A stretch of DNA of 64,000 nucleotides from Methanoregula boonei 6A8. GTDB lineage: Archaea > Halobacteriota > Methanomicrobia > Methanomicrobiales > Methanospirillaceae. Shown in pieces: positions 1-64,000 of this stretch. The translations under genes and the position numbers were made by a program. Location of the stretch: NCBI RefSeq assembly GCF_000017625.1, contig NC_009712.1, forward strand, positions 1,054,001 to 1,118,000, in the 5' to 3' direction. Within the stretch, counting starts at the first letter, position 1, and the number at the start of each line of letters is the position of its first letter. Under the pieces are notes generated by a model. That model was not told the origin of the DNA. It was given only the letters and a program-made list of their open reading frames with translations, and searched no databases.

Positions 1-1
1 C

Positions 2-694
2 GAGTACGTAGCCACAGGTGCGGCGGACCTGGGTATTACCGGTCACGATATGGTTGTCGAGCGGGAGTCCGATGTGGAAGAGATTCTCGATCTTCAGATA
101 GGAAAGGCAAAGCTCGTGCTTGCGGTCCGCGAGGAGTCGGATATTGCATCCGCAGGCGACCTCAAAGGCGCAAAAATTGCAACTGAGTTCCCGACCATCA
201 CCCGGCAGTACTTTGCAAAACACCACGTGCCGGTCACGATTGTCCTTGTCGGTGGTGCCTGCGAAGCAACGCCTCACCTTGGGATTGCCGATGCAATTGT
301 GGATCTCTCCAGCTCGGGGACCACCTTAAAGACCAACCACCTCCGGGTGCTCGACGAGGTACTTACCACGTCTACGCACCTTATTGCCAACCGCGCCTCG
401 CTTGCGGCCAAACGGGAAAAGATCGATGAGATCCATCTTGCCCTCGAGAGCGTGGTGCGGGCACGGGGGCAGTGCTACCTGATGATGAACGTGAAACGCG
501 CGGCGCTTGAAAAGGTAAAAGGAGTCCTCCCCGGGCTCTCTGGCCCGACGGTCATGGATGTGGCCTCGACCGAGGACATGGTCGCGGTCCATGCCGTGGT
601 AAATGAAGAACGGGTGTATGCACTGATCAACTCCCTGAAGCGGGCGGGGGCACGTGACATCCTGGTCCTGTCCATAGAAAGGATGATCCGCTGA
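2..694 (+). CDS. hisG: ATP phosphoribosyltransferase, long form (5' end outside window)
   Basis: First enzyme of histidine synthesis, joining ATP and PRPP. The reading frame is open from base 2, so the gene begins upstream; 230 residues are visible. The visible part has the end of the periplasmic-binding-like catalytic fold ([13 protein letters not shown] near the start of the window) and a C-terminal segment of about 75 residues with the pattern of the HisG_C regulatory domain, which binds histidine in the long, hexameric form of the enzyme. hisA starts 7 nt downstream and hisB overlaps hisA, so this is the distal part of a his operon. Feedback inhibition by histidine is known for the family and inferred here from the domain. 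Confidence 0.95.
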
Positions 695-701
695 TTGTGC
701 C

Positions 702-1412
702 ATGAGAATCTTTCCTGCTGTGGATATCCTTGGGGGAAGGTGCGTCCAGCTTGTGCAGGGAAAGCGGGAGAGTGCCACCGCGTATGGTGATCCCCTTACC
801 TGCGCACGGCGCTGGATCGATGCCGGGGCCGATGCCCTGCATGTGGTCAATCTTGATGGCGCATTTGGGGATTCTGCAAAGAACGCAGATCTGATCCGCG
901 GACTGGTAAAAGAGACCGGTATTGAGATCGAACTCGGAGGCGGGATCCGCTCGGTAGAAGATGCCGCCCGCTGGCTGGATACCGGGGCATCAAGGATTAT
1001 TCTCTCGACTTTCGCGATTAAGGAGCCCGAAAGCATCCGTACCCTCTCGCAGGAATTCGGGAGCGACCGGGTGATGGCTGGCGTGGATGCGAAGGGCGGT
1101 CAGGTTGCGATCCATGGCTGGCAGGAGACCGCAGGAGACTATATCGGGTGGGCACAACGGTTCGAACAGCTCGGCGCCGGTTTCCTCCTGTACACGAACG
1201 TCGATGTCGAAGGGCTCCAGGGCGGGATCGCTGCCGGGCCGGTCCGCCGGCTTATCGGGAATGTCAGGATCCCGGTGGTCGTTGCCGGTGGGGTATCGGC
1301 GCGTGCGGATGTGGCACTCTTAAAAGAGTCCGGGGCCTACGGCGCAGTGCTCGGGTCGGCGCTGTACAGCGGAAAGATTAACCTTTCAGAGGCTCTAGAG
1401 GAATCTCGATGA
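702..1412 (+). CDS. hisA: ProFAR isomerase (phosphoribosylformimino-AICAR-phosphate isomerase)
   Basis: Catalyses the Amadori rearrangement of ProFAR to PRFAR in histidine synthesis. 236 residues, the usual length for this (beta/alpha)8 barrel. The two catalytic aspartates are present: Asp8 in FPAVDILGG and Asp129 in [10 protein letters not shown]. Phosphate-binding glycine loops are visible near residues 79-82 (GGGI) and in the second half (VVAGGVS). The ATG follows the hisG stop by 7 nt, and its end overlaps the hisB start as ATGA, so hisA and hisB are probably translationally coupled. Confidence 0.97.
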
Positions 1413-1987
1413 ACGTTTCGCTTGCGCGGGAGACAAAAGAGACAAAAATTGCGCTCACCTTTGACCCCGAAGGGACAGGGAAGGTCGCGGTGGAGACCGG
1501 CATCCCGTTCTTCGACCACATGCTCACCGGTATGGCCCGGCACGGGGGATTTGATCTCACCTGCACAGTCACGGGGGATCTTGGTGTTGACAGCCACCAC
1601 ACGATCGAGGATACCGGCATTGTCCTTGGCGATGCGATAAAAGCGGCAATCGGTGAGGGGAGAGGGATCCGCAGGTTTGCCCATGCGATAATCCCGATGG
1701 ACGAATCCCTTGCACAGGTGGCCCTCGACTGCGGCGGGCGGGGCTATCTTGTCTATACCGGCACATTCGGGGCCCGGACGCTCGGGAACATTCCTCCCGA
1801 CCTCTTCGAGCATTTCTTTTATACGCTCTGCATCCATGCGGGCATTACGGCCCATATCCGGTTTACCGGCAGGAACGACCACCACCAGTGCGAGGCAATG
1901 TTCAAGGCATTCGGGATTGCCCTTGGCGAGGCACTGGCAAAGAGCGGGAAAACAAAAGAGATCCCAAGTACGAAAGGGACATTCTGA
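1409..1987 (+). CDS. hisB: Imidazoleglycerol-phosphate dehydratase
   Basis: Dehydrates imidazoleglycerol phosphate to imidazoleacetol phosphate in histidine synthesis. 192 residues, typical of a monofunctional HisB without the phosphatase domain of E. coli HisB. The two manganese-binding His-rich motifs are visible: FFDHML (34-39) with [10 protein letters not shown] (61-70), and a second set in the C-terminal half including GRNDHHQCE. The start overlaps the hisA stop by 4 nt (ATGA). It is the last recognisable his gene in this operon. Confidence 0.97.
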
Positions 1988-2091
1988 AGACCATTGGGAT
2001 CATCCCGCCACTGATCTTTCCGTAGTGAGCCGGCCAGATACCGGGGCAAAAATCCAATGGGAATTCAGAAATCCTGACATGAGGAGATGGA

Positions 2092-2382
2092 ATGGGCATT
2101 TTCCGGTACGATAGCAAATATGCAGCGCCGACAAAAGAGCAGCGCGAGCGGTACATGAAGGGAGACTGCGAAGAGCACTGTTTTGGGCCAGAGAACGAAA
2201 TTATGCTCATCGTGTACGACGAAGCAGCCTATCTCAAGAACGATACAGACGGATCCCGGATCCTCTTTACCGGGGCCAAAGACAAAGGAAAGGTATACGA
2301 CGAGATCAACCGTCTCCTTGCCGAAAACGCCGGGAGGGGGAGTGGCAGCCGGTCGTTTACTTCGGGGAGCAAGATTGAGTAG
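2092..2382 (+). CDS. Small conserved-looking protein of unknown function
   Basis: 96 residues with no recognised domain. The ATG is preceded by a good ribosome-binding site, GAGGAG at 2081-2086. The protein is hydrophilic and rich in Glu, Asp and Lys, has two Cys in a GDCEEHCFG segment (residues about 25-33), and ends in a Gly/Ser-rich tail. The CEEHC arrangement could bind a metal, but nothing else supports that. It follows hisB by about 100 nt on the same strand, so it may be read through from the his operon or have its own promoter. Function unknown. Confidence 0.6.
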   Translation: MGIFRYDSKYAAPTKEQRERYMKGDCEEHCFGPENEIMLIVYDEAAYLKNDTDGSRILFTGAKDKGKVYDEINRLLAENAGRGSGSRSFTSGSKIE

Positions 2383-2781
2383 GGTGTGCAAACGGGCCGT
2401 ACGCTACCCGATGTTGCACCCGAATCCTGCCGCTTTTGTATTTCTTACTTTTATTACGTGGGTATAAAGTGCCGTCTTTATCGTTCAATCTGAAGATATG
2501 ATCCGGCGGCGAAACGAACTCTGGTAAGTTACAGCACTTGATCGTGTTCGAGATCAAATTTATGTAGTACATCCCAAAAATCCGAATACGGATATATACG
2601 ATCAAGGAACCGCCCGAGGGCACAATTTTTAGTCGTTTTTATTTTTCGGCCCCGGGGTTCTCAGGAATTTATAGATTCTCCAACAATCCGATAAAGTCCG
2701 GGGCTGAAATCTTCGAATCAAAAAATAGAAAATGCAAATAAGTATATATGGCTGAAACTTTCAGTCAAAAAAAATAGGAAA
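2383..2781. other. Intergenic region before the PKD-repeat gene
   Basis: About 400 bases without a credible gene. It is more AT-rich than the neighbouring genes and has T-rich stretches near 2625-2645. At its right end it holds the promoter of the large PKD protein: a TATA box at 2743-2749 and a perfect dyad at 2752-2764. A second TATA-like stretch lies near 2590-2600. No RNA gene was recognised. Confidence 0.5.
2743..2764 (+). promoter_or_regulatory. Promoter and operator-like dyad of the PKD protein gene
   Basis: A box A element TATATAT at 2743-2749 would place transcription start close to 2770, about 10 nt before the ATG at 2782. Directly after it lies the dyad CTGAAA-C-TTTCAG (2752-2764), a position where a bound repressor would block initiation. 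The start codon has only a weak AGGA upstream. Confidence 0.5.
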
Positions 2782-5700
2782 ATGAAACTTTCTGGTTATC
2801 ATGCCCTAATGCTCCTTTTTATTATCGGTCTTATCGCGATAGCGATACTTCCCGGGATTAGCTCAGCGGCACTTAAAGATACCTCTACGGGAACTATATA
2901 TCAAACCCTTGAAGATGCCGCAACGGCAAATACCGGCAGTGATATCCTGTTCCTGATCAGTAACACTTCGGTGACCCTGACTCCTGGCAAGAACATTGTC
3001 CAGTTCCCGAACACCATTACCATTCAACAAAATAAGACATACACAGGGGGGAAAACAGATAAAGACTTTATATTTGTCAATGCAACAATTGGATTTAACG
3101 GAAACTCCCAGACCTATACATTGTCTCCTACCGGCAGTAGTCATTTCCTCATTTTCAGCTATGATCAGACCGGAACATTCCAGAATAATTCCCTCTTCGA
3201 AATTACCGGGAATTCGAATACGTTTAATCTTGGTGAATCCCATCCATCCCTGATCGCCGGGAGTTTTACCGGTACCGGGGTAAACCTCACGGGGAATTAC
3301 AATTCTCTTAATTCCTGGATCGGTGAACTTGAAGACGCCAATGGTGATGGCTATGCTTCCGATCTGTCGATAGTATTCAATCTGGCAGGCTCCTACAACA
3401 GCATCTCTGACACCCAGTCCTGTCCCCTGAATACCCAGGCGAGCGGGGGGATAGGGCTAAAAGTGACAGGTAATTTTAATGGAGCACCCGGGTCAGCCAG
3501 TGTAACAAGTCCGCCGACATCGGGCGAGACTTCCCCACCTATCTATATCGACACCAGCCAGATTTACAGTGCTCCCGGGGGGAAAATCTATATCGCTCCT
3601 TCAGCTAACGGGAATGTCATCCGGGATGATAATTTCAATCTGAATACGCAGCCACAGATCTATCTCTCGAATGGAACTGCAGGCACACAAACAACCTCCT
3701 GGTATTTCTTCAACAGCTCCTGGTCGCCTTCCGGCGGGAACAGGAACCTGACCATCGATACTTCGCAATGGTCTTTCCCGTTTGGAGGAAACGTAAGCCT
3801 GGTTGCCGGTATTTCCAACATTACCGGGCAGTCGACAGATATTATTCAGAACAGCTCCCTGTTCCTGGATTCTACTACCGGAGAATCGAGCGGGATCCTG
3901 AAAAATGACACAAGCTCCCTGAAATTCAACACTATCTCTGCTGTTGTCCCGGTGGGGATGTCGATTGGGAATAATACGTACCTCGATAAAAATAACAATA
4001 TTGTATCTACTCCTGGATCCCTGGGTTACGTAACCGTCCTTGATTTCAACCCCTACTACTCCCTGCCGAACGAGAACTTCAACAGTACCCGGACAACCGA
4101 CTGGAGTTCGATACCGGATTTCACTGCAGCCCATAATCTCACGTTAGTAGTCGAGAACAAGACATCGCATGCATTGCTGGGGAATATCAGTTACAACCAG
4201 GATCTCGATCTCTTGACATCTGGTGTTGATTCAGGTCTTGCCGTGCTCGGGAATAATCTCGCCATATCCTCGACCGGTAACAGCACCAACTTTACGATGA
4301 CTAACGCGGAACTGAATTCCGTATTTAATAACCCGGCCACCCTGACCATGTATCCCAACAACTTCCCGTTCGCCGGTTATGGGAATATTACTATCACGGC
4401 TACCACTGATTCGGGCACAACGACAACACTATTCGATAAAGGCACCTGGCTCAATTATGCCGGTTTCGTCAACTATCCTTCACAGAATGTCACAGTTATC
4501 GGTAACTCCAGTATTTCACTCCCGGTCCTCCATTTCAGCAAATACGATTTCTTTGAAACGGCTCCGGTCGCAAACTTCACCGGCACACCGACGAACGGAA
4601 ATGCTCCACTTACCGTGCAATTCACCGATACCTCGGCCTACAGCAACCCGGATTCCTGGAACTGGTCGTTTGGAGATGGCAATTTCTCAGTTGCACAGAA
4701 CCCTGCGCATACGTACGTCTCTGCGGGCAGCTACACGGTTTCCCTGACTTCTGCCGATGTCGGGGGGTCCAATACGACCACGATTGCAAATTACATCAAC
4801 GTCTCGGCGGCCCTGCCTGTTCCGATCTTCACCGGGACTCCGACTTCCGGCGCAGAGCCACTGAATGTCCAGTTCAACGATACTACCCCTGGAACCGGTA
4901 TCCAGTACTGGAACTGGTCGTTTGGAGATACCACCTGGTCCAATACAACAGACGTGACGGCAAAGAACGTAACACACCTGTACACAGCCATCGGCAGTTA
5001 CACGGTAAGCCTCTCGGTCACCAATTCATCGGGAATAAGCTCCCCGGCAACCGTTACCAATACGACCACGATTGCAAATTACATCAACATCTCAGCGGCC
5101 CTGCCTATTCCGATCTTCACCGGGACTCCGACTTCCGGCCCCGAGCCATTGAGTGTCCAGTTCAACGATACTACCCCTGGAGCCGGTATCCAGTACTGGA
5201 ACTGGTCGTTTGGAGATGCTACCTGGTTCAATACAACAGACGTGACTGCAAAAAACGTAACTCACCCGTATTCTTCGGCCGGTAGCTACACGGTGAACCT
5301 CTCGGTCACTAATTCATCAGGGCTGAGTTTCCCTGCGACCATTACCAATACGACCACGATTGCAAATTACATCAACGTCTCGGCGGCCCTGCCTGTTCCG
5401 ATCTTCACCGGGACTCCGACTTCCGGCGCAGAGCCACTGAGTGTCCAGTTCAACGATACTACCCCTGGAACCGGTATCCAGTACTGGAACTGGTCGTTTG
5501 GAGATGGAAACTGGTTCAATACAACTGATGTCACGGCAAAAAACGTAACGCACCCGTATACCGCCATCGGCAGTTACACGGTAAGCCTCTCGGTCACCAA
5601 TTCATCGGGAATAATCTCCCCGGCAACCGTTACCAATACGACCACGATTGCAAATTACATCAACGTATCAGCGGCCCTGCCTATTCCGATCTTCACCGGG

Positions 5701-8133
5701 ACTCCGACTTCCGGTTTCGAGCCGTTGAGTGTCCAGTTCAACGATACCACCCCAGGAACCGGTATCCGGTACTGGAACTGGTCGTTTGGAGATGCTACCT
5801 GGTTCAATACAACGGACGTGACTGCAAAAAACGTAACTCACCCGTATTCCTCGGCCGGTAGTTTTTCGGTAAGCCTCTCGGTCACCAATTCATCGGGACT
5901 GAGTTCCCCGGCAACCATAACCAACACGACAAAGCTTGCAAATTATATCAACGCGTCAGCGACCCTTCCCATTCCGGTCTTTACCGGTACACCGACATTC
6001 GGTCATGAGCCGCAAAATGTCCAGTTCAATGATAGCACGTCGGGGACTGGCATCCAGTACTGGAACTGGTCGTTTGGAGATGGAAACTGGTTCAATACAA
6101 CCGATGTCACGGCAAAAAACGTAACTCACCCGTATACAGCCATCGGCAGCTACACGGTAAGTCTCTCGGTCACCAATTCATCAGGAATACTCTCCCCGGC
6201 AACCGTTACCAATACGACTTCGATTGCAAATTACATCAACATCTCAGCCGCCCTCCCCATTCCGGTCTTTACCGGTAACCCGACATCCGGTCACGCGCCG
6301 CTGAGTGTCCTGTTCAATGATAGCACGTCGGGGACTGGCATCCAGTACTGGAACTGGTCGTTTGGAGATACCACCTGGTCCAATACAACTGACGTGACGG
6401 CAAAAAATGTAACCCACCTGTATTTGTCAGCCGGCAGTTACACGGTGAACCTCTCCGTCACCAATTCATCGGGGCTGAGTTCCCCGGCAACCATTACCAA
6501 CACGACTTCCATCCTGAATTATATCAGTATCACGGGCCCGCTGCCGGTCCCCTCATTTACCGGATCGCCCCGGGGCGGGAATGCGACGCTGGTTGTACAA
6601 TTCAATGACACTTCCATATCCCCGGGCATCACGGCATGGAACTGGTCATTTGGCGATAGTGGCTGGTCCAACACCACCAATGTTCTTCTCCGGAACGCCA
6701 CCCATCAGTATTCAGTGCAGGGATCGTATACGGTGAACCTCTCCGTAACCAATTCATCGGGATCAAATACCACGTCACAGACGGGGTACATTGTCGTAGG
6801 CCCCCCCCTTCCCATTCCGGACTTCACAGGATCGCCAACCCACGGGAACCCTCCTCTGGCAGTGCAGTTCAACGATACCTCGACATCTCCCGGCATCAAC
6901 TCCTGGAACTGGTCGTTCGGTGATAATATCTGGTTCAATACGACCGACATAACCGTCCGGAATGCGTCCCACACGTATTCATCGACAGGTACTTTTACCG
7001 TGAACCTGACGGTTACCAATACAACCGGCGTTAACACCACAAGCCGGTCGGGGTACATTTCCACGCTCCCCTCCCTGCCGATCCCCGCATTTACCGGTTC
7101 ACCGGTATCGGGTCTTGCCCCCCTGTTCGTCCAGTTTACTGATACGTCGACATCGCCGGGCATCAACTCCTGGAACTGGTCGTTTGGCGATGGCAGCTGG
7201 TTTAACACTTCCGATGCCACCCAGAGAAACGCAAATTATACCTATGTCAATGCCGGCAGTTACACGGTGAGCCTCTCGGTCTCCAATACTTCGGGGACTA
7301 ATACGACAACCCGGAATGGTTTTATCACTGCCACCAGCTCCAGCTCTTCCGCCCCGGCATCGCCCGGAAGCAGCGGCGTCTCGTCAAGTGTAGGTGGTTC
7401 AACTGCGGTGACTCTCTCTAGCGTCCCCTCAGGACAAACGGCGATATTTTCCTTTGACCAGAATCCCAATCCCGTTCAACCGGTTGCCGTCATCCAGGTC
7501 CAGGTCGTACCTTCACAAAACCTGGGAACCGTGGAGGTAATCGCGTTGCCTGCAACTATCGGTAAACCCCTGGAGGGGACCGTTGCCGGTTATATACTTA
7601 TCAATCTCGTTGGCGTCAATCCGGATGCAGTCGACCATGGTGTTATCACCTTCTCCGTCATTGAAGAATGGCTTGGCAACCACCAGGTAAACCCTGCAAA
7701 TATCGTACTGATGCGCGAGCACAACAATCAATGGACAGCATTGCCAACCACCTTTGATCACCAGGACGGGGATTACTATTATTTCGATGCAACTACGCCA
7801 GGTTTCTCGTACTTTGCCGTAGTGGCGCAATCCCCGGGAACTACCCCGGGGGCGACCGTGAAATCAACACCCGCTCCGGCAATAACACCGATTACCCCGG
7901 TCGTCACCACAGTGCCGACCTACGCGATTGTTCAGCGTACCCCGATTGTATCACCGGTGACCGTGGGAACGACTGCGGTTCCGGCAACATCGGCACCCTC
8001 GACGTCTTCCGGTATCCCGATCAATGTGTTCGCAGCGATCGGCGGGATCGTAATTGTCCTTGGGGGAATCCTCCTCATCAGACGATGGTGGATACGAAGA
8101 CAAAATCCGGCATTATTCCGGAAATATGACTGA
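2782..8133 (+). CDS. Giant secreted surface protein with ten PKD domains and a C-terminal membrane anchor
   Basis: 1783 residues. A signal peptide (about 1-29) is followed by about 560 residues rich in Asn, Ser, Thr and Gly with short hydrophobic strands, resembling a beta-solenoid region. Ten PKD domains then run from about 4563 to 7341, each with the WNWSFGD core. Next comes a region resembling the archaeal PGF-pre-PGF domain (ending with SYFAVVAQ), a Thr/Pro-rich stalk, a transmembrane helix (about 1745-1770) and a basic tail RRWWIRRQ. It is likely displayed outside the cell and anchored in the membrane, as an S-layer-associated or adhesion protein. Many NxT/NxS sites suggest N-glycosylation. 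Six consecutive PKD units are encoded by DNA with an exact 288-bp period. Specific ligand unknown. Confidence 0.93.
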   Translation: MKLSGYHALMLLFIIGLIAIAILPGISSAALKDTSTGTIYQTLEDAATANTGSDILFLISNTSVTLTPGKNIVQFPNTITIQQNKTYTGGKTDKDFIFVNATIGFNGNSQTYTLSPTGSSHFLIFSYDQTGTFQNNSLFEITGNSNTFNLGESHPSLIAGSFTGTGVNLTGNYNSLNSWIGELEDANGDGYASDLSIVFNLAGSYNSISDTQSCPLNTQASGGIGLKVTGNFNGAPGSASVTSPPTSGETSPPIYIDTSQIYSAPGGKIYIAPSANGNVIRDDNFNLNTQPQIYLSNGTAGTQTTSWYFFNSSWSPSGGNRNLTIDTSQWSFPFGGNVSLVAGISNITGQSTDIIQNSSLFLDSTTGESSGILKNDTSSLKFNTISAVVPVGMSIGNNTYLDKNNNIVSTPGSLGYVTVLDFNPYYSLPNENFNSTRTTDWSSIPDFTAAHNLTLVVENKTSHALLGNISYNQDLDLLTSGVDSGLAVLGNNLAISSTGNSTNFTMTNAELNSVFNNPATLTMYPNNFPFAGYGNITITATTDSGTTTTLFDKGTWLNYAGFVNYPSQNVTVIGNSSISLPVLHFSKYDFFETAPVANFTGTPTNGNAPLTVQFTDTSAYSNPDSWNWSFGDGNFSVAQNPAHTYVSAGSYTVSLTSADVGGSNTTTIANYINVSAALPVPIFTGTPTSGAEPLNVQFNDTTPGTGIQYWNWSFGDTTWSNTTDVTAKNVTHLYTAIGSYTVSLSVTNSSGISSPATVTNTTTIANYINISAALPIPIFTGTPTSGPEPLSVQFNDTTPGAGIQYWNWSFGDATWFNTTDVTAKNVTHPYSSAGSYTVNLSVTNSSGLSFPATITNTTTIANYINVSAALPVPIFTGTPTSGAEPLSVQFNDTTPGTGIQYWNWSFGDGNWFNTTDVTAKNVTHPYTAIGSYTVSLSVTNSSGIISPATVTNTTTIANYINVSAALPIPIFTGTPTSGFEPLSVQFNDTTPGTGIRYWNWSFGDATWFNTTDVTAKNVTHPYSSAGSFSVSLSVTNSSGLSSPATITNTTKLANYINASATLPIPVFTGTPTFGHEPQNVQFNDSTSGTGIQYWNWSFGDGNWFNTTDVTAKNVTHPYTAIGSYTVSLSVTNSSGILSPATVTNTTSIANYINISAALPIPVFTGNPTSGHAPLSVLFNDSTSGTGIQYWNWSFGDTTWSNTTDVTAKNVTHLYLSAGSYTVNLSVTNSSGLSSPATITNTTSILNYISITGPLPVPSFTGSPRGGNATLVVQFNDTSISPGITAWNWSFGDSGWSNTTNVLLRNATHQYSVQGSYTVNLSVTNSSGSNTTSQTGYIVVGPPLPIPDFTGSPTHGNPPLAVQFNDTSTSPGINSWNWSFGDNIWFNTTDITVRNASHTYSSTGTFTVNLTVTNTTGVNTTSRSGYISTLPSLPIPAFTGSPVSGLAPLFVQFTDTSTSPGINSWNWSFGDGSWFNTSDATQRNANYTYVNAGSYTVSLSVSNTSGTNTTTRNGFITATSSSSSAPASPGSSGVSSSVGGSTAVTLSSVPSGQTAIFSFDQNPNPVQPVAVIQVQVVPSQNLGTVEVIALPATIGKPLEGTVAGYILINLVGVNPDAVDHGVITFSVIEEWLGNHQVNPANIVLMREHNNQWTALPTTFDHQDGDYYYFDATTPGFSYFAVVAQSPGTTPGATVKSTPAPAITPITPVVTTVPTYAIVQRTPIVSPVTVGTTAVPATSAPSTSSGIPINVFAAIGGIVIVLGGILLIRRWWIRRQNPALFRKYD
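4813..6540 (+). repeat. Six tandem 288-bp PKD-coding repeats
   Basis: Equivalent bases of successive units fall at 4813, 5101, 5389, 5677, 5965, 6253 and 6541, an exact 288-bp (96-codon) period with no indel. Long stretches are identical between units, for example around the WNWSFGD and TNSSG codons. Three further, more diverged units start at 6541, 6808 and 7075 with spacing of 267 bp. Confidence 0.95.
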
Positions 8134-8334
8134 TACTCTTTTCCTCCCTCTGCATCCCATCCGACTTTAATCTCACCCTGTTTTTAATTGCATTCCCGAA
8201 CCAGTTTTCAGGCGGCTACTGGGGTTTTGGGTTAATGCATCCCGATCAATTATTTGCCGGCAGGTCGTTTGCGGGCGCCCGGGAGATTGACTGACCGGTA
8301 CACGCTTTTTTATTTGTTCTTTCCTAGCCGGTTT

Positions 8335-8865
8335 TTAAAAAGCTCCGCCCGTGTTGAGGAGCTGGTTAAAATTACCCGTGTCCAGCGAGGAAAACTGTGA
8401 CATCATGGGCTCGACGACCATGACATAGATAAGTACGAGCCCGATGACAACAACGGCTATGGCAAACACGACAAAAAGGACCACATGCAGCATCCGCATC
8501 TCGCAAAACGGGATCTCACCGGTGTTCATCTTTCCTGCCGTTTTATGCGCATCGTACATTGCATAGAGCCAGACGATAAGACCGGGAATGAGAAGGATGA
8601 CCAGACCCACGCAGGTCGCAATAAAGAGGGCAAAGCCCTTTGCCGTCTGCCCGTTGTAGACCTGCCCGAGACCAGGAAGGAGCGTAGAACAGGCCCCGGC
8701 GATTAATGTACTCTTCTGCTCCCGCGCCGGAACCGGCACAGAATATCCACCATATACGGGATATCCGGCCGGGGCTTTCCCGTCCATGCGGGTACCGCAT
8801 CCGCTGCAGAAACGGGGGGATGCCTCATCAGATATTTTACCGCAGTGCGGGCATACCATGGGCAT
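8335..8865 (-). CDS. Zinc-ribbon membrane protein with TM2-like domain
   Basis: 176 residues. The N-terminus is a double-knuckle zinc ribbon (CPHC at about 5-8 and CSGC at about 20-23). After a Gly/Pro/Tyr linker comes a hydrophobic hairpin with the LLPGLGQVYNGQ signature seen in TM2-like domains, then a third transmembrane segment (VVLFVVFAIAVVVIGLVL) and a short tail. The role of such proteins is not established; a zinc ribbon fused to a membrane hairpin is common in archaea. ATGs at 8865 and 8859 are both possible starts; neither has a strong ribosome-binding site. Confidence 0.8.
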   Translation of the reverse strand: MPMVCPHCGKISDEASPRFCSGCGTRMDGKAPAGYPVYGGYSVPVPAREQKSTLIAGACSTLLPGLGQVYNGQTAKGFALFIATCVGLVILLIPGLIVWLYAMYDAHKTAGKMNTGEIPFCEMRMLHVVLFVVFAIAVVVIGLVLIYVMVVEPMMSQFSSLDTGNFNQLLNTGGAF

Positions 8866-9146
8866 ACAGGTATTCCGGATTGAGATTGATCCAAGCAGGG
8901 TAAAAAGACTTGCCCGCCAGATACGGGAGGTATCCGGATCGGAAAGCCGTACCTAAGATCCGGCACAGTACGTAACTCCGGGAATGGTGGGAACCAAACG
9001 CAGAAATCAGGTGGCCCCTACGTGGTGAAGATGAGATACGATATGACCGTGTTTCGCTGTCTCAAAATACTGCATCCGCAAAATCAGACCGTCACAGAAT
9101 CGTTCCCCGCACGGACTTTGCGGAGTCGGGAAGAAAAAAGAGTTGA

Positions 9147-9353
9147 TCAGTTGGACTTGGATGCGAGATCAACATCTTCTTTCTTGATGGTCTTTCGGCC
9201 TGCGTGCTCGGCAAGCTTGTTTGCTTCCTTGGTGAGCTGGGCAATGTATTTCTCAGCCTTTACCACAAGAGCCTCTGCAGCATCGCTGCCCACTCTTTCG
9301 GCTCCGTTCTTCTTTGCAATGCGTACAACTGCGGCGATTGGTAAATCTGCCAT
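9147..9353 (-). CDS. Archaeal histone
   Basis: 68 residues forming a minimal histone fold. It matches the HMf family throughout: N-terminal MADLPIAAVVRIAKKNGAER, the central helix, and the C-terminal RKTIKKEDVDLA. It would form dimers and larger filaments that wrap DNA. The start is set at 9353, although the frame stays open upstream, because ATG here is preceded by GAGGTAAG at a good distance and because the family begins at this point; the upstream extension has no histone similarity. It is a single-gene unit pointing toward the methanogenesis marker genes. Confidence 0.97.
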   Translation of the reverse strand: MADLPIAAVVRIAKKNGAERVGSDAAEALVVKAEKYIAQLTKEANKLAEHAGRKTIKKEDVDLASKSN

Positions 9354-9548
9354 TTTTCTTACCTCAAAAAGAAAGTCTATTGGCACGTATAAAAACCTTG
9401 TGGGAAAATCCGCCAATTTGGCTGGTAAAACGATATCGGAAGGCATGGAGAACCGCTCGGACGAAATGCGTCAGGAATTTCGCAGAATAATTTTTATTGG
9501 CTTAAAATGCTTTATTTTGAAAAAAAAGGCGTTTTAAACAATTAAATT

Positions 9549-10313
9549 TTATTCCAACAATGATGCTGCGAGCATTAGCGCATTCGTGTAATCCGGTTGG
9601 GCGCGCGAGGTATCCACGAAAATTTTATCGATATTTGCCACGGGCGCCCCATGGCTGGAACCGGCACCCAGGAACGTGAGGGTGCGGAAGACAAGGTTCC
9701 CGGAGATCCCGTCCGGGGCTATGATAAGGCCACATGATTTGACCGCATCCTCAATGAGGATCTCGCAGTGCACTGCCCCGGAAAGCCGGGCAACAAGCTC
9801 TGCATCGGCCATACTCTGGTCCACCCGCTCGTGCCGGCCGACATCGCCAAGCCTTCCTCCCGAGAGTACTCCCACTTTCTCCGGCAGGCCGAGCAGTCGG
9901 GCGATCGTTCTGCCTTTACCGATCAGCGCCAGCTTGCCGGCTACTGTCCACCCTTCGTCAATTCCTACGGGGGCAAAAAGGAATTTTCTTCCACGTGCGG
10001 TCTCAAGGAGGGCGATCCGCTCCAGGCTATTGACACCGGCCGCATCTTTGAGTGCCTGAAGGGTGGCATTGGCCGGAAGCGTGCCCCGGATAGCCGCATC
10101 GATCGTACCATTCATGAGATCCGAGACGAGTGCAGATTCGGGTTTTTCACTCTCATGCAACCGGACATTGTCGTGGCCGGCTGGCACCGCAACTGTTCCT
10201 GGCCAAGTATAACAGACTATGTTGCAGGGGATCCTCACCCGGCATGCACTCTCAATAACTTTTTCCGGTTCGGCTCCCGCCCCGATCCCAATGGTTCTTA
10301 CTGCTGCCGGCAT
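9549..10313 (-). CDS. mtxX: Methanogenesis marker protein 4 (MtxX-type putative methyltransferase)
   Basis: 254 residues, full length for the family. It resembles phosphate acetyl/butyryltransferase and PlsX folds, with glycine-rich segments such as TIGIGAGAEPEKV at the N-terminus and APDGISGNLVFRTL near residue 200. The family is restricted to methanogens and named MtxX from proximity to methyltransferases; its reaction is not firmly known. It overlaps the end of the marker 2 gene by 16 bp, so the two are cotranscribed and translationally coupled. Confidence 0.88.
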   Translation of the reverse strand: MPAAVRTIGIGAGAEPEKVIESACRVRIPCNIVCYTWPGTVAVPAGHDNVRLHESEKPESALVSDLMNGTIDAAIRGTLPANATLQALKDAAGVNSLERIALLETARGRKFLFAPVGIDEGWTVAGKLALIGKGRTIARLLGLPEKVGVLSGGRLGDVGRHERVDQSMADAELVARLSGAVHCEILIEDAVKSCGLIIAPDGISGNLVFRTLTFLGAGSSHGAPVANIDKIFVDTSRAQPDYTNALMLAASLLE

Positions 10314-11338
10314 GAGGCCTCACCGGGCGGAAGGCAGGTGATCCCGTTCTCGATAAAATCAAAGACCTGCGCCTCGTCCCCGTCGTACCGGATCCGGAGC
10401 CGGCGTGTTGCATCCACTGTGCCGATGTCATGGGCGGTCATGCCAACCGCTGCAAAACGCCGGACAAGTTCGTCAACGTTTTGTTTTCGTGCAGTCAGGA
10501 TAAAACCCATCCCCGGGTACATCTTGACCCACTGCTCAAACGTCATGGCGTTTGCCGCAAGATCGGGTTTGGGTACCTTCCCGAGATCGATCTCGGCACC
10601 CCTGCCGCTCACCTCAAGGAGCATCCCCAGCGTCCCGATCAGGCCCGGGTTGCTGATGTCCTTTCCTGCTGTGACCAGATGGTCTTTTCCGATCTCTTCA
10701 AGAAGGGCGATCTGTGCACGTACATATGCTGCCGTTTTCATAGTCACCGAGTCCCAGTTGAGGGCGCACGAGGGGTGGACACGGCCGGAAAGGTCAATGG
10801 CTGCAAGGATATGGTCGCCTTCCTGTGCCGTGTTGGAATAGATAATGGAATCGAGCCGTGCAGATCCGAGAATCGAGACATCGATCACGCTGTACGGTGC
10901 ATCCGGGTGAAGGTGGCCGCCGACGATCGGTACGCCAAACTGGGCTGAGGCATCGTGCATGCCCTTTACCACCTGCTCGTGGATATGGGTGTTTTTCGGC
11001 ATGGAAAAGACGTCCACCATCGCGATCGGCCGCCCACCCATGGCAGCGATATCGTGGATGTTGACCAGCACCGAGCAGTAGCCGGCCCAGTACGGGTCGG
11101 CTTCCATGAGCCGGCTCCAGATGCCATCGGCTGCAAGGAGCAGGGCCTCTCCGTTGTGCTCGATCACCGCGGCATCCTCGCCAAAGGAAGCAATGACCTG
11201 AGGTGCATCGATCCAGAGGGCTTTTACCATCTCTCCGATGGCATGTTTCCGCTTTACGCCTTCGTATTCCCTGACCACGTGCGCGATCTTCTTGGTGGAA
11301 CAGTCAGAAACCACACTTGTCACCCGGCTATGCACCAC
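10298..11338 (-). CDS. Methanogenesis marker protein 2 (AIR synthase/SelD-like ATP-binding protein)
   Basis: 346 residues with the PurM/SelD/ThiL fold: ATP-binding segment FGEDAAVIEHNGEALLLAADG (split across about 52-72), a dimer region with NIHDIAAMGG, and PIVGGHLHPD. This methanogen-specific family has no proven reaction. The fold suggests ATP-dependent formation of an acyl phosphate or similar activated intermediate. The listed start is GTG; a GTG nine codons further in is also possible, since family similarity begins around residue 13. It is divergent from rfcL across a 72-bp promoter region. Confidence 0.87.
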   Translation of the reverse strand: MVHSRVTSVVSDCSTKKIAHVVREYEGVKRKHAIGEMVKALWIDAPQVIASFGEDAAVIEHNGEALLLAADGIWSRLMEADPYWAGYCSVLVNIHDIAAMGGRPIAMVDVFSMPKNTHIHEQVVKGMHDASAQFGVPIVGGHLHPDAPYSVIDVSILGSARLDSIIYSNTAQEGDHILAAIDLSGRVHPSCALNWDSVTMKTAAYVRAQIALLEEIGKDHLVTAGKDISNPGLIGTLGMLLEVSGRGAEIDLGKVPKPDLAANAMTFEQWVKMYPGMGFILTARKQNVDELVRRFAAVGMTAHDIGTVDATRRLRIRYDGDEAQVFDFIENGITCLPPGEASCRQQ

Positions 11339-11380
11339 TTACCAAAATGCTGTACGCTATTGTGGGCTCATCAGAGATAA

Positions 11381-11388
11381 TTTATTTG
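11381..11388 (+). promoter_or_regulatory. TATA box of rfcL
   Basis: TTTATTTG ends 22 nt before the rfcL ATG. Archaeal transcription starts about 22-27 nt after box A, so the mRNA probably begins at or within a few bases of the start codon. No ribosome-binding site is visible. Confidence 0.55.
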
Positions 11389-11410
11389 ATACGGGGTCGA
11401 CAGCTGTGGT

Positions 11411-12856
11411 ATGGAGTGGGCAGAGAAGTACCGGCCTGAGCACCTCGCGGATATTGTGGGAAACACAAGTGCTGTGCGCCAGATGGCCGACTGGGCAAAA
11501 ACCTGGACTGCACGCTCAAAGCCTCTTCTCCTGTATGGCAAGCCCGGCATCGGCAAAACCTCGAGCGTTTACGCGCTCGCCCGGGATATGAACTGGGACG
11601 TAATCGAGCTCAATGCAAGCGATCAGCGGACGGCAGCCGTGATCGAGCGCATTGCCGGCGCGGGGAGCACGACAGCAAGCCTGACCGGTTCGGCACGGAA
11701 ACTCATCATCATGGACGAGGCCGACAACCTGCAGGGGACTGCAGACCGGGGCGGGGCAAAGGCAATCCTTGAGTGCATCAAAAACGCCCGGCAACCCATT
11801 GTCCTGATCGCAAACGACCTCTACGGGCTCGCCGCCGAGCTCCGCCTGCGCTGCGAGCCGGTCCAGTTCAGGGCGCTCCCGGCACGTTCGATTGCCCCCC
11901 GGCTCAAGTACATCTGTTCCTCCGAGAAAATTGCATGTTCAGAGTCCGCGGTTCACGAAATTGCCGAGAGCGCGGAAGGGGATATGCGCTCGGCAGTAAA
12001 CATGCTCTATGCCTCAGCCATCGGCAGGCAGTCGCTTGATGGAAAAAACGTGCATACCTCCCAGAAAGACGAGCGGGTCTCGATCTTCTCCCTTGTTACC
12101 GCTGTCTTCGGGAAGACCTCAGATGAGGAACTCATAAGGCTCTCCCGGGATGTGGACGAGTTCCCTGAGGATATCGAGCAGTGGGTGGAGGGGAGCGTGC
12201 ATACCATTACCGATCCGGCTGGGCTTGGTCTGGCCTACCGCTCCCTCTCGCGGGCAGACGAGTACATCGGTTACACGTACCGCCGGCAGTACCACACGCT
12301 CTGGCGGTACGCAACAGCGGTGATGCTGCTTGGTGTTGCCGATGCTTCGGCGGGAAAAGGCATCCATTCCCGGATCCTCCCCCCCGAACGCTGGCAGAAG
12401 ATGTCCGTGGCAAAGAAACAGAAGGCCATCCGTGCCGCGGTGCTCTCGCGCCTGGCTGCAACCATGCAGCTCCCGCAGGCGACCCTGCGGGAAAAGTACA
12501 TGGACATCATCACCCTGCTTGTGGACCTCGACCCGGAGACGTTTGCCCGCGAACTTGCGCTGGATGCCGACGGGCTCAACTTCTTTTTAAATGACAAGTC
12601 CCGGGCACAGGAGATCCTAAAGTCTCTTGCAAAGGTGGAACGGGAGAAGGAGCCGGAGCCAAAGAAGAAGGGCAGGAAAAAAGCGGAGAGCCCCGCAAAG
12701 GATGCCGATCCGGCCCCTGCCGTGGACCCGGTCCCAAAAGAAGAGCTGCCGGTCAAATCCGCACCGGAAGAGCGGCCCGCCGATCCCCCGGCACCGGAGG
12801 AGCCCGGCAGGAAAACCGTGGCCCACAACCAGTCAACGCTCTTTGACGGGTTCTGA
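11411..12856 (+). CDS. rfcL: Replication factor C large subunit (clamp loader)
   Basis: 481 residues. Clamp-loader ATPase that opens and loads PCNA together with RfcS. Walker A GKPGIGKT is at 43-50, Walker B LIIMDEAD at 98-105, and the RFC C-terminal collar follows. After about residue 410 comes a charged Lys/Glu/Pro-rich linker, ending in QSTLFDGF (474-481), a PCNA-interacting (PIP) box at the extreme C-terminus as in other archaeal RfcL proteins. The small subunit RfcS is not in the window. The 3' end overlaps the convergent UPF0146 gene by 24 bp. The promoter context suggests a leaderless transcript. Confidence 0.97.
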   Translation: MEWAEKYRPEHLADIVGNTSAVRQMADWAKTWTARSKPLLLYGKPGIGKTSSVYALARDMNWDVIELNASDQRTAAVIERIAGAGSTTASLTGSARKLIIMDEADNLQGTADRGGAKAILECIKNARQPIVLIANDLYGLAAELRLRCEPVQFRALPARSIAPRLKYICSSEKIACSESAVHEIAESAEGDMRSAVNMLYASAIGRQSLDGKNVHTSQKDERVSIFSLVTAVFGKTSDEELIRLSRDVDEFPEDIEQWVEGSVHTITDPAGLGLAYRSLSRADEYIGYTYRRQYHTLWRYATAVMLLGVADASAGKGIHSRILPPERWQKMSVAKKQKAIRAAVLSRLAATMQLPQATLREKYMDIITLLVDLDPETFARELALDADGLNFFLNDKSRAQEILKSLAKVEREKEPEPKKKGRKKAESPAKDADPAPAVDPVPKEELPVKSAPEERPADPPAPEEPGRKTVAHNQSTLFDGF

Positions 12857-13255
12857 TCGGTGCCGGTAATAATAGTGCAGTTTCACGCCGCAGTCGACAA
12901 TTGTACCCCCGTCCCCGTAGGATTCAAAGCCAAGATGGTAGACCACAAGATCGCAATCCAGTTTTTTGGCAAGATCGATCAGCGGGGGGATCATCTCTTC
13001 TGCCGGGCGGATGGCATACAGGACATCGGCACCGGAGTACAGGGAGAGATCGGGCTCGAAGATATCGTCCCGGGCAAAGGGCAGCCACGTGGGCAGGTTG
13101 CAGGCGCGGACATCTCTGGCCCGGACCGGAATGCCGGCCTCATGGATGCACTGCGCAGCATCGGGGTTGCTTCCCACCCCGATCTCGACGGGGTTTGTGT
13201 AGTGTTGTGCGATATACACCCCGCAGCAGTGCTCAATATGTTTATAGCCGGCCAT
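12833..13255 (-). CDS. UPF0146 family protein
   Basis: 140 residues from the ATG at 13255. It matches the archaeal UPF0146 family, a small Rossmann-like protein with an N-terminal EIGVG glycine motif and acidic strand ends reminiscent of SAM-dependent methyltransferases; function unknown. A TTG three codons upstream (13264) is a possible but less likely start. Its last 24 bases overlap the end of rfcL on the opposite strand. It is divergent from the archaemetzincin gene with only 16 bp between start codons, so their promoters must interleave. Confidence 0.8.
   Translation of the reverse strand: MAGYKHIEHCCGVYIAQHYTNPVEIGVGSNPDAAQCIHEAGIPVRARDVRACNLPTWLPFARDDIFEPDLSLYSGADVLYAIRPAEEMIPPLIDLAKKLDCDLVVYHLGFESYGDGGTIVDCGVKLHYYYRHRSEPVKER
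13241..13248 (+). promoter_or_regulatory. TATA box of the archaemetzincin gene
   Basis: TTTATAGC lies 23 nt before the ATG at 13272, predicting a leaderless transcript. The box lies inside the first codons of the divergent UPF0146 gene. Confidence 0.5.
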
Positions 13256-13271
13256 CCAATACAATTGAGCG

Positions 13272-13823
13272 ATGCGGCTCCATATTTTTTGGGATCAGCT
13301 CTCTCCGGAAGGTTTGCAGCTCCCTGCCGGGCGGATGATCGCGGCAGTCACCGGCCTATCGGCGGTCGTGGTAGAGAACCCCGTGCGGATCATGGGTTTT
13401 GTGAATGCCCGAAAACAGATCGATGCCCAGGTGCAGCTGGACCACCTTGCGGCGTACAAGCACCAGCACCGGATTACCGATCCCATCCTGCTCGTGGTCA
13501 GCCAGGACCTTTTCAATGCCGGCCACTCTGCCCTTTTTGGCCTTGCCCGGGAACAGACCGGGGTAGCCGTGATATCGACTGCCCGGCTTGCAAATGAATA
13601 CTATGGGCGTGAGCCGTCCGATGATGCCCTGATAGACCGGATCGTGACCGAGGGGGCCCATGAGGCTGGCCATCTCCTGGGGCTGGGCCACTGCACAAAC
13701 CGCGAGTGTATCATGTTCTGCCCGGACACGCTCGATGAGCTTGACGGGAAAAAGAAGGAATTCTGTGCTGCCTGCCGGGTGAAACTCGAAGAAAAACTCC
13801 AGCCACAGATCGACCAGATCTGA
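13272..13823 (+). CDS. amzA: Archaemetzincin, zinc metallopeptidase family M54
   Basis: 183 residues, typical for the family. The active-site zinc motif HEAGHLLGLGHC is at 130-141 (His130, His134, His140, catalytic Glu131). The second, structural zinc site uses Cys141, Cys146, Cys165 and Cys168, as the family requires. The methionine of the met-turn is in CIMF (146-149). It is a predicted cytoplasmic aminopeptidase-like metzincin with unknown natural substrate. It has no signal peptide. The start matches a TATA box 23 nt upstream. Confidence 0.95.
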   Translation: MRLHIFWDQLSPEGLQLPAGRMIAAVTGLSAVVVENPVRIMGFVNARKQIDAQVQLDHLAAYKHQHRITDPILLVVSQDLFNAGHSALFGLAREQTGVAVISTARLANEYYGREPSDDALIDRIVTEGAHEAGHLLGLGHCTNRECIMFCPDTLDELDGKKKEFCAACRVKLEEKLQPQIDQI

Positions 13824-13849
13824 TACTCACCACTCTTTTTTTGGGATAC

Positions 13850-14440
13850 TCACACGGGCATAGGCAGGATCTCAATCTCCATGGTGCTGATCTTCTCGTA
13901 CACCCGTTTACGCCGGAGGATCGGCCAGAGCTCGTACAGGAGCGTAGTGACCGGCTGCCACATTGCCACCCAGCCGGTGATCAGGAGCGCATAGGAGACA
14001 AGCTGGGCGGCAAACGAGTCGTTTGCCGTTGCAACAATCTGGCTTGCTATCAGGGCAATGGCAAGAAATGAGAGCCCGATAATAAGGCTGTACCGCCCGA
14101 ACCGGAACCGTGCCCGGAATTTCCGTTCCGTCACCAGCATCCGGTAGCGGAAATGGTTGTGGATGGCAGGAATAATCTTCTTTGCCTCTTCAGTCCCGGC
14201 CAGGGCGGCCGGAAGGTAGATATGGATCATGAATTTTGTTTTTGTCGGAAAATCCTGGACCGTATCCACAATGTAGGATTCCGCTTCTGTGTCAAGCTCC
14301 TTTTCATAGAACGGGGCAGGGTCAAAGGAGTTGAAGAGCTGGAGCACGGTGTTGAGCTTGATCTCGATTAATACCCTGCCGTCCTTCTGGCGGTACATCG
14401 ATTCTATATCGGGTACCGGATTTGGAGGAGCGGATGTCAT
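13850..14440 (-). CDS. Predicted membrane protein of unknown function
   Basis: 196 residues from the ATG at 14440, chosen because GGGAG precedes it directly; the frame stays open 33 codons further up without such a signal. The N-terminal 110 residues are soluble and mixed alpha/beta. Two transmembrane helices follow (YSLIIGLSFLAIALIASQIV and SYALLITGWVAMWQPV), then a basic cytoplasmic tail (LRRKRVYEKISTMEIEILP). No family was recognised. It is encoded next to and on the same strand as an RDD membrane protein. Confidence 0.7.
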   Translation of the reverse strand: MTSAPPNPVPDIESMYRQKDGRVLIEIKLNTVLQLFNSFDPAPFYEKELDTEAESYIVDTVQDFPTKTKFMIHIYLPAALAGTEEAKKIIPAIHNHFRYRMLVTERKFRARFRFGRYSLIIGLSFLAIALIASQIVATANDSFAAQLVSYALLITGWVAMWQPVTTLLYELWPILRRKRVYEKISTMEIEILPMPV

Positions 14441-14581
14441 AGTCTCCCGTACAGCGGCTGAACCAATAAAGTCTGCGAAGGAGGCCACACCGAACCCACA
14501 ATCCCGCCCGGATACCCGGGAGACTTTGTCCAAATACAACGATTCACGGCTGGAAAAAATAGGTTGGCAGCAGTGCCCCGT

Positions 14582-15157
14582 TTACTCTTTTTCTTTTACG
14601 TACTGGATACCTTCAGGCTCCCGGTAATCGGTCTTGATCACAATGGTGTTGGAAATCCGGTTAAAGACCCTCAGCTTGGTCTCGGGCATGGCAAGCCACC
14701 CGATCAGGCAGTCGAGTGCAAGGATCGGGATAAATGCCTTGCCCAGGCTTTCGATGGCGGCCGTCCCCCAGTGGATCCGTGTCCCATCGCGGTTCACGAC
14801 ACGGATGTTGAGCACCATCTTTCCGATCGACTGCCCTTTGTAACTCTCAAATATGGTCCAGTACAGGAAGAAGAAGAGTGTCTCAAGCCCGAGATCGAAG
14901 ATGCCCCAGTGCTGGTAGTCCCAGAGAAAATGAAGGGTCCAGAACGGTTCTAGGATGCCGCGGATGATATTGAGGAACAGGACGATCAGGATGACATCGA
15001 TCAGCCAGGCCCAGAAACGGGTAGACCAGTTTGCCAGGTGCAGGGTCTTTGCGGGTTCCAGCCGAGGGCGCTCTTCATCCCCTGCCGGGGGGGACTGGGT
15101 TTCGGTTGCGGGGACGGGGTCCGGCAACGGGGTCGTTCCCGGAAATGCAGCTGCCAT
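14582..15157 (-). CDS. RDD family membrane protein
   Basis: 191 residues from the ATG at 15157, which has GAGAGG upstream; a longer open frame to 15268 lacks similarity to the family. After a Pro-rich cytoplasmic N-terminus (about 45 residues) come the RDD features: an Arg before the first helix (STRFWAWLIDVILIVLF), an Asp within it, and a pattern of three to four membrane helices with GQSIGKMVLNIRVVN between helices 2 and 3. RDD proteins are small membrane proteins; some are linked to ion or proton antiport, but the role here is unknown. Confidence 0.85.
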   Translation of the reverse strand: MAAAFPGTTPLPDPVPATETQSPPAGDEERPRLEPAKTLHLANWSTRFWAWLIDVILIVLFLNIIRGILEPFWTLHFLWDYQHWGIFDLGLETLFFFLYWTIFESYKGQSIGKMVLNIRVVNRDGTRIHWGTAAIESLGKAFIPILALDCLIGWLAMPETKLRVFNRISNTIVIKTDYREPEGIQYVKEKE

Positions 15158-15298
15158 AACAGCCTCTCTATATGCCTCCCGGGAGAATGAAGGTTTCCAA
15201 GTCCGGAAGCATCGCGGCAACCGGACCGGTGAGCAACCCTTTTTATGTGAAGGTATAATATTTACCAAAAACAGGCGGAATCAGGAAGGAAGAAGATT

Positions 15299-16381
15299 AT
15301 GACCGAATCTGTCATCACCGAATTTGCCGGAAACGAGCGCGAGAAGCTCAGCCGGGTGTACCGGTACAGCCCCGGGGGGGTCAGGGTACTGGACAGCCAC
15401 GATGTCACAAAGAGGCTGTACAAATTCGACCCTGCCACCACCACGATGACGGAGAACGATCCGGCACAGCCAAATAAGATCCTGCGCCGGTTTGTCTTTG
15501 ACAATTACGGAATGCTCGAAGAGACCTTCTCGTTTGGGAACCCTCCCCGGACCTACCGGTACGAGGCCGGGGGCCGGCAGATCGTGATGCGGGAAGGTGG
15601 CGATTATGGTGCCGTGGGAAAGACCTATTCCTTTGAGGGCAACGGAGTTGCCGAAACCGCTTTTGGGCGCGACGGCAGCATAGAGCGGGTCTATGCCTTT
15701 GATCCCAAAAATGAGACGATCATCATCCGCAGGGGAGGGTGGTACGGCGATATCGAACGGCGGCTGGTTTTCGAACGTCTGGATGTATCGGTCTTCTGCG
15801 AGCCTGAGGCATTCCTCCAGTTCCTGATGTTTACCGAGAAGAGCCAGCGGGAGACGGACGCGGAGATCGATGAAGAAGTGGCAAAGATCCGGAGCAGTTC
15901 CGGATCCGGCAGCCGGTACGCGTACACAGGTCCCCGGCACACATCGGATGATACCGGGCGGCCCGCGGGGATATCCGTTGAACGCTCCCGCATTGCACCG
16001 GGCCGGGCACCTGCATCCCGGGCAGCATCGCGGGACGATAGCGGCATTGATTTTATCCCTGATGCGGATTCGTCGCGCGACCTCCCCCGGGGTCCGCCCG
16101 GGGCCCGCGTGCAGAGCACATCAATCCCGATCGAAGAACGGTTCCGGAGCATGCGGGACGAAGACCAGAGACTTACCACAGGAAGAAGTGCAAGCATCCC
16201 TCTTGACGAGCGCTTCCGGAGTTCCCGGGAAGAGGACCGGACGCTCACGAAAGGAAGGAGTGCCAGCATCCCGCTCGAAGAACGCTTCGGGAACGAAGAG
16301 AATGATAAGGATGAGCTTACGCCCGGGAGAAGCACCCAGATCTCTTACGAAGAGCGCAGGAAAGGGAGCCGGCTGCAGTAA
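15299..16381 (+). CDS. Unknown protein with YD-like N-terminal repeats and four 24-residue C-terminal repeats
   Basis: 360 residues, hydrophilic, without signal peptide or membrane helix. Residues 1-160 contain recurring short strands of the type (R/T)VYRYSPGG, KTYSFEGNG and RVYAFDPKN, loosely like YD/RHS-type beta repeats. Residues 200-270 are low-complexity, rich in Ser, Arg and Pro. Residues 273-360 consist of four copies of a 24-residue unit starting at 273, 297, 321 and 345, with consensus SxSIPLEERFRS followed by acidic residues and TxGR. It is probably a real gene given its length and clean start. Function unknown; the tail looks like a disordered multivalent binding region. Confidence 0.75.
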   Translation: MTESVITEFAGNEREKLSRVYRYSPGGVRVLDSHDVTKRLYKFDPATTTMTENDPAQPNKILRRFVFDNYGMLEETFSFGNPPRTYRYEAGGRQIVMREGGDYGAVGKTYSFEGNGVAETAFGRDGSIERVYAFDPKNETIIIRRGGWYGDIERRLVFERLDVSVFCEPEAFLQFLMFTEKSQRETDAEIDEEVAKIRSSSGSGSRYAYTGPRHTSDDTGRPAGISVERSRIAPGRAPASRAASRDDSGIDFIPDADSSRDLPRGPPGARVQSTSIPIEERFRSMRDEDQRLTTGRSASIPLDERFRSSREEDRTLTKGRSASIPLEERFGNEENDKDELTPGRSTQISYEERRKGSRLQ

Positions 16382-16436
16382 GCCGGGGATCTTTCCCCCT
16401 TTTGCCGGATAGCGATTCGCCCGGCTTTATCCTGTT

Positions 16437-17321
16437 TTAGCAGAATTTCCACTTGAAACTATTACCTGTACGCGTGACACGCCCTGCGGAAGTACCGGCA
16501 AAATGCGAACTGAAATACAGGGCATGCCGGTCCGCGAGATAGTCCAGTACCCACTTCCGTGAGGCACGGGCCTTTTCTGTATCCTCGCAGTACACAGAAT
16601 TCCATTCAGGACGGTATACCTGAACGGGGTGATGCATGACATCACCGCCAAAAAGAGCTTCTTCCCCGTTTGAAGTTAGGCCAACTGCCATCTGGCCGGG
16701 GCTGTGCCCCGGTACGGGATACAGGGAAACTCCCTCAAGAAACTCTGTCCCGTCCGGGAGAACGATCTCGGCCTGTCCTGCATGGATCACCGGAAGAACA
16801 CTGTCTTTGTATATGATGAATTTGACACGGTTCTTCTCCGGGTAATTTTCCGGGTCGGAATAGTGTCTCTGCTCGGCCTTTGAGAAAACGTATGTTGCAT
16901 TGGGGAAGGTAGGTTCCCACACGCCATCAACGAGGCGGGTGTTCCATCCTACATGATCCACGTGAAGATGCGTTAAGATGACATAATCCACCATCTCCGG
17001 CGTCACACCTGCAGCTTTGAGCCGTTCAAGGTAGGGTGTGTTCAATCGGTTAAGCCGGGGAAACCAGACGCGTTCTTTATCGTTTCCTGTTGCCGTGTCG
17101 ATGAGGATCGTATGCTGTCTTGTCCTGATAAGCCAGGTATGGATACTCTGGATGACATGCGTCCGTGTCTGATCCATGTTTTCGGGGACCAGCCAGTGTT
17201 CGTGTTCCAAAAGAAAAGCCGGGTCCCATTGGGGATACAGGTACTCCGGGCTGTTTGAATCGAGAATAAGTTCCGGTATTTTGGTGATTGTGGCGTTGCC
17301 CACGTGATATACCCTGTCCAT
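16437..17321 (-). CDS. MBL-fold metallo-hydrolase
   Basis: 294 residues with the metallo-beta-lactamase fold. Zinc ligands are present: THLHVDH (117-123), the His of PGHSPGQ, the Asp of GGDVMHH, and the His in SSHFAG near the C-terminus. The arrangement resembles the broad lactonase/quinolone-response-like branch, but substrate cannot be read from sequence. It is divergent from an HxlR-type regulator, with 133 bp between the starts, so the regulator may control it. No signal peptide, so cytoplasmic. Confidence 0.9.
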   Translation of the reverse strand: MDRVYHVGNATITKIPELILDSNSPEYLYPQWDPAFLLEHEHWLVPENMDQTRTHVIQSIHTWLIRTRQHTILIDTATGNDKERVWFPRLNRLNTPYLERLKAAGVTPEMVDYVILTHLHVDHVGWNTRLVDGVWEPTFPNATYVFSKAEQRHYSDPENYPEKNRVKFIIYKDSVLPVIHAGQAEIVLPDGTEFLEGVSLYPVPGHSPGQMAVGLTSNGEEALFGGDVMHHPVQVYRPEWNSVYCEDTEKARASRKWVLDYLADRHALYFSSHFAGTSAGRVTRTGNSFKWKFC

Positions 17322-17424
17322 GGAAGTTTCAACCCGGTGCCCGTCGCTTTTGTCAGGGCGTTATTCCTGCGTGTGGACGATTATGGTCCTTACAGTATCA
17401 AAAGATGCGCAGTTTGCACAATCG

Positions 17425-17432
17425 TATATACT
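17425..17432 (+). promoter_or_regulatory. TATA box of the HxlR regulator gene
   Basis: TATATACT ends 22 nt before ATG 17455, which fixes the likely start of the regulator and predicts a leaderless mRNA. It lies in the 133-bp gap shared with the divergent MBL hydrolase. Confidence 0.6.
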
Positions 17433-17454
17433 ATTATTGAAGATAGTTTTGGAC

Positions 17455-17832
17455 ATGCCACGCTCGTCCCCGGTCGGCACATGCCCGATCCAGATCTCGC
17501 TCTCTGTTATCGGTGGAAAGTGGAAGCCGATTATCCTCTGGTTTCTCAAAGACGAACCGGTCAGGTTTTCCGGGATCCAGAAAAAGATCCCGGGGATTAC
17601 CCAGATGATGCTTGCAAAACAGCTCAGGGAGCTTGTGGCCGACGGGATGATCGAACGGACGGTCTATCCCGAGGTCCCTCCACGGGTCGATTACGCCATC
17701 ACGGATGATGGCCGTTCGGCCCTTCCCGTTCTTGTGGCATTGAATGAATGGGGCAATGAGTACCAGAAACGGAAGTACGGGAACTGGAGCCAGAAATGTG
17801 CGGACACGTTTCGTGACGACCCGGAAGAATAG
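17455..17832 (+). CDS. HxlR-family winged-helix transcriptional regulator
   Basis: 125 residues from the ATG at 17455. It shows the whole HxlR pattern: CPIQISLSVIGGKWKPIIL near the N-terminus (with the conserved Cys before it), the recognition helix GITQMMLAKQLREL, and the wing with YAITDDGRSALPVL. A longer open frame reaches 17320 but would run through the TATA box and has no family similarity. Members often sense aldehydes or redox state through the N-terminal Cys. The divergent MBL hydrolase is the likely target. Confidence 0.9.
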   Translation: MPRSSPVGTCPIQISLSVIGGKWKPIILWFLKDEPVRFSGIQKKIPGITQMMLAKQLRELVADGMIERTVYPEVPPRVDYAITDDGRSALPVLVALNEWGNEYQKRKYGNWSQKCADTFRDDPEE

Positions 17833-18034
17833 GCCGTCGCTAACTGTATATGGTAACTGAATGGGTACTGGGGAATTATCTGGTTATTCCGGGATTTATT
17901 TTGGGTGGGATCTGCGGATCTCACCCGCATTTTTCCCGATGTTTAAAATTTTTCATGGCGCCCGGAAGAATTCCAGACCCGGGGTACCGTGGGATATCCT
18001 TTGAGTAATCCCGGCAGACCCGGATGAAAAAAGA

Positions 18035-18223
18035 TTAGTGTTCGTCGCAGCGGAGCACGCCGCCATGGCCGATGTCTTCGAGACTGTGCTCGTCGATCAT
18101 GATCGTAACCAGATCCGGTTCGATCTTGAGCGTTGAGACAAGGGTGTTTGTGAATTCCTTGACGATTTTGCGTTTCTGTTCTGTGGTCCAGCCTTTGCGC
18201 ATCTTGAGAATAACGACGGGCAT
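18035..18223 (-). CDS. 4-oxalocrotonate tautomerase-like protein
   Basis: 62 residues, the exact size of a tautomerase subunit. Pro directly follows the initiator Met (MPVVILKMRKG), giving the catalytic N-terminal Pro once Met is removed. The family pattern continues with TTEQKRKIVKEFTN and a beta strand VTIMIDE. Such proteins form hexamers with keto-enol tautomerase activity; the physiological substrate in methanogens is unknown. The gene stands alone, 200 bp from the HxlR gene and convergent with it. Confidence 0.88.
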   Translation of the reverse strand: MPVVILKMRKGWTTEQKRKIVKEFTNTLVSTLKIEPDLVTIMIDEHSLEDIGHGGVLRCDEH

Positions 18224-18360
18224 AATCGCACCTTAACTTAAGATATCTGAACGTATGCTATTTACTCCCTCGCGTTCGGATCGGATGTGGAAGAGATGGC
18301 CGGGGCGGACCCGGAGAGATCGCGGTCAAATCCCGGAACAAGGGGCACGGATATGCAGCC

Positions 18361-18696
18361 TTATTTTTCCCGGAGGATTTCAACAACCCGATCGACAATT
18401 GCCCTTATTGTTTCATCCTTCAGGTAACCTGCGACATACTGGACAATCCGTGTATCGGCTGTAAAAATCCTGGCAGGCCGGATATTGCTCTCCTGCTGGA
18501 GGGATCCGGACGAGAAATCGCCATCACCGATTAAAATTGCATGGCGATCGGACAGCAGCCTGCTGGTTATCTGGCAAAGGATAACATTATCACCATCAGG
18601 TGTGGCAAGGACAAGAGCGGGGTGTTTCTTTGCGCTGCTTAAGTCCGAAAAAGGAAACAAAACGACAACAACGTCGCCCTTTACAAGTCCGCCCAT
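18361..18696 (-). CDS. PemK/MazF-family endoribonuclease toxin
   Basis: 111 residues. N-terminal VKGDVVVVLFPFSD and KKHPALVLA match the MazF/PemK core (the family signature GDVxxVxFPxxxxxxxKxRPALVL with His in place of Arg here), followed by LCQITSR. Known members cut mRNA at short sequences. Its start overlaps the end of the upstream small gene by 16 bp, the usual antitoxin-toxin layout. The pair sits just upstream of uvrA but on the opposite strand. Confidence 0.88.
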   Translation of the reverse strand: MGGLVKGDVVVVLFPFSDLSSAKKHPALVLATPDGDNVILCQITSRLLSDRHAILIGDGDFSSGSLQQESNIRPARIFTADTRIVQYVAGYLKDETIRAIVDRVVEILREK

Positions 18697-18875
18697 GCCT
18701 CGTCTTCCTCGGGACGCAACCAGTCCTTTTTCAGGGAAGATTCGCTGGCAAGAGCGGTATCACTGATCAATTTGCCGGCTTTCTTCTTCTTTTCCCGGAT
18801 AAAATCAAGGATCTCACGATAGAGCTGGCGCGGCACCTGGTGTAATTCCCTGATAATCTGTTCCTCAACTTCCAT
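18681..18875 (-). CDS. Antitoxin partner of the MazF-type toxin
   Basis: 64 residues, mostly helical and charged: an N-terminal helix (EEQIIRELHQVPRQLYREIL) that could dimerise or bind DNA, a basic KKKKAGK segment, and an acidic C-terminus (RPEEDEAWADL) of the kind that wraps the toxin. It resembles small VapB/DUF2281-like antitoxins rather than MazE. It overlaps the toxin gene by 16 bp and lies first in the operon. Its role is inferred from size, overlap and position. Confidence 0.75.
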   Translation of the reverse strand: MEVEEQIIRELHQVPRQLYREILDFIREKKKKAGKLISDTALASESSLKKDWLRPEEDEAWADL

Positions 18876-18994
18876 GGGGCAGTCTCATGTTTTTGAGGTT
18901 TCTCTGATCAATCCATTATGCGAGAAAGATAATCAGGTTTCCTGTTCAGGAGGGCGGTTCTCCTCTTTCACTTTCGTGCCCCGAACTGAACCGC

Positions 18995-19002
18995 TTTATA
19001 TG
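18995..19002 (+). promoter_or_regulatory. TATA box of uvrA
   Basis: TTTATATG ends 28 nt before the uvrA ATG at 19031, predicting a leader of only a few bases. It lies in the 155-bp gap shared with the divergent toxin-antitoxin operon. Confidence 0.5.
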
Positions 19003-19030
19003 CCGGAGCTGAGTCTCTGAGCACGTATCC

Positions 19031-21841
19031 ATGAAAAACATCATCATCAAAGGTGCACGCCAGCACAACCTCAAAAATATCAATGTCGAGATCCCGCGTG
19101 ACAAGCTTGTCGTGATAACCGGGGTTTCCGGCTCCGGCAAATCGACGCTTGCATTCGATACGCTCTATGCCGAAGGTCAGCGGCGGTATGTCGAATCCCT
19201 CTCGTCCTATGCCCGGCAGTTCCTCGGGATGATGCAGAAGCCCGATGTGGATTCCATCGAAGGGCTCTCACCTGCCATCTCCATCGAGCAGAAGACCACG
19301 TCCAAGAACCCCCGCTCGACCGTGGGGACGACGACCGAGATCTACGATTACCTCCGTCTGCTCTTTGCCCGGATCGGGACGCCGTACTGCCCCGAGCACA
19401 ATATCCCGATTGCCGCCCAGAGCCCGGACCGGATCGCCGACCAGATCGCTGCTGAGCACCCGGGCCAGGTCACGGTCCTTGCCCCGATTGTCCGGCAGAA
19501 GAAGGGGACGTACCAGCAGCTCCTCAAAGACCTGAATAAGGAAGGCTACGCCCGGGTCCGGCTGAACGGAAAAATAATCCGCACCGATGAAGAGATTACG
19601 CTCGACCGGTACAAGAAGCACGACATCGAGGTCGTGATCGACCGGCTCGAAACCACCGACCGGGCCCGGCTCGCTGAAGCGGTCGAGAACACGCTCAAAA
19701 AATCCGGTGGGCTCGTGCTCGTAGCGGACGAAGAGGGAAAGGAATCTACGTACTCCTCGCTTCTCGCCTGCCCGGTCTGCGGCCTTGCCTTTGAGGAACT
19801 CCAGCCGCGGATGTTCTCGTTTAACAGCCCCTTTGGCGCCTGCGACGAATGCCACGGGCTTGGCGTCAAGATGGAGTTTGACGCTGACCTCATTATCCCG
19901 GACAAGAACCGGTGCATAGCCGATGGTGCAGTTGCCCCGTACCGGAACCCGATGGACGGTTTCCGGGGCCAGTACCTGGCAACGGTTGCAAAACATTTCG
20001 GTTTCTCGGTACTTACACCCATCAAAGATCTGACCGAAGAGCAGTACAATGCCCTGATGTTCGGCTCGACCGAAAAGATGCACTTCTCGATGAGCATGAA
20101 AAACGGCGACGCCCAGTGGTCACACAACGGTGAGTGGGAAGGGCTCCTCCCGCAGACCGCCCGGCTCTATTCGCAGACCCAGTCCGAGTGGCGGAAGCGG
20201 GAACTTGAAGGCTACATGCGGGTCTTTCCCTGCCCGGCCTGCAAGGGAAAAAGGCTCAAGGACAAGGTGCTCGCGGTCCGGATTGATGGCAAATCGATCA
20301 TTGATGTGACCGATCTCTCGGTCTCCGGCTGCATCGCGTACTTCTCCGGCCTCCGGCTCACCGAGAAGGAGGAAGGCATTGCCCGGCAGATCATCAAGGA
20401 GATCCGGTCCCGGTTGCTCTTTTTGGAAAAAGTCGGGCTCGGATACCTCACGCTCTCGCGGAATGCCGGGACGCTCTCGGGCGGCGAAGCGCAGCGGATC
20501 CGGCTTGCCACCCAGATCGGCTCGAACCTGATGGGCGTGCTCTACGTGCTCGACGAACCGTCCATCGGGCTTCACCAGCGGGACAACCGGAAACTTATCG
20601 AGACGCTACGGACGCTCCGCGATATTGGGAATACGCTGATCGTGGTGGAGCACGACGAGGACATGATTCGCTCGGCCGATCACGTGATCGATATCGGGCC
20701 CGGCGCCGGGCTCCACGGCGGTGAGGTGGTGGCAGAAGGCACACCGCAGCAGATCGAGAAGAACAAAAAGTCCCTCACCGGCCTGTATCTTGCCGGGAAA
20801 AAGAAGATCGATGTGCCGGAGAAACGCCGGAAAGCTGCGAAGTACATCACGGTCAAAGGCTGTAAGGAGAACAACCTGAAAAACATCGATGTAAAGATCC
20901 CGATCGGTCTTTTTTCGGTGGTGACCGGCGTCTCCGGGTCGGGCAAGTCAACGCTTGTCTACGATACGCTCTACAAGGGCATGATGCAGAAACTGTACGG
21001 CTCGCGGGAGCAGGCCGGGGCGCATAAGGAGATCGTGTTCGATTCCGAGATCGACAAGGTGATCGTGATCGACCAGAGCCCGATCGGCCGGACACCACGC
21101 TCGAACCCGGCAACGTATACCAAACTCTTCGATGAGATCCGCACCATTTTTGCTGATACAAAAGAAGCAAAGATGCGGGGCTACAAGGCGGGCCGTTTCT
21201 CGTTTAACCTCAAAGGCGGGCGCTGCGAGGCTTGCGAGGGCGACGGCCTCATCAAGATCGAGATGAACTTCCTGCCAGACGTGTATATCGAGTGCGAGGA
21301 GTGCAAGGGGAAGCGCTACAACCGCGAGACGCTAGAAGTGAAGTACAAGGGCAGGTCGATCTCCGATGTGCTGGACATGAGCGTGGAGGAAGCCCTTGCC
21401 CTCTTCGAGAACATTCCCTCGATCCAGAGCAAGCTCGAGATGCTCACCCGGGTCGGCCTCGGGTACGTGAAGCTCGGCCAGAGTGCGACTACACTCTCTG
21501 GCGGAGAAGCACAGCGGATCAAGCTCACCCGGGAGCTCGCAAAGAGGGCGACCGGGAAGACCCTTTACCTGCTCGACGAGCCGACCACCGGGCTCCACTT
21601 CGACGACACAAAGAAACTGATCAAGGTGCTTGACGATCTTGTGGAGAAGGGCAACACGGTCGTGGTGATCGAGCACAACCTGGACGTGATCAAGTCGGCC
21701 GATTACCTCATCGATATCGGCCCCGAGGGCGGGGATGCCGGCGGCGAGATCGTGGCGACCGGGACACCGGAGAAGGTGGCTCTCGTCCAGAAGAGTTATA
21801 CGGGGCAGTTTTTGAAGGGGATGATTGGGGGGAGGGTGTAG
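19031..21841 (+). CDS. uvrA: UvrA, excinuclease ABC damage-recognition ATPase
   Basis: 936 residues, full length. It has two ABC ATPase halves, each with a Walker A (GVSGSGKST, the first near residue 35) and an ABC signature LSGGEAQR. The zinc modules are visible: CPVCG with CDECHG, CPAC, and CEACEGDG with [12 protein letters not shown]-type Cys pairs. UvrA2 with UvrB scans DNA for bulky lesions. This bacterial repair enzyme is known in many mesophilic methanogens and is thought to have come by transfer. uvrC and uvrB are also in the window, about 11 and 27 kb away. Confidence 0.98.
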
Positions 21842-21935
21842 GGGAATTTTCTCGTTCTCTGTTTTTCATAAAGGATTGGATTACTTCTTCAATCAAAAAC
21901 TGCAAGCCAAACTGTATTAAGATTATAGAAGATCA

Positions 21936-22979
21936 TCACTTCGGCAAGGGAGTTTGCCACAGTAACTGTCTTTTCATCACATAATTTTTATGAGATTCAC
22001 CTCGAAGAGATTCAGGGATCCAAGTATTAATTTTACGGGGTATATCGATTGCTTTTTGAAGTAAATCGCGTGCTTGTTGTTCTGTTAATGGTGGCGATGA
22101 TGAATTTAGTCTTGCAACCCCTTCATGAACGAATTGATTTCTTACGTTTCTTAACTCCGAAAAACCTTTCCATAACTCATTTTCTTCTTTAAGAGAATGT
22201 CCTGTAAACACCTTTAGGAGGATATCATATTGATCCTTTACACTTGGCTGTAATTCGAGTTTGTCGTTCCGAATGGATATCCATTTCCAAAAATCGATGG
22301 AGATTTGACTTTGTTTTCCTGCCAACTTGTTGAGGAGTCCACTTATAAACACTTCTAATCCTACGTTAGCTAAAACAATACTCGGCCCAATTTGAGGTAA
22401 TTCATCGATTGCGTCGAGAAGTAAATACTCCCATCCCAAAGTTCCCACAATTTCAAAATAATCGGAGGAATATGAAAAGGAATCATTCCAAATTTCTTTA
22501 TTTATCGCAGGTGAGTTTATATTATAAAGTTCTAAAAATTTTGTTCGAAATTTTCCATTTTCCTCATGAAGTACAGAGCCATCGTCATTTAAATATTGAA
22601 TTTTACTAAATGTCGAAAATAGAGACACTGGATGAATTTGCGGTGATTGTATCACCCATTTTAAACGCATTAAAAAGAAATTTAATGCGAATTCTATAAC
22701 GTCGAGCGGAGGATCTAATTTTAGAGAGGCAGTTATATTTCTATTAAATGCATCCTTATGAAAGATCATTGTAACAGTATTGCATAATATAGCATCTCGA
22801 TCATCGAGTTTTGCAATGACGGGATCCTTTTTTGTCGCAAAGTCTGCATTACGGCTTAACGGTAAAAAATCTATATTGTAACCTGATCTTTCAATAGAAT
22901 AAATCTGATAATCTTCATTAACCGGGCTGAGAATATCAAACGGAATATGTACATCAACACGGGAGATCATTTTTACCAA
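21936..22979 (-). CDS. AT-rich accessory gene with a C-terminal HEPN-like RNxxxH motif
   Basis: 347 residues, no signal peptide or membrane helix. Base composition is strikingly AT-rich compared with both neighbours, and codon use is different, suggesting recent acquisition. No family was recognised in the first 250 residues. The C-terminal part is helical and contains LRNVRNQFVHEG, in which Arg280-Asn281-(x3)-His285 fits the RNxxxH motif of HEPN ribonuclease domains such as the Apea/Abi-like group. HEPN proteins often act in defence or toxin systems. The motif is seen directly; the function is inferred. There is no obvious antitoxin or nuclease partner next to it. Confidence 0.6.
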   Translation of the reverse strand: MVKMISRVDVHIPFDILSPVNEDYQIYSIERSGYNIDFLPLSRNADFATKKDPVIAKLDDRDAILCNTVTMIFHKDAFNRNITASLKLDPPLDVIEFALNFFLMRLKWVIQSPQIHPVSLFSTFSKIQYLNDDGSVLHEENGKFRTKFLELYNINSPAINKEIWNDSFSYSSDYFEIVGTLGWEYLLLDAIDELPQIGPSIVLANVGLEVFISGLLNKLAGKQSQISIDFWKWISIRNDKLELQPSVKDQYDILLKVFTGHSLKEENELWKGFSELRNVRNQFVHEGVARLNSSSPPLTEQQARDLLQKAIDIPRKINTWIPESLRGESHKNYVMKRQLLWQTPLPK

Positions 22980-24183
22980 CCAATCTTTTAATTTATATTC
23001 ATCACATTATGAATTCTTGTTTTTATGCTGCAAATACCATTGAGAAAAGATATTACCCTCGCTGGACCGTCCACCAGCATGCCCATCTCCGGTAATTGAT
23101 CCGCCGCGGGGGCGCCCCTTCGGGAGCGGCGGCACTCCTCACTCGTGGGGATATGGGGGCGACAGCCCCCATCTTCCTGATCATTTTCCAAAGTCTGGCG
23201 GATCCGTACCGCCACCCGCTCTTTTCCGTAAAAGTTCGGGTCGCAAGCTGGCATTTCTAAAAAAAGATCGATCACCCTGTTGAAGATTTAAGGAAATGTG
23301 TCACTCAGCTGCTGAGGATTTCTAAAAATCTGCACCTCCGTTGACAGGGATTTTTTAGAAAAGTCCGGTCCGGGTCTGGGCAATTACGGGGAATCATCGC
23401 CCTGCCCATGAAAGGGGGTATACCCCCACCCCCCACATCGTCCCACATCACTTACCCCCATCCGGGCCCGAATTGAGCCCGGATGACCCTTTTCCGGGGC
23501 ATCATCGGAGCCCGTATCGGGCTCCGTTTAAATCAAATCCCAAATCTGCCGTTTTTCGACAATCGGACGATTTTAATGAGCCTCATAAAGGCCCTTTCCT
23601 GCCCTGATCTCACCTCAAACTGGCATTTGTTCATTCCCGGAAAAAGAGGCCGCTATTGCCCGATTATGGGCATTATATGGGGTTCAATTTGGGCGTATTT
23701 TGGCAAATGGAGGTTTTTAAACGGATAAATTATTGGGTGAAAGAATCGGGGCCCGATTTGGGCTTATTTTCCCCTATAACACCTATACCGCATTCAGGAG
23801 CCGGTTTTGGTTTGCCGAGGTGGAGGCAAATGAGATCTCTGCCCATGCCTTATCGATCAACTCAGCTGGTCCTGGTTCGGAGATTACTGGAATTTGCCTC
23901 CAGGTCCACCTCGACTCAACAGATTCCTGTCATTCCATAAACCGGATGCGAGTCGTATTAAGGCATCGGGAAACGTGGGAGGGAGGAAAATCTCACGCGG
24001 GGAAAAGAAGAGTTTAGCCGGGTATGGAGTGGCGGGGGGACGCTCAAATGATGATGAGGCCGCCCCCCTTTTTTTTAAGTGGGCGTACCTTGCAGCAGCG
24101 GATTCATGCAGCCCGGAGTGCATGCCATTGCCCCACATCCTGAGAGTACCCGAAGGTGATCCGACGCCGGACCGGTTGGCGTT
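22980..24183. other. Accessory intergenic region with palindromes and repeat element copy A
   Basis: About 1.2 kb without a convincing gene. It has GC-rich short inverted repeats around 23095-23180, a perfect 14-bp palindrome GGGGGTATACCCCC at 23414-23427, one copy of a dispersed element at about 23484-23707, and a 15-bp stem (23817-23831 with 23892-23912, 6-nt bulge). Open frames here are short and disrupted between copies of the repeat, so they are not called as genes. Confidence 0.6.
23484..23707 (+). repeat. Dispersed non-coding element, copy A
   Basis: The core 23560-23707 matches the reverse complement of 28584-28742 with two substitutions and one 11-bp indel. Weaker similarity continues leftward to about 23484, including the shared hairpin GGAGCCCGTATCGGGCTCC (23507-23525) and a TTTAAATCA stretch. 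The indel would break any reading frame, which argues for a non-coding role. Confidence 0.85.
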
Positions 24184-25944
24184 TTAATTGATCCGCTGGA
24201 TCCTTCCGTCAATGGTCACGTTCACCGGTTGCGGCAATGCCTTCACATAGGCAACAAGTGCATCGACATCGGTCGTCCCGTAACTCATGTTCGATCCCTG
24301 CCCAAATGTCGTGTACCCGTCATCGCCCAGCGTAACGGTATCGACTGTTGCCACCGTGTAGGTTGCGTTCGGGTTGAGCGGGACTCCGTTTACCGACACG
24401 GAGATCACTTTGCTTCCGGCAGGTTGTGCCGCATCGTAGGTATAGGAAAGTCCCGAGACAATGAGATTGCTGGAAGGAAGCGGCGCCTGCCATTGCTGTT
24501 CGAGCGTCTGTTTGATCTGTTCGCCCGACATGGTCATTGCCATGAGCGTCCCGGCATTCGGCTGGACATTGTACAGGTCCATCCAGGTAATTGGCCCCTC
24601 TGAGATATTTGCAAAAACATCACCGGAAGTATCAAATGCCACATCTGTTTTCATCGTTGCCCGCTCTTCGTCTGCCACCAGGTCTCCCATTGCCGATTCC
24701 CCGGCACTGTTCCGGGCAATCGTAATATTTCCCGCTGCCGTTCCAATTACCTGATTTTCAACCGGATTAACGGCATTTTGGGCCTCGTTAAGGAGTGCAG
24801 TGGCAGCAGGGTCCGGGCTGGTGCCGGGAGCCTGGTCTGCATAGGTCGTGACAATCTGTGCGGATTTCCCCACGACTTCTCCGGTGGACCGGTCTATGGT
24901 GAGATCGATATCGCCATACCCCCTGCCGTACATGTACGCCTGCGTGACAAGCACAGGTTTTCCGGCGGAGTCGTTCAGGTAGATATTGGTAAACTCATGG
25001 GTATGGGCGGAGAGTACTACGTCAACTGCCGGGTCAAGCCGGGAAACAATCCCGGCTACCCGCTCGTCGCCCTGTGTCTGCAGGGTTGCGTTTCCTTCCG
25101 TGGGCCCTTCGTAGGGAGTCTGGTTCCCGCCTTCGTGAAGGAGGACAACGATCGCGTGCACGCCCTGCGCCTGGATCTCCGGGATGTACTGGTTTATGGA
25201 ATCGGCCTCATCCCGGAAAGTCAGGTTTGCAACATTGGCTGATGTCGTGAGATTGGGTGTAGAGATCGTATCTGCACCAATGAATGCAATGGTCACGCCA
25301 TCGACCGTTCGCAGGGTATAGGGTGGCAGGACCGGGGTGTTGTTTGCGGTCCAGACCACATTTGAGGAGACATAATCGATTTTCGAACCCGGGTACGGAT
25401 CCACGATGTGCGTGATATTTGTTGCCCCGTTCCCCCCGTTAATCATTCTCAGCACTTCCGGCACTCCGTTATTGAACTCCTGGTTTCCCAGTGTTGCCAC
25501 CATATTACAGGAAACACTGGGAGAGTTCGATCCGATGGTACAGTACTGGTTTGCAAAACTGTTGAAAAACAGCATGCTAGGCTCGTCCAAGAGCAGCCCG
25601 GAGACCGGTGGCGCCGACCCGATCACATCCCCGGGCAGGGCAATGATGGTGCCGTCTGCTTTTTCGGATGCAATTGCTGCCTTAAGATAGGATGCAAGAA
25701 CCGGCGCACTCCCGACCGGGCGGTTGTTCATGATCTGCCCCGCTGCCATGTGCCCGTGGAAATCGTTTACCTCAAGAATCTGTATATGGACCGTTGCGTT
25801 TGTATGAGGTGCCGGTGCAGTCCCGCCCGGAAACCCTGAAAACAAAGCCAGTGCCAGTATGAGAATACAGAGAACGCAAAGCCCCGCGAGGATTTGCACC
25901 TTTACCGGGATCCTCTCCCGCCATGAACCTGGTGTTGATGCCAC
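24184..25944 (-). CDS. Secreted 5'-nucleotidase/UshA-like metallophosphoesterase
   Basis: 586 residues. An N-terminal membrane anchor or signal (about 17-38) is followed by the calcineurin-like domain and the 5'-nucleotidase C-terminal domain. Metal-ligand motifs are visible: VNDFHGH (Asp61, His63), LPGDVIGS (Asp106), GNQEFNNG (Asn154) and LSAHTHEF. The usual motif is GNHEF; here the catalytic His is Gln155. The C-terminal domain has the substrate region DGYTTFGQG. It would act outside the membrane, releasing phosphate from nucleotides or similar, if active. It lies in the accessory stretch between two inverted repeat copies. Confidence 0.9.
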   Translation of the reverse strand: MASTPGSWRERIPVKVQILAGLCVLCILILALALFSGFPGGTAPAPHTNATVHIQILEVNDFHGHMAAGQIMNNRPVGSAPVLASYLKAAIASEKADGTIIALPGDVIGSAPPVSGLLLDEPSMLFFNSFANQYCTIGSNSPSVSCNMVATLGNQEFNNGVPEVLRMINGGNGATNITHIVDPYPGSKIDYVSSNVVWTANNTPVLPPYTLRTVDGVTIAFIGADTISTPNLTTSANVANLTFRDEADSINQYIPEIQAQGVHAIVVLLHEGGNQTPYEGPTEGNATLQTQGDERVAGIVSRLDPAVDVVLSAHTHEFTNIYLNDSAGKPVLVTQAYMYGRGYGDIDLTIDRSTGEVVGKSAQIVTTYADQAPGTSPDPAATALLNEAQNAVNPVENQVIGTAAGNITIARNSAGESAMGDLVADEERATMKTDVAFDTSGDVFANISEGPITWMDLYNVQPNAGTLMAMTMSGEQIKQTLEQQWQAPLPSSNLIVSGLSYTYDAAQPAGSKVISVSVNGVPLNPNATYTVATVDTVTLGDDGYTTFGQGSNMSYGTTDVDALVAYVKALPQPVNVTIDGRIQRIN

Positions 25945-26333
25945 AGGTAATTCTTGAGGGAAAAAGGGGATAAGTCTTCTGTTATGTGAAAAAAAGGTGC
26001 AGGTATTCTCCCTGTCCTCCCGGGAGATGGCATGCCGGATACGAACAACGCGTTTTTTAAGGACAAATGTGGCGGTATACCCCGGCCAAAAAGATCCGGC
26101 ATGCGCTCATATCCGGCAGCCGGGCAGCACGTTATGCTGCATGGCGAATCCCGGGAACCGCTATGAGGGCAAAAATGCACAAAAAAGAGAGAGTCTTTCC
26201 TGTCATTTGCCCGGATGATCCGGAACAGATAGAAAGCCGGGTCTTTAGTCCCCGTCGCCAAGATCTGCAGAAAAACAAAAATGAGGTGTCCCGGAGTATT
26301 CTCCGGCGGCTCCTCCAGGAGAATCACCGGTCT

Positions 26334-27461
26334 TTACAGTGGTTTCCCGCTTGCGTACTTCAGTGCATGATGCTTCCCGTCGTAATACGCGATCCCCGGA
26401 TTACCGGTGGAGTCAAACGCGAGGGAGGAATCAGAGCCAACCCCGCCTTTGTCAACCGTACTTGGCACCCATTTCTGTGTAGCCTGATCCCGGGTGGCAA
26501 AGCGCAGTTCCCCTCTTGAGATATCGTAGTAACTGATGGAGGGCTGGTCATGATACATGGCAAGCGACGGATGCCATCCGGTATCCCCATCCTGGTCTAC
26601 GATCTCCGTGATCCATTCCTTCCCGTCCCAGAATGCATACATGAGTTCCTTACGGGTCTTATCAAAGTAGGCGATATGCGGGTTCTTTTCAGAGTCCAGT
26701 GCAAGTGACAGGATGCACCCGGCATTCTTTGCCATGTCTCCGCCTCTGCCCTCTGTGTTTGCCACCATTCTTGTGCTCCACTTCCCGGGAGTATCCTGGT
26801 ACCCGTATGCAATGTAACCGGAATCCATGCCATTGAGGTATGCAATGTGCGGCAATCCGGATGAGTCCAGTACCATCGACGAATCGTACCCGAGAATTTT
26901 AGGATCCGGTGTTACACTTGTCCAGACGGTGCCGTTCCTTGTTGCATACTCAAGGAGGGTGTCATAATTTCCCTTTCCGTTGTTGTACGATATATGCGGC
27001 GTACCGGCGGAATCGATAGCGAGCGAGGAATAAGTACCAATGTCTGCATGACCGGAGTCGCTTGCAACCGTTTCGGTGGTCCAGCCCCCGTTCAGGTGCG
27101 CATACATCAGCTTCCCGTCATGGTCGCCGTCACCGTAACTTATCCCGGGGTTCCCTTCCGGGTCCAGGGCCAGTGACGTTGTGTGGGTTGAGCGGGAATC
27201 GGCTACGGCTCCATTAGTCCAGCTGCCATCAACTACGGCTGCATACCTGATTTGCTTGTTCTCATCATCGTAATAACTGATATGCGGGTTACCGGCCGGA
27301 TCTATTGCCAGGGAATTGTGCTGGCCGACATCGCTTGAAGTCATATCCACGGTCCCTGTAGTCCACACCTCATGGGCCATCACCGGGCAGGCTGCCATAA
27401 GCAGCAGGAAAATGATCGCGGATATAAATCCGGTTCTTGAGAGAAAATACCTGTATTTCAT
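26334..27461 (-). CDS. Secreted predicted seven-bladed beta-propeller protein
   Basis: 375 residues. A signal peptide (about 1-29, ending MAACPVMA) is followed by seven repeats of 40-55 residues, each with a core like SLAIDPAGNPHISYYD and then an RYA or MYA strand and a WT turn. Seven such units suggest a closed beta-propeller filling the whole mature protein. There is no membrane anchor. Ligand or activity unknown; such BNR-like propellers often bind glycans or other proteins. An AAGGTGA ribosome-binding site precedes the ATG. Confidence 0.8.
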   Translation of the reverse strand: MKYRYFLSRTGFISAIIFLLLMAACPVMAHEVWTTGTVDMTSSDVGQHNSLAIDPAGNPHISYYDDENKQIRYAAVVDGSWTNGAVADSRSTHTTSLALDPEGNPGISYGDGDHDGKLMYAHLNGGWTTETVASDSGHADIGTYSSLAIDSAGTPHISYNNGKGNYDTLLEYATRNGTVWTSVTPDPKILGYDSSMVLDSSGLPHIAYLNGMDSGYIAYGYQDTPGKWSTRMVANTEGRGGDMAKNAGCILSLALDSEKNPHIAYFDKTRKELMYAFWDGKEWITEIVDQDGDTGWHPSLAMYHDQPSISYYDISRGELRFATRDQATQKWVPSTVDKGGVGSDSSLAFDSTGNPGIAYYDGKHHALKYASGKPL

Positions 27462-27977
27462 TGTCGTTCACCTTGGATCGCACTCTTTTGCGCCAGTCAC
27501 GGTTGCGCGTCATCGTTCATGCGATGGAGAATCGTATTTGCGAAAAAGGACATAAGTCCGTCGTTGAGCGAAAAAAATTTTCAGTTAACTGTATGCAATC
27601 CCCCACAATATCTTCCCATGATAACTCAGGTCCGATCCGGTTTCCGGATTCTTCTCCTCCCGATTTTTTCACTCTAAAATCTCCCTTTTTATTCCCCTCA
27701 GTTTTTTCCTCATTTTTCCTTTATTCAGGTAAACAGAAAATCATCTTTTGAATTTTCCCGGAACTAATATCCCGGAAAATACGGGCCGGACACGGACCGG
27801 ATCACCGGAGCCGGATTAAATCTGATCGGGATCAATTTCACGCGCTTTCAGATGTGGACTAAACACACACAGTATAATCCTTTAACCTGTGTATTTCTCC
27901 AAAAATGTTCAGGTCACGGTTGAAGAAATATGTCGCATTGCTGTCGGAAATCCCGTAAATTTTGACCATATGTATGC
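27462..27977. other. Intergenic region upstream of the propeller gene
   Basis: About 500 bases, locally AT-rich, with poly-A/T runs near 27568-27580 and 27690-27740. It must contain the promoter of the propeller gene. Overlapping short frames on the plus strand have no recognisable content. No RNA gene was recognised. Confidence 0.4.
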
Positions 27978-28187
27978 TTACGGATTTCTTCCCCATTTCA
28001 GGTTGTACCGTGGGACCCAGAATGCGAAGTTTATCGCTATTACTACGACTTCTAATATGCTGACTTCAAGAACGAAGTCCGGTGCAAGATGCATTATGCC
28101 GTAAAACTCTATCACATTCACGACAATAATTGCAACGGTAGCAACGACAAGCATTCGTGCAGGGAAACTTATTTTGGGAGAAATCAT
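27978..28187 (-). CDS. Small two-helix membrane protein
   Basis: 69 residues with two hydrophobic segments (LVVATVAIIVVNVIEFYGIM and LEVVVIAINFAFWV) and a basic C-terminus. No family was recognised. Reading on the minus strand, a TATA-like ATTTAAAAACC lies about 35-45 nt before the ATG, at about 28222-28234, which supports a real transcript. The gene is isolated in an accessory region. A competing plus-strand frame of similar size (27889-28104) lacks such features. Confidence 0.45.
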   Translation of the reverse strand: MISPKISFPARMLVVATVAIIVVNVIEFYGIMHLAPDFVLEVSILEVVVIAINFAFWVPRYNLKWGRNP

Positions 28188-28583
28188 ATTCGATACTATA
28201 CGTCATTGTGCTATTAAGACTGGTTTTTAAATAGGAATTTTAGACCCTGCTCTGTTCAGCAGCTGAAGATTTCAAAAAAAGTCCGATTCGCAACCCGGCA
28301 ATTTTCAAAAAAAAAAGTTCGATCCCTCACCTCCCTTCCTCAATTTTGGTGGTCTGCAAAAAATTGGCGGACTCCTTTAAATTAAAGTAAATAGGGGTGC
28401 CATTGTTTTTCCGGATTCCTGTCCGGTGCTTCACGTAGCTTTTCAACCGCAAAGGGCCGCACACTCTCCCCGGGTTTTCTCCGTCGTAGAAAATCCGCCC
28501 CGGAATTCAGTTTTTGGGCAAATCCGGCTCCGTATTATCGTCCGATCCACATGTCCGAAATTTCGTGCCCTTATGTGGCCCTG

Positions 28584-28822
28584 TTTGCCAAAATACGCCC
28601 AAATTGAACCCCATATAATGCCCATAATCGGGCAATAGCGGCCTTTTTTCGGCCTCTTTTTCCGGAAATAAACAAATGCCAGTTTGAGGTGAGATCAGGG
28701 CAGGAAAGGGCCTTTATGAGGCTCATTAAAATCGTCCGATTGCCAAAATAAAGCCAATATGGGCTCTGATTAAAAAGGAGCCCGATACGGGCTTTTTTTT
28801 GATCGAAAAAGGGTCGTCGGAG
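28584..28822 (-). repeat. Dispersed non-coding element, copy B (inverted relative to copy A)
   Basis: The core 28584-28742 is the reverse complement of 23560-23707 apart from two substitutions and an 11-bp insertion that tandemly repeats a GGCCGAAAAAA-type unit. Similarity weakens but continues to about 28822, through two hairpins of the AGCCCGTATCGGGCT type. Together with copy A it bounds a segment of about 5 kb. Confidence 0.85.
28779..28800 (+). terminator. Terminator-like hairpin with T run
   Basis: AGCCCG-ATA-CGGGCT (28779-28793) is followed directly by a run of T to 28800. It is part of element copy B; the equivalent hairpin in copy A has no long T run. Confidence 0.45.
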
Positions 28823-29098
28823 CCCATATCGGGCCCGGATTAGGGTAACTCAGTAACCCTCCCTGAACCCCGGATACGGCAGTGCAGGTATCCCTTTTCC
28901 CCTGTTATCCGCTTAAAACATTCACCGGGATTTTCCGGTTTTTCTGCTCTTCCGGAAAAAGCCGGGCGCGGCTGCTGAAATTTCTCAAAAAAGTTTGCTG
29001 GAGTTACCAGGATTTTTGAAATTCGTTCAACCGCATTGCCGAACTTTTCAAAAAATTCGCTTGAATATATCAGACTTCCGGGAAAAACCCGGCGCCAC

Positions 29099-29506
29099 TT
29101 ACTCCCTTCGGGTCCCATATTCCCGGTCGATCCCGTCTGCCACGCTTTCGAGATCGTCAAACATCCGGAGCGCATCTTTTCTGAGCTCCTGCACCATTGA
29201 CCGGAGCGTGCTGCCCCGCAGATAGATCAGTTTCCGGTGCCGGTACAGGATGCCGGCATCGATCAGGTTCCGGATGTGATGGTTTACCCGGGAGGGAGTA
29301 ATGTTAAGATCGGCGGCTATCTGCTCCACCGGTACCCCCTCGCCCGTGGGGCGGTGATCAAGCAGCGTGACGATCACCTGGGTTGCCACCCGGTCCGTGT
29401 CCCGCCCCTCACCGATCCCAAACGAATGGAAGAACCAGTGGATCTCCTCGTCCTCACCGGGTGCCAGGGGCCGGTCCACCTGTCGGATCACGATCTGCCG
29501 GATCAT
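29099..29506 (-). CDS. Winged-helix transcriptional regulator beside groES
   Basis: 135 residues. The centre has an ArsR/MarR-like helix-turn-helix: VPVEQIAADLNITPSRVNHH (about 58-77), then HIRNLIDAGILYRHRK and a wing strand LIYLRG. The C-terminal helix (about 100-130) probably mediates dimerisation. It is transcribed away from groES-groEL across a 148-bp region that contains a good inverted repeat, so control of itself and of the chaperonin operon is a reasonable inference. No ligand-binding cysteines of the ArsR metal type are present. Confidence 0.82.
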   Translation of the reverse strand: MIRQIVIRQVDRPLAPGEDEEIHWFFHSFGIGEGRDTDRVATQVIVTLLDHRPTGEGVPVEQIAADLNITPSRVNHHIRNLIDAGILYRHRKLIYLRGSTLRSMVQELRKDALRMFDDLESVADGIDREYGTRRE

Positions 29507-29536
29507 ATCTCTTCCACTGTTATCGCCAAAATAATT

Positions 29537-29569
29537 TAAACTTTTTCTCTATTTTCTCAAAAAAGTTCA
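29537..29569. promoter_or_regulatory. Inverted repeat between the regulator gene and groES
   Basis: On the minus strand the arms read TTGAACTTTTT and AAAAAGTTTAA, 10 of 11 positions pairing, around a 13-bp spacer. The right arm overlaps the likely TATA region (AAGTTTAAATTATT) of the regulator gene, and the dyad is upstream of the groES TATA box at about 29596-29606. This suits an autoregulatory operator. Confidence 0.5.
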
Positions 29570-29595
29570 AATCATATCTACAATTTTCACAATTT

Positions 29596-29606
29596 TTAAA
29601 TATTTT
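29596..29606 (+). promoter_or_regulatory. groESL promoter
   Basis: TTAAATATTTT is a strong box A, predicting transcription start near 29630. A clear ribosome-binding site GAGGTAA (29643-29649) follows before the groES ATG at 29655, so this transcript has a short leader, in contrast to the leaderless genes nearby. Confidence 0.55.
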
Positions 29607-29654
29607 AGAAGCCCATACTAGTGACATACCACAAATACGTGTGAGGTAATACGA

Positions 29655-29927
29655 ATGGCGATTGTTCCCATAGGAGAACGGGTCTTAATCCGGCCCAAAG
29701 AAGCCGAAGAAGTAACAAAGAGCGGGATTTACATTCCCGAAACCGCCCAGGAAAAGAAAAAAGAAGGGACGGTCATTGCCATCGGAACCAAAGATGACGG
29801 AAAGCCGCTCCCTCTCAAGGCGGGCGACCATGTCATTTATGGCGGGTACAGTGCGGACAAAGTCGAGATAGACAACGAGAATTACGTCTTTGTACCGTTC
29901 AAGGACGTGCTCGCGAAGATCGAGTGA
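29655..29927 (+). CDS. groES: Co-chaperonin GroES
   Basis: 90 residues, full-length bacterial-type GroES. It has the N-terminal IGERVLIRPKEAEE strand, the mobile loop region (about 15-30), and the C-terminal Y(V/I)FVPFKDVLAKIE end. It caps the GroEL folding chamber. groEL follows 11 nt downstream with its own ribosome-binding site. Group I chaperonins in archaea are known from Methanosarcina and some Methanomicrobiales and are thought to be acquired from bacteria. Confidence 0.97.
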   Translation: MAIVPIGERVLIRPKEAEEVTKSGIYIPETAQEKKKEGTVIAIGTKDDGKPLPLKAGDHVIYGGYSADKVEIDNENYVFVPFKDVLAKIE

Positions 29928-29932
29928 GGTGA

Positions 29933-31552
<1,620 letters not shown>

Positions 31553-31747
31553 AACCCCCCGGATAAATCCCCCTCATACCGTTTTCTTTTCCTTTACGGA
31601 GTATGGATAACGTTCCCTCTTTTTTGTGGTATCTGTCCTTTTTAGTTTCACCCTCCGCGCTCCGGGGTTCATATACCGTCCTGCCGCACTCCTCATCACA
31701 CATCGTCGTAATCCGGGCGGCCGACCCGCCTGACAGGAGCATTCTTC

Positions 31748-33103
31748 GTGAACACGACCCCCACATCCATCGCACGTATCGCCCCCGGATCGCCGGAGAA
31801 TCCCCTGACCCTGCTCAGGAAATACTGGGGTTATCCGGCATTCCGCCCGCACCAGGAAGCGATCATTGCCTCCATCATCGGGCACAACGATACGCTTGCG
31901 ATCATGGCAACCGGCAGCGGGAAATCGCTCTGCTACCAGCTGCCGGCGGTGTATCTTGGCGGCCTTACGATCGTGATCTCGCCGCTTCTTGCGCTCATGA
32001 AAGACCAGGTGGATGCGCTCAATGCCCGGGGCATCCCGGCCGCCGCGTGGAACAGCCTGCTCGATTCGGCCGGGCGCAGTCGGATCGAGGCGGCGATGCG
32101 GGACGGAAGGCTCCGGATCCTCTTTGTCTCACCGGAGAAATGCCTGCAGCCGGGATTTCTCGAATTCCTGCAGGAGTTTCCGGTCCGGCTCGTTGCCATT
32201 GACGAGGCGCATTGCATATCGGAGTGGGGCCATGATTTCCGGCCCGAGTACCGCGACCTTGCCCGGCTGCGGAAATGCTTCCCGTCCGCACCCGTCATCG
32301 CGCTCACGGCCACGGCAGTTCCCGAAGTGCGAAAGGATATCAGCCGGCAGCTCGGCCTTGTAAAGCCCCAATCGTTCGTGGGCAGTTTCTGCCGGGAGAA
32401 TCTGGAGTACCGGGTGATAAAGAAGAAGAACCCGTTAGTCCAGCTGGCAGACATCTGCTGCCGGCACAAAAACGAGTCCGGCATTGTGTACTGCTTAAGC
32501 AAGAAAGAGACCGAGGAGTGCGCAGCCGATCTCAAGAAGCGCGGCTTTACGGCGCTTGCGTACCATGCCGGCCTATCCCGTCCGGTCCGGGAGGCCGTGC
32601 AGGACGCGTTTCTCAAAAATACCTCCCGGATCGTCTGCGCCACAGTTGCATTCGGCATGGGCATTGACAAACCCGACGTGCGGTTTGTGGTCCATTACGA
32701 TCTCCCCAAGTCTGTTGAGGGCTACTATCAGGAGACCGGGAGGGCCGGGCGGGATGGGAAGCCTGCTGAATGTGTCCTGCTCTACAGCCGGGGGGATGCA
32801 GTCCGGATCCGGTATATGCTTGACCATGACGGTGCGGGTGAACAGGCATCCCGGATAGCGCAAAAGAAACTCCGGGACATGACGGGATACTGCGAGACAA
32901 TCGGCTGCCGGAGAAATTTCCTCCTCGCGTATTTTGGCGAACAGCCGGCCCGGAAAAACTGCGGGTCCTGCGATGCCTGCACCGGGAAAGTTCCCGGAAC
33001 CGAAGGAAAGATCCGGTCCCGGCGTTCCCCAAAACGATCCGGGAGTGCCGCACCGGTTGGCGTCACGATCCCACGGCGCACTTACCCGATCCCGAGCGTT
33101 TAA
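31748..33103 (+). CDS. recQ: RecQ-family ATP-dependent DNA helicase, short form
   Basis: 451 residues from a GTG start. Superfamily 2 3'-5' helicase with Walker A ATGSGKSLCYQ (about 54-64), DEAH box IDEAHCISEWGHDFRPEY, and motif VI QETGRAGRDG. The RecQ zinc-binding region follows, with its four Cys in YCETIGCRRNFLL and CGSCDACTG. It stops after the zinc module, so the winged-helix and HRDC domains of E. coli RecQ are missing or vestigial. uvrC begins 33 nt downstream on the same strand, so the two repair genes may be one operon. Confidence 0.95.
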   Translation: MNTTPTSIARIAPGSPENPLTLLRKYWGYPAFRPHQEAIIASIIGHNDTLAIMATGSGKSLCYQLPAVYLGGLTIVISPLLALMKDQVDALNARGIPAAAWNSLLDSAGRSRIEAAMRDGRLRILFVSPEKCLQPGFLEFLQEFPVRLVAIDEAHCISEWGHDFRPEYRDLARLRKCFPSAPVIALTATAVPEVRKDISRQLGLVKPQSFVGSFCRENLEYRVIKKKNPLVQLADICCRHKNESGIVYCLSKKETEECAADLKKRGFTALAYHAGLSRPVREAVQDAFLKNTSRIVCATVAFGMGIDKPDVRFVVHYDLPKSVEGYYQETGRAGRDGKPAECVLLYSRGDAVRIRYMLDHDGAGEQASRIAQKKLRDMTGYCETIGCRRNFLLAYFGEQPARKNCGSCDACTGKVPGTEGKIRSRRSPKRSGSAAPVGVTIPRRTYPIPSV

Positions 33104-33136
33104 GTCACCGGCCCCCGGATATTTCTCTGGTAAGCC

Positions 33137-34690
33137 ATGATCGATACCGCAGGCCTTCCCGAGAACCCCGGCTGCTACCTCTATTCAGATGCGGACGGGA
33201 GGATCATCTATGTGGGAAAGGCAAAGAACCTCAAAAAGCGGGTATCGAGCTATTTCACAAAAAAGGATCACGACCCCAAGACCCGGAGCCTGGTTGCCCA
33301 TATCGCCTCGGTGGATTTCGTTGTCACCGGCACGGAGACCGAGGCTTTCCTTCTCGAAAACACACTCATCAAAAAGCACCAGCCCAAGTACAACATCGAT
33401 CTCAAGGACGCCAAGCGCTATGCCTGGATCGAGCTCACCCGGGAAGAGTTCCCGCGCCTGGTGATCGCCCGGCGGGCAACGGATGATGGCACATTTTTTG
33501 GGCCGTTTGTCTCTGCGGCCGAACGGGACCGGGTGCTTGCCGTGGCAAAAAAAGTCTTCCATCTGCGGACCTGCAAAAAACTCCCCAAGCGCCCCTGCCT
33601 CCGGCGCCACATGCAGTCCTGCAGCGCTCCCTGCACGGGAAAGGTAAGCCCGGCAGAGTATGATGAGAACGTAAAAAAGGCAGCCCTGCTCCTGAAGGGG
33701 AAGTCCACCGAGCTGCTCGATGAGCTCAGGCACGAGATGGCAGAACGGGCATCCCGTGAGGAGTACGAGCGGGCGCTCGTACTGAGAAACGAGATTAACG
33801 CAATCGGGCACCTTGCGGACCGGCAGCATGTGGAGAGGCGGCGGGAGTACGATCAGGATGTGATCGCGTACCAGGTAACGGACGGGAAGGCATACCTCAC
33901 CGTGTTCAATGTGGAACGGGGAACGCTTGCAAACAAGGAGGAGTTCACCTTTGAAGCCGGCGAAGATATCCTTGAAGAGTTTCTCGTTCAGTACTACTCG
34001 GATCGCGAACCCCCAAACGAGCTGATCCTCGGTCACGAGACCGACCCCGCGCTTGCCGGGTTCCTTTCGGAAAAGAAGGGCCGGCAGGTAGAGATAGTAG
34101 TGCCGCAGCGGGGAGAGAAGAGACAGCTCCTGGACCTGGCAAGAAAGAACCTGGAGATCGCGTTCTTCCGCGACACCCTCAAGAGCGCTGAGCTGGGCGC
34201 AGCCCTTGGCCTGCCGCATCCCCCTGCCGTGATCGAGTGCTTTGATATCTCGCACCTTTCCGGCACCGCCATGGTAGGATCGATGGTGCAGTTCCGGGAC
34301 GGCAGGCCGGACAAGTCCGGCTACCGGCGCTTTAAGATCAAAACCGTAGAGGGTATTGATGATTTTGCCTCGATCGCAGAAGTGGTAAAACGGCGGTACA
34401 CCCGGCTCATCGATGAGCATGCCCCGTTCCCGGACCTTGTCATTATTGACGGGGGAAAAGGACAGCTTTCAGCAGCACAGGAATCGTTGGCAGCGCTCGG
34501 GGCCAGCGCCCAGCCGGTCATTGCGATTGCAAAACGCGAAGAGGAGATCTACACTCCTCATAATGCACTTCCGCTCAGGCTCGACAAAAAAAGCATCGCC
34601 CTCCGTTACGTCCATGAGATCCGGGACGAGGCGCACCGTTTCGCTATCACCTACAATCGCCTGCTTCGGAAAAAGAAGGTCATTACCTGA
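33137..34690 (+). CDS. uvrC: UvrC, excinuclease ABC nuclease subunit (short C-terminus)
   Basis: 517 residues. Domains in order: GIY-YIG nuclease (GCYLYSDADGRIIYVGKAKN near the N-terminus), the Cys-rich region (CKKLPKRPC with CSAPCTGKVS), the UvrB-interacting UVR segment (about 195-230), and the RNase H-like nuclease domain (ECFDISHLSGT, IIDGGKGQL, DEAHRFAI). The protein ends just after this domain, so the C-terminal helix-hairpin-helix tail of typical UvrC (about 600 residues) is absent. It makes the dual incision with UvrB bound to damaged DNA. Confidence 0.97.
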   Translation: MIDTAGLPENPGCYLYSDADGRIIYVGKAKNLKKRVSSYFTKKDHDPKTRSLVAHIASVDFVVTGTETEAFLLENTLIKKHQPKYNIDLKDAKRYAWIELTREEFPRLVIARRATDDGTFFGPFVSAAERDRVLAVAKKVFHLRTCKKLPKRPCLRRHMQSCSAPCTGKVSPAEYDENVKKAALLLKGKSTELLDELRHEMAERASREEYERALVLRNEINAIGHLADRQHVERRREYDQDVIAYQVTDGKAYLTVFNVERGTLANKEEFTFEAGEDILEEFLVQYYSDREPPNELILGHETDPALAGFLSEKKGRQVEIVVPQRGEKRQLLDLARKNLEIAFFRDTLKSAELGAALGLPHPPAVIECFDISHLSGTAMVGSMVQFRDGRPDKSGYRRFKIKTVEGIDDFASIAEVVKRRYTRLIDEHAPFPDLVIIDGGKGQLSAAQESLAALGASAQPVIAIAKREEEIYTPHNALPLRLDKKSIALRYVHEIRDEAHRFAITYNRLLRKKKVIT

Positions 34691-34709
34691 TCCTGCCACG
34701 AGTCAAAAG

Positions 34710-34718
34710 TATTTATGG
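34710..34718 (+). promoter_or_regulatory. Encapsulin operon promoter
   Basis: TATTTATGG is a plausible box A placing transcription start near 34741. A strong ribosome-binding site GGAGG (34751-34755) precedes the cargo gene ATG at 34761. uvrC ends only 20 nt before the box, so the operon is probably independent of uvrC. Confidence 0.5.
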
Positions 34719-34760
34719 TACGTAAGAGACTATTGACCTTACAGAATTACGGAGGATACC

Positions 34761-35135
34761 ATGCCTGACTTTTTCAACCCGTTCAGCGGAATGGTCCCGG
34801 AACGCAAACTGACCAAAGAAGAACTTATTCGTGTCGTCCGGCTCGATGTTGCCGGGGAGCTTGAAGCAATCCACGGGTATATGGCCCATGCAGAGGCGAC
34901 CGACAACGAGCTTGCAAAGGCGGTCCTTACCGATATCGCCAATGAAGAGCGCGTGCATGTCGGGGAACTCCTGCGGCTCCTTTCCATCCTTACCGGTAAC
35001 GAGGATGAATTCTATAAGAAAGGAACGCTTGAAGTGGACACCCTTGCAGGACAGATCGGGGCTGCCGGCGCTGCTGCACCCGTGACAAAGGAAGAACCGA
35101 CAATAGGTTCGCTCAAGAACACAAAGGAGGCATAA
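34761..35135 (+). CDS. Encapsulin cargo: ferritin-like protein with C-terminal targeting peptide
   Basis: 124 residues. Residues 18-90 form the two-helix ferritin-like/rubrerythrin-type domain known from encapsulated ferritins, with candidate di-iron ligands in AGELEAIHGY (Glu33, His38) and IANEERVHVGE (Glu62/63, His66). A Gly/Ala-rich linker (97-107) leads to EEPTIGSLKNTKEA at the extreme C-terminus, which has the hydrophobic-xGSLK pattern of encapsulin cargo-loading peptides. It would oxidise and store iron inside the shell encoded 2 nt downstream. The shell gene's ribosome-binding site lies within the end of this gene, so the two are translationally coupled. Confidence 0.92.
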   Translation: MPDFFNPFSGMVPERKLTKEELIRVVRLDVAGELEAIHGYMAHAEATDNELAKAVLTDIANEERVHVGELLRLLSILTGNEDEFYKKGTLEVDTLAGQIGAAGAAAPVTKEEPTIGSLKNTKEA

Positions 35136-35137
35136 TT

Positions 35138-35926
35138 ATGGCAAATGTATATCTCGGACGCGACGAGGCACCCATTGGTGCAGAGTCCTGGAAACTGATC
35201 GATGATGTGGCAGTCCAGGCAGCAAAAGGCCAGCTTGCCGGGCGCAGGCTGCTTGCAATCGAAGGGCCGTACGGATTCGGGCTCAAGGCAATTCCCCTTG
35301 GGGACTATGCCCTTGAGGACGGGATTAGCGCGAGCGTCTCGCTCCCGCTCTCCCTGATCCGGACCGAGTTCTCGCTGGGCAAGCGCGATCTTGCGGCCTA
35401 TGAACGCGATCACCTCATCCTTGACACGGCCCCGGTGGCCTGTGCAGCCATGGATGCAGCGGCAAAGGAGGACCGGATCATCTTTAACGGCCTTGCCGGG
35501 ACCCCGGGCCTCCTCAACGCGGAAGGTGCCGGATCGCTCACCCTTTCAAAGTGGGACAAGGTCGGAGCCGCTGCAGACCAGATTATCGATGCGGTGACCA
35601 AACTCGACGCAGCAGGATTCCACGGGCCCTACAGCCTTGCACTTGCGCCGGCCCAGTACAACCTCCTCCTCAGGCGGTACCCGCAGGGAGACGGGACCGA
35701 GCTCGACCACGTCTCGTCTATTGTGGGCGACGGTGTGATTAAGGCCCCGGTACTCAAGAAGGGTGGCGTGCTCGTTGCCTCGGGCAGCCAGTATGCCTCG
35801 GTTGCGCTTGGCCAGGATCTCGCAGTCGGGTATAATGGCCCGGTCGGGGATCTCTTGGAGTTCCAGATCTACGAGAGCCTTGCGCTCATTGTCCGGGCAC
35901 CTGAATCCATCCTCGTGCTCAAGTGA
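35138..35926 (+). CDS. Encapsulin shell protein, family 1
   Basis: 262 residues, standard for family 1 encapsulins with the HK97 capsid fold. N-terminal GAESWKLIDDVAVQAAKGQL and RRLLAIEGPYGFGLKAIPLG match the family's N-terminal helix and following strand; the E-loop and P-domain helix region (YERDHLILDTAPVACAAMDA) and the A-domain (SLALAPAQYNLLLRRY) follow. It self-assembles into an icosahedral compartment that binds the cargo targeting peptide on its inner face. An AAAGGAGG ribosome-binding site (35123-35130) precedes the ATG. No phage tail, portal or terminase gene is nearby, so it is a compartment and not a prophage capsid. Confidence 0.95.
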   Translation: MANVYLGRDEAPIGAESWKLIDDVAVQAAKGQLAGRRLLAIEGPYGFGLKAIPLGDYALEDGISASVSLPLSLIRTEFSLGKRDLAAYERDHLILDTAPVACAAMDAAAKEDRIIFNGLAGTPGLLNAEGAGSLTLSKWDKVGAAADQIIDAVTKLDAAGFHGPYSLALAPAQYNLLLRRYPQGDGTELDHVSSIVGDGVIKAPVLKKGGVLVASGSQYASVALGQDLAVGYNGPVGDLLEFQIYESLALIVRAPESILVLK

Positions 35927-35934
35927 ACACTCCC

Positions 35935-35943
35935 TTTTTTTTT
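35935..35943 (+). terminator. Oligo-T terminator after the encapsulin operon
   Basis: An uninterrupted run of nine T lies 8 nt after the encapsulin stop codon, the type of signal that terminates archaeal RNA polymerase without need of a hairpin. Confidence 0.5.
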
Positions 35944-35971
35944 AGAGATTTTTGTGGAGTGAGACCTGCGT

Positions 35972-36358
35972 ATGTTCTCCAGAAACATTGTCCTGTATGC
36001 ATCGCTTTTTCTGATCATTGCAGCGCTTGTAGTGGGCGCCGGCTGCCTGAGCACCGTTACTGTCGGGGACAACTCGGCCGGTCCTGTTCATGCTCATTAC
36101 CAGTACCAGGACTCCTGGTCGCCGGGACTGGGCTGCTACAGCCACCTGACGGGATACGTGTATAATGCGGGAAACGTATCCACGCAGGACCTGCGTCTGG
36201 ACTTCAACCTGGTCAATACCGGCACCGGGACGATCCGGGACTCCCGCTCTATCTACATCGGCAGCATTGCACCGGGCGATACCAAAAACTACGAGATGAT
36301 CCTTGATGGCGAATGCACGCAGGACTACCGGGTAGATTTCGCTGTAGAAAATCCCTGA
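35972..36358 (+). CDS. Small lipoprotein of unknown function
   Basis: 128 residues. A signal sequence ends in a lipobox VVGAGC with Cys25, so the mature protein is probably lipid-anchored outside the membrane. The mature part is a single beta-rich domain with GYVYNAGN and LDFNLVNTG, similar in pattern to FxLYD-like or other Ig-like domains. Two further Cys (in GLGCYSH and DGECTQD) could form a disulfide. It follows the encapsulin operon after an oligo-T terminator, so a link is not clear. Confidence 0.75.
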   Translation: MFSRNIVLYASLFLIIAALVVGAGCLSTVTVGDNSAGPVHAHYQYQDSWSPGLGCYSHLTGYVYNAGNVSTQDLRLDFNLVNTGTGTIRDSRSIYIGSIAPGDTKNYEMILDGECTQDYRVDFAVENP

Positions 36359-36383
36359 CCCGCCGGCCGGGAAAATCAGGAAC

Positions 36384-36391
36384 TTTTTTTT
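36384..36391. terminator. Oligo-T tract between convergent genes
   Basis: Eight consecutive T on the plus strand follow the lipoprotein gene by 25 nt. The stretch lies between convergent genes (lipoprotein and queC) and could terminate the plus-strand transcript. Confidence 0.4.
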
Positions 36392-36398
36392 GGATCTT

Positions 36399-37073
36399 TT
36401 ACGGTTCGTATTCCAGCGGATCGGCGGCACCTGCTTCCCGGAATGCCTCAAGGCGTTCGGTGCAGGCCCCGCATTTTCCGCATGAGCGCTCTTTGCCCTT
36501 GTAGCACGACCAGGTATTGGCGTAATCAACCCCAAGACCGATCCCTTTTTTTGCGATATCACCCTTGGAGAGCATGAGATAGGGCACCTGGAGCACCAGA
36601 TCGTTCCAGTCGCAGAGATGGAATGCGGTGCTCATGGCACTCACAAAAACCGGGCGGCAGTCCGGGTAGATTGCATGGTCCCCGGCATGTGCCGCGTAGA
36701 ACAGGTGACCGGCCCCGATGCCGATGGCATAGGATGCGGCAAGGCTCAAAAAGACCATGTTCCGGTTCGGGACCACCGTCTGTTTCATGCTCTCTTCTGC
36801 ATAATGGCCTTCGGGAACGTCCCGGTCGGCCCGGGTCAGGCTGGACGGTGCAAGATCGTTGAGCACCGAGAGGTTGACAATTTTGTGGGGAATGGAGAGT
36901 TTTGCACAGGTCTTTTGTGCGCACGCGATCTCTTTTTTGTGTTTCTGGTGGTAATCGAACGTGATCGCACTGACCTCGTATCCCTGGTCGATGAGATCGT
37001 AGAGGAGGGTGGTGCTGTCCATCCCGCCTGAAAGAATAAGAACCGCTTTCATGCCGGTACCTGTTTCCATCAC
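36399..37073 (-). CDS. queC: 7-cyano-7-deazaguanine synthase
   Basis: 224 residues. Converts 7-carboxy-7-deazaguanine to preQ0, which archaea insert into tRNA to make archaeosine. The PP-loop ATP motif SGGMDSTTLLYD (about 15-26) and the C-terminal zinc site CYKGKERSCGKCGACTER are intact, as is the family segment VPNRNMVFLSLAASYA. Start may be the ATG at 37073 or the Met seven codons later, where family similarity begins. Other preQ0 genes (queD, queE, folE2) are not in the window. Confidence 0.96.
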   Translation of the reverse strand: MMETGTGMKAVLILSGGMDSTTLLYDLIDQGYEVSAITFDYHQKHKKEIACAQKTCAKLSIPHKIVNLSVLNDLAPSSLTRADRDVPEGHYAEESMKQTVVPNRNMVFLSLAASYAIGIGAGHLFYAAHAGDHAIYPDCRPVFVSAMSTAFHLCDWNDLVLQVPYLMLSKGDIAKKGIGLGVDYANTWSCYKGKERSCGKCGACTERLEAFREAGAADPLEYEP

Positions 37074-37246
37074 ACTGGTATTTGAGGGGAACTATAATAA
37101 GGAAGCGGCGGGTTTGCAGTCAGCCGGTGAACGCTACCCGCGGGATGTGAGCCGGTGCCCGGAGGGACGTGCATATTTCCGGGGTCTGGCTTCAGTCGGA
37201 TCTAAAAAAAAAAGAAACGGGTGCGTCAGTATCCTTTTGATGGATA

Positions 37247-37789
37247 TCAGGCCGCTGAATCGAGATCGCCGAGCAGTTTTTTTATGTCGATCCAGATGAT
37301 AAGCTCGTTTATCTCCTTGTCTTTTACCTTGACCTTGCGCTTGATGATCCCGATGATTGCCGTATCCTCGTGACTGATCGATGCGGATGTATGGTCGACC
37401 TGGTTGCCTTCGAAGGTGGAGACCGAGGTCACATCGTCGACCAGGATCCCAACCTTGGATGAGGTGATCTTGTCATCAAGGACAATGATCCGCGAGGTTT
37501 CGAGTGCGGTTGTGCTCGCATCGGTGATGTTCAGGCGGTGCTTGAGGTCAATGATCATCGTGATCTCGCCCCGGAGATCAATGATCCCGCGGACATAGGG
37601 AGCGACATTGGGGAGCTTGGTGATCGTGGTGTACTCCACAACTTCTTTCACATCGAACAGATCGATGGCGAAATGCTCGTTTCCGAGCACAAACTCCACG
37701 ACCTGGATGGAGCTCATGCCGCCCTGGGATGCAGACGGGGATTTTTCCGCTGCCAATGGTTCACCTGACTTTACCGTCATGGCCACCAT
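37247..37789 (-). CDS. cheW: Chemotaxis adaptor CheW
   Basis: 180 residues. The CheW fold begins around residue 28 (VVEFVLGNEHFAIDLFDVKE) and includes LPNVAPYVRGIIDLRGEI, the part that binds receptors and CheA. A further ATG three codons in (37780) has GGGAG at a better distance and may be the true start. It is encoded 8 nt after the chemoreceptor gene, so receptor and adaptor are cotranscribed. CheA and CheY are not in the window; the adaptor presumably serves an array encoded elsewhere. Confidence 0.95.
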   Translation of the reverse strand: MVAMTVKSGEPLAAEKSPSASQGGMSSIQVVEFVLGNEHFAIDLFDVKEVVEYTTITKLPNVAPYVRGIIDLRGEITMIIDLKHRLNITDASTTALETSRIIVLDDKITSSKVGILVDDVTSVSTFEGNQVDHTSASISHEDTAIIGIIKRKVKVKDKEINELIIWIDIKKLLGDLDSAA

Positions 37790-37797
37790 CTCCCGGA

Positions 37798-39282
37798 TTA
37801 GTCCACCTTGAATTTCCGGTTGGCTTCCATTGCCTCGACGGCCACATTATTGACGGTCTGGATCATCCGCGTGATCTCATCAAGGGCAGCTGCAGATTCC
37901 TCGGTTGCCGCTGCGGCGTCCCCGGCCTCTTTTGCGGTCCGCTCGATAATCCCGCCGACTTCGTGGACGCTTGCGGTAATTTCCTCGGTGGTTGCGGCCT
38001 GTTCTTCGGTTGCGGCCGCTACCTCGGATGCACTGTTCACTACCGTCTCTGCCGCGGTCTGGATCTTCCTGAATGCGGCAAGGGCATCGGCGGACGCGGC
38101 AACTCCCTTGTCTACGAGCTCTTTTGAGGCCTCCATTGCGTCGGTTGCCTTCTTTGTGGCCGCATTGAGCTGGGTGATCATGTCCTCGATCCTTTCCGCG
38201 CTGGACCGGGATTCCTGGGCAAGGGATTTGACCTCGGATGCGACAACGGCAAAGCCTCTGCCGTGCTCTCCGGCCCGGGCTGCCTCAATTGCGGCATTCA
38301 GTGCAAGCAGGTTTGTCTGGTTGGCAAGGTCGCGGATGAGCACGATGATCTTGCTGATGTCTGCCATCTGCTTCTCGATCTCTTTGACGATCCCGTGTAC
38401 GTTCGTGGTAGACACGGTGATCTCATCCATATCCTTGTTGACTGTCTCCGCAAGGATCGCACCGTCTTTTGCTGCATCGTTTGCGCTCTTTGCCTGGTTG
38501 GTGACACTCTCCATACTTGAGGTGATTTCCTCAACTGCCGCGCTCATGTCCTGCATGGCCTTGGAGATCTGGTCGACGCCCTCGGCTGCATGCTGGGCAT
38601 TTTCGCTGACTACCCCGGCATTCTTTGCGATCTGGTTTACGCCTTTTGAGGCATCCTCGATGCTCCGGTTCGCATTGTCAGCCGTTGTCGTGAGGTTCTG
38701 CATCTGCTTGTTGACATCCCCGATGTTCTTTTCGAGACTGACTACAATCCCGCGAACGGCATCGCGGAGTTTGACAATCTGTTCGTACGTTGCCTTCGTG
38801 TCCTCATCCGGCTTGGTAATCTCGTGGCGCACGGTCAGGTCCCCGGCTGCCATCTTCGCATAGACCACGCTCAGGTCGGCAACCTCTTTTTCCATATATT
38901 TCTGGACCTTCACATGGGACGTGATCTCATTGTACGTGATATAAACGTACTTTACTTCCCCATGTTCGTTCAGGATTGGCATATTTGTCCTGACAACAAC
39001 GTGGATCCCGGAGGAGGATTCAAGCGTGCTGCTTCCATGGGTAGTCCGCCGGGTACTGATAGACTCTGCCACCGACTCCCCGCTGTTCTCAAGATATCTG
39101 ATCATATTCTGGTCACGGAAATCCGAGAACCGGATTGCCATGAGGCGATCCTTGGAAAACCCTACCATTCTGCAGAAGCCATCGTTTACAAGCTGGAACT
39201 TCTGGTTTGCATCTACGACTGCCTGTGCGAGCGGATTTTTCTCGAACATCTCTGTTAAATCCTGTACTTCAACCATTTTCAT
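37798..39282 (-). CDS. Soluble PAS-containing methyl-accepting chemotaxis protein
   Basis: 494 residues from the ATG at 39282, chosen because it overlaps the stop of the upstream permease gene by one base (TGATG). An N-terminal PAS domain (about 1-120, [20 protein letters not shown]) is followed by a partial HAMP-like stretch ([12 protein letters not shown]) and a long coiled-coil signalling domain with the conserved tip [19 protein letters not shown]. There are no transmembrane segments, so it senses inside the cell. The operon joins it to an acetate permease and CheW, suggesting it responds to the state created by acetate uptake; that link is inferred. Confidence 0.93.
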
Positions 39283-39878
39283 CACCCGAGTCTTACGACT
39301 GTTTCTTTCCACACTTCGTTCATGATCTGCCCAAAGCCGACATATACTGCAGAGAGTCCGCAGAGGATCCCTTCAATACCGGCAATTACGATGATGGTGC
39401 TGTTCCCGAGCGCATTTCCTACGATCAGCAGGAGGAAGAGCAGTACCAGGAGGCCAAAGACCACCTGCATGGATTTTGCCATCCTGAATGTGATCAAAAA
39501 CATCCCAAGCGAGAACATCCCCCATATCCCAAGGAAACAGACAAGCCCCTCTCCGGAAAGAGCAGGCCCCCATCCCCAGATGGGCATAAGGATCAAAAAC
39601 ACCAGAGAGATCCAGAAAAACCCGTACGAGATAAACGCTGTCATCCCGAACGTGTTGTTCTTTTTCCATTCCATAAGCCCTGCAACGATTTGGGCAAGGC
39701 CGCCATAGAAGATGCCCATGGCAAACACCACGGAGCCCATGGCAAATATCCCGGCATTATGCATGTTCAGGATAATCGTCGTCAGACCGAATGCCAGGAG
39801 GCCCAGGCCTCCCGGGTTTGCAGTCATATCTACAAGCCGAAACTCGTTTTTAAATACCGAATCTTCCTTTACTTCCAT
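39282..39878 (-). CDS. Acetate uptake transporter, GPR1/FUN34/YaaH (SatP) family
   Basis: 198 residues with six membrane helices. The family signature [14 protein letters not shown] is at about 21-34 and the rest of the helices follow (for example [17 protein letters not shown]). These proteins move acetate/succinate with protons; hydrogenotrophic methanogens need acetate as a carbon source. GGTGA precedes the ATG. The gene heads the permease-chemoreceptor-cheW unit, with a possible 72-codon gene just before it. Confidence 0.93.
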
Positions 39879-40087
39879 GGTACGTTCACCCTTCCCTGGA
39901 CTTCCCTGATCTCATCTAATCCTGAAGCATGAAGGATAGCCTGAAGCAGCATGACTCTCCCGACAGCAATGTTACCTGATGGATAGACATATGCATCATC
40001 AGTCAGGGACGATGGCACGTTCATCCGGCCCTGGGAGATTTTCTTCCTGATGGTCATCGGACTGGAAACTTCGCTTGATGTTTGCAT
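39869..40087 (-). CDS. Possible small protein upstream of the acetate permease
   Basis: 72 residues, overlapping the permease start by 10 bp. It has AGGTGAAAGGT before its ATG, a fair ribosome-binding signal, and would be the first gene of the permease-chemoreceptor unit. The sequence has Ser/Thr and basic residues at the N-terminus and a short hydrophobic patch (VGRVMLLQAILHASG). No family was recognised. It could instead be an untranslated leader; the call rests on position and the ribosome-binding site only. Confidence 0.35.
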   Translation of the reverse strand: MQTSSEVSSPMTIRKKISQGRMNVPSSLTDDAYVYPSGNIAVGRVMLLQAILHASGLDEIREVQGRVNVPWK

Positions 40088-40401
40088 GGCAAATACCTTT
40101 CACCTGTCAGGAGATCGTGGATGCCGGGAAACGGATTTTTTCTGCCCGACGTTGTTTTGACAACGATTCAGGGCAGGATCTTTCCCGGATATCGGGCAGA
40201 TACTGCACACTTCTCCCGATCGTTTTCTCTGTGTTATCTGGTGCCGTGAATGCACATTTGCTGTGCCTTTTGCGGCTGTATTGCATCATGTGCTAAAAAT
40301 TGCATATAAACATAATTAAATGCATGGCATATAAGTTTCGCAAAGAGAAACTTTTTAATATATGTGTGCAAACCTGAAACATAGAGTCTAAGACGGGAAT
40401 T
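40088..40401. other. Divergent control region between the permease unit and the HTH-PAS kinase
   Basis: 314 bases. A nested hairpin is visible at 40144-40176: CTGCCC pairs with GGGCAG, and inside it CGTTGT-TTTG-ACAACG. Further right the DNA becomes AT-rich, with the plus-strand TATA box and a dyad at 40333-40363. No gene is supported. Confidence 0.5.
40333..40363 (+). promoter_or_regulatory. Promoter with flanking dyad of the HTH-PAS-kinase gene
   Basis: The perfect inverted repeat AAGTTTC (40333-40339) / GAAACTT (40347-40353) sits immediately before box A TTTAATATAT (40354-40363). Transcription would start near 40385, about 17 nt before the ATG. The dyad overlaps the BRE position, where a regulator could block TFB/TBP binding. 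The gene product itself has an N-terminal helix-turn-helix and is a candidate binder. Confidence 0.5.
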
Positions 40402-42474
40402 ATGCAGGAGCACCAGGAAGAAATCTCAAGGATCCGTGAAGAACTTGAGCAGCACCCGGAAGGGCTGAGTATTACTGATATAGCCGGCCTGCTCGGTCTT
40501 AACCGTAATTCAGTTGCCAGGTACATGGACCTCCTGCAGATCCAGGGCCTGGCTGACGGGAGGAAACGCGGAACCTCCAAAGTCTATTACCGGTCCCGCC
40601 GGGTTCCCGCAGATTCCCTTAGGGAGATCTGCTTCCAACCGTTTGTCACGTTCGATCAGGATGGGGTTGCGACTGATTACAACCCGGCTTTTTCCCGCTT
40701 TGCCGGTCTTTCCCGTGAACAGATCCTGGGCAGGGCGCTTGATACCTTTCCTTTCCGGATACCGGAGGGTGGTACGCTCCAGCAGGTATTCCGTACCGCA
40801 TTCAAGGGCGGGGAACAACAAGTGCAGGCATCTCTTCTCATCAAAGGTGAAGAACATTCCCTCCGCCTGATCCTTGTTCCTCTTGTGTTTGCAACCGGAA
40901 AACCGGGTGTCGCGGTTATTGCCGACACGGATCGTGGGGAAGCAGCGGTGGGTCAGAACCCTCAATCCCCGTTCCCTGAATTCCAGAAACTTCTCGATCA
41001 CCAGGTTGAATACGTTGTCCGGTACAGCCCCGAGGGCATCATCCTCTATGTCAACGAACCCTACTGCCGCGCCATGGCGCGATCCCGCGAAGACCTGATC
41101 GGGAGGCCGTTCAAGCACCTGGTCCCGGGAGAGGATACCGAACGGATCGCTGCCAACCGCGCACGGCTCAACCCGAAGTACCCGGCAGGCATGATCGAGT
41201 TTCGTGCCATCATGGCAAACGGCGAGGCGCGCTGGCAGCGCTGGTGGGACCATGCCCTCTTTGACGATCGCGGGCAGCTGGCGGGTTATTTTTCCTGCGG
41301 CCTGGATATCACCGAAGAAGTCATGGTCAGGGGAAAACTCAAAAAAACCCAGGATATGCTCGAGGAGACAATTATTGCACGGACAAACGAACTCCGCGAG
41401 ATCAACCGGCAGCTCTATGACGAGATGACGCGGAGGGAAACCATGGAACAGCAGCTCCTCATGACCCAGTTTGCTATGGATAACGCGGCGGACATGGTGT
41501 TCTGGATCAACCGCAACGGTGTTGTGGATTACGCAAACAAGGCTGCTGTAGAAGGCGGGGGCTATTCTGCTGTTGAACTCGCCGCTACGGGGCTTGGCGA
41601 TCTTTTTCCCCTGCCCTCCGCATATTCCTGGAACAATGTCTGGGATCATCTCAAGCGCGAAGGAACGATACAACAGCAGATTGAGATGATAAAAAAAGAC
41701 GGGACCAGGATACCGGTGGAGATAGTTCTGCGGTATCTTGCATATCACAAAAGCGAGTTTGTATGCTGTTTTGTCCGGGACGTGTCCGAACGGAAGCGGA
41801 TGGAGCATACCCTGCACCTGGCAAACCGGAAACTCAACGTGCTTGCCAGCATCACCCGCCACGATATCCAGAACAAGGTAACGGTCCTGCTGGGCTACCT
41901 GACCCGGGCAAGAAAACGGGAGACGGACCCGGAGATCCGGGAATATCTCGATCGGCAGGAACGGGCTGCAAAGGCGATCCGGGACGAGATCTCCCTTACC
42001 CGGGATTTCAAGGACCTGGGGACTGATTCCCCCGAATGGCTTAATATCCGGGATCTGGTGGGTGCAGCTGCAAAAAGGTTCGGGGATTCTGCACCCCGTT
42101 TCTCCCTTGAACTTCCCGAAAATCTTCTCGTGTATGCGGATCGCCAGATCGAACGGGTGTTCTTACGGCTGTTTGAGACTGCCTTAAATTCCCCCTCGCC
42201 CCCGCAATCGATCCGGATATTCTCGCGCGGGGATCAGGACAGGATCGTGATCTGCGTAGAGCATGAAGATGCCGCAATTATGGCAGAAGCGACCGCGAAA
42301 AACCCGGCAGCTGCTGAAGAGGATATGGGAGAGCGAAGCCTTGCCATTATCAGGGAGATCCTCTCCCTGACCGATATCACCCTTGAAAAAACCGGGGAGC
42401 CGGGAAAAAGTGTTTGCTACGAGATAGTTATTCCTGCCGTTTCCTATCGCTACTCTTCGCGGATAGAGGATTGA
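40402..42474 (+). CDS. HTH-PAS sensor with histidine-kinase-like end and degenerate ATPase
   Basis: 690 residues, soluble. Residues 1-65 form a winged helix-turn-helix (GLSITDIAGLLGLNRNSVAR). Three PAS domains follow (about 75-170, 195-310 and 345-460), the middle two separated by a coiled coil. Next is an H-box-like segment ITRHDIQNKVTVLLGY. The final ATPase-like region lacks the Asn of the N box (RLFETALN) and the DxGxG motif, so ATP binding looks lost. It therefore seems to be a one-protein sensor-regulator rather than a working kinase. An orphan receiver protein follows 116 nt downstream. Confidence 0.85.
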   Translation: MQEHQEEISRIREELEQHPEGLSITDIAGLLGLNRNSVARYMDLLQIQGLADGRKRGTSKVYYRSRRVPADSLREICFQPFVTFDQDGVATDYNPAFSRFAGLSREQILGRALDTFPFRIPEGGTLQQVFRTAFKGGEQQVQASLLIKGEEHSLRLILVPLVFATGKPGVAVIADTDRGEAAVGQNPQSPFPEFQKLLDHQVEYVVRYSPEGIILYVNEPYCRAMARSREDLIGRPFKHLVPGEDTERIAANRARLNPKYPAGMIEFRAIMANGEARWQRWWDHALFDDRGQLAGYFSCGLDITEEVMVRGKLKKTQDMLEETIIARTNELREINRQLYDEMTRRETMEQQLLMTQFAMDNAADMVFWINRNGVVDYANKAAVEGGGYSAVELAATGLGDLFPLPSAYSWNNVWDHLKREGTIQQQIEMIKKDGTRIPVEIVLRYLAYHKSEFVCCFVRDVSERKRMEHTLHLANRKLNVLASITRHDIQNKVTVLLGYLTRARKRETDPEIREYLDRQERAAKAIRDEISLTRDFKDLGTDSPEWLNIRDLVGAAAKRFGDSAPRFSLELPENLLVYADRQIERVFLRLFETALNSPSPPQSIRIFSRGDQDRIVICVEHEDAAIMAEATAKNPAAAEEDMGERSLAIIREILSLTDITLEKTGEPGKSVCYEIVIPAVSYRYSSRIED

Positions 42475-42554
42475 GGCAGGGCTTTTCCGGTACCCCGTCC
42501 CGGCTATATCCTATGATTATACCGATACCGATTGCACGGCAAATATGCGTACCA

Positions 42555-42562
42555 TTTATATA
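42555..42562 (+). promoter_or_regulatory. TATA box of the orphan receiver gene
   Basis: TTTATATA ends 28 nt before ATG 42591. It shows that the receiver has its own promoter and predicts a leader of only a few bases. Confidence 0.5.
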
Positions 42563-42590
42563 GCAACACCGTGCAATCTGCACACGGATT

Positions 42591-42983
42591 ATGACAAGAA
42601 TTCTCATTGTCGATGATGATGCAGATATTCTTGAACTACTGCGTCTTGAGTTTGAGGACGATCCCGGATGCAGTGCAGATTGCGTTACCGATCCGGCCCG
42701 GGCGCTGGAACTGGCACGCACTTCCCGGTACGATGCGATTATTACCGACTGGCGGATGCCGGAAATGACGGGAGGTGAATTTGTCCGGGCCCTGCGAAAG
42801 CAGGGATGCAGATCGTATATTATCATCTACAGCGGCATGGACCCGGACCAGGAGATGTTCCAGACTCTTGAGACCGATGCAGACCAGTATATTCTCCGCC
42901 GGGGAAATCCTGACAGAGAATTTGGAGAATTAAAAGAGGGCATACGGGCCCTTCCATTACATCCTGCTTCCACGGTGCCATAA
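42591..42983 (+). CDS. Single-domain response regulator with altered Lys position
   Basis: 130 residues, one receiver domain and no output domain. The acidic pocket VDDDAD (7-12) and phospho-acceptor Asp in ITDWRMPEMTG (about 53) are present, as is the Ser of IIYSGMD. Where receivers usually have Lys before the last strand end (YxxKxG/KP), this one reads YILRRGNP, so Arg replaces Lys. It follows the HTH-PAS hybrid, but that protein's ATPase looks inactive, so the phosphodonor may be another kinase in the region (45.1 or 57.2 kb). Confidence 0.88.
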   Translation: MTRILIVDDDADILELLRLEFEDDPGCSADCVTDPARALELARTSRYDAIITDWRMPEMTGGEFVRALRKQGCRSYIIIYSGMDPDQEMFQTLETDADQYILRRGNPDREFGELKEGIRALPLHPASTVP

Positions 42984-43212
42984 CTCCGGCCGGTACGGGT
43001 GGCCCCCAAATGAATAATGCAATGGGCAGGAACTCTCTCTAAGAAAGACCGGCATTTTCCTGCCGCCATCGTTCTCACTATCTCCTTTGTGTACCTGATC
43101 TGCATATACAAGAGCATCCGTCCGGCAGCATCGTGGTTCCGGCACACTGCGGGATAACCTAAAAAGCATATCACTTCAGACAACAAAAAGGAGATCAGGA
43201 GTCTATTAAGAT

Positions 43213-44847
43213 ATGGCCGGCCCGTACCTGAAAAGTGGTGAAACCATTGTCCTGACTACGGACCGGGTGCTTATTGGCGACACTGAGTATGACGTGATCC
43301 TGACCAGCCAGCGCCTTGCCCTTGTTGACAGCGGCCATACCGGTGACGAGCCCCGGGTAGTCCCGTTTGCCACGATTATCTCCGTCAAAGGGGCAGTGAC
43401 CCCGGCACGGGAGCCGGTCATCACCCTGTCTGTTCTTGATCCGACTGACGGCGATACCTCAAAAACCCTTGACCTGATCTTTTCCGAGCAACCGTACGAG
43501 GACCGGTCAGTAGAATGCGATCTCTGGGTAAAGAAACTCATCGAGCATATTGTTACTGTCCGCCAGGAACCTGAAGAGACCCAAAGACCCCTTGCCGGGA
43601 AAAAGGCACGGGGAATGCAACCCTCGGTCCGCCGGTTTATCGCCCCCGATGTCCCCCACCCTCATACCCAGGTATCCCAAAGCCCCCGGCCTTCAGAGGA
43701 ACTGCTCTCTGCAATGCAGACCGTGCCTTGGGATAGCAAGGATAATTCTGCCGAGAGGCTGGAGACAGAAGAACTGCCTGAAGCCGGGACCCGTCTTTAT
43801 GAGTCCGAGGCAGAGGTTCCGGAATTTGTTCCCGAAAGTGAGCCGGAAGAGAAAGGTTATGTACCCGTTAAAGAGAGTCCGGAGCCTGCCCCTGCCGGTG
43901 AAATGCTGATTCCGGAAGAACCGGATCTGGAATATTTGGCACCGGAACCTGCCAGCAACATGCCCCTGACGGAAGGAAAGGATCCGGAACCTGCCGCTTA
44001 TGGGGAACAAACCCCTGCGGCAACGGCGCCGGTAACTCCCTATAGGGAGCTGGTACCTTCGAACCCTGAGGAGTACGAAAGTTTTGCCGGGCGGGAAGAT
44101 CCTGTGGCAGGACCTGTCGGGAACCTTGAAGAGCTGTCCCGGCAGATCGAGGAAACGGAACCGCTCGGGGCCGGGGAAGCTGAACCCGTTCTTCCTGCTG
44201 CGTCATCGGGACCGTCCGGGCTGCCTGAAACGGTTGTTTTCCCGGTCCTCTCTGTATCTACTTCCAGTGCCTTGCCCGATCCTGTCCATTCTGCCGGTGT
44301 ACCGGCAGGAACTAAACCCACAGTGCAGCCATCCGCAGCGCCACCGGAAAAACAGAGGATGCCGGTAACCGGCATCATTGCCGTGGCCGTTGTTATTTTC
44401 CTTCTCCTCGGTGCCATTGTGTTCCTTGCCGCCCCGCCCTTTCTGGAACAGGGAAAAGGAGGAGAACTGCAGACTCCTGCCCCCTCCCTGACGCCGTTAT
44501 CCGGTGCAACACCGGTTCCCACCGGTGGGATCCCTCAACAGGGAATATGGATCAGGGTGACCTACAACGGGACGTATTACGGGAAGTACGGGAATCCGGG
44601 AAGTCTCACTGAAGTACGGGGAAGCGGAGATCAGGTGTACCTGGTAAAAGACGCCACTGCACTGGTACAGGCCGGGTTCCAGAAGCTGGATTTATCCGGG
44701 AACAACCTGACCGTGGAAGTCTACAACAACGGCTCCATGATCACTCAGGCTTTTAGAAACAGTCCCGGGGCTGAGGTGAACATTCTCGTAAACTCTACAA
44801 CGGGAAAACCCCCCTATGTGCCGACGCTTACAACCGCAGCAGTGTAA
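43213..44847 (+). CDS. Single-pass membrane protein with PH-like cytoplasmic head and small outer domain
   Basis: 544 residues. Residues 1-115 are a beta-rich, PH-like domain (GETIVLTTDRVLIGDTEYDV) that probably lies in the cytoplasm. Residues 120-380 are low-complexity, rich in Pro, Glu and Ala. A transmembrane helix follows (about 392-415, TGIIAVAVVIFLLLGAIVFL), a short Pro/Thr stalk, and a C-terminal domain of about 100 residues beginning WIRVTYNGTYYGKYG, of a type that recurs in Methanomicrobiales membrane proteins. No known function. Confidence 0.75.
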   Translation: MAGPYLKSGETIVLTTDRVLIGDTEYDVILTSQRLALVDSGHTGDEPRVVPFATIISVKGAVTPAREPVITLSVLDPTDGDTSKTLDLIFSEQPYEDRSVECDLWVKKLIEHIVTVRQEPEETQRPLAGKKARGMQPSVRRFIAPDVPHPHTQVSQSPRPSEELLSAMQTVPWDSKDNSAERLETEELPEAGTRLYESEAEVPEFVPESEPEEKGYVPVKESPEPAPAGEMLIPEEPDLEYLAPEPASNMPLTEGKDPEPAAYGEQTPAATAPVTPYRELVPSNPEEYESFAGREDPVAGPVGNLEELSRQIEETEPLGAGEAEPVLPAASSGPSGLPETVVFPVLSVSTSSALPDPVHSAGVPAGTKPTVQPSAAPPEKQRMPVTGIIAVAVVIFLLLGAIVFLAAPPFLEQGKGGELQTPAPSLTPLSGATPVPTGGIPQQGIWIRVTYNGTYYGKYGNPGSLTEVRGSGDQVYLVKDATALVQAGFQKLDLSGNNLTVEVYNNGSMITQAFRNSPGAEVNILVNSTTGKPPYVPTLTTAAV

Positions 44848-44974
44848 ACACTTCCTGCGTGACCGGGATATTTTTCCTAATCGCATATTTGGGATGGCTG
44901 AAAAGCACTATTTTTGGTAAAAATATAACGGGGAAAAGGCAGGATGCGGTATCCGGCTTTTAGCCCATGAACGG

Positions 44975-45016
44975 GGTAGCCACCGGATGGTGATCCGTCC
45001 GATCCCCATGGCTACC
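44975..45016. other. Nested hairpin between convergent genes
   Basis: GGTAGCCA (44975-44982) pairs exactly with TGGCTACC (45009-45016), and CGGAT (44984-44988) pairs with ATCCG (44993-44997) inside it. It lies between the ends of the convergent membrane-protein and 7TM-kinase genes, where a structured terminator or a small RNA is possible. There is no T run next to it. Confidence 0.45.
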
Positions 45017-45117
45017 AACCCTTCTGCCGGGGATATCCGGGGTGCCCGTTTCTCCCCGAATTATGAGGCGAGCACCGGGATGACCGTCAGGTCAAGCCAC
45101 AGCACAGGATCTCTCCC

Positions 45118-46827
45118 CTACCTGAGAAAGGTATCCCCTGTAACCCGGAAAGATCCCGACGGAGCAGTGATCTCGAAGCGTGCCCCCTGCCCCGGGATAC
45201 CGTTTTCGCGAATAAAAAGACCGGTGCCAGCGAGAATCTCATGTGAGAGGAAGAGCCCAAGTCCGGTGTTTTTTCCAAAACCCCGGGCAAAGAGCCGCCC
45301 CTTGTCTGTATCCCCGATTCCGGTACCATCATCTTCGCAGACGATAACCAGGGAATCTCCTTCATGCCGGCAGGAGAACCGGACCATGCTCAACCGGCTG
45401 CCTCCATGCCGGACGGCGTTTTCCAGGAGATTGATGATCACTTTGACCAGCAGTGGATCCGCAAACAGCTCGGTTCCCCTGCAGTCCTCTGTTACCCGTA
45501 TTTTCCCCAGATCAACCTGACTCTTTGCCGAGGCTATGCAGGCAGAGAGATCCTGCCAGGCAGGTGATTTCACCCCCATCTCCTGGTAATCCCGGGTAAA
45601 GGCAACCTCATCCCGGATCATCCGTGCAATTTCGTCTACCTGCCGGAGGTACCTGTCCCGTACGGCCGGATCATGGGTACTCCTGATCAGGTCAAGGTAT
45701 ACCATGAGACCGGTAAGCTTGTTCATCATATCGTGCCGGGTAACCGTAGAAAGGAGGTTGAGTTTCCGGTGAGCGGAAGCAAGAGCATCGAGAGCCATAT
45801 GGCGGTCGGTGATGTCGCGGAGTATAAAGAGATGTCCGGTCGGTGACTGGCCGGAGATACGAAGCTGCCGGCACGTGACATCGTACCACCGGGAGCTGCT
45901 TTCATTTGGGATTACGATCTCCTGATGGCTTTCTGCTATGCAGCCGTCATTGGCAACAAACACGGATAACTGGGGAAAGGGGGAGGTAATGACCTTGCCA
46001 ATAAGTTCGCCCGGTACCTGGGCGATCGTTTGGGCTGCGGGGTTGAGGTCAAGGATCCGGTTGCTGATGTCGGCAACAATAATGCCATCACTTATAGCAG
46101 AGAAGACCTGCGGATACGCAACCGGCAGGGTAAGGAAGAGATGGTAGCGAAAGAGACCAACCGCCAGAATGATTCCTACCGCTGTGAAGGTAAAGGGGGT
46201 CAGATCCAGGCCTGGGACCGGGTCAATGGGCGAGAGGTAGACAAAGTTTGCCAGTACCGGCACGATCACGGCTATCCCGAGGATCAGGATCTGCCTCCGG
46301 TATACTGCAGGAGCGCCGGAAAAGCGCGAAGCAAGGAGGATAAGGGAGACTATCAGCAGAATGTAATTATAGCCGACATTTATCCAGAAAAGCGGCCCCC
46401 TTGTAAAGATCCAGAGAACAGAGCCCGCAACCTGCCCGGGGTATATCAGGGAATAATAGAGATGGTGAAGGGGATCTGTTGCCACCAGCAGGACTACAAT
46501 GGCAGGCACTATCATGAGCAGGCCGACATTCCGGGCCGTGACATACCGGGGACGACCGGTATAACACAGGACAACCAGCAGCCAGGCCACAGGTACGGTT
46601 ACAATCCCGATATACTCCAGATCCGTGAAGAACAGGGTGGTGGCCAGATCGGCTGTGATCAGCTGCACTGCGTATGCGGTTGTCCAGAGCGTGACTGCAC
46701 CCATAAGGACTGCAAACGGCAGGGCCACCGGGTTGGAACGGTTCCGTATGCTGATATAGGCTATAATACCGGTCAGCCCTCCGGACAGGAGAAGGGGGAA
46801 AAAAAACGGGGAATACTGGAGGATCAT
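45118..46827 (-). CDS. Seven-TM PAS histidine kinase
   Basis: 569 residues from the ATG at 46827; an alternative ATG at 46887 adds 20 residues. Seven hydrophobic segments in the first 230 residues match the 7TM sensor region common in methanogen kinases. One PAS domain follows (about 235-340), then an H-box STVTRHDMMNKLTGLM with His as phospho-acceptor, and an intact HATPase: N box NLLENAVRHGG, CEDDGTGIG and GLGLFLSHEIL. It is divergent from RuBisCO across about 180 bp. Confidence 0.93.
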   Translation of the reverse strand: MILQYSPFFFPLLLSGGLTGIIAYISIRNRSNPVALPFAVLMGAVTLWTTAYAVQLITADLATTLFFTDLEYIGIVTVPVAWLLVVLCYTGRPRYVTARNVGLLMIVPAIVVLLVATDPLHHLYYSLIYPGQVAGSVLWIFTRGPLFWINVGYNYILLIVSLILLASRFSGAPAVYRRQILILGIAVIVPVLANFVYLSPIDPVPGLDLTPFTFTAVGIILAVGLFRYHLFLTLPVAYPQVFSAISDGIIVADISNRILDLNPAAQTIAQVPGELIGKVITSPFPQLSVFVANDGCIAESHQEIVIPNESSSRWYDVTCRQLRISGQSPTGHLFILRDITDRHMALDALASAHRKLNLLSTVTRHDMMNKLTGLMVYLDLIRSTHDPAVRDRYLRQVDEIARMIRDEVAFTRDYQEMGVKSPAWQDLSACIASAKSQVDLGKIRVTEDCRGTELFADPLLVKVIINLLENAVRHGGSRLSMVRFSCRHEGDSLVIVCEDDGTGIGDTDKGRLFARGFGKNTGLGLFLSHEILAGTGLFIRENGIPGQGARFEITAPSGSFRVTGDTFLR

Positions 46828-47009
46828 CCGTTCATCTCGGACATCCGCTATGGCGGGTGTATAATATTTGCTATCACTATAACACAAACAAGATATTGAG
46901 CATTTCGAAATAATACCGGCTATTTTTCCCGATATTTATTCTGGGGAATGTTCTGCCCAAACTCAAGATTTTTGAATCATGCCTGCATTTGTAGGTACAG
47001 GGATAGCTT

Positions 47010-48302
47010 ATGGCAATCGATTGGTACAATGAATTCGTTGATCCGAACTACAAACCCGCTAATGATGATCTTGTCTGTCTTTTTTACTTTGAACCGGCAG
47101 CAGGAATAACCGACAAGGAGGCGGCCGGACGGATCGCTTCCGAAAGCTCGACTGGCACTTGGACAACGCTTGCCACACTGCCTCCACGGATGAAGAAACT
47201 GGAGGCAAAGGCGTTTGAATTTGATGGCCACTATGTCAAGGTCGCCTACCCACTCGCACTCTGGGAAGAAGGAAATGCCGTGCAGCTGCTGAGCGGGATC
47301 GCGGGCAATATCTTTGGTATGAAAGCGCTCAAAAACCTGCGCCTCATTGATGCGACCCTTCCCTCCGCGTACACCCGGGAATTCAAAGGCCCCCATTTCG
47401 GGATGGACGGGATCCGGAAGATGATGGGGATCCGTGGCCGGCCACTTACCGGTGCCGTGCCCAAGCCAAAGATTGGTTTTTCGGCAAAGGAGCACGCCGA
47501 GATCGGGTACGAGACCTGGATGGGTGGATTCGATTTCGTCAAGGACGATGAAAACCTCACTTCGACATCGTTTAACCGGTTCGATGACCGTGTGAAATAT
47601 ATGACGAAGCTCCGCGATAAGGCAGAAAAGGAGACCGGTGAGAAAAAATCGGCATTTCTCAACATTTCTGCCGATGTGGAGACGATGAAGAAGCGGGCCG
47701 ACCTGCTCGTTGAGTACGGCTGGAACTACGCGATGATCGATGTAGTAGTTGCCGGAACCGCGAGCGTCATGACGATGCGGGACTACTGTTCCGATCTCGG
47801 CCTTGCGATCCACGCCCACCGCGCATTTCATTCGGCATTCGATCGGAACAAAAAGCACGGGATGACTATGTACTTCCTCGCAAAGCTCATGCGCCTGATA
47901 GGGGTCTCCCAGATCCATACCGGGACCGCAGTGGGCAAGCTTACCGGGACAAAGACCGAATCGATTCTTCTTGCCGATCTCCTGCGAAAGCAGAAGATAC
48001 AGGAAGTCTCCCACCAGTGCCTTGCTCAGGACTGGGGAACGATAAAGACGGCATTCCCGGTCTCATCCGGCGGCCTGCACCCGGGCCTTGTTCCCGATGT
48101 GCTCGATATCTACGGCACGGATCTTGTGCTGCTTGTCTCCGGAGGTATCCACGGCCACCCGAAAGGAACCAGGGCCGGGGCAAAGGCGACCATGCAGGCG
48201 ATCGAGGCATGGCAGGAAGGGATCACGCTCGATGAGAAAGCAAAAAAAGCAAAGGAACTCAAAGAGGCCCTTGCCAAGTGGGGCTACTACAAACCGAAGT
48301 GA
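47010..48302 (+). CDS. rbcL: RuBisCO large chain, archaeal form III
   Basis: 430 residues, typical for form III. Active-site residues are intact: Lys152 and Lys154 in VPKPKIGFS, the carbamylated Lys178 with metal ligands Asp180 and Glu181 in FDFVKDDENLTS, HAHRAFH, and loop-6 Lys in GTAVGKLTG. There is no small subunit gene. In archaea it takes ribulose-1,5-bisphosphate made from nucleotides, and in Methanospirillum-type methanogens it works with phosphoribulokinase. Neither phosphoribulokinase nor the AMP pathway genes are in this window. Confidence 0.97.
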   Translation: MAIDWYNEFVDPNYKPANDDLVCLFYFEPAAGITDKEAAGRIASESSTGTWTTLATLPPRMKKLEAKAFEFDGHYVKVAYPLALWEEGNAVQLLSGIAGNIFGMKALKNLRLIDATLPSAYTREFKGPHFGMDGIRKMMGIRGRPLTGAVPKPKIGFSAKEHAEIGYETWMGGFDFVKDDENLTSTSFNRFDDRVKYMTKLRDKAEKETGEKKSAFLNISADVETMKKRADLLVEYGWNYAMIDVVVAGTASVMTMRDYCSDLGLAIHAHRAFHSAFDRNKKHGMTMYFLAKLMRLIGVSQIHTGTAVGKLTGTKTESILLADLLRKQKIQEVSHQCLAQDWGTIKTAFPVSSGGLHPGLVPDVLDIYGTDLVLLVSGGIHGHPKGTRAGAKATMQAIEAWQEGITLDEKAKKAKELKEALAKWGYYKPK

Positions 48303-48335
48303 CGGCATCACCTTCATGCCGCATTCCCATCCCTT

Positions 48336-48343
48336 TTTATATC
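48336..48343 (+). promoter_or_regulatory. TATA box of uvrB
   Basis: TTTATATC ends 22 nt before the GTG at 48366. That spacing predicts that the transcript starts on the GTG and supports the choice of this start codon. Confidence 0.6.
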
Positions 48344-48365
48344 CCGGTAAAAACACTTAAGCACC

Positions 48366-50348
48366 GTGACTGGTTTCGAGCTCGTATCGTCTTTTCTCCC
48401 GGCCGGATCGCAGCCGGAAGCAATTGCACAGCTTAGCGACGGCCTTGCTGATAACGCCCGGTTCCAGACTCTGCTTGGGGTCACCGGGTCAGGCAAGACG
48501 TTTACTATGGCAAACGTGATCGCCGCTGCCAATAAGCCGACGCTGGTGATAGCCCATAACAAGACTCTTGCCGCCCAGCTCTACCAGGAGTTCTGTGATT
48601 TCTTCCCGCACAACCGGGTGGAGTATTTCGTTTCTTATTATGATTATTACCAGCCCGAGTCCTATATCCCGGCAAAGGACCAGTACATTGAGAAGGATTC
48701 TGCGATCAACCCGAAAATTGAGATGCTCCGCCTTTCTGCCACGGCCTCGCTCTCCCACCGGCGCGATGTGATCGTGGTTGCCTCGGTCTCCTGTATCTTT
48801 GGTTTGGGCAATCCCGAAAACTTCCGGAATCTCGGGTTCGATCTTTCTGTCGGCCAGAAGATCCCGCGAAACGAGATCATGAGCCGGCTTCTGGATATCC
48901 AGTTCGAGAGGAACGATATCGACCTCTCACCGGGCCGGTTCCGGGTCAAGGGCGACATCATTGATATTGTTCCCGGGTACTTCAATGACATTATCCGGAT
49001 CGAACTCTTCGGAGACGAGATCGAGAAGATCCGTGAGGTGGACAAAAATACCGGGGCCAAAAAAGAGGAGATGAAATATTTTTACGTGTATCCTGCCCGC
49101 CACTTTGTCACCCCGGAGAGCGCACAGAAAACTGCTGTTGCGTCGATACAGGAAGAGCTCGACGAAGTCCTTCCCACACTGGGACTTGTCGAGGCACACC
49201 GCCTCAGGCAGCGGACAAATTTCGATCTCGAAATGATCCGCGAGACCGGCTCCTGCAAGGGAATCGAAAATTATTCGCGGCACTTCGATGGGAGGAAAGC
49301 CGGCGAGAAACCCTACTGTCTGCTCGACTATTTCCCCGATGACTTCCTGCTGATCATCGATGAGAGCCACCAGACGATCCCGCAGCTGCACGGTATGTAC
49401 AACGGCGACCGCTCGCGCAAGGAGACACTGGTGAATTATGGGTTCCGCCTTCCCTCCGCGCTCGACAACCGTCCCCTGAAGTTCTTCGAGTTCGAGCAGT
49501 ACATGCGACAGGTGGTTTTTGTCTCGGCGACACCCGGCCCGTACGAATTAAAACATTCCACGCAGGTGGTCGAGCAGATCATCCGCCCCACCGGTCTTGT
49601 CGATCCCTCAGTCGAGGTCAGGCCGATCGAAGGACAGACCCTTGATGTAATCGAGGAGGTCAAAAAGACCATTGCCCGGGGAGACCGGGTGCTTGTGACC
49701 ACACTCACGAAGAAACTTGCTGAGGAACTTTCCGAGTATCTTGCAGACAAAGGGATCCGAACCCGGTATCTCCATTCGGAGATCCAGACCCTGGAGCGTA
49801 CTGAGATCATCCGCGAATTACGGCTGGGCAAATTCGATGTGCTGGTTGGGATCAACCTCCTGCGGGAAGGGCTTGATATTCCTGAAGTAGGATTCATCGG
49901 GATCCTTGATGCCGACAAGGAAGGATTTCTCCGCGATACCCGCAGCCTGATCCAGATCATCGGCAGGGCAGCCCGGAACGTGAATGCGAACGTTGTGCTG
50001 TACGCAGATTCCATGACTGACTCCATGAAATCTGCAATTTCCGAGACAAGGCGCCGGCGCGAGATGCAGATCGCGTATAACGAAAATCATCACATCACTC
50101 CGCAGACCATCATAAAGCCGGTCAAGGAAAAAGAGGTGGAGATTAAGGACACAAAGCACGTGCCCAAAGCAGAGATCCCCAATGTTGTGATCGAGCTCGA
50201 GAAACAGATGCGGGATGCCGCGGACAGCCTCGATTTCGAGAGGGCGATCGCGCTCCGGGAACAGGTGAAAAAACTCAACGAGAGGCTTAAGGAAGCCGGG
50301 AGTTACACCGGACACAAGGAGAATACAAAACAGAAAAAACGCTCTTGA
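48366..50348 (+). CDS. uvrB: UvrB, excinuclease ABC helicase-like subunit
   Basis: 660 residues from a GTG start. It has Walker [15 protein letters not shown] (about 39-52), the damage-probing beta-hairpin [12 protein letters not shown] (about 92-103), helicase motifs including IGRAARN, and a C-terminal UVR motif ([21 protein letters not shown]) that binds UvrC. UvrA delivers it to the lesion, and UvrC then cuts on both sides. It is encoded 63 nt after RuBisCO but has its own TATA box, so independent regulation is likely. Confidence 0.98.
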
Positions 50349-50406
50349 CCTGTGGGAAGGTTACGCCTGCTGATTCCGCCCGGGAAAATATAACCTTTCG
50401 CGATTG

Positions 50407-51756
50407 TCAGCGAACCAGGCCTTCCCGGGCCCCACCGGTATCGCTGATATCCTGGATACCTACCATGTAATACCGCTTGATAAATTCCCTCACTTTCTCC
50501 GATTCTATCCAGCCCATGTCGAGCTGGGTTACGATCCGGTCGATTTCACGGGCCTGCAGGATGATCTTATCCGATACATCCCCGGGTGCAAGACTGGAGA
50601 GACCGACAATGACAGCAAGCGGATTCCTGATGTGATCGCCAAGGATGGCAAACTGCTCGATATTCTTCTCAATCTGCTCCAGGGCCTGCCGTTTTACGGA
50701 TTCCATCTGCTTGCGGTCGGTGATATCTATAAACGAGGCCATGATGCAGACCGGGTTGCCGGTCTCATTCCTTACCAGGTTAATCCAAAGCATGACATAA
50801 AACTGCGTCTGATCCGTTTTTTTGAGCAGGATCTCGCCAAGCCAGCTCCCTTTGTGCGAGAGTGTGTCCCGTATCTTTTCGATCTCCTGAGGTGATGCCA
50901 TACATTTCCAGAGATTTGTGCCGGCAAACTCCCTTTCGCTGCGGGAGCCCATCATGGAAATCAGAGAATGGTTCACGTACGTGATCGAAAAATCAAGATC
51001 CATAATCGCAATCGCATTCAGCGAGGAACTGATCGCATGATCTTTGATAATAAGCGATTCCTCGGCCTGCTTACGGGCGGTAATATCTACGATCGTACAG
51101 ACAAACTGGTCATCCGGAAGCATTCCTGCAGAAAGCAGCATCCACCGGGTGGCGCCGCCCTTTGTCACAAACCGGGTTTCCAGGTTCTCCACATTACCCT
51201 GGCTGGCAAGGCGCTGGAAAAACCGGTCCCGGTCTGCCGCATCGGCCCACAGGTCAACGAATGTTCTTGCTTCGATTTCGGCGGGCTCGTACCCGAGTGT
51301 ATCTGCAAAGCGTCGGTTTACCTCATTTACTTTATGATCCGGGTTATTCACAAGGCCGATACCTGCCTCAGAATGGTTGAAGATACCCCGGTATTTTACC
51401 TCGTTTTTGCGCATATGAATGGCAAGGCTTGAAACAACCGCTGCTACCCCGATAACCACAAGGCATGTAACAAAGGAAGCCGCTACCTGGGCAACCGTAC
51501 CCCCGGTCACGAAAGCGACAATGGCAATAAACAGGGCAGAGACCCCGATTGCGTACGAGATTCCCCAGCGGGGGTACCAGTACGCTGCAAGGACAATCGG
51601 GATATAGAGAAGATTTGCAGCCACGGCCGCTGTTCCATAATGGAGCGCAAGAATGTTGATGAGGATTGCAATGATGGTTGTGGCAACGATAATAAACAGC
51701 CAGAGGTCTACAAAACTTTCTTCTCGTTCCCCCATGAGAGATGGTTGTCCTGTCAT
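50407..51756 (-). CDS. Membrane PAS sensor with H-box segment but no ATPase
   Basis: 449 residues. Four to five membrane helices (about 17-110) form a MASE-like sensor head. Two PAS domains follow (about 120-225 and 240-355). The end has a dimerisation/H-box-like stretch ILGDHIRNPLAVIVGL and stops with WIESEKVREFIKRYY, a C-terminal pattern that recurs in Methanomicrobiales sensors. No HATPase domain exists, so it cannot phosphorylate itself alone. It might form mixed dimers with full kinases or sense without catalysis. Confidence 0.88.
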   Translation of the reverse strand: MTGQPSLMGEREESFVDLWLFIIVATTIIAILINILALHYGTAAVAANLLYIPIVLAAYWYPRWGISYAIGVSALFIAIVAFVTGGTVAQVAASFVTCLVVIGVAAVVSSLAIHMRKNEVKYRGIFNHSEAGIGLVNNPDHKVNEVNRRFADTLGYEPAEIEARTFVDLWADAADRDRFFQRLASQGNVENLETRFVTKGGATRWMLLSAGMLPDDQFVCTIVDITARKQAEESLIIKDHAISSSLNAIAIMDLDFSITYVNHSLISMMGSRSEREFAGTNLWKCMASPQEIEKIRDTLSHKGSWLGEILLKKTDQTQFYVMLWINLVRNETGNPVCIMASFIDITDRKQMESVKRQALEQIEKNIEQFAILGDHIRNPLAVIVGLSSLAPGDVSDKIILQAREIDRIVTQLDMGWIESEKVREFIKRYYMVGIQDISDTGGAREGLVR

Positions 51757-52029
51757 GCATTCACTTCATTATGGCGGGTTACTAAGGATGGCAACCACCC
51801 GGCTACACGGCGTTTCTCCGTCATCGTCTCTGATTCCTCATTGCACAAATGGATATTAATAGTTTTCTATTATCCGGGGCATAAAGACCCACAAGGAAAG
51901 CGGCATTTGAAAAGAAAGCAGACAAAATCCTGTATTTTGGGATATTTCCAGAATTATGGAGGGAAACGGGATATCAGGCCCGTTCATCGCGCCGGATGGA
52001 GCATCCCCTCGTTTTTGCATCCCGGAAAA

Positions 52030-54495
52030 TTATCCAAATCCCCACCGGGCAAGTGTTGTATGCGAGGGATCGACATCCTTCCATGTCCAGCCCAGCGCCT
52101 CGATAATTCGTGATATCGGCTGCTCGATAGTCTTTTCAAGCATCAGCTCCCAGTCCGGGACAAATTCTTTTGGCACCTGATCGGCATACTCAAAACAGAG
52201 CACATCTGTTTTGGGGTACTTCCCGGTCACGGTTTTGATGTAGATGCGCTTGGGTTTGCTGCCCTTCCCAAACTCCGTGTGCAGGTACTGGTTTGCATAC
52301 CGTGCTCCCCGAACCTGCGCATCATCGGTTTCGTAATCGTCAAGGGACTTGCCGATCCCGCCCGGGATCCCTGCTTCATCAAGGGAAAATTTACCGGCGC
52401 GGTATTTTGTAATGATCTCTCCAAGGTAGGTCTTGATCTCTGCAAAGTCTGCTCCGGCAAGAATCGATTCCATCACCTTCGACTGCACGATCTTGGTGAT
52501 CTGCGGGGTATCGCTGCGCCGGATCTCAAAACCCACAATATCGATCTGATCTGCTTCTTTTCCCTCTTTCCAGACAAGCCTGCCGGCATACCTCTTCTTC
52601 TTTCCCGCCTGGAAAAACCGAGCATAGATCTTCTCGAACTTGATCGAGAAGTAATGGGTATCGGCATTCAGCACGTTCCGGGCAAAGTCCTGGTAACTTG
52701 TATTGAGTTTTTTCTCAAGCGTTCTTGCGGTCTCGATGGTCTTTTCCCGGTCAAGGGGAGGGATCTGCACCATGCAGGAATCCGTATCCCCGTAAATAAC
52801 TTTATAGCCCTCCTGTTCGATGACGTGACGGGTGTGTTCGATAATGGCCCGGCCTACCGAGGTGACTGCTGCCCCGATCTCACGGTCAAAAAGCCGGAAC
52901 CGGGTATAGCCTGAAACACCGTAGTAGGTGTTCATGATCACCTTGAGCACATTCTGCTGCATATCGTAGAGAACGTACTGCGCCGAGCCGTAAGGGAAGG
53001 TATTGCGGAGGTTCTTTTTTGCATCCCTCTCCTTTAACAGTTCCGAGAGAATGCTCCTTGTCAGCCCGTCGGGTTGTTTGCGGAACCGGATGCCGTTTGG
53101 CGCTTTGAGCTCGCCTTCGGGATCCTTTGTTTCGGGAGAGGCGTTGATGGTCATCATCGCCATGGGGTAGAGCGATTTGAGATCGAGCACCACCACGTTC
53201 TCCCTCACCCCTTTACTGGGTTCAAAGACCGTGGCACCCTCAAATTCTTCGGCATTTGCAAAACCCTTCGAGGGAAGAATGTACTTCCCGTGCGCCTTGC
53301 GCAGGATATACACATCGATCACACTCGATGAATTCAGGGTCTTGTCAAGGGGGCACCCGACATACCGGGCGATCTCCCGGTAAAAGCTCACAATAGAGTC
53401 TTTCCGGTCGATCGCAACGCAGAGCTCGACATCCTTAAAGTTGTACTCTACGAGGAGGGCCGGCTGCTTTCTCCAGAGGTCCGAGATAGTGCCGGTATAC
53501 CTTACTTTCCTCTCACCCACTTCTTCCTCGGCAACGGCATCGAGGCGGTAGGATTCCTTGAGGGTCGAATGCATCTTTTTGTAACCGGTCAGGAGATCAA
53601 AGAGTGCTCTGCCGCGGACAGCGTTCCTCTCGGTCATGCCGGGGAGACGGGCAAGAAGGACCGGGGAGAGACCAAGTTTTTCCATACGGCCGGTGATATA
53701 GGGCATATCGAAATCAACGAAATTCCATCCCGAAAGGACATCAGGATCGCGCCTTGCAATGTATGCGCCAAACTCCCGGAGCATTGACGCTTCGTTGTCA
53801 TAGGTGCAGATGGTGTGGACGCCCTTTTTGAAACAGCCGTTTTTAAGCCCCCCCGCAGCCTCTTTTTCCGCAATCTCACCCGGCAGTATGGCGCTTCCGA
53901 GAAGAAACGTGGTATAATCATTGTCGAACGAATCGTAACAGGTGATACAGATGATCGCATCCCTTTGCGCATCCGGGAAACCGCGCTCATCCTCACATTC
54001 GATATCGATCATGCAGACGCGGGCCGGGGCATCGGATTCCGCGGGAATAAGGGCCTGGTACTCCACCGTAGTGGAAGGTGAGGTAACGGCACCGGTCAGG
54101 CCGCAGTCGATCATAAACCGTGTTGCAAACGGGATGTCTGCTTCGAAATGGCGGTATCTCTCCCGGATCTCCCGGACATCACCTGGCCTTGTGGTATACA
54201 GTCGTCTGAGTTTCTCTCCCCGGATCGAGCGGTAAAGGGTATCGGGCTCAACGGTCACCCGGGCCGGGGGGATCTGCCCTACCTGCTCTTCAGGCACATA
54301 GAAGTAGGGGAGGAAGCCGGTGACATCGATCCGGTGGGCGGTACTTCCTGTATCCCGTCCGAAAATATGAATCACCGGTCCGTCAGGAGTATTGCTATAC
54401 TCCACCTGGTTAATCGCGATCGTCACCGGAATGTTTTCCTCATTGGCCCGGGCCACGGCAAGGATATCTGCAGATCGCATCACTTGGGTGGGCAT
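52030..54495 (-). CDS. polB: Family B DNA polymerase
   Basis: 821 residues. The proofreading exonuclease has Exo I CMIDIECEDERGF (about 162-174), Exo II with WNFVDFDMPY, and Exo III. Polymerase motif A is VVLDLKSLYPMAM, motif B has the Lys-rich VIMNTYYGVSGY, and motif C is YGDTDSCM with the two catalytic Asp. No intein is present. It is a replicative or repair polymerase of archaeal type. The gene begins 3 nt after malate dehydrogenase, so they are cotranscribed. Confidence 0.96.
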   Translation of the reverse strand: MPTQVMRSADILAVARANEENIPVTIAINQVEYSNTPDGPVIHIFGRDTGSTAHRIDVTGFLPYFYVPEEQVGQIPPARVTVEPDTLYRSIRGEKLRRLYTTRPGDVREIRERYRHFEADIPFATRFMIDCGLTGAVTSPSTTVEYQALIPAESDAPARVCMIDIECEDERGFPDAQRDAIICITCYDSFDNDYTTFLLGSAILPGEIAEKEAAGGLKNGCFKKGVHTICTYDNEASMLREFGAYIARRDPDVLSGWNFVDFDMPYITGRMEKLGLSPVLLARLPGMTERNAVRGRALFDLLTGYKKMHSTLKESYRLDAVAEEEVGERKVRYTGTISDLWRKQPALLVEYNFKDVELCVAIDRKDSIVSFYREIARYVGCPLDKTLNSSSVIDVYILRKAHGKYILPSKGFANAEEFEGATVFEPSKGVRENVVVLDLKSLYPMAMMTINASPETKDPEGELKAPNGIRFRKQPDGLTRSILSELLKERDAKKNLRNTFPYGSAQYVLYDMQQNVLKVIMNTYYGVSGYTRFRLFDREIGAAVTSVGRAIIEHTRHVIEQEGYKVIYGDTDSCMVQIPPLDREKTIETARTLEKKLNTSYQDFARNVLNADTHYFSIKFEKIYARFFQAGKKKRYAGRLVWKEGKEADQIDIVGFEIRRSDTPQITKIVQSKVMESILAGADFAEIKTYLGEIITKYRAGKFSLDEAGIPGGIGKSLDDYETDDAQVRGARYANQYLHTEFGKGSKPKRIYIKTVTGKYPKTDVLCFEYADQVPKEFVPDWELMLEKTIEQPISRIIEALGWTWKDVDPSHTTLARWGFG

Positions 54496-54498
54496 GAT

Positions 54499-55365
54499 CT
54501 ATGGCACCACCGTACGACAGAGATTCCGGACAAACGCTCCTGCATCAGCCATTTTTTCCTGCTCCCACCGGTCAAGATCCCAGGTGACAATCTCCCGGAT
54601 TCCATCCGTCCCGATCCGGGCAGGAACACCAAGCGAACAGTCCGAAAGCTGGTACTCCCCCTTAAGCACCGCAGAACAGGGGATCGTTTCCTTTGTTCCG
54701 GAAAGCAGCATTTTCAGGAGTGTGATGATATGGTATGCCGGCCCAAAGACCGTGCCCCCCTTGCCTTTGATCACATCCATGCTTGATCCCTGGAGTTCCT
54801 GGAGAATCTCAAGACGCAGGTTTTCTTCGATTGGCCTCTTGAGCCGGGAAAATACCGGTACCTGGTGTTCGCCGTGCTCCCCGAGTACAGCCGCAGGACC
54901 GTTAAGACCCCGCCGGTGCAGAGCTAAGGCAAACCGTGCGCTGTCCAGCTGGCCGCCAAAGCCGATGCAGCGCTCCCGGGGCAGGCCGGTGAGCCGGTGG
55001 AGGAGGTAGTTGTTTATGTCCATGGGATTTGTTACAGTGACCAGAATACCGGAGAAACCATCAAGCAGCCCGGCACAGGCCCGGACTACCGGAAGATTTG
55101 CCGCAAGAAGATCCGCCCGGGTTTTTATATCCGGGTTACGGGGCAGGCCGGCAGCAAATACGCAGATGTCGGCATCCTTTATGTCGCTGGGATCGGTAGA
55201 AAGAAAAACCGGAAGACCGGTATGGCTGATATCGAGGACCTGAGCCCGGAGAAAGGTGGGATCCTGGTCGTACAGCACCAGTTCATCAGCGAGCCCCATG
55301 AGGGTGGCAAGGGAGGCTACCTCTCCCCCGATCCTCCCAACCCCCATCACTGCAAGCCTCGTCAT
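54499..55365 (-). CDS. mdh: Malate dehydrogenase (NAD(P)-dependent, lactate/malate family)
   Basis: 288 residues, slightly short for the family. The dinucleotide motif is GVGRIGGE (about 8-15). Substrate and catalytic residues are visible: Arg in GLPRNPDIKTR, Arg in LDSARFAL, and catalytic His in LGEHGEHQVP. In methanogens it supplies or consumes oxaloacetate in the incomplete reductive TCA path. Asp at the end of the second strand (VLYDQD) suggests NAD preference. It is directly upstream of polB and divergent from pyrD across 117 bp. Confidence 0.93.
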   Translation of the reverse strand: MTRLAVMGVGRIGGEVASLATLMGLADELVLYDQDPTFLRAQVLDISHTGLPVFLSTDPSDIKDADICVFAAGLPRNPDIKTRADLLAANLPVVRACAGLLDGFSGILVTVTNPMDINNYLLHRLTGLPRERCIGFGGQLDSARFALALHRRGLNGPAAVLGEHGEHQVPVFSRLKRPIEENLRLEILQELQGSSMDVIKGKGGTVFGPAYHIITLLKMLLSGTKETIPCSAVLKGEYQLSDCSLGVPARIGTDGIREIVTWDLDRWEQEKMADAGAFVRNLCRTVVP

Positions 55366-55451
55366 ATCCTTTCTCCTGCATTACCTATGGATCCCACCGA
55401 TTTAAGTGACTGTCGACAACAGGATCGAGTCTGCCGGTGTTAAAGATGTCC

Positions 55452-55459
55452 TTTATAAC
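55452..55459 (+). promoter_or_regulatory. TATA box of pyrD-pyrK
   Basis: TTTATAAC ends 23 nt before the pyrD ATG at 55483, predicting a leaderless operon mRNA. Confidence 0.55.
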
Positions 55460-55482
55460 ACATCACGTCCATCTTCTGATGG

Positions 55483-56373
55483 ATGGTCGTACTCAGGACG
55501 GAACCGGTGACGATAGGCGGCGTGACCCTCAATAACCATCTCCTTCTTGCTGCCGGCGTTCTCGGGACAACCGGCGCATCGTTATCAAGGGTGCTTGCCT
55601 GCGGTGCTGGTGGCGTAGTGACAAAATCGATCGGCCCGCAGCCAAAAGACGGGCATGCTGGTCCCTGTATCGCCCTGCTTGACGACGGGATCCTCAATGC
55701 TATGGGGCTCCCCAATCCCTCAAGGGAATTTACCGGGGAATTATCGGGTCTTGGGAGTAAGCCGGTGATAGTAAGTATCTTTGGCGGGGACCCGGAGGAA
55801 TTTGCAGAAGTGGCCGGGTGGTTTAAGGGGATGGCCGCCGGCCTTGAGCTCAATCTCTCCTGCCCCCATGCGGAAGGCTATGGGGCCTCTATAGGTGTGA
55901 ACCCGGATCTTGTGGAAAAATGCACGCGTGCAGTCAGTACTCTTGGTATGCCTACCTGGGTGAAACTGACACCGAATGTCACGGATATAACGGCAATCGG
56001 AAAGGCAGCAGAGCGTGGGGGCGCGTCGGCAATTGTGGCCGTTAACACGGTAAAAGCCATGCGCATATCCACTGCACTCCGGCGGCCGGTGCTGGGAAAC
56101 CGGTACGGCGGCCTTTCCGGGGAAGCCATATTCCCGGTGGCTGTCCGCTGTGTCTATGAACTGTATGAAGCCTGTTCCCTCCCCATTATTGGGTGCGGCG
56201 GGATCTCTTCTGCCGATAACGTGATTGAGATGATGATGGCAGGGGCCTGTGCCGTTGAGATTGGCAGTGCCGTGCAGAAGCATGACATCACCGTCTTTGA
56301 AACCATAAAAAACGACCTGTACGCAAAGAAAGGGATCGATCCCGCAGAGATCATAGGGTGTGCCCATGGATGA
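55483..56373 (+). CDS. pyrD: Dihydroorotate dehydrogenase catalytic subunit, type 1B
   Basis: 296 residues. FMN-dependent oxidation of dihydroorotate to orotate in pyrimidine synthesis. The (beta/alpha)8 barrel has active-site Cys127 in LNLSCPHAEG, the marker of class 1 enzymes, and FMN-phosphate loops GCGGISS and AVEIGSAV near the end. As type 1B it needs the PyrK partner, whose gene overlaps the end of pyrD. Confidence 0.97.
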   Translation: MVVLRTEPVTIGGVTLNNHLLLAAGVLGTTGASLSRVLACGAGGVVTKSIGPQPKDGHAGPCIALLDDGILNAMGLPNPSREFTGELSGLGSKPVIVSIFGGDPEEFAEVAGWFKGMAAGLELNLSCPHAEGYGASIGVNPDLVEKCTRAVSTLGMPTWVKLTPNVTDITAIGKAAERGGASAIVAVNTVKAMRISTALRRPVLGNRYGGLSGEAIFPVAVRCVYELYEACSLPIIGCGGISSADNVIEMMMAGACAVEIGSAVQKHDITVFETIKNDLYAKKGIDPAEIIGCAHG

Positions 56374-57130
56374 GCAGCTGCCGGTGCAGGTGACCCTCAC
56401 CGAGATAAAAACAGAGACCCCCTCGGTAAAGACGTTCTTTTTCGATCGCACATTTGCGTTTGAGCCGGGCCAGTTCGTTATGGTCTGGGTCCCGGGGGTA
56501 GACGAGGTTCCCATGGCGCTCTCCTCGCCAAACAGTGTCACGGTCCAGAAAGCCGGCGATGCAACCGGCGCCATGTTTGATCTCCGCGTGGGGATGGGAC
56601 TGGGAATACGCGGCCCCTATGGGAAGGGTTTTACCCGGGGCGAGAAGATGCTTGCAATTGGCGGGGGTGTGGGAGCAGCACCGCTTCTCCCGCTCGCCCG
56701 GTCGGACTGTGTGATGACCCTGCTCCTTGGTGCACGGACCGAAAAGGAACTCCTCTTTGTCGACCAGCTGGACGAGAGCACCGATGTTATTATTGCAACT
56801 GATGACGGATCCCTTGGGCAGCACGGGTACGTCACCGATCTCTTCAAAGAAATCAACCCTGCAGTGTACGACAGGATTGCGGTCTGCGGGCCGGAGCCGA
56901 TGATGCGTGCGGTGCTTGCTGCTGTCGATACTATCGGGTTTGCCGCTAAAACGGAATTTTCTCTTCACCGGTACATGAAATGTGGTGTGGGCATCTGCGG
57001 TTCCTGCTGCATCGATCACGAGGGCCTGCGTGTCTGCCGGGACGGCCCGGTCTTCTCTGGCGAACAACTCAAAAAGAGTGAATTCGGGCATTACACCCGG
57101 GATGCAAGCGGCAGGAAGAAAAAGATCTGA
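56366..57130 (+). CDS. pyrK: Dihydroorotate dehydrogenase electron-transfer subunit
   Basis: 254 residues from the ATG at 56366, which has AGGGTG upstream; a GTG at 56360 is also possible. An FAD-binding beta barrel (GQFVMVWVPG), an NAD-binding domain (AIGGGVGAAPLLPL, about 99-112) and a C-terminal [2Fe-2S] site with Cys208, Cys213, Cys216 and Cys226 are present. It passes electrons from PyrD's FMN to NAD. It overlaps pyrD by 8 bp, consistent with coupled synthesis of the two subunits. Confidence 0.96.
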   Translation: MDEQLPVQVTLTEIKTETPSVKTFFFDRTFAFEPGQFVMVWVPGVDEVPMALSSPNSVTVQKAGDATGAMFDLRVGMGLGIRGPYGKGFTRGEKMLAIGGGVGAAPLLPLARSDCVMTLLLGARTEKELLFVDQLDESTDVIIATDDGSLGQHGYVTDLFKEINPAVYDRIAVCGPEPMMRAVLAAVDTIGFAAKTEFSLHRYMKCGVGICGSCCIDHEGLRVCRDGPVFSGEQLKKSEFGHYTRDASGRKKKI

Positions 57131-57214
57131 CCCGGTCTCCCCTGCCCGTACAATCCGTTTTTTATTGTTCCCACATTTTCCCGGGCTGACAAGAATGGTG
57201 TCCGGAAATCTCGT

Positions 57215-58696
57215 TTACTGCCAGCGGTCGCTCCGGTGGTTTCTTGCAACAAACCGGTAATTCCCTTTCGGGACATGCATCTCGAACCGGGCACCAGTTC
57301 CGGGAGTACCCGTCTCTTTTATGGAGAGCCCGGTAATGCTGAGGATCTCGACAATTAAAAACAGCCCGTACCCGGTGTTACGGAAGTATTCGCGCCGGAA
57401 GATCCGTGCCTTTGCATCATCGGGAATACCGATCCCGTTGTCCTCGCAGCAGAGTACCAGCCCGGTATCTGTCTCATAGTACGAGAACCGGATAAGGGTT
57501 ACATGCCTGCCGTGGACCAGCGCGTTCTCGATCAGGTTTGCGAATACTTTGGGAAAGCCGGCATCGGCAAAGATCTCCAGGTCAGCTACCTGGCGGTCGA
57601 TGATTACATCATCATTTCCCACTCCCGATGCGGCTTCCCCGATTACCTCATTGATATTGTGCCAGCGTGGTTCCCCGGATCCGATATCCTGGTACTCTCG
57701 GGTGAATCGGATCTGTTTCTGGATCATATCTGTAACCTCGCCAATCTTGTCGATATACCCGGTCACGTGGGGATCGGTCTCGGTCTCCCGTATGAGCGCG
57801 AGGTACATAACAATCACTGTGATCTGGTTGAGGATATCATGGCGGGTGACCCCGGAGAGGGTGTTAATCTTGTGGTTGGCAAGCCTGATCGCAGCCTCAA
57901 AGCGTTTTCTTTCCTCGATCTCCGCGGAAAGTTCCCGGTTAACGCGCAGGAGCTCTTCAGTACGTTCATTCACCCGGCGTTCAAGATCTTCCCGTGCCCG
58001 TTCGATCACCTGCTCGGCAAGTTTTCTTGCGGTAATGTCGATTGCAGAGCAGATCACGATGTTACCGGATGCGACCGAGGCAGAGACAAGCATCTGGCGG
58101 ATTGTCCCGTCACGCGCGGTAAAGAGCAGTTCGAGATCCCCGGTTTCCCATGAAGATCGAACCTGCCGGAGGAAATGGTCGCGGTTTCCTGCATCAGGTA
58201 TGATGCGGGCCAGGTCAGTCCCGGCCAGCTCTCCTTTCTCATACCGGAGCATCTGTGCGCATTTTGCGTTCAGCTCCGCGATCCTCAGGGTACTGAGATC
58301 GAATGTAAAGATTCCTGCCTGGGAGTTCTCGAAGATTCCCCGGTATTTCCGTTCTTCTTCGCGCAATCCCTCGGCAAAAGAGGAGGTGACAACGCCAATG
58401 GTGACAAAGACCACAAACCATGCAGTGGAGATCGCCACATCCTGGGGATTAAATCCGCTGTACAGGTAAACAAGGATAATATAGGCAGAGCTTAACCCCA
58501 GGGAGAAATATACGCCCCTGCTCGGGTAGATGTAGACAAAGAGGATGATCGGCAGGAAGTAGATGAAGGGGAATACATCGTATATCCCAAGCGAGAGGGA
58601 GTAAATCGTCGATAAGATGGTAACGAAGATTGTAATAATGAGGGTGATCGTCCAGAAGATCTGGTGCTTCTTTTCCGACGAAAGAGTAACGCTCAT
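57215..58696 (-). CDS. Membrane PAS histidine kinase (paralogue of its upstream neighbour)
   Basis: 493 residues. Membrane helices in the first 105 residues form the sensor head, then a PAS domain (about 118-230), a coiled coil, the H-box SGVTRHDILNQITVIVMY, and an intact HATPase with NLIENALVHG, CCEDNGIGIP and GYGLFLIVEIL. The head, PAS and coiled coil resemble those of the gene just upstream, which lacks the kinase part. It overlaps that gene by 4 bp (ATGA), so both proteins are made together and could form mixed dimers. Confidence 0.93.
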   Translation of the reverse strand: MSVTLSSEKKHQIFWTITLIITIFVTILSTIYSLSLGIYDVFPFIYFLPIILFVYIYPSRGVYFSLGLSSAYIILVYLYSGFNPQDVAISTAWFVVFVTIGVVTSSFAEGLREEERKYRGIFENSQAGIFTFDLSTLRIAELNAKCAQMLRYEKGELAGTDLARIIPDAGNRDHFLRQVRSSWETGDLELLFTARDGTIRQMLVSASVASGNIVICSAIDITARKLAEQVIERAREDLERRVNERTEELLRVNRELSAEIEERKRFEAAIRLANHKINTLSGVTRHDILNQITVIVMYLALIRETETDPHVTGYIDKIGEVTDMIQKQIRFTREYQDIGSGEPRWHNINEVIGEAASGVGNDDVIIDRQVADLEIFADAGFPKVFANLIENALVHGRHVTLIRFSYYETDTGLVLCCEDNGIGIPDDAKARIFRREYFRNTGYGLFLIVEILSITGLSIKETGTPGTGARFEMHVPKGNYRFVARNHRSDRWQ

Positions 58697-59550
58697 GGCT
58701 TCCTCTCCTTTTCCCGGTCGGGTTTGACTGTCGGATCTCCTGAAAGGAGGGAATGTTCAAGCCTGCGGCGTTCAATGATCTCGTTTCGCAGTTCCTCATT
58801 TATCTGTTCCAGGTGTGCAGTGCGCTCCCGTACCTGGCGCTCAAGATCTTCGAGAGTCTGGCGGATCTCCTCATCGGCAACCCGGATATCGGTAACATTT
58901 ACCACAGAACAGAGCAACATTCCCCTGGTCACATAGAGGGGGGAAAGGATCACCCGGATAACCCCTCCGCTCTTTTGCCGGAACAGGGCATCAAAGGCAA
59001 TGCCGGCTTTTCCCGAAGTTACCTCATCGAAAAAGCGCTGGTGCGCGGCAGTGTCCGTCCAGACCGTGGTGACCGGTGTTCCCTGCAGCTCACCAAGTGA
59101 ATATCCCAGCCACTGCGCACACTTCTGGTTGACTCCCCGGATCCGCAAAGTGCCGGGATCGAGACAGAAGATCCCCTCAAGGGTGTTCTCCATGATCTGC
59201 CGGATGCGGGCTTTTTCTTCGAGCAGGCCGTTTGCATAGGAAGATGCAACAACGGAAAGGGTGAGAAAAATGGCAAACCACGCGGTAGAAACGGCAATAA
59301 GGATCGGGTTAAATGATCCCAGGATATACACGAGACCGATATAGATTATACTGATAAGGAGAGTGAAGAGTACCGCTTTTTTGGGATAGAAATAGACCAC
59401 GCAGATGATGGGGAGGATGTACAGGAAGGAAAAGACTGCAAATATGCCGTGGATGAGGGAAAAGATTGTGCCCAGAATCGCGGTGAGCGAGGCAATGGCC
59501 ACGATTGTAAGGCGGAGAATAATCTCTCTGTCAGGCACTGGCGATCCCAT
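58693..59550 (-). CDS. Membrane PAS sensor without kinase domain
   Basis: 285 residues. The membrane head (about 10-105) and PAS domain (about 115-225), followed by a coiled coil, align in order with the first part of the downstream kinase: compare ISTAWFVVF with VSTAWFAIF, and LNAKCAQML with VNQKCAQWL. It stops after the coiled coil with a charged tail. It is probably a duplicate of the kinase that lost, or never had, its catalytic half, and may act as a sensory partner. Confidence 0.88.
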   Translation of the reverse strand: MGSPVPDREIILRLTIVAIASLTAILGTIFSLIHGIFAVFSFLYILPIICVVYFYPKKAVLFTLLISIIYIGLVYILGSFNPILIAVSTAWFAIFLTLSVVASSYANGLLEEKARIRQIMENTLEGIFCLDPGTLRIRGVNQKCAQWLGYSLGELQGTPVTTVWTDTAAHQRFFDEVTSGKAGIAFDALFRQKSGGVIRVILSPLYVTRGMLLCSVVNVTDIRVADEEIRQTLEDLERQVRERTAHLEQINEELRNEIIERRRLEHSLLSGDPTVKPDREKERKP

Positions 59551-59713
59551 GTACTGCGCTCTCCCGAAAAGCAGGTGCGACCTGCCACGGTATATCCCTT
59601 AATTTACAGTGGATTTTAATGCATATAATGTTAGAGGGCTCTTTGTCTCCTAAAAACCGGATGGGCATGCCGTATCCCCCCGGGAAAGGATCAGGATGGA
59701 AACCAGGATCCCG

Positions 59714-60319
59714 TCAATCGACTTTTTTGCCGGAAACGTGGTTGAGATGTTCGAGCTCTTCGAGCTTGTTGATGTTGGTAAATGTTTTCAGGCTTGGATC
59801 AAAACCCTGCAGATCCTCAACCGGAATATACCGGGCGTTGAGTGTCCGTACCATGGTCCGTAACGAGAGGGAAGTATGGCTCTCCAGGTACAAAAGAAGT
59901 GCGGATCTCCGGTAAACGGCATGCAGTGGTTCGATCATCTGTTCGTTCCACCGGGGAATTGCCGCATCATAGTCTCCGATTGCTCCGAAAAGATACGAGA
60001 CTACCCGGGGATCGACAAACGGCATATCGCAGGCAGAAACAAAAAGGAGTTCTCCCTTTGCGGCTAGGGTGGCTGCATGAAGCCCCCCGATGGGACCAAG
60101 CCCCTGGCGTATATCGCTGATGCAGGTGATATTGTTCATTGCCTGGAACCGGGCACACTGATCCTGGTTGCGGGCAACGACCAGGATCTCATCGACCACA
60201 CCTGACAGGGATTCGAGCAGGCGCTCGATAAATGTCCTACCCTGGTAGGTGAAGAAATACTTTTCCTGCCCGTTTGCCCTGCGGGCCTCACCGCCGGCAA
60301 GCACTACCGCAGATTTCAT
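59714..60319 (-). CDS. mobA: Molybdenum cofactor guanylyltransferase-like protein
   Basis: 201 residues. The nucleotidyltransferase signature is at the N-terminus (VLAGGEARRANGQEK), with GPIGGLHAA and the metal-binding SACDMPF following. MobA adds GMP to molybdopterin to form the cofactor used by formate dehydrogenase and formylmethanofuran dehydrogenase in methanogens. The usual Arg-Met-Gly of the signature is altered (RRANG), so activity is likely but not certain. Its start overlaps the panE stop by 4 bp (ATGA). Confidence 0.9.
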   Translation of the reverse strand: MKSAVVLAGGEARRANGQEKYFFTYQGRTFIERLLESLSGVVDEILVVARNQDQCARFQAMNNITCISDIRQGLGPIGGLHAATLAAKGELLFVSACDMPFVDPRVVSYLFGAIGDYDAAIPRWNEQMIEPLHAVYRRSALLLYLESHTSLSLRTMVRTLNARYIPVEDLQGFDPSLKTFTNINKLEELEHLNHVSGKKVD

Positions 60320-61245
60320 CCTGGAGCACCCTGTAAAACGAGCGCCTCGCGGAATTTCACCAGATCGGTAATACAGGCATTCACCGGTGTGGGAATACCG
60401 TGACCAGCCCCTTTTGCCACAATGGCACCGTTGAGGAAATCGATCTCGGTGCGGCGACCCCGGGTGATATCCTGGAGCATGGACGAATGATGCAGTGCAG
60501 TTGCCGGGAGCTGGACATTTTTGAGGTACTCCAGGTATTCGTCCGCTGTTTTCCAGGGAAGGCGGACCCCCTCTGCACTGACAATGGCAAAACCTTCGTG
60601 CACAATCCGGGTAATGATCCTCCAGGCAGCAGGCCGGGCAAGATCCCCATATGGCACTCCCATCACCGCACCCAGGGGATTTAATGCACAGTTATAGAGG
60701 GTTTTTCCCCAGAGCTCGGAGCGGATCTCCGGTGTGCCTTCAACCCGGATCCCGGCCCGGGCCATAAGAGAGACAAGCGTACGAACCGGGTCATCAAGAC
60801 CCTCCGGGAACCGCCCGAGTCTGGCCGGGCCTGCCTCAACGGACACATGGACCTGGTTATCTGCCCGCCATTCAAAACCGGTGATGATCATTCCGCCGAT
60901 TACCCTATTGGTGTATCTGCCGATGATCTCCTCATTTCCGATTCCGTTCTGCAGGCTCACGGTTTCGGTATCCCGAAGCGTGGCAGCATATTCCCGGCAG
61001 AGTGATTCGGTGTCCTGGGACTTTGATGTGATAATAATATAATCGTACCGGGCATTTTCAGGAACGCTCTCTGAAATGCTGAAGTGACCGGTATCGGATC
61101 CCCAGATGCCTGAGAGCGAAAAACCCTCTGCACGGATCGCCTCGGCGTTTTTTCTCCTGGAAACCGCGTCGACTTCGCAGACTGTGGAGAGCTTTGCCGC
61201 TACCGACAATCCCACCGCTCCTGCTCCCAGTACCAGAACTTTCAT
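60316..61245 (-). CDS. panE: 2-dehydropantoate 2-reductase (ketopantoate reductase)
   Basis: 309 residues. NADPH-dependent reduction of ketopantoate to pantoate for coenzyme A. The N-terminal GAGAVGLSVAAKL dinucleotide fold, the catalytic Lys in LWGKTLYNCALNPLGA and Glu in TEIDFLNGAIV all match PanE. In archaea pantoate kinase and phosphopantothenate synthetase follow in the pathway; they are not in this window. mobA is the overlapping downstream gene in the same operon. Confidence 0.94.
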   Translation of the reverse strand: MKVLVLGAGAVGLSVAAKLSTVCEVDAVSRRKNAEAIRAEGFSLSGIWGSDTGHFSISESVPENARYDYIIITSKSQDTESLCREYAATLRDTETVSLQNGIGNEEIIGRYTNRVIGGMIITGFEWRADNQVHVSVEAGPARLGRFPEGLDDPVRTLVSLMARAGIRVEGTPEIRSELWGKTLYNCALNPLGAVMGVPYGDLARPAAWRIITRIVHEGFAIVSAEGVRLPWKTADEYLEYLKNVQLPATALHHSSMLQDITRGRRTEIDFLNGAIVAKGAGHGIPTPVNACITDLVKFREALVLQGAPG

Positions 61246-61332
61246 GCTCTGTTCGTCCCTTTTTCTTGTCTCTACTCTATTTCACGGAAGGGCAATTAGA
61301 GATTCCGAATATCCCGGGCCGGCGGCGAAAAT

Positions 61333-61791
61333 TCACCCGGATTGATGGGCCTGTCGTTTCTTTGCTTTCTTCTCAAGCAGGAGGAGGTGCTCTTTGATCT
61401 CGGGAGCCGGGGTAAATCCGCCAATTCCGTTTGCCGCCACGACCCGGTGGCAGGGTACCACGAGTGGTGTAGGGTTATGGGCCATGGCGCGCCCCACGGC
61501 CCGGGGAGATGTACCCACAATTCGCGCGATATCCCCGTATGTCGCGGTACTGCCATACGGGATTTCCCGGACGGCGCGGTAGATGAGGGAGGAGACCGTA
61601 TCCCCTTCACAGGCAACAGTCCTGAGTCCTGATAGGTCCATGAGACGACCGGCACAATATTTCTGTATGGGGGCCGGCACCGGGCCGGGTATACCTGTGG
61701 GTGCGAACCGGACACGGTGAATTGTATCGCCGCTCCACCAGACATGGACATGCCAGAGTCCGAGCCTGCATGACCCGCCAGTCACTTCCAT
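61333..61791 (-). CDS. ogt: Methylated-DNA--protein-cysteine methyltransferase
   Basis: 152 residues. It removes methyl groups from O6-methylguanine in a suicide reaction. The acceptor Cys is in VPCHRVVAANG, and the helix-turn-helix DNA-binding part precedes it (TATYGDIARIVGTSPRAVGRA, about 72-92). The start lies inside the last codons of the XPD-type helicase gene (10-bp overlap), which links two DNA repair genes in one operon. Confidence 0.95.
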   Translation of the reverse strand: MEVTGGSCRLGLWHVHVWWSGDTIHRVRFAPTGIPGPVPAPIQKYCAGRLMDLSGLRTVACEGDTVSSLIYRAVREIPYGSTATYGDIARIVGTSPRAVGRAMAHNPTPLVVPCHRVVAANGIGGFTPAPEIKEHLLLLEKKAKKRQAHQSG

Positions 61792-63788
61792 TTCCCAAGT
61801 ACCTCCCGGAACTTTGTGAAATCACATTCGATCATCTCGTCCCGGATCCATAAGGGCAGGGCCGAGTAAACACGCTTTTCCAAAAACCGGCGTTCGGCAA
61901 AGACAAGAACACCGCGATCCTCGGGAGTGCGCAGCACGCGACCGAGCGCCTGGAGGGCCCGGTTGATCGCTGGGAGGGTATAACAGAGGAATTCGCCTTC
62001 GTCACCATATTTGTGCCGGAAGTACTCGATAACCATCTTTCTGACCCGGGTAAACGGGGCAAGCGGCAGGCCCACCACCATCGCCCCGGAAAGCATTTCC
62101 CCCCGGTAGTCGAGCCCTTCACTCCATTTTCCCCCGCAGACCGCAAACATGATCCCTGAGTCCCCCTGTGCGGGAAGGGAGAGGAACTCATTAAGAGCAG
62201 CCCCTGCTCCTGCCGCATCACGGGGTTCAATGTAGATCTTCCTTCTGCTGATGTGGGAGGAGGCAAGCGATGCGTAGGATTCAAGAATCTGGTAACTGGG
62301 AAAGTAGATGGCCCGGTTCTTTTTGAGTGCGGCAAACACGGTAATATACTGCACGATCTTCTCGGTGTTCTCTCTGCTCTGGCGGAGGGAATATGCTGTT
62401 GTAATATCGTTTGCGCAGCAGATGATGCGGTTCTCTTTGGGAAACGAGTTGGGCAGGGCAAGGGTGGCAACGGATGCATTGTTGAAGTACAGCCGCCGGA
62501 AGCTGTCGACCGGCGAGAGCGTCCCCGAGATCAGGATACAGCAGGCATGCGTGGAACAGATCTCCGTTAATGGGGCAGACGGGTCGATATTCCTGACTTC
62601 AAGGAGGATGCCTTCATCAGTCCGTTTGTAGATGGTCAGATAGGCCGGGTTATTCGCTGACTGGGACAGGCGGTACATAAAAAGGGTCAGGCGCTCGATT
62701 GCCGTTTCGCGGAACTCTCCTGACTTCTGGTTTTTTTCCCGTATGGTCTCGGCAAGCCCCATGAGTTCGTCAACAATGTCGCCCATGTCCTTCCAGAGCG
62801 AGCCTTTGACAATCGCCCGATCGAAGATCCCGGGGTCGAACCAGTCCTCAGGCTCAGAAGAGTTTGCAAGGCCGGCCATGAACTCCGAGAGCCGGGGAAG
62901 GACGTGCTGCACCGCCTCTGCCCCTTTATGGAGCCGGCGCATCCCCGAAAGCTCGCGGGTGGCCTGCTCAATGTCTTTCTGGGCAAGCGCAATACTTTCG
63001 ACCGATTGGATCACGTCTCCGCAGTTATGGGCTTCGTCGATCAGGAGCATCACGTCCTGGTCCTCCACATTGAGGTTTGCGTAGAGCTGCTCCCGGATTA
63101 CACGATCAAAAAGATGGTGGTAGTTGAGGATCACCACATCGGCATTTTTCGCTGCCGAAAGCACGAGCTCATAGGGGCAGATATCCCCAGAAAATCCCCC
63201 GAGTTCCTGGGGCCGGACCGGGTCGTCGAGCATCCGGTCAGCTTTCGAGCGGACCTGGGCAGACGGGATCATCTTGACCCCGCCGCTCTCCCCGGGAACA
63301 AACTGGCGGCTCGCAATAAAATAAGGACAGAGAAGCGGGTGCTCCCGGTCCATTTTCCGTATCTGCTGGACGATGAAGGGATCCTTGATGGGGACAAGCG
63401 CCCCGCGTTCGGCCCGTTCGCGCATAAGGGCTGTAGAAAATGTCTTGACACCTTCGCAGCGCCGGTAAATATCTCCTTCTCCCCCTAAAGGACAGATGCT
63501 CTTTTTCCCGACAAGATATACGGTCTTGAGATCCGGCCGCTTCTTTTTGACAAGTGCAAGCTCCCGGACAAAGGTCGTGAGCTGGCTGACCGTTCTTACC
63601 GCAATTACGATCTTCCGGCCCCGGCGTTCTGCGAGAAGCGCAGAGATTACACTTGATTTCCCGCTGCCGGTCGGGGCATCGATCATGCCGATGCCGCCGT
63701 CCCGCGCTATCTGTGCGGCAAACGTCAGCATCTCGCGCTGGTGGGGGCGGTACTCGCTGTAGGGGAAGAACGGATCGAAACTGTCCAT
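61782..63788 (-). CDS. XPD/Rad3-type Fe-S DNA helicase
   Basis: 668 residues from the ATG at 63788, chosen because family similarity (FPYSEYRPHQREM) begins just after it; the frame extends to 63974 without similarity. Superfamily 2 5'-3' helicase with Walker A APTGSGKSS, DEAH box LLIDEAHNCGD, and C-terminal motifs ending in QALGRVLRTPEDRG. Four Cys matching the XPD [4Fe-4S] cluster are in KKSICPLG, RRCEG, LLCPYF and GDICPYE. It unwinds DNA in repair; the partner ogt follows in the same operon. Confidence 0.95.
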   Translation of the reverse strand: MDSFDPFFPYSEYRPHQREMLTFAAQIARDGGIGMIDAPTGSGKSSVISALLAERRGRKIVIAVRTVSQLTTFVRELALVKKKRPDLKTVYLVGKKSICPLGGEGDIYRRCEGVKTFSTALMRERAERGALVPIKDPFIVQQIRKMDREHPLLCPYFIASRQFVPGESGGVKMIPSAQVRSKADRMLDDPVRPQELGGFSGDICPYELVLSAAKNADVVILNYHHLFDRVIREQLYANLNVEDQDVMLLIDEAHNCGDVIQSVESIALAQKDIEQATRELSGMRRLHKGAEAVQHVLPRLSEFMAGLANSSEPEDWFDPGIFDRAIVKGSLWKDMGDIVDELMGLAETIREKNQKSGEFRETAIERLTLFMYRLSQSANNPAYLTIYKRTDEGILLEVRNIDPSAPLTEICSTHACCILISGTLSPVDSFRRLYFNNASVATLALPNSFPKENRIICCANDITTAYSLRQSRENTEKIVQYITVFAALKKNRAIYFPSYQILESYASLASSHISRRKIYIEPRDAAGAGAALNEFLSLPAQGDSGIMFAVCGGKWSEGLDYRGEMLSGAMVVGLPLAPFTRVRKMVIEYFRHKYGDEGEFLCYTLPAINRALQALGRVLRTPEDRGVLVFAERRFLEKRVYSALPLWIRDEMIECDFTKFREVLGKWK

Positions 63789-64000
63789 TGCCGGGGTACC
63801 ATTGGCAGCCGGATGTTTTATGGGTGTGGGATGGGGAGTGAACATGTACCCTGCTTTTTGGATTGCACTCCGGCCCGATTTTTTTGCGGGAAGAGATCTT
63901 TGGACCCCAAAACCGTACATCCCGTTTGGAATCCACCGGTCATTTGGATCCCATGTTCCCTTTTCGATCCTCAACCGCTATATCCCCGCACATCCCAACT

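Follow-up and report, generated by a model that had tools for sequence, protein, structure and literature searches.

We identified in Methanoregula boonei a pair of adjacent genes that very probably forms a two-gene operon encoding an encapsulin nanocompartment that oxidises iron. This explanation builds on the families of both proteins, their intact catalytic and tail-binding residues, the strict link of the cargo tail to the shell, purifying selection and the predicted folds. The pair is an ordinary family 1 encapsulin of the FLP-TP kind, as both families, the ferroxidase residues, the TIGSLK tail and the invariant R36 and D227 of the shell indicate, and both kinds of protein are already known. 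The M. boonei genome is a single contig of 2,542,943 bases, and the window, i.e. the whole stretch of 64,000 nucleotides analysed here, covers its bases 1,054,001-1,118,000. The locus has the following layout, in window coordinates:

34705-34718, plus strand, TATA-like box AAAAGTATTTATGG (putative archaeal promoter element), some 45-55 nt upstream of the cargo start
34751-34755, plus strand, cargo ribosome-binding site GGAGG, 5 nt upstream of the ATG at 34761, read directly
34761-35135, plus strand, cargo gene (EncB_fam), 124 aa, C-terminus EEPTIGSLKNTKEA
35123-35130, plus strand, shell ribosome-binding site AAAGGAGG, within the last cargo codons, 7 nt upstream of the shell ATG, read directly
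35138-35926, plus strand, shell gene (encap_f1 / Linocin_M18), 262 aa
35934-35942, plus strand, T run 3' of the shell stop, likely archaeal terminator, read directly

Both open reading frames are exactly as the sequence-only reading of this DNA had described them in position, length and 2-nt spacing (TT in the sequence); they are distinct, with a tail-tagged cargo, rather than fused as in Pyrococcus, and the shell ribosome-binding site does lie inside the end of the cargo gene. The stretch GTCAAAAGTATTTA of the putative TATA-like box is common to two syntenic relatives (L032 and L033), where it stands at a similar distance in otherwise different surrounding DNA, and its counterpart in L025 is AGGAATATTTATA; a T-rich stretch 3' of the shell gene is also found in three compared relatives. 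The shared TATA-like box and the T run suggest that the pair is transcribed as a stand-alone two-gene unit. Compared with three relatives, dN/dS is 0.08-0.15 for the cargo and shell genes, and both are under strong purifying selection. Together with the profile matches given below, this places the two genes well beyond chance.

The shell protein scored 224.6 bits (1.4e-66) against the NCBIfam profile encap_f1 (cut-off 100) and 259.9 bits (2.7e-77) against Linocin_M18. Its AlphaFold2 model has a pLDDT of 85.9 and a pTM of 0.84, and the 50 best Foldseek matches of the model are all encapsulins or engineered encapsulins. From these profile matches and the predicted structure, we identify it as a family 1 encapsulin with the HK97 fold. 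The sequence-only reading had named this family and proposed a profile search of both proteins, and encap_f1 and EncB_fam are indeed both matched above their curated cut-offs. We then aligned the cargo-binding groove in the group's 49 complete shells, the M. boonei shell included, where two tail-binding positions stand out:

35243-35245, plus strand, shell R36, equivalent of the tail-binding Arg34 of Klebsiella and Thermotoga, invariant in 49/49
35816-35818, plus strand, shell D227, equivalent of the tail-binding Asp229, invariant in 49/49

In the structure from Klebsiella, Arg34 and Asp229 are tail-binding, and mutations have shown their roles (PMC10960027). The hydrophobic groove positions 31, 36 and 230 are kept in the alignment, and the position of the salt-bridge residue Asp38, reported as mostly dispensable (PMC10960027), is Ala in the M. 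boonei shell and variable across the 49 shells. The flavin-stacking Trp of T. maritima, which has been described chiefly from anaerobes (PMC8610991), has Arg as its counterpart in every one of the 49 shells (Arg83 in M. boonei), which leaves an anaerobic electron route unaccounted for. The E-loop region falls 6 residues short of that in T. maritima and about 15 short of those in Quasibacillus and Myxococcus, so that the T number is not guessable from relatives.

The HK97 fold is common to capsids, the shell matches a major head protein profile (PHROG 264, 8.5e-9), and real proviruses of the same phylum have capsid proteins that match the encapsulin profile, as might be expected if the shell gene were a viral capsid gene left behind by a provirus in decay. 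However, neither a portal, protease or terminase gene nor a head gene was found when nine flanking genes (29.9-42.5 kb) were tested, in agreement with the earlier remark that no phage structural gene lies nearby. Moreover, a tagged ferritin-like cargo adjoins the shell in 50 of 50 relatives, the shell groups with bacterial encapsulins and is split from the provirus capsids at 99/99, and its phage matches are only two, both weak, with none in viral contigs. The sequence-only reading had taken a match to a phage capsid family with portal or terminase genes nearby as the sign of a mistaken assignment, and this combination does not occur here. We thus give the provirus origin practically no credence. 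The candidate of an HK97-type virus major capsid protein was likewise rejected, as no head genes lie nearby, unlike at the provirus loci L115 and L119-L124.

The flanking genes include those of GroEL, RecQ, UvrC, QueC, CheW, a methyl-accepting protein and an acetate transporter. The chemoreceptor-like neighbour weakly matches tape-measure profiles, which we take to be a chance coiled-coil similarity. The GroEL gene (window 29939-31552; PHROG groEL, 539 bits) encodes a bacterial-type chaperonin in a methanogen, and the gene at 39282-39878 of the window encodes an acetate uptake transporter (NCBIfam AceTr_1, 225 bits) and adjoins the methyl-accepting chemotaxis-like protein and CheW genes. In archaeal proviruses of the same phylum (L115 of genome G356, positions 3399-8999; L119; and L121-L124), the major capsid protein matches encapsulin profiles. 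The G356 capsid reaches 143.6 bits on encap_f1 (cut-off 100) with portal, Mu F-like and cement genes adjoining it; this match is an annotation false positive and a clue to how encapsulins descend from viruses.

The cargo scored 129 bits (8.5e-38) against the NCBIfam profile EncB_fam (NF058679, cut-off 90). It misses the narrower TIGR04535 (encapsulin-associated ferritin-like protein), and membership of that subfamily was rejected on the curated cut-off (96.3 vs 125 bits). Its sequence relatives in the PDB are EncC of Myxococcus xanthus and the encapsulated ferritin domain of Pyrococcus furiosus, and the best Foldseek match of its AlphaFold2 model is 5n5e. The model has helices at residues 19-46, 50-78 and 81-103, followed by a low-confidence tail (104-124), an architecture that agrees with the description of the FLP-TP class as a helical domain of about 100 residues plus a disordered tail of 10-40 residues with a targeting peptide (PMC11202242). 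Judged by its profile match and predicted fold, the cargo is an encapsulated ferritin-like protein of this class, with a C-terminal targeting peptide; the definition of the class (EncB_fam) also includes a D5 decamer with ferroxidase activity. Its functional residues are encoded as follows:

34857-34958, plus strand, ferroxidase residues E33 (34857-34859), Y40 (34878-34880), E63 (34947-34949) and H66 (34956-34958)
35100-35117, plus strand, targeting peptide TIGSLK (T114-K119), with the 5-residue extension NTKEA after it

The residues E33, Y40, E62, E63 and H66 are invariant in all 95 aligned ferritin-like proteins, and E33/Y40/E63/H66 have the same spacing as E32, Y39, E62 and H65, which make up the ferroxidase centre in R. 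rubrum (PMC5012862). Comparable tags are NIGSLK in Klebsiella and TVGSLR in Myxococcus (PMC10960027). A search of the genome for a second tagged cargo gave 41 DNA matches to T[IV]G..[LF], with no other convincing protein ending in the motif.

We found a shell over the cut-off in 50 of the 232 genomes of the class, so that the pair is not peculiar to the M. boonei strain but is shared by dozens of related methanogens. Each of these 50 shell genes is immediately preceded by a tagged ferritin-like gene in the same orientation. EncB_fam is matched over its cut-off in 151 of the 232 genomes, about 100 more than carry a shell. The cargo-loading peptide recognised in the sequence-only reading is present as TIGSLK, and its core motif occurs in 50/50 cargos adjoining a shell vs 0/40 shell-less homologues, the latter sample being 40 proteins of shell-less genomes, read at 37 loci. 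The shell-less EncB_fam proteins (L076, L078, L081-L113 and others in the class) have about 100 aa, with no tag in those examined, and some in genus g15 (L080, L082 and L083) instead end in lysine-rich tails such as KKTAKSSKKKG. In a tree from which the tail columns were excluded, the shell switches between present and absent 6 times (well-supported branches require 3 of these switches), and the tag switches equally often. A sign test of tag against shell has 2 independent pairs on supported branches, which both agree and are too few for significance; the sequences being related and the supported independent pairs only 2, the tag-shell statistics alone are weak.

These about 100 related genomes with a ferritin-like protein and no shell, together with the unusual 5-residue extension of the M. 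boonei tail, might indicate that the C-terminal tail is not functional as a targeting peptide and that the cargo works free, like its shell-less relatives. However, in all 90 proteins compared the tail is present or absent together with the shell gene, the groove residues of the shell are invariant, and the tail decays where the shell decays, namely, in genomes G219 and G212, which makes a freely working cargo in M. boonei highly improbable. In the coordinates of their own loci, the two decayed cases are:

1419-2164 of L075 (G219), minus strand, shell pseudogene behind a ferritin-like gene with a cut-off tag
511-1497 of L080 (G212), minus strand, shell pseudogene behind a ferritin-like gene with a mutated tag

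The ferritin-like gene of G219, a genome that is 99% complete, now stops at a TAG, the frame beyond it still reads RSSADDEGTTLNSLK and then a stop, a decayed tag (TTLNSLK), and beyond the severed tag lie broken shell pieces with 60% identity to a relative's shell over one stretch. In G212, the tail is PKKTAKSSKKKG, with the tag now TAKSSK, vs KTTVGSLKE in shell-bearing sisters, and a shell remnant with stops lies behind the cargo in three reading frames. The two genomes are a natural experiment that supports the role of the tag: when the cage is lost, the tag is lost and the enzyme stays. These remnants are the best evidence here for TIGSLK as a shell-dependent tag. We found no description of tag decay beside a shell pseudogene in the searchable literature, which is no proof of novelty.

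The cargos fall into two types. Type B, to which that of M. boonei belongs, has a mean identity of 40% to Myxococcus EncC, vs 32% for type A, and type A is 62% identical to the cage-less forms vs 53% to type B. These comparisons suggest that, in the A lineage, the original cargo may have given way to a resident protein. Mapped onto the shell tree, the two types require 3 changes, and since a single type A clade is not rejected (AU p 0.29), we keep cargo replacement as an idea. Taken together, the shell in Methanomicrobiales may be a dispensable layer on an older and widespread ring ferritin that has been lost repeatedly, the cargo then persisting as an untagged, free enzyme, and in one lineage the resident free protein may have replaced an EncC-like cargo and gained TIGSLK; for this joint proposal we consider the chances evenly divided.

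All 49 shells form one clade (98/99) outside the sampled bacterial and Pyrococcus-type fused shells in the shell tree. The RecQ-UvrC-cargo-shell order is shared by M. boonei and its two closest relatives, the locus being syntenic in three close relatives, and other groups carry the pair elsewhere, in at least three different neighbourhoods. GC3 is 0.70 for the shell, 0.71-0.73 for the neighbours and 0.58 for the cargo. We found no convincing flanking repeats or tRNA as insertion marks at the locus and no cargo relatives on plasmids; the plasmid shells are distant, and among the four loci read, the three annotated ones are of peroxidase (DyP) types. A recent horizontal transfer from bacteria into this lineage would accord with the patchy distribution among the class genomes, with the lower GC3 of the cargo and with the loci examined in the sampled phylum genomes beyond the class group, which include no unfused shell except provirus capsids. 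Nevertheless, the single shell clade, the synteny with close relatives and the neighbour-like GC3 of the shell make a recent gain in the M. boonei strain unlikely, so that we consider such a transfer very improbable, and the pair is old in Methanomicrobiales. The probable horizontal acquisition claimed in the sequence-only reading is therefore not borne out as a recent event, and an ancient transfer into an ancestor is possible. The shell phylogeny that it had proposed did separate this clade from the sampled shells, but with its thin bacterial sample did not tell the source.

Among characterised systems, that of M. xanthus (EncA with EncB/EncC) likewise has its shell and its ferritin-like cargo as distinct proteins. 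No PDB entry matches the cargo sequence better than EncC, EncA ranks among the better hits for the shell, and the tails are TVGSLR in M. xanthus and TIGSLK in M. boonei. The M. xanthus system differs in its several tagged cargos, compared with the one found in M. boonei, and in the longer E-loop region of its shell. The closest solved shell by sequence is that of the Firmicute Dendrosporobacter (9i8e), followed by the Quasibacillus and Myxococcus shells, and the best match by fold is its mutant 9i8f. The Firmicute encapsulins (9i8e and Quasibacillus IMEF, 6nj8) have about 30% identity to the M. boonei shell, the IMEF cargo is four-helix whereas that of M. boonei is of the two-helix EncFtn type, and unlike them, M. 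boonei-type neighbourhoods have no conserved partner gene, no conserved third gene being found across the relatives. P. furiosus (2e0z/5n5e) shares the fold of the ferritin-like domain, at Foldseek rank 1 for the cargo, and the same pairing; however, its FLP is fused to the shell, and the two shells lie in different clades. Fused ferritin-shell encapsulins of the Pyrococcus type, of about 336 aa, also occur in the same phylum (family f9: L073, L074 and L117). The Thermotoga maritima shell (3dkt) is alike in chain length and in the conserved Arg34/Asp229 equivalents, and differs in its flavin-binding Trp and E-loop length. The tail-less s-FLP of Nitrosomonas europaea (3k6c) resembles the shell-less methanogen homologues in its domain, its length of about 100 residues and its lack of a targeting peptide (PMC11202242); however, the methanogen forms sit in genomes without a detected shell gene and thus cannot be shell cargo.

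From these data, we infer the following course of assembly, loading and iron storage. The shell protein would assemble into an HK97-type cage, and the cargo would form a ring-shaped oligomer whose subunit interfaces carry di-iron ferroxidase sites (E33, E63 and H66, near Y40). The TIGSLK of the disordered cargo tail would occupy a groove around R36, L38, D227 and L228 on the shell's inner surface, and this docking would pack the cargo while the cage assembles. Fe(II) would enter through shell pores, be oxidised at the cargo by an oxidant likewise to be presumed, and be retained inside as mineral until it left by a presumed release route. Such retention would buffer iron and, on exposure of the anaerobe to air, would clear both Fe(II) and oxidant. 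Iron storage is the probable role in view of the family and the intact active site, and homologous cages oxidise and store iron (PMC5012862, PMC11202242).

The M. boonei genome also has a strong PF00210 ferritin, two other rubrerythrin-family genes and FeoB. A strong PF00210 ferritin is present in 41 of the 50 shell-bearing genomes, and a dedicated iron store may therefore be redundant, which, for a strict anaerobe, favours a compartment mainly for defence against O2 or peroxide, where the cargo spends Fe(II) on O2 or H2O2 and the mineral is a by-product rather than an iron reserve. Some FLP encapsulins have also been described as stress-induced secondary stores in a review (PMC11202242). However, the parts are identical in kind to those of iron-storing systems, and stress genes are absent from the conserved neighbourhoods, so that we consider a mainly defensive role possible but on balance doubtful; the two roles are not exclusive and may coexist. 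In the small sample of draft genomes of genus g15, the shell-bearing G213, G215 and G217 have no PF00210 match, and the shell-less G212, G214, G216 and G218 have one each (that of G218 weak).

Methanogens need much iron and live without oxygen. A 2021 survey of 326 methanogen and related genomes covered ferritin, bacterioferritin and IssA, with encapsulins unmentioned (PMC8351635), and we found no literature that combines encapsulin with Methanoregula. The pair also exposes two annotation traps, namely, that the EncB_fam model labels cage-less proteins as encapsulin cargo and that the encap_f1 model passes a provirus capsid. If the shell is indeed a dispensable layer on an older ferritin, the free homologues of encapsulated ferritins would have a cage-independent job. 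The clade is a natural set of variants, i.e. tagged and caged, untagged and free, and in between, so that the contribution of the cage to the same enzyme becomes testable in an anaerobe.
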